DNA of 21,694 nucleotides from a virus. Location of the stretch: IMG/VR virus record IMGVR_UViG_3300030004_000096, positions 1 to 21,694 of that record, one strand, 5' to 3'. A model generated the notes under the pieces. It did not search any database and was not told the origin of the DNA. It saw only the letters and a list, made by a program, of their open reading frames with translations. Below, piece by piece: positions 1-21,694 of this stretch (the first letter of the stretch is position 1; every line of letters begins with the position of its first letter). The translations under genes and the position numbers were made by a program.

Positions 1-2
1 TA

Positions 3-194
3 TCAGAAGATTATTGGTTCTGTCAAAAGGTTCAAGAAATAGGTCTTAAGACTTGGTTATGTCCTTGGATGAAGACAATGCACGTAGGCACCATGATTTA
101 TGGTGGTTCTCTGGCTGACTTAGCAGCAATTGGAGCTTCTCCTACTGCCGATCCAGCACAATTAAAGAAGTTCCGCGATCAAGCAAAGAGCTAA
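3..194 (+). CDS. C-terminal part of a glycosyltransferase-like protein (partial)
   Basis: The reading frame is open from the left edge to a TAA at 192-194, giving 63 residues of a C terminus. It contains SEDYWFCQKVQEIG followed by TWLCPWMKTMHVGTMIYGG. The SEDxxFCxxxxxxG then HVG pattern is familiar from the C-terminal part of GT-A-type glycosyltransferase-like proteins in large phages, where the acidic residues and the His are near the active site. Such enzymes may modify phage DNA or surface sugars, but the N-terminal catalytic half lies outside the window, so the substrate cannot be inferred. No promoter is visible between it and the next gene, 19 bases downstream. Confidence 0.6.
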   Translation, partial: SEDYWFCQKVQEIGLKTWLCPWMKTMHVGTMIYGGSLADLAAIGASPTADPAQLKKFRDQAKS

Positions 195-213
195 CTTGTG
201 ATCCAAGTAATTC

Positions 214-750
214 ATGAAAAAGAAACAAAATCAAAAGGATACTTGGATTATGACACTAGAAGAAGCACTTGAAAACGATATCATTGAAAGCGGTGATCTT
301 ATCGCCTTCAGTGGTAAAGACTGGAAGAAAAGATTTGAAAAAGTAGAATATAAGAATTATATTTATTTTTCAGATGTTGCTTTAGCTTTTGTTAAAGATA
401 AAGAAGCATTTATGTATTTTTATTTACCAAAATCTGGACTACAATTAGTACCACTTGAAGGATTAGATTCTTTTCTTCTTATTAAGACTGGAATTACATG
501 GAATAAAACAATTCAGGCTGTAATGAAAAGCCTGATTGGAACTAAGAAGTCTCATATTAATGAGTTTCTTTCTTTCTTTTCTAAAAATACCACAGAAAAA
601 AGATTTTATCCAGCATTATTAGCTGGTTTGATCCTTATCTATGGTGGATATCGCATTGTTCTTGACGGAATTACTCCGACAAGAATGATTAATTCATTAA
701 CTCACATTTTAGGACGAAAGTCCATATATATTAAAAAACAAGAAGGATAG
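214..750 (+). CDS. unknown protein with NlpC/P60-like GDLIAFSG motif and a C-terminal hydrophobic stretch
   Basis: 178 residues. After a short lysine-rich start comes ESGDLIAFSGKDW and, about 25 residues later, YFSDVALAF. This resembles the GDlilFsG ... SHVAlv pattern of permuted papain-like (YiiX/NlpC-type) folds, but the expected His is Asp here and no catalytic Cys stands out, so activity is doubtful. Residues about 135-150 (ALLAGLILIYGG) are hydrophobic and could form a membrane segment. No clear Shine-Dalgarno precedes 214. An in-frame ATG at 250 (MTLEEALE), behind AAAAGGAT, is an alternative start. It lies one base before the next gene. The family assignment is inference. Confidence 0.6.
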   Translation: MKKKQNQKDTWIMTLEEALENDIIESGDLIAFSGKDWKKRFEKVEYKNYIYFSDVALAFVKDKEAFMYFYLPKSGLQLVPLEGLDSFLLIKTGITWNKTIQAVMKSLIGTKKSHINEFLSFFSKNTTEKRFYPALLAGLILIYGGYRIVLDGITPTRMINSLTHILGRKSIYIKKQEG

Positions 751-751
751 T

Positions 752-1033
752 ATGTCAGATATTTTTAACGAAATTACCGAAGAAAAAGAAGTAGATTATA
801 CACAATTTAAAAATGGTGCCGATCTGCTTAATGCATTAAATGATAATGGATATAAATGGGCTCTTGCATTTACACAGACTATTAAGAAGGTAGCAGGAAT
901 TGAATTAGATGTAAATGCTGTTTTTCCTTGGTTTGCAAATGCAATCGAATGGTCAAATCAGTATAGAATTAATGAAGCCTTGAAAAAGAAAGAAGAAGAA
1001 CATAATGGTGATTGGGGTAAAGATAATTCTTGA
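752..1033 (+). CDS. hypothetical acidic protein, 93 aa
   Basis: The ATG at 752 is preceded by AGAAGGATAG, a good ribosome site inside the end of the previous gene, so the two are translationally linked. The product is acidic at the N terminus (SDIFNEITEEKEVDY), with a central part rich in aromatic and hydrophobic residues and a charged tail (KKKEEEHNGDWGKDN). No catalytic motif or membrane segment is recognisable. The stop codon lies inside the -35 region of the promoter that serves the clamp gene. Function unknown. Confidence 0.65.
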   Translation: MSDIFNEITEEKEVDYTQFKNGADLLNALNDNGYKWALAFTQTIKKVAGIELDVNAVFPWFANAIEWSNQYRINEALKKKEEEHNGDWGKDNS

Positions 1034-1058
1034 CAAATAGCTGAAACTTCTTTAGTAT
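1030..1058 (+). promoter_or_regulatory. sigma70-type promoter upstream of the clamp/clamp-loader block
   Basis: TTGACA at 1030-1035, a 17-base spacer, then TAGTAT at 1053-1058. The start point would be near 1065, about 20 bases before the ATG of the sliding clamp gene. The perfect -35 and spacing suggest recognition by the host RNA polymerase, which fits early expression of replication genes. Confidence 0.75.
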
Positions 1059-1084
1059 ACGGTTCTTAATTAAGTGGGATCAAA

Positions 1085-1762
1085 ATGAAATTTACAGAAA
1101 AATTTACTAATTATCTAAAGAACTTCAGTATTATAAATCAAAGCATGTATTTTGTTCCGGGTTCTGTTCAATGTACATCTATATCAGGCAATTCAGGCGA
1201 TATCTTCTTTGCACGTCTCAATAGTGACGTAGAAATTCCAGAAGATTTCGCCGTATTTGAATTAGCCAAGTTTCTGAACATTATGAGTATGTTCGATGAA
1301 CCTTCAATCCAAATTGAACATAACAAGAAATTAATCATTTCTGACAGTAATCGTAAGTTTGAATACGTCTTAACGCATCCTGAAATGATTAAGTATCCGA
1401 CTCGTCCAGATCGCTATAAGAGGCCCACAGAAGGCATAGAATTTTCTATGGGGTATGACAAGCTCAAAGAAGTTTTTAAGGCTTCAGCGATCCTTAAAAC
1501 CAATCATATTACGTTTGGTGGTGATGGTGAGCGTCTCTTTGTTTCAGCTTCAGACTATCGTAGTCCTACATCATCAAATGGTAAGATTTATCTTGGTGAG
1601 TCTGATATTCGATTCTCTGCTGTCGTCGAAAAAGAATCCTTGAAAATTGTTGACACAACCTATGATGTTGTGGTATCCAGAAAGGGTTTCATTTATCTGA
1701 CTAATTCAGAAATTGAATATTTTATTCCTGTAAATTCAGAATTCTCAAAGCTCGGAGCTTAA
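1085..1762 (+). CDS. 45: DNA polymerase sliding clamp (T4 gp45-like)
   Basis: 225 residues, close to the length of T4 gp45 (228). It is the first gene of the 45-44-62-regA block found across T4-like phages, which with its length and general sequence character supports the call. The protein forms a trimeric ring that tethers the replicative polymerase to DNA; in T4 it also acts as the mobile activator of late transcription. The late-promoter-like motifs found throughout this window are consistent with that second role. Translation starts at ATG 1085 after GTGGGATCAAA. A host-type promoter lies just upstream. Confidence 0.9.
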   Translation: MKFTEKFTNYLKNFSIINQSMYFVPGSVQCTSISGNSGDIFFARLNSDVEIPEDFAVFELAKFLNIMSMFDEPSIQIEHNKKLIISDSNRKFEYVLTHPEMIKYPTRPDRYKRPTEGIEFSMGYDKLKEVFKASAILKTNHITFGGDGERLFVSASDYRSPTSSNGKIYLGESDIRFSAVVEKESLKIVDTTYDVVVSRKGFIYLTNSEIEYFIPVNSEFSKLGA

Positions 1763-1763
1763 A

Positions 1764-2705
1764 TTGATCAATAAAGCATGGGTCGATCTATATCGACCAA
1801 ATACTCTGTCAGAATGTATTCTGACCGATGAACTTTATAATAAATTCTATTCCTTCGTCCGAACAGAGTCAATCCCAAATCTCATTTTAGTAGGCCCTTC
1901 AGGAATCGGTAAGACTTCTGTAGCTGTCGCCATGCTGAAGGATTTGGATTGTGACTATTACAAGGTAAATGCTTCTATTAAGGGTATTGATCTTATTCGT
2001 GATGAAGTTATGCAGTTTTGTTCTACTGTCTCATTCGTCGGTAAGAAGAAATACGTTATTTTCGATGAAGCTGACGGTCTTTCTGTTGCCGCTCAAGATG
2101 CTCTTAAGACATTTATCGAGGAATATGCTAATAATGCAGGATTTATCTTTACTTGTAATAGTCTTAACAAGCTTATTCCTGCAATCCAATCAAGAAATAT
2201 GATCATTAACTTTGTTGTATCAAAGAATGATTTTCCTACACTAGCTAAGAATTTCTACAAAAAAGTAGAAACTATATTAAATGAAAATAACGTAGTTTTT
2301 GAAAAACAGGTAATCGGTCCTGTAATCAAGAAATTTTTTCCAGATTGGCGAAAAATCTTGATTGTGTTGCAAGAGTATGCTATAACTCATAATAACATTA
2401 TAGATAATGGAATTCTTGGTAACAAGGATTTAGATACTTTAGACGAGTTGATTGGCTTTATCAAGTCAAAGCAATGGGAAAATGCACGTAAATGGGTCGG
2501 TGAGAATAATGACTGTTATGTTGACTTCGCATCTTTCTTAAGAAAGCTTTATGATGAAATAAAGGGATTGCTGCAATCTAGCAGTCTTCCGGTCCTTACC
2601 GTAAGGATGAATGAATTCGATTTTCAACATTACTTTGTTGCTGACAAAGAGAATAATGTAATCGCATTCATAACCAAGATTATGACTGAAATTGTATTTA
2701 AATGA
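1764..2705 (+). CDS. 44: clamp loader AAA+ ATPase subunit (T4 gp44-like)
   Basis: 313 residues, near the T4 gp44 length (319). It has an AAA+ core: Walker A GPSGIGKTS at residues 44-52, Walker B IFDEAD at 99-104, sensor 1 around FTCNS at 129-133, and an SRN motif at 143-145 in the position of the arginine finger. Four copies with one gp62 open and load the gp45 ring using ATP. The start is TTG at 1764, one base after the clamp stop codon, suggesting coupled translation with lowered efficiency. The 3' end overlaps the gp62 start as ATGA. Confidence 0.95.
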   Translation: MINKAWVDLYRPNTLSECILTDELYNKFYSFVRTESIPNLILVGPSGIGKTSVAVAMLKDLDCDYYKVNASIKGIDLIRDEVMQFCSTVSFVGKKKYVIFDEADGLSVAAQDALKTFIEEYANNAGFIFTCNSLNKLIPAIQSRNMIINFVVSKNDFPTLAKNFYKKVETILNENNVVFEKQVIGPVIKKFFPDWRKILIVLQEYAITHNNIIDNGILGNKDLDTLDELIGFIKSKQWENARKWVGENNDCYVDFASFLRKLYDEIKGLLQSSSLPVLTVRMNEFDFQHYFVADKENNVIAFITKIMTEIVFK

Positions 2706-3064
2706 AGAATACTCCATTTACATTCATAAATGCTATCTGTAACCATGAATATGTGGAAGTAGATAGCACCTACAATCAATTTTTAGTTAATAGATTTTTT
2801 TCTTACTTCGTAGATACGGTATTAATTAGTAACGAAGCCTCAAAATTTACTGGAATTAGTAATCAGGCTCATTTCGACTTTTATTACCATCTAATAAGTA
2901 GAAAAAAAAGATTTGTCAAAAAGTGGTACAAATCTGATAATGAAGATATCAAGATAATAGCAAATTATTATGATATCTCATATAAGAATGCGAGAATATA
3001 TCTTGGTATTCTTTTGAACGAAGAAATAGCTTTGATGAAACAAAGTCTTGAAAACAATGGTTAA
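2702..3064 (+). CDS. 62: clamp loader small subunit (T4 gp62-like), short form
   Basis: 120 residues directly after and overlapping gp44 by four bases (ATGA), the position of gene 62 in T4-like phages. The segment ISNQAHFDFYYHLISRKKRF matches in style the conserved AHFNYL..A.PRGKRYGKW region of T4 gp62. The protein is much shorter than T4 gp62 (187 residues), and both ends appear trimmed. It would be the single non-ATPase subunit of the loader. Assignment rests on position plus this motif. Confidence 0.8.
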   Translation: MKNTPFTFINAICNHEYVEVDSTYNQFLVNRFFSYFVDTVLISNEASKFTGISNQAHFDFYYHLISRKKRFVKKWYKSDNEDIKIIANYYDISYKNARIYLGILLNEEIALMKQSLENNG

Positions 3065-3075
3065 AGGAAAAGGTA

Positions 3076-3471
3076 ATGACTGATATTTTTAATACCCTGA
3101 TTGAAGTGAAGCTGAAGAATCCTGAAGACTTCCTTAAAGTCAAGGAAACTTTAAGTCGAATTGGAGTATCTTCATATAACGAAAAGCGTCTTGCTCAGAC
3201 TTGTCACATTTTTCATAGAAAAGGTCAATATTATATTGTTCATTTTCTAGAAATGTTTAAGATCGATGGTAAAGGAAAGACTTTTACCGAGGAAGACAAG
3301 AATCGTCGTGATACAATTGCACTACTCCTTGAAGAATGGGGACTTGTGGAAATCGTAAATCGTGATATACTGAAGGGTGTTCAACCTTCTATGAAGGGTA
3401 TTAAGATTGTTCCATTCAAAGAAAAAAATGAATGGGTTCTTGTTCCGAAGTATCATATCGGAAGAAAGTAA
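3076..3471 (+). CDS. regA: RegA translational repressor
   Basis: 131 residues, compared with 122 in T4 RegA. It begins MTDIFNTLIEVKLKNPEDFLKVKETLSRIG and includes LAQTCHIFHRKGQYYIVHFLEMFKIDG, typical of the family. RegA binds AU-rich sequence around start codons of many early phage mRNAs and blocks ribosome entry, and in T4 it represses its own and clamp-loader mRNAs. It sits last in the 45-44-62-regA block, behind AAAGGAAAAGGTA. Its TAA overlaps the ATG of the next gene (TAATG). Confidence 0.93.
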   Translation: MTDIFNTLIEVKLKNPEDFLKVKETLSRIGVSSYNEKRLAQTCHIFHRKGQYYIVHFLEMFKIDGKGKTFTEEDKNRRDTIALLLEEWGLVEIVNRDILKGVQPSMKGIKIVPFKEKNEWVLVPKYHIGRK

Positions 3472-3650
3472 TGCTTTCAGTAAGTGAAAAATATGTGGGG
3501 AGAAGGGTCAAGTCTATAAAGGCTGGCTCTTTTCCTTCATTTCGTGGAGTTATTATTGGTACTCAGAATGCATTCTATGTTGTCAAAAACACAAAAGACA
3601 ACACAGAATGGTTAAGGTATCCATCAGAATTAGAGATTTATAAAAAATGA
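3471..3650 (+). CDS. hypothetical protein, 59 aa
   Basis: I chose the ATG at 3471, which overlaps the regA stop (TAATG), rather than an upstream in-frame ATG inside regA. The product is small and basic with alternating hydrophobic residues (VGRRVKSI, GVIIGTQNAFYVVKN), suggesting a small beta-barrel such as an SH3- or KOW-like fold; that is only a pattern impression. Its TGA overlaps the start of the ATP-grasp gene (ATGA), so it belongs to the same operon. Confidence 0.6.
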   Translation: MLSVSEKYVGRRVKSIKAGSFPSFRGVIIGTQNAFYVVKNTKDNTEWLRYPSELEIYKK

Positions 3651-4522
3651 TTGACTGGCTTATTGACGAAATTCTTTTAGAAAAACATGATACCGGATTT
3701 CCTACTTTGGCCGAGGCTGCAAGTAATGCCGGTCATAATGTAATATTGACAAGATATATTCCTTTTTCTACATCGGTGTCAAATGATGTAGATCAATTTA
3801 TATATGAAAGACAAACAGTTTTAAATAAACCTTTGGTTGCATATGGTTGTACTGGTTTTCTGAAGCAACTTGTTAAAAATCCATATTATAAGTTTAGTTG
3901 TCCCGGTGCATACTTCAAGATAGACGAGTTGAAATACTCAGTTTATTCTTCTCAATGGGGTGAGTATATGTTTAATGAAGACTACATCATGCTTCCTTAT
4001 GGAGAACTAAAGCGTCGTATCGACGAAGATATTCATGAAGGTAGACGACCACCACATTTTAAATCACATAGACTTTTTGTTAGACCTGATGTTGTCACAA
4101 AGTCCTTTGCTGGTCGTTTATTCGATTTTGATACTTTTGAAGACTCAATTCGATCTATCGTACAATATGAACCAATCGATGATAGAGAATTATGCATAAT
4201 TGCATCTGAAAAAGAAATAATTGCAGAATTTCGTCATATTGTATGCGACCGTGAAGTCATTACGGGCTCTCAGTATCGACGTGATGGAAAGCTAGACATT
4301 CGTAGCGATGTTGATGAAGATTGCCACAGGCTGGCTCAACAGGTAGCAGAGAAAGAAGATATGGATTATGTCTATGTCGTCGATACTGCATTGACTGAAG
4401 ATGGTCCGAGAATTATGGAATTTAATGCATTTTCATGTTCTGGTCTATACGCCTGCGACACAAATATCATTGTAGATAAAGTTGGTAAAATGGCAATAAA
4501 AGAATTGAAGGGTGATCTATGA
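3647..4522 (+). CDS. ATP-grasp domain protein
   Basis: 291 residues. The C-terminal half has the layout of an ATP-grasp ligase: LFVRPDVVTKSFAG near residue 141, a central acidic stretch, YVVDTALTEDGPRIMEFNAF around residues 245-268 with the metal-binding Asp, Glu and Asn, then a Gly/Cys-rich SCSGLYACD. This is the style of phage ATP-grasp proteins of the R2K clade. ATP-grasp enzymes join an acyl phosphate to an amine or thiol, but neither substrate nor partner can be read from the sequence. It overlaps both neighbours by four bases. Confidence 0.75.
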   Translation: MIDWLIDEILLEKHDTGFPTLAEAASNAGHNVILTRYIPFSTSVSNDVDQFIYERQTVLNKPLVAYGCTGFLKQLVKNPYYKFSCPGAYFKIDELKYSVYSSQWGEYMFNEDYIMLPYGELKRRIDEDIHEGRRPPHFKSHRLFVRPDVVTKSFAGRLFDFDTFEDSIRSIVQYEPIDDRELCIIASEKEIIAEFRHIVCDREVITGSQYRRDGKLDIRSDVDEDCHRLAQQVAEKEDMDYVYVVDTALTEDGPRIMEFNAFSCSGLYACDTNIIVDKVGKMAIKELKGDL

Positions 4523-4737
4523 CATATAGAAATGTTTACGATAATACAAATAGAATTGACTGGATAAATTTAGAAGAATCTGAAAGAAAGCTTTTAAAAC
4601 GAAAAAATAATCCTGATAATAAGCGAGCAGGACATTACACTGGTCGTTGTATGCGGTGTAAGTCTGACGATCTATGGGATGATTGCACAGCCTATGGTTG
4701 TAATAAATGTGGTGCAAAGTATTACTTTGGGGGCTGA
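4519..4737 (+). CDS. small zinc-ribbon protein
   Basis: 72 residues. Cysteines at 44, 47, 61 and 64 form two CxxC knuckles (CMRC and CNKC), with an extra Cys at 56: a zinc-ribbon pattern. The N-terminal half is charged. Such small phage proteins often bind nucleic acid or RNA polymerase, but nothing here specifies the partner. It overlaps the ATP-grasp gene by four bases and may be co-translated with it. Confidence 0.7.
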   Translation: MTYRNVYDNTNRIDWINLEESERKLLKRKNNPDNKRAGHYTGRCMRCKSDDLWDDCTAYGCNKCGAKYYFGG

Positions 4738-4739
4738 TA

Positions 4740-4958
4740 ATGGGAACTTGCAGTACAGTTATAAAAAGAAGCTTACTTGCAAATCTTCTAATCAATTATG
4801 TCGATCAGGTAATTGTTAGAAAGGCTTCGATTTGGGACGACAATGATTTATATTACGTCATTGTCGAGTCTAAGAAGCTTCCTGAAGGCGACAACGGATC
4901 GATGGATATCATTATAGATTATCTCGATGTTCGCTTTAAACCAGACCTTGATGTTTAG
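4740..4958 (+). CDS. hypothetical protein, 72 aa
   Basis: The ATG at 4740 lies two bases after the zinc-ribbon stop; an upstream in-frame ATG inside that gene is less likely. The sequence MGTCSTVIKRSLLANLLINYVDQVIVRKAS continues into a hydrophobic YYVIVESKK and an acidic C terminus. No motif is recognised. It is part of the same closely packed operon. Confidence 0.6.
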   Translation: MGTCSTVIKRSLLANLLINYVDQVIVRKASIWDDNDLYYVIVESKKLPEGDNGSMDIIIDYLDVRFKPDLDV

Positions 4959-4967
4959 GAGATTAAA

Positions 4968-5216
4968 ATGGATATTTTATGGTATACTTTGTATGTATTA
5001 AGTGGTTTTATTCCTTGGATGATTACCTTGAAATGGCAATCAATACAATTTAAACAAGACATTTATTCAGATGATATGATTATAGCATTTTTAGTATCAT
5101 TAGTATTTGGACCGCTTTTTCCTATTATCATTGGATTAGTTATGTTGGTTATTGCGTTTTGTCAATATTTAAACAAAAAGAAATTTGTAATATTTGAAGG
5201 AAAGGGAAAGAAATGA
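4968..5216 (+). CDS. small inner-membrane protein, two predicted helices
   Basis: 82 residues. There are two hydrophobic segments, about residues 4-20 (LWYTLYVLSGFIPWMIT) and 42-68 (MIIAFLVSLVFGPLFPIIIG and onward), then a lysine-rich tail NKKKFVIFEGKGKK. The topology and positive tail suggest a cytoplasmic C terminus. GATGTTTAGGAGATTAAA supplies a strong ribosome site. No family is recognised. It overlaps the next gene by four bases. Confidence 0.65.
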   Translation: MDILWYTLYVLSGFIPWMITLKWQSIQFKQDIYSDDMIIAFLVSLVFGPLFPIIIGLVMLVIAFCQYLNKKKFVIFEGKGKK

Positions 5217-5482
5217 CAGATCAAAAGTATATGAAACCGGGTTTTGACTTTGCTACCGGCAAACTCAATGAAGAATTAGGTGAGTCTGTAGCCGCTATAG
5301 GTAAATCTATGAGATTTGGGTGGTTTTCATACGATCCTACAGTAGATATTAATAAACGTCGTTCTAATATCGATTGGTTATTATCAGAACTAGATGATCT
5401 TAAAGGTGCAATCAAGAACTTTGAAGATCAAGTATGCTATAAAAATCTTGATAATTCAGTATTTAACAAAGGATTAAACTAA
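5213..5482 (+). CDS. MazG-like all-alpha nucleotide pyrophosphohydrolase-like protein
   Basis: 89 residues. LNEELGESVAAIGKSMRFGW followed by NIDWLLSELDDLKGAI reproduces the EExxE ... ExxD spacing of all-alpha NTP pyrophosphatases (MazG and relatives), in which these acidic residues bind Mg2+. Residues E20, E21, E24, E59 and D62 are the likely metal ligands. Phage versions are thought to clean nucleotide pools or lower alarmone levels; the substrate here is unknown. The TAA overlaps the next ATG (TAATG). Confidence 0.7.
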   Translation: MTDQKYMKPGFDFATGKLNEELGESVAAIGKSMRFGWFSYDPTVDINKRRSNIDWLLSELDDLKGAIKNFEDQVCYKNLDNSVFNKGLN

Positions 5483-5571
5483 TGCCACATCCCGCAAAGA
5501 ATCGTCCACGCAAAGGCCGTCGTAAGGTCGGTTCAGCAAAGCGTAAAGCTCGTCGCAACAAGAAGAAGTAA
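5482..5571 (+). CDS. 29-residue highly basic peptide
   Basis: A 30-codon frame starts at the ATG of a TAATG junction with the preceding gene and ends TAA at 5569-5571. The peptide starts MPHPAKNRPRKGRRK, about half of its residues are Lys or Arg, and there are almost no acidic residues. The codons are richer in GC than in neighbouring genes (CCC, CGC, GGC, CGT). A nucleic-acid-binding role (protamine-like, or like a tiny ribosomal protein) is plausible but inferred from charge only. Tight coupling and AAGGAAATTAA leading into the next gene support it being real. Confidence 0.7.
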   Translation: MPHPAKNRPRKGRRKVGSAKRKARRNKKK

Positions 5572-5580
5572 GGAAATTAA

Positions 5581-5766
5581 ATGACCACAAAAGTTACAGT
5601 AGATGCACATGCCGGTTGGCCAGTCAAAGTAATTTTTCTCGATCAAGTAAGTGAAAAAGAGACTATGACTATAGTAAAACCATATACTACTCAAGACTTT
5701 CATGTTTGGGATGGTAGAATGATTACTATTATTGAAATGAAGGGTCGAGTAGAAAAGAATGATTAA
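5581..5766 (+). CDS. hypothetical protein, 61 aa
   Basis: It starts at ATG 5581 after TAAGGAAATTAA. The sequence begins MTTKVTVDAHAGWPVKVIFLD and looks all-beta, with a conserved-looking DAHAGWPV motif that I associate with small uncharacterised phage proteins. No catalytic residues stand out. It overlaps the next gene by eight bases. Confidence 0.6.
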   Translation: MTTKVTVDAHAGWPVKVIFLDQVSEKETMTIVKPYTTQDFHVWDGRMITIIEMKGRVEKND

Positions 5767-5983
5767 TTCAGGAAAAAATCATGAAGAAGAAGATCGTCTA
5801 TTCGAGAGACTTCTTCTTCAAGAACTTAAAAATGGTATGAAAGAAAAATTAATGAATGTCCTTGAAAAAGATGTTGATGACATTGTAAACTTGGCTTCAG
5901 CTAATTTTGAAATATCTGTCAAGAAATATATGGATCATTATAATGATCGTGAAATGGTAAATTATCTTATTAGAAAGCATTAA
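5759..5983 (+). CDS. hypothetical helical protein, 74 aa
   Basis: Predominantly charged and leucine-rich (EEEDRLFERLLLQELKNG, KEKLMNVLEKDVDDIV), so probably helical. No motif is recognised. The start ATGATTAATTC overlaps the previous stop. Its TAA falls within the TAATAAATA motif that begins the regulatory element for the next gene. Confidence 0.55.
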   Translation: MINSGKNHEEEDRLFERLLLQELKNGMKEKLMNVLEKDVDDIVNLASANFEISVKKYMDHYNDREMVNYLIRKH

Positions 5984-6004
5984 TAAATACCTAAAAAAAG
6001 GTAT
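5981..6004 (+). promoter_or_regulatory. late promoter overlapping a hairpin that masks the ribosome site of the 6008 gene
   Basis: AATAAATA at 5982-5989 resembles the T4 late promoter octamer. It overlaps the 5' arm (ATACCT, 5987-5992) of a hairpin with an A6 loop and 3' arm AGGTAT (5999-6004). The AAGG of the ribosome site lies in the loop end and 3' arm. RNA started about seven bases after the octamer would lack the 5' arm and leave the site open; read-through RNA would fold it. Confidence 0.55.
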
Positions 6005-6007
6005 GAA

Positions 6008-6553
6008 ATGCAATCTTTTAAGAAATATATCACAGAAACGTTCGTAACAATAGGATTCGATCCTAAACACGAACATTTACGTGCTAAGCACAGACAAGAA
6101 TTTCATGACATTCTCAGAAATTCATATAAGAACGTAGAAGGTGGATACGGCGGTCTAGGGCATGGAACAGAAGAAGAATCCAAGTCAATTCATAAGGACT
6201 TGGATTCTTCTTTAATTAAGGCTGTCAAGAGAGACGGTAAGATAAGTTCTGTTAGATTATACAAAAATTCTTTTGGTCGTAAAGCTATCGCTGCCGGTAC
6301 AGATGGTACTCCGCAAGGAAAGACAGATTATAAAAAAATTAATCATGAAGACCATACGCAAAAACGTGCTTGGGGTGAAATTTCTGGTGTTCCCGAAATC
6401 ATTAATAAAAAGATGGGTGTACCATATGTTCATGCAAAACATGCAGAAAAATTATTGAATAAGCCAGTTGACATTACGGGTGAATTCACGTATAAGAGAC
6501 AATTGGGAAAAGAAAAACACGAGAAGTCTATTATGGGACATCCTAAGTCATGA
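6008..6553 (+). CDS. hypothetical late protein with FKKYITE-type N terminus
   Basis: 181 residues. The start MQSFKKYITETF resembles the N-terminal FKxYLxE segment of many T4-like proteins, some of them head-associated. The body (HEHLRAKHRQEFHDILRNSY, GGYGGLG, SLIKAVKRDGKISSVRLYKN, TDGTPQGKTDYKK) suggests an alpha/beta fold, perhaps acetyltransferase-like, but I cannot confirm that. A late promoter with a hairpin lies directly upstream. It overlaps the next gene by four bases. Confidence 0.65.
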   Translation: MQSFKKYITETFVTIGFDPKHEHLRAKHRQEFHDILRNSYKNVEGGYGGLGHGTEEESKSIHKDLDSSLIKAVKRDGKISSVRLYKNSFGRKAIAAGTDGTPQGKTDYKKINHEDHTQKRAWGEISGVPEIINKKMGVPYVHAKHAEKLLNKPVDITGEFTYKRQLGKEKHEKSIMGHPKS

Positions 6554-6819
6554 TGAATTATGCTATCTGCATTTATAAGCACAAAATTGCAAAAATTCTT
6601 GATAAAAGAATCGAGCTAGGAAAGTTACAATTTTTTACATCTGTAACCATTCCCTATGATCTTGGAGAAAAAAAGATTATCGAAAACATTGACAATCTTC
6701 TTTCTTTGTCGTATAATAACTGCAATTCATCCGTAACCGTTTATATTGATGATGCTATTTATACTCAGGCACTGAATATAATCAAGGATTATGGATTTAA
6801 GGACATTGTTGTATACTGA
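6550..6819 (+). CDS. hypothetical protein, 89 aa
   Basis: Starts ATGATG, overlapping the previous stop. It is a mixed alpha/beta sequence with no known motif (MMNYAICIYKHKIAKILDKR ... DYGFKDIVVY). It carries a perfect sigma70 promoter consensus within its coding sequence, pointing at the next two genes. Confidence 0.6.
   Translation: MMNYAICIYKHKIAKILDKRIELGKLQFFTSVTIPYDLGEKKIIENIDNLLSLSYNNCNSSVTVYIDDAIYTQALNIIKDYGFKDIVVY
6689..6717 (+). promoter_or_regulatory. perfect-consensus sigma70 promoter inside a gene
   Basis: TTGACA (6689-6694), a 17-base spacer and TATAAT (6712-6717) match both hexamers exactly at optimal spacing. The start would be near 6725, about 110 bases before the HEIGH protein gene at 6835. 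This should give early expression of the 6835 and 7347 genes independently of the upstream operon. Confidence 0.65.
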
Positions 6820-6834
6820 TATCTGAGGTTTATT

Positions 6835-7350
6835 ATGGCTATTACTTTTTCTAATTTTGTTCAGGTTTTCATGAACATAAGCGAATATGCTTATAGCAGC
6901 AACGACCTTTTGAATTGTTCAAAGGATCGTAATCTATGCTTAGATGTAAATCACAAATTAAATTCTAATAATATTACATATGAACTTATTAATGATGCTG
7001 ATTATAATAAGGCGCATATTGCATATAATAGAGTTGAAATAGCTCCAATTGATGATTTAATTACTTATAATTCAGCACTTCATGAAATCGGTCATATTTT
7101 GACTACCGATTTAAATCATCTTATGATGGTATATCGGAAGATTGCCGACGAAGGTTTCTTGAATGCTTCAGATAGTCTTTTTCAAGAATATAAAGAAGTT
7201 GCAATTATTTATGAAAATCTGGCTTGGGATTGGGCTAAAACCAATTCTATATCTTGGAATTCAGATGTTGACAAACTTGTTAAAGAGTGTGTGCTTACAT
7301 ACACCGACTCACCACCAATCTCAGTTTTTAGGAATTATGTGGGAATATGA
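6835..7350 (+). CDS. zincin-like metallopeptidase domain protein (HEIGH motif)
   Basis: 171 residues. LHEIGHIL at residues 82-89 is an HExxH zinc-binding motif with a hydrophobic flank typical of gluzincins and related phage zincins. The third ligand is not obvious; Glu residues in DEGFLNASD (after residue 100) or in KEVAIIYENLAWDW are candidates. The N-terminal 70 residues have no recognised domain and no signal peptide is seen, so it would act inside the host. The substrate is unknown. It overlaps the nucleotidyltransferase gene by four bases (ATGA). Confidence 0.65.
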   Translation: MAITFSNFVQVFMNISEYAYSSNDLLNCSKDRNLCLDVNHKLNSNNITYELINDADYNKAHIAYNRVEIAPIDDLITYNSALHEIGHILTTDLNHLMMVYRKIADEGFLNASDSLFQEYKEVAIIYENLAWDWAKTNSISWNSDVDKLVKECVLTYTDSPPISVFRNYVGI

Positions 7351-8321
7351 ATAAAATCGTAGAAATGAATTTTGGCTCTCGTCTTTACGGGACATCTACG
7401 CCTGCTTCTGATATTGATATCAAGGGCGTATACCTTCCTACAGCAGATGATATTCTGTTGGGTCGTATCAAGGGTTCCGTATCTACCAAGCGTCCAAAAG
7501 GCGAGGGTGAGAAGAACTATGCCGGTGAGGTAGACGAAGAATATCATTCACTTGACAAGTTTCTGGATTTGGTCTATCAAGGCCAGACTGTAGCCATCGA
7601 CATGCTATTCGTCAATCCTGAAAATATTATCAGTAAAAATTATATTTGGGATGATATTGTCGCAAATCGTGACAGGCTGATTTCACGAAAGTCAGAGGCT
7701 TTTATTGGCTATTGTATGCAACAGGCCAAGAAGTATGGTATCAAGGGTAGCCGAGTTGCTGCCGTAAGAAGCTCACTTGACTTTCTTAAGAGCTTTCTAG
7801 TAAAGCCTTCTACAAAACTAAGAGAAGTTGCACCTTGGATTGCAAATTTTGTTAGCGAACAAAATAATGAATTTGTTAAAATCGAGCATACATTTCAACA
7901 GTCTGGCGTCGAAATGCTTTTCTTTGAAGTATGTGGTCGTAAAATCCAATTCAATTCTTCTTTGAAAGAAGGTATTGACATTCTTCAGCGATTGATGGAT
8001 GAATACGGTACAAGAGCCCTAATGGCCGAAACCAACACTGGTGTAGACTGGAAAGCACTATCACATGCCGTTCGTATCGCTCAGCAGGCTGTAGAGCTTT
8101 TTGAAACACATAACGTCGTGTTTCCTCGTCACAATGCTGCATATCTTTTGGATATCAAGCAGGGTCGTATTCCTTACGTTGAAGTAGCTGCACAGATCGA
8201 AGACTTGTTCGAAGAAGTAAAAGCAGCATCTTTGAAGTCAACTCTACAAGAGAAGCCAGATAAAGATTGGATTGAAAATTTTATCATAGAAGAATATCGT
8301 GATGTTGTTGTAGAATATTGA
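7347..8321 (+). CDS. predicted nucleotidyltransferase (DNA polymerase beta superfamily, YcgL/COG3541-like)
   Basis: 324 residues. GSRLYGTSTPASDIDIKG at residues 10-27 is the GS...DxD signature of polymerase-beta-type nucleotidyltransferases, with Asp22 and Asp24 as metal ligands and a further acidic position likely near IDMLFV. The C-terminal half is helical. Related genes are common in T4-like phages and are annotated only as predicted nucleotidyltransferases; the target (tRNA end, protein or antibiotic) is unknown. The GC content is slightly higher than in neighbours. It may be read from the intragenic promoter at 6689. Confidence 0.85.
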   Translation: MNKIVEMNFGSRLYGTSTPASDIDIKGVYLPTADDILLGRIKGSVSTKRPKGEGEKNYAGEVDEEYHSLDKFLDLVYQGQTVAIDMLFVNPENIISKNYIWDDIVANRDRLISRKSEAFIGYCMQQAKKYGIKGSRVAAVRSSLDFLKSFLVKPSTKLREVAPWIANFVSEQNNEFVKIEHTFQQSGVEMLFFEVCGRKIQFNSSLKEGIDILQRLMDEYGTRALMAETNTGVDWKALSHAVRIAQQAVELFETHNVVFPRHNAAYLLDIKQGRIPYVEVAAQIEDLFEEVKAASLKSTLQEKPDKDWIENFIIEEYRDVVVEY

Positions 8322-8328
8322 GGTTAAA

Positions 8329-8515
8329 ATGAAAATGGTATTTTTTAATACTTAATACATTATGGTTGGTGGGAACATTAGCATCAGGTGCATTAATGGA
8401 AATATATATTGGTGCTGCCTATGTGAAAGGTGCTGGATTAGGTGTATTAATTATAGTTTTTGGAATAATTGTATACATCTGTAATATTTTGATAGTAGTA
8501 GAAATGAAAAATTGA
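8329..8515 (+). pseudogene. frameshifted small two-helix membrane protein
   Basis: A ribosome site (TGAGGTTAAA) precedes ATGAAAATGG, but that frame stops after eight codons. The other frame from 8333 encodes about 60 residues with two clear membrane helices (FLILNTLWLVGTLASGAL and GAGLGVLIIVFGIIVYICNI) and ends TGA at 8513-8515. Removing one A from the AAAA after the ATG would join start and body (MKWYFLILNT...). Either the gene is broken by a one-base insertion, the A-run allows slippage, or the base is a sequencing error. Confidence 0.6.
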
Positions 8516-8516
8516 T

Positions 8517-8693
8517 ATGATTGCCATAATTTATACTGTACTTCAGCTTATAGCATTCGGTGTAATGTGGTTATACATAATGTCTGTTATGATTATAACT
8601 CAAGGTAACTATCTTTTAGTTACTTGTATGCTAATTTCATTTGCGTTGAATTTAACGTTTAGTATTCTCTATTTAGTCGAAAGGACAAAATAA
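8517..8693 (+). CDS. small membrane protein, 58 aa, two helices
   Basis: ATG at 8517 to TAA at 8691-8693. The protein is almost entirely hydrophobic, with two segments (IAIIYTVLQLIAFGVMWLYI and LLVTCMLISFALNLTFSILY) and a short charged end (VERTK). It lies directly after the frameshifted membrane gene and overlaps the next gene by one base (TAATG), giving a row of three small membrane proteins just before the spanins. A lysis-related role (holin or accessory) is possible by position but not shown. Confidence 0.65.
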   Translation: MIAIIYTVLQLIAFGVMWLYIMSVMIITQGNYLLVTCMLISFALNLTFSILYLVERTK

Positions 8694-8953
8694 TGCGTGG
8701 TATTGGAGTAGTTGCTACTTGGGTAGTTGTTTTCGTTATGTTTCTTGGTCTAGGCTTCGGCCTGAATTATGCTGGATATCTTCAGTATAGTTTCTTTGCA
8801 CCAAAGTATGAACAGGTTCGAAACGATACATTCAAGAATTCTCAAGCATACAATGATGGTATGGTTCGAGAATTGTACAAGATTAATGCACAGTATCTTG
8901 CTGCTGATGCAGATGGTGGTTCTTTGCAAAGACCCAAAGTCAGAAAATCTTGA
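8693..8953 (+). CDS. single-pass membrane protein, 86 aa
   Basis: The N terminus MRGIGVVATWVVVFVMFLGLG is one membrane helix (residues about 5-24), followed by a soluble polar domain including FFAPKYEQVRNDTFKNSQAY. This layout, with a FxPxYxxVRxxTFxNSQAY-like stretch, recurs in small uncharacterised membrane proteins of T4-like phages. The soluble part is probably periplasmic. The position before the spanin pair suggests an envelope role. It is translationally linked to the previous gene. Confidence 0.7.
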   Translation: MRGIGVVATWVVVFVMFLGLGFGLNYAGYLQYSFFAPKYEQVRNDTFKNSQAYNDGMVRELYKINAQYLAADADGGSLQRPKVRKS

Positions 8954-9010
8954 GCCAGTATATTTTGAAGATCGTGTAACAGTTTCACCTTTCGAACTTC
9001 AGTAAAAGAC

Positions 9011-9053
9011 TTCCGTGCCTACATTAATAAATAGATGTAGGCACGGAAAGAGG
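9011..9053 (+). promoter_or_regulatory. late promoter in the loop of a perfect 14-bp hairpin before the spanin operon
   Basis: Arms 9011-9024 and 9035-9048 are exact reverse complements (TTCCGTGCCTACAT and its complement). The ten-base loop TAATAAATAG holds an AATAAATA late-promoter octamer. The ribosome site AGAGG (9049-9053) abuts the 3' arm and the ATG is at 9060. A transcript begun near 9040 would lack the 5' arm. No T-run follows, so this is not an ordinary terminator. Confidence 0.7.
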
Positions 9054-9059
9054 TAAAAT

Positions 9060-9425
9060 ATGTTAGGTATTGTAGGGTTTTTAACAGGTCCATTAGGTAA
9101 AATTGCAACCTATGCAGGTATTGTACTTGTAGTAGTAGGTATTGCATTCGGTTATCTTAAATTAAAAGAACATGAAGCCGTTCAACAGGCAACGCTTCAG
9201 TATAATATTGAACAGCTTCAGCAAGTTCAGAAGCAAAACGACGCCTATAAGGCTCAGATCGACACCTTACAGCAACAGGCTGACGTGCTTGTCAAGCAAA
9301 ATGACGATTTAAATAAAGCTGTTGATACACAAAAAGATGAAATCGATTCTTTTATTTTAAATAGCAACGACCAAACACTTGATCCTCTATTCAATCAAGT
9401 TTTGAATAAGATGAAGGGTAAATAA
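9060..9425 (+). CDS. inner-membrane spanin subunit (i-spanin, Rz-like)
   Basis: 121 residues. One N-terminal membrane helix (about residues 15-33, IATYAGIVLVVVGIAFGYL) is followed by a long glutamine-rich coiled coil (EQLQQVQKQNDAYKAQIDTL ...), the usual plan of an i-spanin. Its stop overlaps the start of a lipoprotein gene (TAATG), the standard arrangement of a two-component spanin. Together they bridge the periplasm and fuse the membranes in the last step of lysis. Expression is probably late, from the promoter in the upstream hairpin. Confidence 0.85.
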   Translation: MLGIVGFLTGPLGKIATYAGIVLVVVGIAFGYLKLKEHEAVQQATLQYNIEQLQQVQKQNDAYKAQIDTLQQQADVLVKQNDDLNKAVDTQKDEIDSFILNSNDQTLDPLFNQVLNKMKGK

Positions 9426-9694
9426 TGAAAAAAATTCTTTCTGTAATTCTTTTAGCAGGATTTTTAGCTGGCTGTCAAGAAGTTAGTCCAGATTTAGTTG
9501 TAACTGCTCCAAAGGTCGTCGTACCTCCTGCATCCCTTATGGTTTGCACAGTTCCTGCTTTACCAGACAAATTTAATACCAACAAAGATGTTGCATCCTT
9601 GCTTAATAAGGTGTATAATAGCAATGTTAAGTGTAAGAACAACATGGATGGGATCAAGTCCTTCTTTGTGTCTGCACGAAAAACAATACACTAA
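9425..9694 (+). CDS. outer-membrane lipoprotein spanin subunit (o-spanin, Rz1-like)
   Basis: 89 residues. The signal sequence MKKILSVILLAGFLAGC ends in a lipobox (LAGC, Cys17), so the mature protein is a lipoprotein. The mature part has a proline-containing segment (APKVVVPPASLMVCTVPALP) and further cysteines, as is common in o-spanins. Overlap with the coiled-coil i-spanin supports the pair. It would sit in the outer membrane and bind the i-spanin C terminus through the periplasm. Confidence 0.83.
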   Translation: MKKILSVILLAGFLAGCQEVSPDLVVTAPKVVVPPASLMVCTVPALPDKFNTNKDVASLLNKVYNSNVKCKNNMDGIKSFFVSARKTIH

Positions 9695-9696
9695 TT

Positions 9697-9733
9697 AAAA
9701 CGACCTAGTTCATTTCTAGGTTTGGTTTTATTA
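9697..9733 (+). terminator. rho-independent terminator after the spanin genes
   Basis: ACCTAG (9703-9708), a seven-base loop and CTAGGT (9716-9721) are flanked by AAAAC and GTTTT, which can extend the stem. A T-rich run (TTTTATTA) follows. It lies a few bases after the o-spanin stop. Confidence 0.65.
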
Positions 9734-9744
9734 CGGTCTAACTC

Positions 9745-9752
9745 TATTTATA
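9745..9752 (-). promoter_or_regulatory. possible minus-strand late promoter (TATAAATA)
   Basis: The plus-strand TATTTATA reads TATAAATA on the minus strand, an exact T4 late octamer. It points leftwards into the spanin genes, where no minus-strand gene is seen, so it would make antisense RNA if active. It could also be a chance AT-rich match. Confidence 0.3.
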
Positions 9753-9761
9753 GGATTTTAA

Positions 9762-10385
9762 ATGTTAATTGTTTTCGAAGGTTTGGATTGTAGCGGAAAA
9801 TCTACACAAGCAAAGATGCTATTTGACTATTTAACCAGTATTAAGACAGACGTTCTTCTTACAAAAGAACCGGGTGGTTCTGCTGAAGGGACAATGATTA
9901 GACTTTTATTAACAGAAAGTTATTTAGATGAAACAGAAAAACTATTTCTGTTTCTGGCTGATCGAGCAATTCATGTAAGAAAAGTGATCAGACCGGCTCT
10001 TGACAGTGGAACCGTAGTAATTAGTGATCGATATCACGACTCTACAGAAGCCTATCAGATCGATAACTTTTCCGAGTATGAGTTATCCGATCAGACTATA
10101 GCACAATTAAAGATTCTGGCTACTCGTGAATTGGTTCCAGATGTAACATTTCTGATCGATGTTTCAGAGGAAGTCGCTTTTGTTCGAATGCAAAAGCGTA
10201 AAGAAAACAATGTTTTAGATGTGGCAGATTTACTACATCTAAAAATGATCAGAAGCAATTTTCTTGAGATTTGGGCTAACCAAAAAGATAGAAAAGTCAT
10301 AAAGATTAACGGTAATCTTCCAGAAGACGAAGTACATGATATGATTCGTTACTGGTATCACATTATTAAAAGCACAAAGGAATAA
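9762..10385 (+). CDS. tmk: thymidylate kinase (dTMP kinase)
   Basis: 207 residues, normal for the family. P-loop GLDCSGKST at residues 7-15, EPGGS at 36-40, LFLFLADRA (62-70) and DRYHDST at 89-95 are the standard motifs for ATP and dTMP binding. It phosphorylates dTMP to dTDP for phage DNA synthesis. T4 itself uses a broader dNMP kinase (gene 1), so a bacterial-type tmk is a distinctive replacement. It begins at ATG 9762 after TATAGGATTTTAA. Five bases separate it from the next gene. Confidence 0.93.
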   Translation: MLIVFEGLDCSGKSTQAKMLFDYLTSIKTDVLLTKEPGGSAEGTMIRLLLTESYLDETEKLFLFLADRAIHVRKVIRPALDSGTVVISDRYHDSTEAYQIDNFSEYELSDQTIAQLKILATRELVPDVTFLIDVSEEVAFVRMQKRKENNVLDVADLLHLKMIRSNFLEIWANQKDRKVIKINGNLPEDEVHDMIRYWYHIIKSTKE

Positions 10386-10389
10386 TATT

Positions 10390-10665
10390 ATGAATATTGA
10401 TAAAGAAAAGTTCACTAAAGCATTAGCAAGACTTGCATTCGAAACTATTTTGTTTCAAACAGCTTTCTTAGAAAAAGACCCTGATCTTAAGGATTTGAGA
10501 GAAGCTGCTATGACAGACTCAAAAAAGTTAATTGCTGAAGCAAGAAAGGAAATTTTTGAAATGGTAGGTCTTGAAGTTACCGAAAAAGAGTTTCTTGAAG
10601 AAACTACAAATTATGTTGGTGCAAAAATCGTTGAAGAATTATCAAAGTTAGGTGGCGCTTTATAA
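10390..10665 (+). CDS. hypothetical helical protein, 91 aa
   Basis: Starts at ATG 10390, right after the thymidylate kinase with AAAGGAATAATATT as ribosome site. The sequence is strongly amphipathic and charged (ALARLAFETILFQTAFLEKD, DSKKLIAEARKEIFEMVG), probably a helical bundle. No family is recognised. It is followed by a late-promoter-like motif and tRNA-Ser. Confidence 0.6.
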   Translation: MNIDKEKFTKALARLAFETILFQTAFLEKDPDLKDLREAAMTDSKKLIAEARKEIFEMVGLEVTEKEFLEETTNYVGAKIVEELSKLGGAL

Positions 10666-10669
10666 TTTT

Positions 10670-10677
10670 AATAAATA
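10670..10677 (+). promoter_or_regulatory. late-promoter-like octamer before tRNA-Ser
   Basis: AATAAATA, seven bases before the tRNA 5' end, so transcription would begin almost at the tRNA. The same motif precedes four other tRNA genes in the window. Confidence 0.4.
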
Positions 10678-10683
10678 GAATAC

Positions 10684-10767
10684 GGAGGGTGGCGTTCATG
10701 GTGAACATACGGTCTTGAAAACCGCGCCTCCTAACGGATGATGGTTCGATTCCTTCACCCTCCGCCA
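10684..10767 (+). tRNA. tRNA-Ser (UGA)
   Basis: Acceptor GGAGGGT pairs with ACCCTCC, followed by discriminator G and an encoded CCA. The anticodon loop CTTGAAA gives UGA. The long variable arm suits a serine tRNA, and the T loop is TTCGATT. The D loop is short (ATGGT between GTTC and GAAC). Confidence 0.9.
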
Positions 10768-10896
10768 ATTTTTATTCCGCTTGATACCTACGTTTCGTGG
10801 CTGAAACTGTTCGGATAGAAAAGTATCGAGTTTGATTGTCTCCTTATCGAATAGCCGATAGCATCAGGTACGCCGAAGACAAGAGGAATCATTTAA
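10768..10896 (+). ncRNA. folded noncoding segment between tRNA-Ser and the RlpA-like gene
   Basis: No gene fits here. Complementary arms are CTTGATAC (10780-10787) with GTATCGAG (10823-10830), TTGTCT (10836-10841) with AGACAA (10877-10882), and TATCG (10845-10849) with CGATA (10856-10860). Local GC content is above that of nearby AT-rich spacers. It could be a small RNA or a 5' leader of the following gene. No promoter of its own is obvious. Confidence 0.4.
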
Positions 10897-10908
10897 AAGG
10901 AAAACGTT

Positions 10909-11331
10909 ATTAAAAAATTATTGTTAGTAGTAAGTTTCATTTTATTAGGTATTGTAAATGCTCATGCTTTGCCTAATTATCAGTCTCTCATGACTATGAG
11001 AGATTTTAGTGGTGTACATGCACCATTAGTCTTGCATCCTGCTTTAGAACAAACTGTAAAAGCAAGTTATTATGGCGTTCACGATAGTTCAGGAAAATAT
11101 ACGTCTTCAGGACAAAGATTTAATCCATACGAATTAACTGCTGCTCATAGAAGTCTTCCTTTTAACACAAGACTTAAAGTAACTTTTAATGGTAAAGAAA
11201 TTATTGTTGTTGTTAATGATCGCGGTCCTGCTGTCTATACAGGTCGATCATTAGATTTAAGTTATGGTGCAGCCAAGGCATTAGGACTTGTAAAGTATGG
11301 GGTTGCTTACGTAAAAATAACCAGAATATAG
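10909..11331 (+). CDS. secreted RlpA-like double-psi beta-barrel protein
   Basis: The fold core (ASYYGVHDSSGKYTSSGQRF, LTAAHRSLPFNTRLKV, VVVNDRGPAVYTGRSLDLS) is that of RlpA-type double-psi beta-barrels; the Asp in NDRGP and the His in AAHRSLP are the conserved catalytic-site residues of RlpA lytic transglycosylases. A start at ATT 10909, seven bases after AGGA, gives the textbook signal peptide MKKLLLVVSFILLGIVNAHA; a TTG at 10921 is the alternative. The frame is closed by TAA at 10894. About 140 residues, with only the barrel domain and no SPOR domain. It probably cuts or remodels peptidoglycan in the periplasm, a possible lysis or entry aid. Confidence 0.82.
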   Translation: MKKLLLVVSFILLGIVNAHALPNYQSLMTMRDFSGVHAPLVLHPALEQTVKASYYGVHDSSGKYTSSGQRFNPYELTAAHRSLPFNTRLKVTFNGKEIIVVVNDRGPAVYTGRSLDLSYGAAKALGLVKYGVAYVKITRI

Positions 11332-11340
11332 GAGATTCTG

Positions 11341-11685
11341 TTGCCTGAATTGTCACCATTAAATGTTGAATATAAACTAAAATTTAGATATCTGTTTTCA
11401 CAAAGAGAATTAGATAATGTATGTTTATTCATTCGAAGTCCAGATGATATCGAAGTTTTCGATAAAGGAATTGATAAACTAAGTCTTACACCGCAGCTTT
11501 ATCTTCTTATTGGTCGTAAAGACGTTATGCCTGCTTACAGATCAAAATATATTGCTGATATCAGTTTGTTGAACGATTCGAAGAATCCCTTAGTAAAAGG
11601 ATTTTTCGATAAATTTAAAATAGAATACTTTAAGAACCAAGGCTCTTTACAAAACTCTGAGCCTGAGAAGAAAGACCAGAAATAA
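11341..11685 (+). CDS. hypothetical protein, 114 aa
   Basis: The start is probably TTG at 11341 after TAGGAGATTCTG. The sequence MPELSPLNVEYKLKFRYLFS continues with mixed alpha/beta character and ends in a charged tail (SEPEKKDQK). No motif is recognised. Its last 56 bases overlap the 3' end of the baseplate gene on the opposite strand, so the two mRNAs are complementary at their ends. Confidence 0.55.
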   Translation: MPELSPLNVEYKLKFRYLFSQRELDNVCLFIRSPDDIEVFDKGIDKLSLTPQLYLLIGRKDVMPAYRSKYIADISLLNDSKNPLVKGFFDKFKIEYFKNQGSLQNSEPEKKDQK

Positions 11686-12904
11686 TCGGAGACAGGCTAT
11701 TGATTCCTTGAATTACAGCCTGTTTTGCTATGTCTTTCTTGCCTGAGTTAGGCATCTTAATATAGGCTTGTGCCATAGCAAAGTTTTGTAAAGATTGAGT
11801 AATTTTAGACGTATTCAATACAGAAACAGGAAGATGATTATTTAAAGTACTTTGGATCGCTCCTGCAATCGTAGGTAATACGCTTCCTAATTGACTTAGT
11901 ATAGATTGTGAATTTGTTCCTAATGTTGCACTACTTCCTTGTTGTGATATACTATTAAAATAATCTGAAAGCAACTGTTCTAAGTTAGCCTGAGTAGGAT
12001 TATTCAAAAAGTTTTGTAAATCGTTAATTAATAAAGGTGTAGTAGCATTAATAATACCTGATACTAAAGGACTCGCTGTAACTGTTGATCCACTTGTTTG
12101 AATTGCTACAATTAAGGATTTTTGTGCGAGTGTAGAAAGTTGTGAAGGAATTATTACTGGACTAAGTGCAGTCAAGAATGTATTTAAACCGACAGTATTC
12201 AAAGCCTGTCCTAGAGTCTGTCCTACAATATTAGTAATACCGTTGACAGAAGAAAAAGAATGAAGATCATCTAGCTTAATAAAGTTAGCTACAGCATTTG
12301 GCAAAACCGAAGTTAAATGTGAAGGATCGACACTGGTCAACTGAGATAGAATAGAGCCTGAAGGGTTATTAACACTTCCTACTGTTGGTATTGTAGCATA
12401 TTTGGTGTTAGAGCTTGCAGTAGCCGTAACGTCTTCCCCATCATTATCTTTTGATTCTGTAGGATTCGTAGACGCATTATCTTCCTGAATAATATTCTTT
12501 CCTTTACGAGTCACAAACTTATTATTCTTATTACGATTCGTAATAGGATTAGAGTTTGTGCCGGGAACCAAACCGACTTGACCATTTTGGGTAGAGCCGC
12601 TCTGAGGGTCGCCAGCCTTGGCTATGACGTGGGTAAAGATTGGATACTGTTTATCATCATCTAAGAAGTATCCACCGACCGTAGTGCCTTTAATGACGCC
12701 TACAGGTAGGTTTCCAATCTTGTTATGTCCTGCTGACGTGATATCTTGTGTTGGTTTAACCCAAGGTAATTGTGCATCTGGAATGTTAGCCGTATCATCA
12801 TACAATCCGTGAATTCGGACTTGGACTCGGCCTTCTTGTTCGGGATCATTTACGTTTACGACAAGACCATACCATAATGAACTGCCGAAGCTTCTTTCAG
12901 TCAA
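11630..12904 (-). CDS. 5: gp5-like baseplate hub / OB-fold protein, without a lysozyme domain
   Basis: 424 residues. The N-terminal part (SSLWYGLVVNVNDPEQEGRV, QVRIHGLYDD, LPWVKPTQ, VGVIKGTTVGGYFLDDDKQY) matches the OB-fold domain of T4 gp5 and VgrG-type hub proteins, which plugs the baseplate centre. In T4 a lysozyme domain follows; here the rest is a low-complexity Ser/Thr/Asn/Leu-rich region (about residues 160-424) with no lysozyme motif and no obvious beta-helix repeat. The start is TTG behind GTAGGAG. A late promoter and hairpin lie upstream on the minus strand. Confidence 0.8.
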   Translation of the reverse strand: MTERSFGSSLWYGLVVNVNDPEQEGRVQVRIHGLYDDTANIPDAQLPWVKPTQDITSAGHNKIGNLPVGVIKGTTVGGYFLDDDKQYPIFTHVIAKAGDPQSGSTQNGQVGLVPGTNSNPITNRNKNNKFVTRKGKNIIQEDNASTNPTESKDNDGEDVTATASSNTKYATIPTVGSVNNPSGSILSQLTSVDPSHLTSVLPNAVANFIKLDDLHSFSSVNGITNIVGQTLGQALNTVGLNTFLTALSPVIIPSQLSTLAQKSLIVAIQTSGSTVTASPLVSGIINATTPLLINDLQNFLNNPTQANLEQLLSDYFNSISQQGSSATLGTNSQSILSQLGSVLPTIAGAIQSTLNNHLPVSVLNTSKITQSLQNFAMAQAYIKMPNSGKKDIAKQAVIQGINSLSPIISGLSSQAQSFVKSLGS

Positions 12905-12934
12905 AATATTTCTCCTACAAAAGAAATATTTATT
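12904..12934 (-). promoter_or_regulatory. late promoter plus hairpin over the gp5 ribosome site
   Basis: On the minus strand AATAAATA occupies 12934-12927. It overlaps the 5' arm (AAATATTTCT, 12931-12922) of a perfect 10-bp hairpin whose 3' arm (AGAAATATTT, 12913-12904) runs into the TTG start. The ribosome site GGAG lies in the loop and at the base of the 3' arm. A transcript from this late promoter should start near 12921 and lose the 5' arm. Confidence 0.65.
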
Positions 12935-12961
12935 GACATCTTCAAGCGTTTCGTTTAAAAA
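12933..12961 (+). promoter_or_regulatory. sigma70-like promoter, divergent to gp5
   Basis: TTGACA (12933-12938), a 17-base spacer and TAAAAA (12956-12961). The -35 touches the minus-strand late promoter octamer, so an early rightward and a late leftward promoter share DNA. It would serve the small frames at 12987 and 13055. Confidence 0.5.
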
Positions 12962-12986
12962 GAATTATGAACGACTGAGAATTAAG

Positions 12987-13043
12987 ATGGAAGTCTACAA
13001 TAGGTTTAATAAGTCTAACGTGAATGATGTTTATGCAGATTGA
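12987..13043 (+). CDS. possible 18-residue leader peptide
   Basis: ATG to TGA encodes MEVYNRFNKSNVNDVYAD. The stop codon overlaps the TGAGG ribosome site of the next gene, and a sigma70-like promoter ends 25 bases upstream, as expected for a leader peptide or coupling frame. The ribosome site (GAG, six bases before ATG) is weak. It may be chance. Confidence 0.3.
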   Translation: MEVYNRFNKSNVNDVYAD

Positions 13044-13054
13044 GGATTTTCATC

Positions 13055-13300
13055 ATGGCTAAATCGAAACGTGGAAGACGCACTGGTCCAAGGGAAGACG
13101 AAAGAATTGTTTCCCTTCGTGAGAGAGTTCAGACAATTCTTCATAATTCTCCTGATGCAGGAAATATTTTCGATCTTATGACGATTGGTTATCGAGTGTG
13201 GAAGCAAGGTATTGGAATTCCAGTAGAAGACATTAAACTTGTCCTCGTCGAGGAATGTATGAAGTTCGAGTTTGAAAAGGAAGTTCAAAATACCGCTTGA
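13055..13300 (+). CDS. hypothetical protein with basic N terminus, 81 aa
   Basis: I chose ATG 13055 (MAKSKRGRRTGPREDER), nine bases after GAGG, over a TTG fifteen bases upstream. The N terminus is very basic and the rest looks helical (ERIVSLRERVQTILHN, VEDIKLVLVEECMKFEFEKE). No family is recognised; the basic tail suggests nucleic acid contact. Its end carries the -35 element of the next promoter. Confidence 0.6.
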   Translation: MAKSKRGRRTGPREDERIVSLRERVQTILHNSPDAGNIFDLMTIGYRVWKQGIGIPVEDIKLVLVEECMKFEFEKEVQNTA

Positions 13301-13325
13301 CTTCATAAGCAACATACCCTATAAA
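13297..13325 (+). promoter_or_regulatory. sigma70-like promoter for the 13.3-13.7 kb RNA
   Basis: TTGACT (13297-13302), a 17-base spacer and TATAAA (13320-13325). The predicted start is near 13332. No gene of normal size follows for 350 bases, so the product appears to be noncoding RNA. Confidence 0.6.
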
Positions 13326-13331
13326 GGTGAC

Positions 13332-13670
13332 ATGAACAACGGAGCAACGGACATGGTTCACTAAACCCAAATCTGCTGTTGGCTGAATGGTGCAGATGAT
13401 GGGCCAAAGATTTAGCAAAGGGTGTAGAAATCCTATACACCCGGATGACCAAGGGGACGGAGCCCATTAAAAAGGCTAGGTGCGGTATCTGACGACTACC
13501 AAGAGATACGGCTGACGGGTAGAGTAGACGGTAAGGGTGCGGGAATTACCTTAACAACGCACGTTCTTTATATAAGAACAACAGTCTAGGTGACGACTGC
13601 CTGATTACACTACTAATCAGGCACCTGTAGTGAGGGGGTTTATGGTGCAATTCCATATGTTGTTTTTATA
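13332..13670 (+). ncRNA. large structured RNA with pseudoknots, own promoter
   Basis: About 340 bases without a normal reading frame (only a ten-codon frame, MNNGATDMVH, at the very start). Paired elements include ATCTGC 13371-13376 with GCAGAT 13392-13397; GGGTGTA 13420-13426 with TACACCC 13436-13442; GTATCT 13485-13490 with AGATAC 13504-13509, crossed by CTACC 13496-13500 with GGTAG 13518-13522; GGTAA 13530-13534 with TTACC 13546-13550, crossed by GTGCG 13537-13541 with CGCAC 13558-13562; GTTCTT with AAGAAC; and a 9-bp hairpin at 13599-13622. It ends in a T5 run near 13667. Its size, knots and position beside phage tRNAs recall ornate RNAs such as GOLLD and ROOL, but I do not recognise the class. 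Confidence 0.6.
13577..13664 (+). other. tRNA-like 3' domain with a loop-loop pseudoknot
   Basis: AACAACA (13577-13583) pairs exactly with TGTTGTT (13658-13664) like a 7-bp acceptor stem. Just inside is a T-arm look-alike: TATGG, loop TGCAATT, CCATA. In place of an anticodon arm there is a 9-bp hairpin (GCCTGATTA with TAATCAGGC) whose six-base loop CACTAC is fully complementary to GTAGTG at 13627-13632. No CCA is encoded. This is the 3' end of the large RNA, not an ordinary tRNA. Confidence 0.5.
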
Positions 13671-13688
13671 TAAAGATGGAGAATTATA

Positions 13689-13880
13689 ATGACAAATCAA
13701 GAAATGTTTGAAAAATCATTCGAGCGTCCTTGGTATTTTTTTGAACTTGATGCGAAAGAACAATGGTATCTAGATAAACATTTAGGTATTTTAGATTGGG
13801 ATGGTAGTGATCTTACCAAAGAAGAATTGAAAAGGTTTCATAATCATTACAAGAAGCCGAAGCCAAAGAAGAATAAATAA
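13689..13880 (+). CDS. hypothetical charged protein, 63 aa
   Basis: Starts ATG 13689 behind GATGGAGAATTATA. It is rich in aromatic and acidic residues (ERPWYFFELDAKEQWYLDKH), with a strongly basic lysine/proline C terminus (YKKPKPKKNK). No family is recognised. It lies between the large RNA and tRNA-Trp. Confidence 0.6.
   Translation: MTNQEMFEKSFERPWYFFELDAKEQWYLDKHLGILDWDGSDLTKEELKRFHNHYKKPKPKKNK
13872..13879 (+). promoter_or_regulatory. late-promoter-like octamer before tRNA-Trp
   Basis: AATAAATA overlaps the stop of the 13689 gene, ten bases before the tRNA-Trp 5' end. A second overlapping ATAAATA follows. Confidence 0.4.
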
Positions 13881-13888
13881 ATATATAT

Positions 13889-13971
13889 AGGGGTGCGGTG
13901 CAGTTGGAGAGGCACGCTGGTCTCCAAAACCAGTCCGAAAGGTGAGACGAGTTCGATTCTCTCTACCCCTG
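13889..13971 (+). tRNA. tRNA-Trp (CCA)
   Basis: Acceptor AGGGGTG pairs with TACCCCT (one G-U), discriminator G. The anticodon stem CTGGT/ACCAG encloses CTCCAAA, giving CCA. T loop TTCGATT. The T stem has a bulged C and the variable region is longer than normal (about ten bases). CCA is not encoded: the sequence continues CATAAGC, the start of the duplicated homing-endonuclease leader. Confidence 0.85.
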
Positions 13972-14042
13972 CATAAGCACTCCGTATCTATATATAGCAA
14001 TAGTAAGTCTATTATAGATACGGAGGTTTAGCGATGTATTGA
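13972..14042 (+). promoter_or_regulatory. copy 1 of the homing-endonuclease leader hairpin, now without its gene
   Basis: The 62 bases from 13971 match 19161-19222 at 58 positions. Arms CTCCGTATCTATA (13980-13992) and TATAGATACGGAG (14013-14025) form a perfect 13-bp stem with the ribosome site GGAGG in the 3' arm. The late octamer equivalent is TATATATA (13989-13996). An ATG at 14034 opens a frame of two codons (Met-Tyr) before TGA, which I read as the remnant of a deleted GIY-YIG gene. Confidence 0.65.
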
Positions 14043-14055
14043 TTAAATCATATAA

Positions 14056-14132
14056 CCCTCTTATAGCTCACTGGTAGAGCGGCCAGCCGGATAGGCGGTG
14101 CGTATGTGGTTCGATTCCATATAGAGGGACCA
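14056..14132 (+). tRNA. tRNA with aberrant anticodon arm (isotype unresolved, GAU-like)
   Basis: 77 bases with encoded ACCA. Acceptor CCCTCT pairs with AGAGGG, with a mismatch at the seventh pair. D arm GCTC-ACTGGTA-GAGC and T loop TTCGATT are canonical. The anticodon arm is not: the best seven-base loop is CGGATAG, which would present GAU with G rather than U at position 33 and two mismatches in the stem. Either a decayed gene or a tRNA with a remodelled anticodon arm. Confidence 0.6.
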
Positions 14133-14143
14133 TTTTATAATAA

Positions 14144-14219
14144 CCCTGATAAGCTAATCTAGTGAAAGCGCCTGTCTGAAGAACAGGAGAGTTTCGGGCG
14201 GAACGAAAATCAGGGACCA
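14144..14219 (+). tRNA. tRNA-Phe (GAA) with non-canonical D and T loops
   Basis: Acceptor CCCTGAT pairs perfectly with ATCAGGG, discriminator A, encoded CCA. Anticodon stem CCTGT/ACAGG encloses CTGAAGA (GAA). The T stem TTTCG/CGAAA is perfect but its loop is GGCGGAA instead of TTCRANY, and the D loop AATCTAGTGAA lacks the GG that normally docks with the T loop. The elbow contact must differ from a standard tRNA. Confidence 0.75.
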
Positions 14220-14239
14220 TTTACCTTTGGAGAATGAAC

Positions 14240-14401
14240 ATGAATGAAGCATCATCTGTAACAATTTCACTTGAGCGATTTAACTCCCTATTGGAAGCCG
14301 AAGCCAAGCTAGAAGCTCTAGAGGCTGCTGGTGTTGACAATTGGGATGGCTATGATTATGCTATGGAAATCCTAGCAGAAATGGAAAAGAGTGACAAATG
14401 A
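14240..14401 (+). CDS. hypothetical acidic helical protein, 53 aa
   Basis: ATG 14240 lies seven bases after GGAG; an ATG six bases upstream is too close to that site. The sequence is acidic and alanine/leucine/glutamate-rich (LERFNSLLEAEAKLEALEAA), likely a helical hairpin, ending EILAEMEKSDK. Its TGA overlaps the PTH2 start (ATGA), so it is probably co-translated with the peptidyl-tRNA hydrolase. Confidence 0.65.
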   Translation: MNEASSVTISLERFNSLLEAEAKLEALEAAGVDNWDGYDYAMEILAEMEKSDK

Positions 14402-14781
14402 ACAAGCAAGTAATTCTCGTAAGAACTGATCTAGGAATGTCAATTGGAAAGACAGCCGCTCAGGCCGGTCATGCTGCTATCATGTTTCTCGTTCATCATC
14501 TTACCTACAACATTCCATTTAGCAAAGTCCAGATGGACTGGCTTTTCGAAGAAAAGCTAAAAAATTCTGAGTGGAATTATGGCGGCATGAGAAAGATCGT
14601 TCTGGCTGTTAATGATTTGCAAGAGCTTTTACAACTTGTCAATTTTGCACAGCAGATCGATATCGAGGCCCATTTGGTATTTGATGAAGGTCTAGACTGT
14701 ATTACATGTGCCTCTCTAGGTCCAGATGCAGCCGATAAGATTGATATTGTCACAGATCATCTAACTTTGCTAGGTAAGTAA
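14398..14781 (+). CDS. peptidyl-tRNA hydrolase, PTH2 family
   Basis: 127 residues, a normal PTH2 length. The N terminus NKQVILVRTDLGMSIGKTAA followed by QAGHAA is the signature first strand and helix (K-x-x-AQ-x-x-HA), and the later DEGLDCITCASLGPDAADKI corresponds to the conserved T-x-L-AIGP segment. PTH2 cleaves the ester between peptide and tRNA on drop-off products. The family is typical of archaea and eukaryotes and sporadic in bacteria and phages. Lying among phage tRNA genes, it probably recycles peptidyl-tRNA during fast late translation. Confidence 0.88.
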   Translation: MNKQVILVRTDLGMSIGKTAAQAGHAAIMFLVHHLTYNIPFSKVQMDWLFEEKLKNSEWNYGGMRKIVLAVNDLQELLQLVNFAQQIDIEAHLVFDEGLDCITCASLGPDAADKIDIVTDHLTLLGK

Positions 14782-15717
14782 TTGAAAATAATTCCTATCT
14801 ATGATAAAGACGGAGTTGAGATTAATCAACTTCAAATCGACGATATTTTCTCCCTTACAAATGAAAGAGTTTGTAAGGGAGAAAAAGGTTATTATAAAGG
14901 CGTAGGAATTAATTATTCCAGCCATTATATTCCTCCTGATCCAAAATTTAATATGTATGGTTATACTTTATTAAATAAATCTAATGTATTTTATATGGGT
15001 CCGAGAGTAAGTAAATTTGATTTTAAGGGCAAATCAGGAATCTTTCTTGAACCTTATCAGCCTCAGTTTAGCGACTTTATAGGCACATGTGGTTCTAAGG
15101 AGCTATCTATCATAGAAAACTCTGAAGCCTTTCAGCGGTCTTCTGTGATCGTTAGAAGCATAGTGAATTGGGATAAAGACAACAATCAATATTATTTCGT
15201 GCTCGATTACAAGTGTGCTCGTAGAAAATATTTTGATGATGGCGATCCAAAATCTCTTTACAAGCTCTTAGAATATATGGTACAAGAGAACTGGAATTTC
15301 ATTTGGGACAAGAAATCAATTAATGATATTTCATATAATGGTCTTGTAACCGACGTAGCAGATATCTTTTATTCAAAAGAATTGAAAAGTAAGATAGGTA
15401 CAGTTTATTCAGTTCTTTACAGTTTAGGAAAATTGTATCCTGATTTGTATAAAGCATTTTGTATACAAAATCATATATTTCATGTAAATGATATGGACTA
15501 TGTTTTCAATACTATTTTTCTTTTAGAGAAGTTTGGTATTGACATGAGTGATTTTTTTATGCAGAATGCTCGTGCTAGTGAAATCTACAAAAATGTGGTA
15601 ATGAATTATCTCATTGTTGGTAGAAATTGTGGCGACTGTTGTTACGTTGATTTAGGTAATCAAGTTCGTGAAGGTTACATACAGCAAACCAAAAAACAAC
15701 TAAATATTGGAGATTAA
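14782..15717 (+). CDS. large hypothetical protein, 311 aa
   Basis: The start is TTG at 14782, directly after the PTH2 stop (coupled). The sequence begins MKIIPIYDKDGVEINQLQID. Two Cys-containing stretches (CGSKELSI and CGDCCYVD near residue 285) stand out, and the body is rich in Tyr, Phe and Asp. No known domain is recognised and no signal or membrane segment is seen. It is the largest unassigned gene of the tRNA region. It ends GGAGATTAAATG, supplying the ribosome site of the next gene. Confidence 0.65.
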   Translation: MKIIPIYDKDGVEINQLQIDDIFSLTNERVCKGEKGYYKGVGINYSSHYIPPDPKFNMYGYTLLNKSNVFYMGPRVSKFDFKGKSGIFLEPYQPQFSDFIGTCGSKELSIIENSEAFQRSSVIVRSIVNWDKDNNQYYFVLDYKCARRKYFDDGDPKSLYKLLEYMVQENWNFIWDKKSINDISYNGLVTDVADIFYSKELKSKIGTVYSVLYSLGKLYPDLYKAFCIQNHIFHVNDMDYVFNTIFLLEKFGIDMSDFFMQNARASEIYKNVVMNYLIVGRNCGDCCYVDLGNQVREGYIQQTKKQLNIGD

Positions 15718-15963
15718 ATGTCTAAATTTCAGGAAGAATTGGTTAATATGATGCCGGTAAGAGATAATCTTATCGAATCAATGAAAGCTTATTGTAGAAT
15801 TCTTGCATTAGAGGGAAAACGTGAACTTATCACTTCTTCCGATATGAAGTTAAATGCTCAAGAGATTCTTATTTTAAGAAGTTTTTTTATAAACGAACAT
15901 CTTACTGTTGAATTGAAATATACTGGTTATAATGACCCATATTTAAGAATTTGTTGGATTTAA
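15718..15963 (+). CDS. hypothetical protein, 81 aa
   Basis: ATG immediately after the previous TAA, with GGAG seven bases upstream. Helical N-terminal half (FQEELVNMMPVRDNLIESMK), then LNAQEILILRSFFINEHLTV and a beta-like tail. No family recognised. Confidence 0.6.
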   Translation: MSKFQEELVNMMPVRDNLIESMKAYCRILALEGKRELITSSDMKLNAQEILILRSFFINEHLTVELKYTGYNDPYLRICWI

Positions 15964-15971
15964 AAAAGTTC

Positions 15972-16000
15972 TTGACATAAATATCGAATTGAGTTAGATT
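15972..16000 (+). promoter_or_regulatory. sigma70-like promoter for the 16.0-16.3 kb RNA
   Basis: TTGACA (15972-15977), a 17-base spacer and TAGATT (15995-16000), with a start expected near 16007. It sits eight bases after the previous gene and in front of a 290-base stretch without a gene. Confidence 0.65.
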
Positions 16001-16006
16001 ATGCAA

Positions 16007-16290
16007 GTCAGTTCAGGGGGTGTGGTTCCTTACTCTGAATGGTCCTTAATCGGAACCTCGCTTAGACTATCCGAGGGTTTAAGTTAAATAATACGGTCGT
16101 CGAAGTGCGAAATATAAGGTATGTTACTTAAACCTGTCATTTGTCATAGACAGTACCAGATATTTCCGCGACATGTATATCTCGGAGGCCATAGAGACGG
16201 TTGTAGGTACACGCGGGTTAGGAACCTACATTAATTCACCAAGTCGCACTTGGCAAGTAAAGTACCGGATAGCTACCGGCAATTATTAGG
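16007..16290 (+). ncRNA. structured noncoding RNA with its own promoter
   Basis: No gene in about 285 bases, but many helices: GGTTCC 16024-16029 with GGAACC 16052-16057; CCTCG 16056-16060 with CGAGG 16072-16076 (partly exclusive with the first); a perfect 9-bp pair GGTTTAAGT 16076-16084 with ACTTAAACC 16126-16134; CTGTC with GACAG around 16134-16155; GTAGGT 16203-16208 with ACCTAC 16224-16229; and CCAAGT 16239-16244, loop CGC, ACTTGG 16248-16253. The sequence is richer in G and C than flanking genes. It differs from the 13.3 kb RNA and I do not recognise the class. Two microprotein genes follow. Confidence 0.6.
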
Positions 16291-16296
16291 TGTATT

Positions 16297-16359
16297 ATGT
16301 CATATCACGATTTGTATATAATTGTAATAGTTTCCATTATTGTTTATTTTCTTGTGTGA
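16297..16359 (+). CDS. 20-residue single-helix membrane microprotein
   Basis: ATG 16297 to TGA 16357-16359 encodes MSYHDLYIIVIVSIIVYFLV, nearly all one membrane helix. TTAGG lies eight bases before the ATG. Its last codons contain the GAGG ribosome site of the next microprotein, so the two are coupled. Small phage helices of this type can act on membrane enzymes or as holin-like peptides; the function is unknown. Confidence 0.5.
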   Translation: MSYHDLYIIVIVSIIVYFLV

Positions 16360-16366
16360 GGTAATT

Positions 16367-16444
16367 ATGTCAGATGCTCAAATGTGGTTTTGGCTGATTT
16401 TTGTGATTGCTATTGTTATAGCAGGAGCTTATGGTTTCATTTAA
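16367..16444 (+). CDS. 25-residue single-helix membrane microprotein
   Basis: ATG 16367 with GAGG seven bases upstream, to TAA 16442-16444. MSDAQMWFWLIFVIAIVIAG is a short polar start and one membrane helix, ending AYGFI. It is paired with the 20-residue microprotein upstream. Its stop overlaps the AATAAATA motif preceding tRNA-Lys. Confidence 0.5.
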   Translation: MSDAQMWFWLIFVIAIVIAGAYGFI

Positions 16445-16450
16445 TAAATA
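16443..16450 (+). promoter_or_regulatory. late-promoter-like octamer before tRNA-Lys (CUU)
   Basis: AATAAATA, thirteen bases before the tRNA-Lys 5' end. Confidence 0.4.
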
Positions 16451-16462
16451 GAAGTTCAATAA

Positions 16463-16540
16463 GGACCATTAGCTGAGTTGGTTTTAGCGGGAGATTCTTA
16501 ATCTCCGTCAACGTAGGTTCGAATCCTACATGGTTCACCA
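16463..16540 (+). tRNA. tRNA-Lys (CUU)
   Basis: Acceptor GGACCAT pairs with ATGGTTC (one G-U), discriminator A, encoded CCA. Anticodon stem GGAGA/TCTCC encloses TTCTTAA, giving CUU. T arm GTAGG-TTCGAAT-CCTAC is canonical. Confidence 0.9.
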
Positions 16541-16554
16541 TTAAATAAAAATAC

Positions 16555-16648
16555 GGACTCGTTACCATAGTAGGTCGAATGGACGAGACTTTTAATCTCG
16601 TGATGCTGTAAAGCTCCACCGTGGGTTCGAATCCCACCGAGTCCTCCA
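16555..16648 (+). tRNA. tRNA with UUU anticodon (Lys) and long variable arm
   Basis: 94 bases. Acceptor GGACTCG pairs perfectly with CGAGTCC, discriminator T, encoded CCA. Anticodon stem CGAGA/TCTCG encloses CTTTTAA (UUU). T arm GTGGG-TTCGAAT-CCCAC is canonical and the D stem is CCAT/ATGG. Between the anticodon and T arms lies an about 18-base variable arm with a GCT-GTAA-AGC hairpin, which normal lysine tRNAs lack. Isotype by anticodon is Lys. Confidence 0.78.
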
Positions 16649-16760
16649 ATTTTGAATTACAGCCCTTACGACGGTAAGGTTCCTGTAAAAGCTGATCTGC
16701 TCGACGGAGTGACGTTAGATTCGGTAGATTACAGACCGTGATCGTGACCGATACCATTTC
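16649..16760 (+). ncRNA. folded noncoding segment after tRNA-Lys (UUU)
   Basis: Nested stems TTACAG (16657-16662) with CTGTAA (16683-16688) enclose CCTTAC, loop GACG, GTAAGG (16664-16679). Further short pairings follow (CGGT with ACCG near 16710-16745). No gene is present. It may be a small RNA processed from the tRNA transcript or a leader of the following microprotein. Confidence 0.4.
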
Positions 16761-16773
16761 ATAGGAGAATATT

Positions 16774-16887
16774 ATGGATGAATTAGAATTGAAAGGAAAT
16801 CCTCCTGATCTGTTCTTTTTTTGTTTTCTGACAATTATCGTTGTTCCAGTAACGTTTGTATGGGTATTATATAAAATTTTCAGTTGA
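16774..16887 (+). CDS. 37-residue single-helix membrane microprotein
   Basis: ATG 16774 with ATAGGAGAATATT as strong ribosome site, TGA at 16885-16887. A short polar start MDELELKGNPPD is followed by one long hydrophobic helix (LFFFCFLTIIVVPVTFVWVL) and a brief tail YKIFS. Probably inserted in the inner membrane. Third such microprotein in this region. Confidence 0.6.
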   Translation: MDELELKGNPPDLFFFCFLTIIVVPVTFVWVLYKIFS

Positions 16888-16888
16888 T

Positions 16889-16925
16889 ATAGACATAAAT
16901 ATCTATTATAGATATGTCTATGGAG
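16889..16925 (+). promoter_or_regulatory. late promoter inside a hairpin before the 16933 gene
   Basis: ATAGACATA (16889-16897) and TATGTCTAT (16913-16921) are perfect 9-bp arms. CATAAATA at 16894-16901 is a late-promoter octamer in the 5' arm and loop. GGAG (16922-16925) abuts the 3' arm and the ATG is at 16933. CTATTATAGATA is shared with the homing-endonuclease leader copy 1, suggesting common descent. Confidence 0.6.
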
Positions 16926-16932
16926 AAAAATC

Positions 16933-17238
16933 ATGAACGATCATGAACCAAAATCAGAAGCTTATAAAAATGCTTATGAAGCTGATAAGGTAGCTTATCA
17001 GAAAGCCAACGAAACTGGTGTTAAGCATTATGCAACATGGTCTAATCATGTTCTTAGCCATAATGAATTCATGTCTTATTCTAAAGAAGCTCAAAAATTA
17101 GGTAAAGACTTTTATAAAGTGCGAAGTCTATGGACCAAAAAATCTGCTGCACCTTCTAATAATTTATCTGCTACAGATAATTCAACGTTAAGTTTTTTTA
17201 AACATCAAAGCGATAACAAAGGAAAATTGGCTAGATAA
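16933..17238 (+). CDS. hypothetical late protein, 101 aa
   Basis: Rich in Ala, Lys, Tyr and Ser. It starts MNDHEPKSEAYKNAYEADKV and has a low-complexity Ser/Asn C-terminal third (APSNNLSATDNSTLSFF). No membrane segment or known domain. The upstream element predicts late expression, as for a structural or lysis-stage protein. Confidence 0.6.
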   Translation: MNDHEPKSEAYKNAYEADKVAYQKANETGVKHYATWSNHVLSHNEFMSYSKEAQKLGKDFYKVRSLWTKKSAAPSNNLSATDNSTLSFFKHQSDNKGKLAR

Positions 17239-17241
17239 TTA

Positions 17242-17269
17242 TTGACAATCGATTTCTTCATGCTATGAT
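17242..17269 (+). promoter_or_regulatory. sigma70-type promoter
   Basis: TTGACA (17242-17247), a 16-base spacer and TATGAT (17264-17269). It lies just after the 16933 gene and would drive the 17295-17884 pair. Confidence 0.65.
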
Positions 17270-17294
17270 GTTCATACATTAACGGAGAAATGTA

Positions 17295-17495
17295 ATGTTT
17301 CAGCCTGAGATTAAAACGCTTCCTCGTGGTGGTATATATAACGATCATCGCTTCATCGCCTCGGGTTTTACGACTCGTGAAGAAGCTCAGCGATACCTAG
17401 ATGGAAGACAGTACGATCTTATTGATCGCTGTTTTTCAGGACGTATTAAAGAAGATGAAGACGGTAAGTTTTCCGTTCATGTGTCATACCTCTGA
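17295..17495 (+). CDS. hypothetical protein, 66 aa
   Basis: Starts ATG 17295 after AACGGAGAAATGTA. MFQPEIKTLPRGGIYNDHRF leads into ASGFTTREEAQRYLDGRQYD, a layout like small SPOR- or RNA-binding-type folds in which a strand is followed by an EEAQ helix; no firm assignment. It ends in an alternating VHVSYL strand. Confidence 0.6.
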   Translation: MFQPEIKTLPRGGIYNDHRFIASGFTTREEAQRYLDGRQYDLIDRCFSGRIKEDEDGKFSVHVSYL

Positions 17496-17503
17496 GGTAA
17501 AAA

Positions 17504-17884
17504 ATGATCAGTATCATTGTGGTAGTAGCTATTCTTGTCAATCATTTTGTTGCTGATTTCGTTCTACAATCCGACTGGATGGCTAAAAATAAGTCTTTCA
17601 ATGATAATGCACTTGTGTTACATGTATTCATATACACATTTGCTTTAATGCCATTATATTTTGTATTTAAATATAATGGTGATAATACGATGATCTTTGC
17701 AGGATTTATTATTGCAAATTTCTACTTGCATGTGGCTACGGATTATGTTACATCAAGGTTGAATACGTATCTCTGGAAGAAAGGTCAAGTCCATTATTTC
17801 TTTGTTAGCGTAGGATTTGATCAACTTTTACATTATGCTGCACTTTTTTCAACATATTGGTTTTTTATCAGAATTATACAATAA
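17504..17884 (+). CDS. DUF3307-type multi-pass membrane protein
   Basis: 126 residues with about four hydrophobic segments. Conserved-looking polar residues within membrane regions (NHFVADFVLQSDWMAKNK, ALVLHVFIYTF, HVATDYVTSR, GFDQLLHY) match the HxxADFxLQ ... H ... D ... DQxxH pattern of DUF3307 proteins. The biochemical function of that family is unknown. It is read from the promoter at 17242. The TAA overlaps a late-promoter-like octamer. Confidence 0.8.
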   Translation: MISIIVVVAILVNHFVADFVLQSDWMAKNKSFNDNALVLHVFIYTFALMPLYFVFKYNGDNTMIFAGFIIANFYLHVATDYVTSRLNTYLWKKGQVHYFFVSVGFDQLLHYAALFSTYWFFIRIIQ

Positions 17885-17887
17885 ATA
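17880..17887 (+). promoter_or_regulatory. late-promoter-like octamer before the 17903 tRNA
   Basis: AATAAATA overlapping the stop of the DUF3307 gene, fifteen bases before the tRNA 5' end. Confidence 0.4.
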
Positions 17888-17902
17888 AACTACTTGAATT
17901 CA

Positions 17903-17974
17903 GGTCGGTTGTCGTCTAATATTAGGACACGGTGGCGTTGCGTACCGAAATGAGGGTGCAACTCCCTTCGACCA
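17903..17974 (+). tRNA. atypical tRNA, isotype unresolved
   Basis: Acceptor GGTCG pairs with CGACC plus a G-U, discriminator A, CCA not encoded. D stem TGTC/GACA encloses a long loop without a clear GG pair. The anticodon stem CGGTG/TACCG encloses an eight-base loop GCGTTGCG, in which either UGC or GUU could be presented. The T loop is TGCAACT, with G in place of the invariant U55, as in the tRNA-like domain at 13577. Possibly functional but divergent, possibly decayed. Confidence 0.5.
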
Positions 17975-17989
17975 ACATATTTTGATTAT

Positions 17990-18066
17990 GGGATCATAGT
18001 TTAGCGGTCTAGAACAATTGCCCTTCAAGCAATAAGACGTCGGTTCGAATCCGACTGGTCCTACCA
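17990..18066 (+). tRNA. tRNA-Glu (UUC) with C33
   Basis: Acceptor GGGATCA pairs with TGGTCCT (two G-U), discriminator A, encoded CCA. D arm GTT ... AAC with TAGCGGTCTAG is Glu-like, T loop TTCGAAT. Anticodon stem ATTGC/GCAAT is perfect with loop CCTTCAA, giving UUC but with C instead of the nearly invariant U at position 33. Confidence 0.82.
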
Positions 18067-18086
18067 TATTCCTTTAGGAGTTTAAA

Positions 18087-18218
18087 ATGAAACAGCGTGA
18101 CATTAGAAAGTTCAATCCCATCGCGAAGGATTTGCGTACTCCGAAGTATCGCATCCGTATCGTCGAGTTAAAAACTGTTTACAAACGCCAGAAGTTCAAG
18201 GAATATCAGAATGATTAA
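18087..18218 (+). CDS. small basic protein, 43 aa (DUF7230-like)
   Basis: ATG 18087 with TTTAGGAG upstream. The sequence MKQRDIRKFNPIAKDLRTPK and YRIRIVELKTVYKRQKFKEY resembles the small basic M-K-x-R-N-P-V-A-K proteins classed as DUF7230, found in bacteria and phages and of unknown function. It overlaps the next gene by eight bases. Confidence 0.7.
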   Translation: MKQRDIRKFNPIAKDLRTPKYRIRIVELKTVYKRQKFKEYQND

Positions 18219-18477
18219 GTATGAAAAGTTAAATGTAATCAAGACTTATGAACTACCTCAAAAATATTCTACATACTTTTTTAACAAGTACGATGATCAA
18301 ATGTGTAATGGCAAGCTCGTCGATCTTAACTGGTCAGAGTTCGGTCTTCCGTATATTGATCGAGTTGGTGAAGAAGATTGGACTGATGTAGACCCAGAAG
18401 AAATTGAATTCCGTAAACTTGCCACAGAAGATGGCGTACCAGAAAACGAAGATTTGTTTCTACAATTCGTTTGGTAA
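18211..18477 (+). CDS. hypothetical acidic protein, 88 aa
   Basis: Overlaps the preceding small gene. The sequence is acidic with many Asp/Glu (GEEDWTDVDPEEIEFRKLAT) and several aromatic residues. No family recognised. A 9-bp hairpin follows eleven bases after its stop. Confidence 0.6.
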   Translation: MIKYEKLNVIKTYELPQKYSTYFFNKYDDQMCNGKLVDLNWSEFGLPYIDRVGEEDWTDVDPEEIEFRKLATEDGVPENEDLFLQFVW

Positions 18478-18487
18478 ATTGAACCCT

Positions 18488-18514
18488 GTCCGAAGATTAC
18501 CTCCTTCTTCGGAC
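18488..18514 (+). terminator. 9-bp hairpin after the 18211 gene
   Basis: GTCCGAAGA and TCTTCGGAC form a perfect stem with a nine-base loop. No T-run follows (ATATCCC), so it is at best a weak terminator, or an mRNA-stabilising hairpin. Confidence 0.4.
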
Positions 18515-18519
18515 ATATC

Positions 18520-18565
18520 CCTTGACGTAATGCAATTTCTGGTGTAGATTTGCATTACGTCAAGG
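18520..18565 (+). promoter_or_regulatory. sigma70-like promoter embedded in a perfect 16-bp inverted repeat
   Basis: Arms CCTTGACGTAATGCAA (18520-18535) and its exact complement (18550-18565) flank a 14-base loop. TTGACG (18522-18527) and TAGATT (18545-18550) are 17 bases apart, so the -35 lies in the 5' arm and the -10 in the loop. RNA would start near 18557 and lack the 5' arm. The 3' arm ends in AAGGAG. It could be an operator for a dimeric regulator or an RNA switch. Confidence 0.6.
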
Positions 18566-18585
18566 AGTTTATTAGGATAAAGATA

Positions 18586-18885
18586 ATGGTTTGTTATTTA
18601 GCTGTTAAAGAAAATTCTGATTGGGAAGGTACGTTTACTCAGCCTTTGAAAGTTTTTCTATCAAAAGATAGTGCCGACTTGTTCGTCATGGAATTGAATG
18701 AAAAGAATGAAAATAATGTTAAACTTTTGAATAAAATTGAAAACAAATTATCAAAAATTTCTTGTGATCCAAAAAAGAAAAATCTAGTTGATGCATACAG
18801 ATATGAAATAGCTGAGCTTTATAAATTAGATTTTTCTGAGAATTATTTCTATTGTGTCAAAGAACTAGAATTGGTGGAGACGTAA
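18586..18885 (+). CDS. hypothetical protein, 99 aa
   Basis: I take the ATG at 18586 (MVCYLAVKENSDWEGTFTQP), preceded by TTAGGATAAAGATA. An in-frame TTG inside the upstream repeat is unlikely. The middle is a lysine/asparagine-rich helix (ELNEKNENNVKLLNKIENKL), with a beta-like C terminus (YFYCVKELELVET). No family recognised. One base separates it from the next gene. Confidence 0.6.
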   Translation: MVCYLAVKENSDWEGTFTQPLKVFLSKDSADLFVMELNEKNENNVKLLNKIENKLSKISCDPKKKNLVDAYRYEIAELYKLDFSENYFYCVKELELVET

Positions 18886-18886
18886 A

Positions 18887-19078
18887 ATGACAGTCGCAGA
18901 ATACGTAGAACAGCTTCTAAAGCTCGATCAGACAGCCACAGTGGTCAACTATGACTATGAATGGGGTTACTCATATGGGGTTGCTCCTGTCGCCATTAAT
19001 AGTGTTATGATCCAGCAGGGTCGATTTACTGATGATGACGTAATTGACGTAATTGTCAATAATGTCGTTTTGGTGTAA
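18887..19078 (+). CDS. hypothetical protein, 63 aa
   Basis: Starts ATG 18887 behind GGTGGAGACGTAAA. MTVAEYVEQLLKLDQTATVV leads into a Tyr/Gly-rich middle (DYEWGYSYGVAPVAINSV) and a hydrophobic VIDVIVNNVVLV end. This pattern (helix, then NYDYEWGY) occurs in small phage proteins of unknown function. The stop overlaps the late-promoter-like motif before tRNA-Asp. Confidence 0.62.
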   Translation: MTVAEYVEQLLKLDQTATVVNYDYEWGYSYGVAPVAINSVMIQQGRFTDDDVIDVIVNNVVLV

Positions 19079-19084
19079 TAAATA
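19077..19084 (+). promoter_or_regulatory. late-promoter-like octamer before tRNA-Asp
   Basis: AATAAATA overlapping the stop of the 18887 gene, seven bases before the tRNA-Asp 5' end. Confidence 0.4.
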
Positions 19085-19090
19085 AAGAAT

Positions 19091-19161
19091 GGTCATGTAA
19101 TTCAACGGTAGAATGCCCGCCTGTCGAGCGGAGAACGAGGGTTCAACTCCCTCCTTGATCG
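19091..19161 (+). tRNA. tRNA-Asp (GUC)
   Basis: Acceptor GGTCATG pairs with CTTGATC with one mismatch, discriminator G. Anticodon stem CCGC/GCGG and loop CTGTCGA give GUC. T arm GAGGG-TTCAACT-CCCTC is canonical. CCA is not encoded; the gene runs directly into CATAAGC of the homing-endonuclease leader. Confidence 0.88.
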
Positions 19162-19221
19162 CATAAGCACTCCGTAGCTATAAATAGCAATAATAAGTCT
19201 ATTATAGTTACGGAGGTTTAG
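19162..19221 (+). promoter_or_regulatory. copy 2 of the homing-endonuclease leader: late promoter plus RBS-masking hairpin
   Basis: Arms CTCCGTAGCTATAA (19170-19183) and TTATAGTTACGGAG (19202-19215) form a 14-bp stem with one G-U; the 3' arm contains the GGAGG ribosome site. An exact T4 late octamer TATAAATA lies at 19179-19186, so late RNA should start near 19192, after the 5' arm. Compared with copy 1, two of four base differences face each other at the eighth pair (T-A to G-U), keeping the stem. Confidence 0.75.
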
Positions 19222-19840
19222 CATTTTTATACTATATACAAAATTACAAATAATATCAATGGTAAATTTTATATAGGTAAACATCAAACTACTAATCTTG
19301 ATGATGATTATTTTGGATCAGGAAAACTTCTTAAAAGAGCTATTAAGAAGTATGGTATTGTAAATTTTACTAAAGAAATTCTAGAGGTATATGATACCGA
19401 AGACAAAATGAATCTTGCTGAGAAAATTTTAGTTATAATAGATTTTGAAGTTAGTTATAATATTTGTTCTGGTGGACACGGTGGTTTCGGATATATTAAT
19501 GATATACTTACATTTGAACAAAGATCAAAGATAGGTCAGTCTCCAAAGAAACGTAGAGTTCATAATGAAAAATCATTAAAATCTATTAGAAAAAATATAC
19601 AATATGCAGTAACATTCGTTAATATACCAAGACGACAATTTTTAGCTGGATTAGCTGCAAAACGACCAGAAGTAATGAAAAAACGTAAAGATACATTTCA
19701 AAAAATAAAACATGCTCAAGGTGAAAATAATTCTCAATATGGTACTTGTTGGATTACGAATGGTCAAGAAAATAAGAAGATAAAAAAAAGAAGCTCTTGA
19801 CGAATGGATAAATAAAGGGTATTATAAAGGTAGAATATAA
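19222..19840 (+). pseudogene. GIY-YIG homing endonuclease, decayed
   Basis: The frame from 19222 encodes FYTIYKITNNINGKFYIGKH, the GIY-YIG strand pair, then FGSGKLLKRAIKKYGIVNFT with the catalytic Arg region and EVYDTEDKMNLAEKILV with the acidic helix, followed by a basic DNA-binding part ending QYGTCWITNGQENKKIKK. No usable start codon exists: the frame opens right after a TAG and the first ATG is internal (19408). At the A8 run near 19785 the frame shifts; the other frame continues EALDEWINKGYYKGRI and stops at 19838-19840. I read it as a recently inactivated mobile endonuclease attached to the tRNA-Asp 3' end. Confidence 0.8.
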
Positions 19841-19850
19841 ATAAAACAAT

Positions 19851-19936
19851 GCGGGTGTGGGACATTGGCTGTCCGGTAGCCTTCCAAGCTACTTTCGTAA
19901 GATTAAAAGAGTGTTCGATTCACTTCACCCGCTCCA
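19851..19936 (+). tRNA. tRNA-Gly (UCC) with extended variable region
   Basis: Acceptor GCGGGTG pairs perfectly with CACCCGC, discriminator T, encoded CCA. D arm GGAC-ATTGGCT-GTCC. Anticodon stem GTAGC/GCTAC encloses CTTCCAA (UCC). T loop TTCGATT. The variable region (about 17 bases, TTTCGTAAGATTAAAAG) is far longer than in normal glycine tRNAs. Confidence 0.85.
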
Positions 19937-19956
19937 TTTTTTTATTATATCGTAAT

Positions 19957-20028
19957 GCGGATATAGCTCAAAGGTAGAGCACAACTTTGCCAAAGTTGAG
20001 GTTGTGGGTTCAAATCCCATTGTCCGCT
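19957..20028 (+). tRNA. tRNA-Gly (GCC)
   Basis: Acceptor GCGGATA pairs with TGTCCGC (one G-U), discriminator T. D arm GCTC-AAAGGTA-GAGC, anticodon stem CAACT/AGTTG with loop TTGCCAA (GCC), T arm GTGGG-TTCAAAT-CCCAT. CCA is not encoded: CATAAGGC follows, as after tRNA-Trp and tRNA-Asp. Confidence 0.9.
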
Positions 20029-20045
20029 CATAAGGCAGACCGAGG

Positions 20046-20120
20046 GGTCGGTAGAAATGGCAGGAGGTACTTAGAAATAGGTATTGGCTCCATGCGCTCT
20101 CGGTGTAGAAATACCCGACC
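20046..20120 (+). ncRNA. tRNA-sized folded element with three TAGAAAT repeats
   Basis: GGTCGG (20046-20051) pairs with CCGACC (20115-20120), giving a 75-base unit of tRNA length with A after the stem. Inside, GGAG pairs with CTCC. TAGAAAT occurs three times (20052, 20072, 20106), and also in a hairpin of the 13.3 kb RNA (13425). No tRNA anticodon or T loop can be recognised. Function unknown. Confidence 0.4.
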
Positions 20121-20128
20121 AAAAGTTT

Positions 20129-20284
20129 ATGTTAGTTGACGAGTGGAGGAATTGGTAATACTCTACGGCTCCTGAAAGGGAAACTGTTCGTTGTCGGGTG
20201 ATTAAATCCGGCTGCCTGTCTATAGGTGGCGAAAGCATTGTAGGTTCGAGTCCTACCTCAGTAAGTATAGACCATTACTAACAT
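20129..20284 (+). ncRNA. enlarged tRNA-like RNA closed by an 8-bp stem
   Basis: ATGTTAGT (20129-20136) pairs exactly with ACTAACAT (20277-20284). Inside are a D-arm-like stretch, GAG-GAATTGGTAATA-CTC, as in Leu/Ser-type tRNAs, and a canonical T arm GTAGG-TTCGAGT-CCTAC (20239-20255). Between them lie about 75 bases, including GC-GAAA-GC and CCT-GTCTAT-AGG hairpins, where a tRNA has an anticodon arm of 17. It may be a tRNA with a large insertion or a tRNA-derived regulatory RNA. Confidence 0.45.
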
Positions 20285-20545
20285 ATTGAATTTAAAAGAG
20301 TAATAAAAATTAAGGAAGTTGGCTTAGAAGCAGCCATCTTTTAAAGAGTTGCAAGTTGTCTGGATTTTATCTTGGACCCAAAGAGATAGAAAAAGTCAAC
20401 AGGGGAAAGACAAGTAAAGTTTATGTATTTTGTTTTACGGGCGAAGCCGTCGAATTAAGTTGCCAATGTCAGTTGGGCCTGATATGCTACGATGATACAT
20501 AAGACCCTCCGAGCATTTGGCGTCATAGCACACTTTCTTTTTTTA
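20285..20545 (+). ncRNA. noncoding RNA carrying a 23S rRNA helix-43 mimic, with U-rich end
   Basis: No gene in about 260 bases. Near the 5' end is the rRNA-like element (20314-20347). Further on are an ACGG/CCGT hairpin (20437-20450), CCAA/TTGG around 20463-20478, and TGCTA-CGA-TGA (20485-20495) pairing with TCATAGCA (20524-20531) with a bulge, followed by TTTCTTTTTTTACT, a terminator-like T-run. No strong promoter lies directly upstream, so it is probably read from an upstream promoter. Confidence 0.55.
20314..20347 (+). other. match to 23S rRNA GTPase-associated centre (helix 43 and junction)
   Basis: Aligned with E. coli 23S rRNA 1055-1088 as I remember it, 32 of 34 bases agree without gaps, including the loop TTAGAAGC with A1067 (here 20326) and the junction TTTAAAGA. 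The two differences are at positions 1058 and 1080, which pair with each other: U-A in E. coli, A-U here, so the stem is kept. Homology to helix 44 (with A1095) stops after 20347. Bacterial L11, L10-stalk and translational GTPases contact this region of the ribosome. Confidence 0.8.
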
Positions 20546-20553
20546 CTCAATAT

Positions 20554-20658
20554 CCTGTATTAGCTTAATGGTAGAGTGACGGAATGTTAATCCGTAGATA
20601 GGGTAGGTCTTAAAATTCTAGATGTATTAAGATGGTTCGATTCCCCTATACAGGTCCA
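20554..20658 (+). tRNA. tRNA-Asn (GUU) with a hairpin inserted at the T arm
   Basis: Acceptor CCTGTAT pairs perfectly with ATACAGG, discriminator T, encoded CCA. Anticodon stem ACGGA/TCCGT encloses ATGTTAA (GUU). The gene is 105 bases: about 32 extra bases lie between a 5' T-stem strand (TAGGG) and the T loop TTCGATT, and contain TCTTAA ... TTAAGA, a 6-bp hairpin. Removing the insert restores a normal T arm with the 3' strand CCCCT. Confidence 0.82.
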
Positions 20659-20663
20659 ATTCT

Positions 20664-20763
20664 CGTGGTATAATTCAGAATTCGAAGATCAGGCTGATTA
20701 AATTCAAAGCCCCGGTATGCCCGGTAAGCTGTCTGATCGGGGAGGTTCAATTGCCTCACGCCA
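20664..20763 (+). ncRNA. unresolved tRNA-like folded segment
   Basis: GATCAG (20687-20692) pairs with CTGATC (20733-20738); CCCCG with CGGGG crosses it. Near the 3' end GAGG-TTCAATTG-CCTC resembles a T arm, followed by ACGCCA. CGTG at 20664 can pair with CACG at 20757. I could not build a full cloverleaf or assign an anticodon. Confidence 0.35.
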
Positions 20764-20794
20764 TGCCTATTTAAAAATATTAAAGGAATTTAAA

Positions 20795-21007
20795 ATGAAA
20801 GTCGTAGTTGGTAATTGTTACAAGCACGTTAAGCGTGACAGTAAGTATGTTGTGACTGCTATCTCTAAGCTTCAATGGTCTGCAATGAAGCACCTTGAAG
20901 ATACGTTAATGGTGACATATCACAATATTTACGATGATGAATCGTGGACACGTCCACTAAATGAATTTGCAGATGGACGATATATCGAGTATATTCAGTA
21001 TGACTGA
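20795..21007 (+). CDS. hypothetical protein, 70 aa
   Basis: ATG 20795 behind AAAGGAATTTAAA is preferred over an in-frame ATG at 20717 inside the folded RNA segment. MKVVVGNCYKHVKRDSKYVV and ALM-type hydrophobic strands alternating with charged loops suggest a small beta protein. The end (WTRPLNEFADGRYIEYIQYD) resembles many small phage proteins. It overlaps the next gene by eight bases. Confidence 0.6.
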   Translation: MKVVVGNCYKHVKRDSKYVVTAISKLQWSAMKHLEDTLMVTYHNIYDDESWTRPLNEFADGRYIEYIQYD

Positions 21008-21185
21008 AGATCATCTTAATCCATATCACGATCCTAATCGCCTGAATAGAGAGCACGTAAAGACTGTCTATTCAAAGAAGGACGAATATTTTGTCGTCAT
21101 CGAGTATCCTGACGACCATTCAACATACGAAGTCTCATGGTCTGCATGGGTACGAAAGGTACGCGATGAAATCCGAAATAATTGA
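21000..21185 (+). CDS. hypothetical protein, 61 aa
   Basis: I take ATG 21000 (MTEDHLNPYHDPNRLNREHV), which overlaps the preceding stop (ATGACTGA), over an upstream in-frame ATG inside the previous gene. It includes VYSKKDEYFVVIEYPDDHST, a likely beta-hairpin, and a tryptophan-rich SWSAWVRKVRDE helix. No family recognised. Its 3' end overlaps the start of the broken DUF1737-like gene. Confidence 0.55.
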   Translation: MTEDHLNPYHDPNRLNREHVKTVYSKKDEYFVVIEYPDDHSTYEVSWSAWVRKVRDEIRNN

Positions 21186-21380
21186 ATATAAAATTATCGA
21201 AGCTTATTCATACGAAGTTTCAAAAGTGTAGGCGATCATCTTAAAGAAGGATGACAGCTTTATGGATTTCCGTTCAGATCAGGAAACTTCTGTGTTTGTC
21301 AGGCTATGGTAAAGTACAAGAAGCAATATCCTGATCATCATGTACCAGAAGATGGAATATATTCACAACTCTTTTGTTAA
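21166..21380 (+). pseudogene. DUF1737-like small protein, broken by a frameshift and a nonsense codon
   Basis: ATG 21166 encodes MKSEIIEYKIIEAYSYEVSK and then hits TAG at 21229-21231. One base out of phase the sequence continues GDHLKEG, TGA, QLYGFPFRSGNFCVCQAMVK and onwards to TAA at 21378-21380. The layout V..hLkEGWqLyG.PF..gn..CQA is that of DUF1737-type proteins, with the TGA standing where the conserved Trp (TGG) belongs. Two independent lesions indicate decay. The end overlaps the minus-strand gene by three bases. Confidence 0.7.
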
Positions 21381-21694
21381 AATCCATTACTTCCTGATAT
21401 ACCTTCAATAGTTTCGGTATATCTAGGTCTAGTAGTCGGTAAATCAATGTGTCTGGCAATTCTTGAAACAAGGTAATTGCCAGACACAGCCATGTCTGTA
21501 GAGCGATCCTTTGTAATTGTAGACTGAGGAATGTTTACATTGATCATATCACCGGCTTTAACTCTAGTATCTCCATAGACTCTAAGAGTGATGTAATTCT
21601 GCAACAAATTTGAAATGTAAGCAAGCTGCAAAGGTGTGGCATTCTGAATGCTGGTCTGTGGTCTTGATGCTGAGTCGGCAGGAATGAATGAAAA
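21377..21694 (-). CDS. 27: C-terminal part of a gp27-like baseplate hub protein (partial)
   Basis: The minus-strand frame is open from the right edge to TAA at 21379-21377, 105 residues; a TTG at 21631 is internal, not a start. The segment LQNYITLRVYGDTRVKAGDM followed by INVNIP and DMAVSGNYLVSRIARHI is typical of the barrel domain of phage hub proteins such as T4 gp27 (the VKAGDxIxVxIP ... SGxYLVxxIxHxI pattern). Such proteins form the trimeric tail hub that binds gp5, also encoded on the minus strand here. Confidence 0.65.
   Translation of the reverse strand, partial: FSFIPADSASRPQTSIQNATPLQLAYISNLLQNYITLRVYGDTRVKAGDMINVNIPQSTITKDRSTDMAVSGNYLVSRIARHIDLPTTRPRYTETIEGISGSNGF

Follow-up and report, generated by a model that had tools for sequence, protein, structure and literature searches.

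An unclassified, pseudoknot-rich phage RNA next to tRNA genes, with its own promoter and a possible tag-less tmRNA-like layout

Between the genes of an 80-aa and a 63-aa protein of a T4-superfamily phage lie about 390 bases with no plus-strand open reading frame of at least 60 aa, and this locus raises the question of what kind of RNA, if any, is encoded there. The locus belongs to the window, namely the whole stretch of 21,694 nucleotides that was analysed (IMG/VR record IMGVR_UViG_3300030004_000096), which is a phage fragment whose sliding clamp and clamp loader match PHROGs. The lineage of this phage is isolated, because its clamp loader is at most about 42–46% identical to those outside near-identical contigs in phage records and IMG/VR; for example, the identity is 44% with the clamp loader of G010 (IMGVR_UViG_3300008266_000014), a distant T4-like relative. 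The features of the locus are as follows.

13058–13300, plus strand: upstream gene of an 80-aa protein with no family
13297–13325, plus strand: promoter TTGACT-17 nt-TATAAA (sequence, pattern scan)
13332–13670, plus strand: non-coding structured RNA, with a +1 predicted at about 13332 and the tRNA-like end at 13664
13335–13341, plus strand: acceptor-like 5' strand of P1, AACAACG, pairing with TGTTGTT at 13658–13664
13342–13359, plus strand: D-arm-like GAGC-AACGGACATG-GTTC with GG in the loop (sequence, inference)
13362–13368, plus strand: 5' strand of P2, TAAACCC, pairing with GGGTTTA at 13636–13642
13371–13407, plus strand: pseudoknot 1, ATCTGC/GCAGAT with TTGGC/GCCAA (pairing search, pseudoknot finder)
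13409–13442, plus strand: hairpin GGGTGTA/TACACCC, possibly a pseudoknot with GATTT/AAATC (pairing search, pseudoknot finder)
13443–13484, plus strand: longest stretch without an assigned helix, at the position of the tag in tmRNA (inference)
13485–13522, plus strand: pseudoknot 2, GTATCT/AGATAC with CTACC/GGTAG (pairing search, pseudoknot finder)
13530–13562, plus strand: pseudoknot 3, GGTAA/TTACC with GTGCG/CGCAC (pairing search, pseudoknot finder, allele comparison)
13563–13579, plus strand: hairpin GTTCTT/AAGAAC, overlapping the 5' arm (13565–13583) of an alternative 19-bp helix
13582–13632, plus strand: double pseudoknot 4/5, CAGTC/GACTG, AGGTG/CACCT, CCTGATTA/TAATCAGG and CACTAC/GTAGTG
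13641–13664, plus strand: T arm TATGG-TGCAATT-CCATA, then the 3' strand of P1, TGTTGTT, with no CCA after it
13658–13676, plus strand: 3' strand of the alternative helix of 19 bp formed with 13565–13583, excluding P1
13689–13880, plus strand: downstream gene of a 63-aa basic-tailed protein with no family
13889–14216, plus strand: tRNA-Trp, tRNA-Ile and, by eye, tRNA-Phe (GAA)
14398–14781, plus strand: Pth2 peptidyl-tRNA hydrolase

The evidence given below supports an unclassified structured RNA that has its own promoter and lies next to phage tRNA genes, and its tag-less tmRNA-like layout is a new lead in which our confidence is moderate to low.

Promoter and pseudoknots of the RNA gene

The boxes TTGACT (13297–13302) and TATAAA (13320–13325) are separated by a 17-nt spacer and agree with the consensus at 10 of 12 positions; from these boxes, the +1 is predicted near 13332. 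The promoter is of the sigma-70 type and probably of the early class, and its −35 box shares bases with the stop codon that ends the 80-aa gene upstream. When the window was scanned for the pattern TTGAC-N17–19-TATAA, three occurrences were found against 0.52 expected. The earlier note had described a promoter leading into a gene-free stretch at 13332–13670, and both were borne out, there being no plus-strand ORF of at least 60 aa within these positions in the ORF list; a coding region, whose frames were also checked, was accordingly rejected as a reading of the RNA gene.

Both crossing pairs that the note had named, GTATCT/AGATAC with CTACC/GGTAG and GGTAA/TTACC with GTGCG/CGCAC, were found exactly, at 13485–13522 and 13530–13562, respectively, but the two or three pseudoknots claimed there proved to be an undercount, as two to four more are possible. 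In the double pseudoknot 4/5, CAGTC/GACTG crosses AGGTG/CACCT at 13582–13626, and the loop CACTAC can pair with GTAGTG (13608–13632); just three bases are left unpaired, and the helices are perhaps not all spatially compatible. The two known alleles of the RNA differ at two places, namely A13534G and one G fewer within a G run. The former is found in another strain and falls in pseudoknot 3, where the plus-strand pair is retained as G–U.

The pseudoknot potential was evaluated as the best non-overlapping chain given by a simple H-type finder with nearest-neighbour stem energies. The best chain of the RNA has a stem energy of −103 kcal/mol, compared with a mean of −37 and a best value of −93 in dinucleotide shuffles, and hence surpasses 500 out of 500 of them. 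Nested folding is moderately unusual with a z of merely −2.4, and the structural signal of the RNA is therefore ascribed to its pseudoknots. Some alternatives in the chain exclude each other or are sterically questionable, such as a loop of 3 nt that would have to cross a stem of 10 bp; we therefore regard four as the safe number of pseudoknots and up to six as possible.

tRNA-like ends and the relation to tmRNA

The ends of the RNA can form a tRNA-like domain with the pseudoknot chain between them. P1, the 5' strand of which begins 3 nt past the predicted +1, consists of 7 bp (six Watson–Crick pairs and one G–U pair), and the D-arm-like segment comes right after this strand. The T arm is composed of a 5-bp stem and a 7-base loop, TGCAATT, which is one base off the textbook T loop GGTTCAATTCC. 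P2 (7 bp) abuts the T arm without a linker; bases 13641–13642 are common to the two, so that one of them is a pair or two shorter. A T arm together with a 7-bp acceptor at both ends of the RNA was formed in none of 40,000 shuffles. A blind descriptor composed of P1, the T arm and P2, which was written after the sequence had been seen, gave 20 distinct matches over 7.0 million strand-bases and recovered E. coli ssrA, included as a positive control. Further matches were T arms of real tRNAs or tRNA pairs, and the rest were judged by sequence context to lie mostly within genes; among the 20 matches, the RNA of the window ranks first for pseudoknot density.

These ends compete with another pairing. 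The inverted repeat 13565–13583/13658–13676 can form a helix of 19 bp with one G–U, the longest helix in 300 shuffles being 13, and it excludes P1 because the acceptor 3' strand is common to both. Minimum-energy folding picks the 19-bp helix once the transcript extends to 13676. The pseudoknot-free fold has an energy of −102 versus −87 for the enforced nested part of the tmRNA-like model, to which the crossing stems add about −49 with pseudoknot penalties not included. The 19-bp helix could be a precursor form or an RNase III site that is trimmed before P1 forms; alternatively, it could serve as a regulatory switch, or it could mean that the real fold does not have the tRNA-like ends.

In one-piece tmRNA, the ends are tRNA-like and P2 lies beside the T arm; one pseudoknot comes first and is separated by an open stretch from those that follow. 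The RNA of the window resembles one-piece tmRNA (ssrA, RF00023; e.g., those of E. coli and Bacillus phage G) in that its two ends can form a 7-bp acceptor-like stem and a T arm, P2 would adjoin the T arm, a predicted pseudoknot 1 and an open stretch would precede more predicted pseudoknots, the size is ~330 nt, and it occurs with tRNAs in a large phage. In our model, the pairing potential would allow four to six pseudoknots in the order of tmRNA, with one before the open stretch and the rest after it; four pseudoknots are typical of one-piece tmRNA (PMC11915505).

Unlike one-piece tmRNA, nonetheless, the RNA of the window has no similarity in sequence or to the covariance model. The Rfam model RF00023 gave no score on it, while the tmRNA of phage G scores 67.6 bits with the same model, and no tmRNA match appeared in the Rfam search up to E 10. 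ARAGORN found no tmRNA in the window either, and does call the tmRNAs of E. coli, phage G, XacN1 and G010. In other records, the matches to RF00023 were all below the cut-off and resembled tRNA-like domains; those in G010 and in the jumbo phage XacN1 are tmRNA genes according to ARAGORN, with the tags ANDSEYALAA and ANANTFDYALAA, respectively. These two genes are apparently of the permuted kind, and that of XacN1 is present in two copies, which are probably located in the terminal repeats.

The alanine identity pair G3–U70 is absent from the RNA of the window, which has C3–G70 instead, and so is an encoded A73-CCA end, position 73 being T followed by TTATAT; the missing CCA is weaker as counter-evidence, because an enzyme could add it. 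The consensus T loop TTCRANN is also absent, U55 being replaced by G in TGCAATT, as is the D-loop motif GGAUUCGAC. The helix-free gap 13443–13484 sits between pseudoknot 1 and pseudoknots 2–5, and neither of its frames, DDQGDGAH (stop) or MTKGTEPIKKARCGI (stop), is convincing as a tag. Where the tag is expected, the frames read ...DDQGDGAH (stop) or AKGVEILYTRMTKGTEPIKKARCGI (stop), and the +12 position after pseudoknot 1, near which a tmRNA would have its resume codon, is within a hairpin. Since the sequence features defining tmRNA are absent, we do not file this RNA as tmRNA; our proposal goes only so far as that it may function in the manner of a defective one.

Relatives, proposed role and rival explanations

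The earlier note had stated that the sequence was not a recognised one. Indeed, no Rfam covariance model matched 13332–13670 even up to E 5, and none of RNase P, tmRNA and the group I intron, the known families considered there, nor any riboswitch family was matched. Only three matches (naRNA4, astro_FSE and sR14) appeared up to E 10; all were far below their gathering scores and were rejected as identities of the RNA. The resemblance to GOLLD and ROOL that the note had suggested holds in part: the RNA is structured, unclassified and preceded by its own promoter, and like GOLLD, ROOL and other ornate RNAs it is highly structured, non-coding and found with phage tRNA genes, but its layout is closer to one-piece tmRNA. 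GOLLD and ROOL are, furthermore, considerably larger, whereas the RNA of the window has tRNA-like ends and matches nothing in Rfam; their Rfam models gave no match, by which membership is excluded at the sensitivity of an Rfam search.

Tandem H-type pseudoknots of about 35–40 nt are also reminiscent of the Type III antitoxin ToxI. While ToxI consists of near-identical direct repeats (~36 nt) beside a toxin gene, the pseudoknots in the window have no common sequence and are accompanied by no recognised toxin. ToxI-like repeats were rejected, as the RNA contains no direct repeat of at least 25 nt and its neighbours are without a known family. Mimicry of rRNA by the RNA at 13332–13670 was rejected as well, given that merely CCGGATGACCAAGGG was aligned with CCGGAAGACCAAGGG of 23S rRNA at E 0.78.

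All copies of the RNA that were found are at least 99% identical. No diverged homologue was hit by blastn in phages and E. coli genomes, nor through searches with the neighbouring proteins in IMG/VR or with an exact 20-mer. A covariance model of 13478–13664, the reach of which is limited because it was built from one sequence, found no diverged homologue in 21 related records, 14 larger records, 11 large phages with the rRNA-like RNA described below and six more; in a search of 81 loci, the best match had 16.7 bits, was shorter than the model and was judged to be chance. Patterns of pseudoknots 2 and 3 with fixed loops and free stems gave dozens of chance matches with unpaired stems, and a half-fixed pseudoknot pattern had no match in bacterial genomes.

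We tentatively consider the RNA at 13332–13670 to be a tag-less tmRNA mimic that acts on host ribosome rescue, a reading that we hold to be possible rather than probable. The sequence, the pairing potential, the promoter and the tRNA-like geometry are observed, and from these we infer transcription, the actual fold, binding to SmpB or the ribosome and an effect on the host. A trans-acting phage RNA would be made from its own promoter, and both its ends would close into the tRNA-like domain, in which the anticodon arm would be replaced by a P2-like helix leading into four to six pseudoknots. This would be the layout of one-piece tmRNA without the alanine identity, an encoded CCA or a recognisable tag. 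Such an RNA may bind what recognises tmRNA (SmpB and perhaps the A site of stalled ribosomes) with no tagging of the nascent chain, and rescue of host ribosomes would be damped or redirected while the phage supplies tRNAs and Pth2.

Phage precedents exist. Mycobacteriophage DS6A encodes a tmRNA with only the tRNA-like domain, and a molecule similar to it strongly inhibits tmRNA whether it is chargeable or not, perhaps by titrating SmpB (PMC4131195). Genes for tmRNA have been reported in 402 phages, and in the relative Melnitz the tmRNA is directly downstream of an early promoter (PMC9004378). Mimicry is plausible because T4-like and jumbo phages carry tmRNAs and a DS6A-like molecule inhibits tmRNA, and also because the tRNA and Pth2 genes nearby are part of that physiology. 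The RNA of the window would share with that of DS6A the nature of a tag-less phage tmRNA-like RNA and the mode of action proposed here; the DS6A RNA, however, has little beyond the tRNA-like domain and can be recognised from its sequence, whereas the RNA of the window combines a complete pseudoknot chain with a sequence that is not recognisable as tmRNA. If the proposal is true, phages can rebuild the shape of tmRNA from unrelated sequence in order to act on ribosome rescue, which would extend the small precedent of DS6A.

To an equal degree, it is possible that the RNA is an orphan of the ornate phage kind, comparable to GOLLD and ROOL although not a member of either, that has another function, for example, as a protein-binding scaffold or an RNA-only particle, and that its tRNA-like ends are fortuitous. 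Pseudoknot density as the strongest signal, the lack of a tmRNA score and the competition of the 19-bp helix with P1 all speak for this, and similar ornate RNAs forming RNA-only complexes have been reported (PMC12286853). It is less easily reconciled with a tRNA-like geometry seen in 0 out of 40,000 shuffles, a 5' end at the predicted +1 and the lack of a match to the Rfam models of GOLLD or ROOL. The two significant and mutually exclusive pairings would also fit a leader that acts in cis, in the manner of a riboswitch or thermometer, on the 63-aa gene and the tRNA genes; the 19-bp helix and the pseudoknotted fold would then be the states of a switch. The start of the 63-aa gene is 25 nt beyond the tRNA-like end, and the gene has a ribosome-binding-like GGAG. 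We nonetheless consider a leader quite unlikely, given that leaders are seldom as large as 330 nt with several pseudoknots, that neither alternative fold hides the region of GGAG and ATG, and that no family is known for the gene downstream.

The RNA might also be a working tmRNA that has diverged strongly, with an unusual tag and an unusual amino acid identity. Such a tmRNA would have the same layout, would be in keeping with the number of phages reported to carry tmRNA genes, and might use the short frame of DDQGDGAH, which ends in TAA in the unpaired gap. With G3–U70, CCA, U55 of the T loop, the D-loop motif, the context of a resume codon and a hydrophobic tag end all missing together, and with no match by RF00023 or ARAGORN, this is very unlikely. 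Finally, complementary words might have built up by chance between the genes, without selection for a structure, as the modest z of nested folding could suggest; a pseudoknot chain beyond all 500 shuffles, a helix of 19 bp against a maximum of 13 in 300, tRNA-like ends that no shuffle reproduced and a dedicated promoter make this explanation highly improbable. Even if the RNA is not the tag-less tmRNA mimic that we propose, it is a compact, unclassified and unusually pseudoknot-rich RNA that suits structure probing or cryo-EM.

A second RNA resembling the 23S rRNA GTPase-associated centre

Seven kb away from this RNA gene, 20314–20349 reads AAGTTGGCTTAGAAGCAGCCATCTTTTAAAGAGTTGC, and the 35 bases from 20313 are 94% identical to the GTPase-associated centre of E. 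coli 23S rRNA. This is the start of an intergenic element of ~215 nt whose last part, TTTGGCGTCATAGCACAC (ending at 20533), is similar to the 3' half of that rRNA domain; a large insert lies between the two rRNA-like halves. The same two-part element, not annotated as RNA, was found in Acinetobacter phage ME3 (whose copy was followed through its 5' part), Cronobacter phage GAP32, Pectobacterium phage CBB and Xanthomonas phages XacN1 and XaC1, and also in Pseudomonas phages pf16, UNO-G1W1 and Milchi, Aeromonas phage 4_4572, Vibrio phage 2.275.O and IMG/VR contigs. In Milchi, two such elements are arranged in tandem, with positions 1300–1680 covering the last part of the first and all of the second.

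The closing helix of the element varies in sequence between phages and is mostly still complementary: with small shifts of the arms allowed, it pairs at 8 or 9 of 9 positions in 7 of 12 cases, compared with 4 of 132 when the arms are exchanged between phages. The element matches no Rfam family, and no description was found in the literature searched. Judged from these sequences, 20314–20533 belongs to a widespread, uncatalogued phage RNA family that is present in unrelated large phages and mimics the GTPase-associated centre (the L11-binding domain) of 23S rRNA, and this is perhaps a more important finding than the RNA at 13332–13670. Its presence suggests that the phage imitates translation RNAs more generally. 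The full combination, in which a full-size tag-less tmRNA mimic without recognisable tmRNA sequence blocks or diverts rescue and stands beside the copy of the 23S GTPase-associated centre as part of a strategy of imitating translation RNAs, is more demanding, and we regard it as unlikely.

Elsewhere in the window, 14142–14216 is a probable tRNA-Phe (GAA) with an encoded CCA that neither ARAGORN nor Rfam reported at its threshold, and a tRNA-like gene at 20554–20655 was detected by Rfam only (44 bits) and has an extra stretch of ~30 nt; another, with GTAGGTTCGAGTCCTAC, was seen by eye at about 20140–20267. At 3647–4522 there is a gene for an ATP-grasp protein of the R2K type, whose family is found in jumbo phages, and at 7347–8321 one for an RlaP-like RNA repair nucleotidyltransferase. 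Directly 3' of tRNA-Trp and tRNA-Asp, at 13971–14032 and 19161–19222, there is a 62-nt element whose copies are 94% identical and form the hairpin CTCCGTA...TACGGAG. One pair of this hairpin differs at both bases between the copies, T–A being replaced by G–T.

Follow-up and report, generated by a model that had tools for sequence, protein, structure and literature searches.

The window analysed here, meaning the whole 21,694-nt stretch, is a T4-like phage contig encoding a sliding clamp, clamp-loader subunits, and a gp5-like baseplate hub. An RlaP-like nucleotidyltransferase of RNA repair (7347-8321) and a PTH2 peptidyl-tRNA hydrolase (14398-14781) are also present, which fits a phage maintaining its tRNA pool. 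The element that concerns us carries no annotated gene, as noted earlier, and lies between tRNA genes of the same strand, the next of which begins about 5 nt downstream. A tRNA gene at 14144-14216 is found by Rfam and not by ARAGORN, and a tRNA-like sequence at 20674-20765, which has a stretch resembling a T-arm (GGTTCAATT) and may form acceptor pairs, is called by neither program. The approximately 260 nt between the tRNA-Gly gene and the element (20030-20290) look structured and end in a tRNA-like T-arm (GTAGGTTCGAGTCCTAC) with no family match; they may represent a further stable RNA of non-tRNA type or a tRNA containing a large insertion. Between tRNA genes at 19221-19800 there is a frame resembling GIY-YIG-type homing endonucleases (FYTIYKITNNINGKFYIGKHQTTNLDDDYFGSGK...), lacking a starting ATG, whose position resembles that of SegB in the T4 tRNA cluster.

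Within the element, a plus-strand block at 20314-20347 (GGAAGTTGGCTTAGAAGCAGCCATCTTTTAAAGA) is identical at 32 of 34 positions to nucleotides 1055-1088 of E. coli 23S rRNA (GGATGTTGGCTTAGAAGCAGCCATCATTTAAAGA), and both mismatches are the two sides of a single base pair, 1058-1080, which is U-A in E. coli and A-U in the window. Direct alignment bears out the earlier note on both points. Searching the window with up to two mismatches allowed returned this single site, and dinucleotide-preserving shuffles gave none in 100. The Rfam model of bacterial large subunit rRNA (LSU_rRNA_bacteria, RF02541), a comparison the note had proposed, aligns at 20315-20361 (E = 1.4e-4, 20.8 bits, in a 311-nt search); this score is below the gathering threshold of 50, which was also not reached at any of 20 relative loci.

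The resemblance extends beyond helix 43 (H43). The earlier note described an H43 mimic and held that helix 44 (H44) is not preserved; H43 is indeed present, but H44 is found at 20520-20533 (GCGTCATAGCACAC, against GCGTAATAGCTCAC in E. coli), displaced by a 166-nt insert and a UUUG linker, and the strand 3' of it closes an H42-like stem. The mimic is the whole GTPase-associated center (GAC), H42-H43-H44, interrupted between 23S positions 1090 and 1091 by an inserted RNA domain (Table 1). H43 and H44 are not contiguous as in full rRNA, being separated by the insert in the window and by 54-370 nt in relatives, and no rRNA adjoins the element. The single-sequence fold of the window RNA is no more stable than those of shuffled sequences (z = -0.36).

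Table 1. Features of the GAC-like element and the adjacent tRNA gene, in window coordinates.
Feature	Position	Strand	Evidence and remarks
H42-like closing stem, 5' strand	20298-20314	+	Imperfect, A-U rich; predicted fold pairs it with 20533-20548
H43 mimic and first strand of H44 (23S 1055-1090)	20314-20349	+	E. coli identity, LSU-model match, kept in relatives
Inserted domain, 166 nt, type 1	20350-20515	+	Between the H43 and H44 blocks; closing pairs 20350-20352 with 20513-20515
Insert helix strand AGGG	20401-20404	+	Pairs with 20505-20508 (CCCT); consensus fold of 17 type-1 copies
Insert helix strand TTATGTAT	20421-20428	+	Pairs with 20495-20502 (ATACATAA); type-1 consensus fold
CGGGCGAAGCCG hairpin	20438-20449	+	Kept in many type-1 inserts by alignment
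Type-1 signature GACCCTCCGAGCA, preceding the linker	20503-20515	+	GACCC..MGAG common to type-1 relatives
UUUG linker from insert to H44, phage-specific	20516-20519	+	Kept across copies
H44 mimic (23S 1091-1104), GCGUCAUAGCACAC	20520-20533	+	With A1095C and U1101A
H42-like closing stem, 3' strand	20533-20548	+	Predicted fold; family covariation
tRNA gene with unusually long insert	20554-20655	+	Rfam tRNA, 44.2 bits, E = 1.3e-6; missed by ARAGORN

This architecture is widespread among large bacterial viruses. BLAST with the H43 block recovered phages XacN1, ME3, GAP32, 4_4572, UNO-G1W1, XaC1, pf16, Vibrio 2.275.O, CBB, Milchi, and Astolliot; Paenibacillus Pd_22F (L006), also in the BLAST list, is a true 23S sequence and was excluded from the family. 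The isolates found in this way have a second conserved block, TTTGGCGTAAYAGCACAC, 105-264 nt 3' of H43, the GCGTAAYAGC core of which is 23S H44, and the sequence after this block pairs with the sequence before H43, in place of H42. When 50,697 phage records were searched by BLAST with the H44 side, largely the same isolates were returned, including Serratia BF, the Erwinia pEa_SNUABM group, XbC2, and Kaldavass. More than 15 isolated phages carry the element, among them XacN1, GAP32, CBB, BF, ME3, pf16, and 4_4572, and every isolate examined has either no annotation across it or a short hypothetical ORF.

An exact scan of IMG/VR with a pattern covering H44 alone matched at least 119 stretches, and approximately 118 loci were examined; among these listed matches, 110 of the approximately 118 are preceded on the same strand, at a distance of 54-370 nt, by an H43 mimic, and host-type H44 or host 23S occurs at none. 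An H43-only pattern, excluding the usual 23S flank, matched 23 stretches, with no host 23S among its loci and H44 downstream in all 14 of the new non-truncated ones. Plain rRNA contamination was considered as a source of these matches and rejected, no contig recovered with the phage-specific patterns having a contiguous host H44. Both blocks were present in 18 of 61 pattern matches in GTDB genomes, the other 43 fitting chance 18-mers, and several of the two-block cases examined share their contig with phage genes (portal, RtcB, RNA ligase/kinase). No convincing copy was found in the plasmids searched.

Conservation was assessed in 105 non-redundant copies, and covariation in 64 aligned non-redundant cores from which the middles of the inserts were removed. 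Related phages had been suggested earlier as the place to look for a conserved helix, and the H43 mimic is kept with covariation in many of them. Over the 64 cores, 92.7% of cells are paired and 405 are compensatory, against a shuffled mean of 128 (sd 10), and the covariation score of 0.565 compares with 0.139 after shuffling and at most 0.173 when the partner is slid by 1-3 columns. Compensatory changes occur in the outer stem, at 1057:1081 and 1058:1080, in the first four pairs of the insert, and at the tertiary pair 1082:1086 (UA 47, CG 9, AU 7); all 64 have UA at the other tertiary pair, 1060:1088. As expected of the GAC fold, pairs 1057:1081, 1058:1080, 1059:1079, 1062-1064:1074-1076, 1087:1102, 1091:1100, and 1092:1099 are formed in 99.5-100% of cells. 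The H42-like outer stem is the most strongly covarying helix in the relatives: across the 105 copies it pairs over about 9-10 positions, with 73-99% standard pairs against mostly 40-45% or so expected, and then falls to background, while its sequence is not conserved. The first 3-4 pairs of the insert also covary across the 105 copies, and H44 in ME3 and several relatives has GU...AC for GC...GC, a compensatory change. We regard it as practically certain that the family is real, a conserved and structured RNA built on a GAC-like core.

Conservation within this core is uneven. Positions 1059, 1060, 1079, 1085, 1087, and 1088, belonging to the fold and L11-binding core, are invariant in the 105 copies. 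The loop bases are relaxed in the same set, with A1067 kept in 83%, G1068 in 76%, and A1070 in 79%, whereas all 18 true 23S genes compared, taken from varied bacteria, have A, G, and A at these three positions (locus L259, being itself a mimic, was left out of this comparison). A1095 is retained in 90% of copies and is C in the window copy. The UUUG linker and A1101 are phage-specific marks, and G1089 and U1090 are nearly fixed. The linker frequencies (UUU in 105 of 105 copies, G in 103 of 105) are due partly to search design, although the linker is also kept in copies found through H43; the invariance of the H44 block is likewise partly imposed by the search pattern, and H43-only copies have the same features. 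U1061A (GTAGGC), present in 26 of 105 copies, is a known variant that stabilizes the tertiary fold of the GAC and has served in crystallography. An extra hairpin near 23S position 1078 occurs in loci L071, L072, L090, L110, L114, L040, L222, and L228, a second tolerated insertion point.

The inserts range from about 25 to 365 nt and are highly variable in sequence; there are at least two unrelated recurrent types, and the rest fall mostly outside these two. Type 1, found in the window, XacN1, GAP32, CBB, BF, ME3, and others, has GACCC..MGAG before the linker and a consensus fold in which the helix formed by TTATGTAT and ATACATAA maintains its pairing in relatives though the sequence changes. 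Type 2, with the signature CACCCCG...CGGTAAGG, accounts for 25 of 105 copies, including those of pf16, 4_4572, UNO-G1W1, and Astolliot. Milchi, Astolliot, and an IMG/VR locus have tandem copies, type 1 followed by type 2 (tandem loci L012, L013, and L083, the last being the IMG/VR one). A blastn-short search of the inserts for further pieces of E. coli 16S and 23S rRNA gave chance-level matches only. Hairpins resembling the sarcin-ricin loop are present in 4-6 of the 105 inserts, the motif AGTACn4GGAA being found in 4 of 105 against a null expectation of 0.24. The inserts of L082, L060, L098, and L179 contain such a sarcin-ricin-loop-like hairpin (AGTACnnnnGGAA), and each of these RNAs may combine the two halves of the ribosomal factor-binding site.

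The association with tRNA genes is a property of the family as well as of the window. Of the 105 copies, 59 have a tRNA gene no more than 300 nt away, compared with 34 for random positions in the same loci, and where the nearest tRNA is within 1000 nt (66 copies) it is on the same strand in every case. Among the 105 copies, a tRNA ends at most 8 nt upstream in 23 and starts at most 14 nt downstream in 25; with tRNA genes so near and on the same strand, the RNA is likely excised during tRNA processing. In XacN1 a promoter-like TTGACT-17-TAATAT stops about 6 nt short of the stem, and a terminator-like hairpin follows the element, both as consensus matches only. In GAP32, CBB, XbC2, Kaldavass, and BF the element occupies the same place, flanked by the same genes. 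Within 4 kb on either side, no neighboring protein family is shared by more than 4 of the 105 loci, which argues against a cis-regulatory role, and we consider the RNA very probably trans-acting.

On balance, we think it somewhat more likely than not that these phage RNAs form a new, trans-acting family whose members bind ribosomal protein L11. The ends of the phage RNA, which spans 20298-20548 in the window, fold like the 23S GAC (H42 stub, H43, and H44), tertiary contacts included, with the variable domain placed in the 5' strand of H44, between 1090 and 1091. Probably the RNA is produced alongside the phage tRNAs, or under a separate promoter as the XacN1 site suggests, and is trimmed to a discrete form. 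The mimic would then most likely bind host uL11. A 58-nt RNA with A1067 and A1095 folds autonomously and is the L11 binding site (PMC4409310). Two outcomes may be envisaged. Free L11 may be titrated, which could leave ribosomes poor in L11, with a blunted RelA/stringent response and altered factor function; alternatively, L11 may be recruited as the anchor of an RNP in which the insert does further work. Loss of L11 gives bacteria a relaxed (relC) state, so titration of L11 could blunt the stringent response. Several observations stand against L11 binding or its consequences: the insert interrupts H44 and might hinder L11, titration would need a very high RNA copy number relative to tens of thousands of ribosomes, and A1067 and A1095 are mostly retained, so contacts made by the loops may matter. 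The C at 1095 in the window copy and the unremarkable stability of its single-sequence fold also count on this side.

Another reading is that the RNA is a decoy of the factor-binding surface, its 1067 and 1095 loops binding EF-G or other translational GTPases, or stacking on tRNA elbows in the way known for the ribosomal loop and the A/R tRNA in RelA complexes. Munishkin and Wool (1997, cited in PMC5829649) reported that EF-G binds RNAs mimicking the thiostrepton domain, and A1067 stacks on the tRNA elbow (PMC5829649). The location of the genes in tRNA arrays and the sarcin-ricin-like hairpin of a few inserts (4 of 105), which would supply the other half of the factor site, also fit such a decoy, though that hairpin is rare. 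We consider this reading unlikely: 1067, 1068, and 1070 are among the least conserved bases of H43, whereas the buried and L11-side bases are invariant. It is because the fold and the L11 side are invariant and the surface for factors, thiopeptides, and the tRNA elbow is relaxed that L11 binding is favored over a factor decoy.

The same near-invariant core, set against inserts of about 25 to 365 nt that include at least two unrelated recurring families, and the tandem arrangement of type-1 and type-2 inserts in Milchi and Astolliot, would also suit a modular scaffold. Here the GAC mimic would serve only to anchor the RNA, whether on L11 or on ribosomes lacking it, and the effector would be the hypervariable insert, phage-specific because hosts or defenses differ. 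Insert variability could equally reflect weak constraint, however, and we think this rather improbable. Quite doubtful, in our judgment, is the idea of an interchangeable rRNA part, in which the RNA would compete with the native GAC for L11 or dock at the stalk base, so that ribosomes of infected cells, or an L11-RNP, would carry a phage-chosen insert at or near the factor site; this might reprogram translation or block a defense sensed through the ribosome, such as the stringent response.

A cis-acting leader or processing signal for adjoining phage genes would agree with the usual co-orientation of the element and its flanking genes, but is highly improbable, as there is no recurring downstream gene, tRNAs directly abut the element, a terminator-like site follows it immediately in XacN1, and the 23S fold would be left unexplained. 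A functionless captured fragment of host rRNA, which the earlier note had entertained, or an assembly contaminant would account for the 23S identity, and host-rRNA sequence does occur in phage entries (e.g., the plain 23S of L006), but is effectively excluded by family conservation with strong covariation, by an insert site, UUUG linker, and A1101 common to copies whatever the host, and by synteny in GAP32, CBB, BF, XbC2, and Kaldavass with no rRNA adjoining.

Two further roles raised from the window sequence have lost ground. Binding of the L10 stalk is disfavored since the L10 site is in the distal region of H42, which is absent here, the H42-like stem ending at about 9-10 bp with its sequence not conserved. 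A role as target of an rRNA-modifying enzyme is without support: A1067 is the target base of the Tsr/NHR methyltransferases, and it is not A in 17% of copies.

A comparison of the phage RNA with known systems shows both likenesses and disparities. It shares with the 23S GAC (the L11/thiostrepton domain, H42-H44) the sequence of H43 and H44, the secondary structure, and pairs 1060:1088 and 1082:1086, but unlike the GAC it is free-standing, with an H42 of about 9-10 bp, a domain at 1090/1091, the UUUG linker, U1101A, and relaxed loop bases. Leaders of ribosomal protein operons also imitate the rRNA binding site of a protein, as does the L1 site in the L11 operon mRNA (PMC10931766). These leaders act in cis on ribosomal protein genes, whereas the phage RNA appears to act in trans and has no recurring downstream gene; in particular, no ribosomal protein gene recurs within 4 kb on either side. 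The stable RNAs C and D of T4 (species 1 and 2) are similarly non-tRNA stable RNAs of unassigned function in a phage tRNA cluster, and they were rejected as homologs, the sequences compared by eye having no recognizable H43 or H44 blocks. GOLLD and ROOL are large structured RNAs reported from phages, often near tRNAs; the present family differs in being smaller and having an rRNA-like core. Neither these nor other Rfam 15 families matched the window or 20 loci, where only tRNA families reached threshold. EBER1 of Epstein-Barr virus is a viral non-coding RNA that binds ribosomal protein L22, a likeness by analogy only, as virus, RNA, and protein are all unrelated. A full-text literature search of partial coverage found no prior description, so that an earlier account in a subscription journal or preprint is possible, and the XacN1 genome paper mentions neither rRNA nor non-coding RNA.

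Taken together, this looks like a widespread and undescribed viral way of engaging the host protein-making machinery. Provided that the mimicry has a function, an RNA rather than a protein would be what phages of many host phyla share for engaging the GTPase center of translation, and this would constitute a new class of host-takeover RNA. Judging by the titles of genome contigs, Pseudomonadota, Bacillota, Bacteroidota, and Nitrospirota are among the candidate hosts. The family would also provide more than 100 natural variants of a classic model of RNA tertiary folding, in which the fold is conserved and the factor-contact bases are relaxed. Should the RNA prove functional, the question of why phage tRNA clusters hold non-tRNA stable RNAs would become testable.
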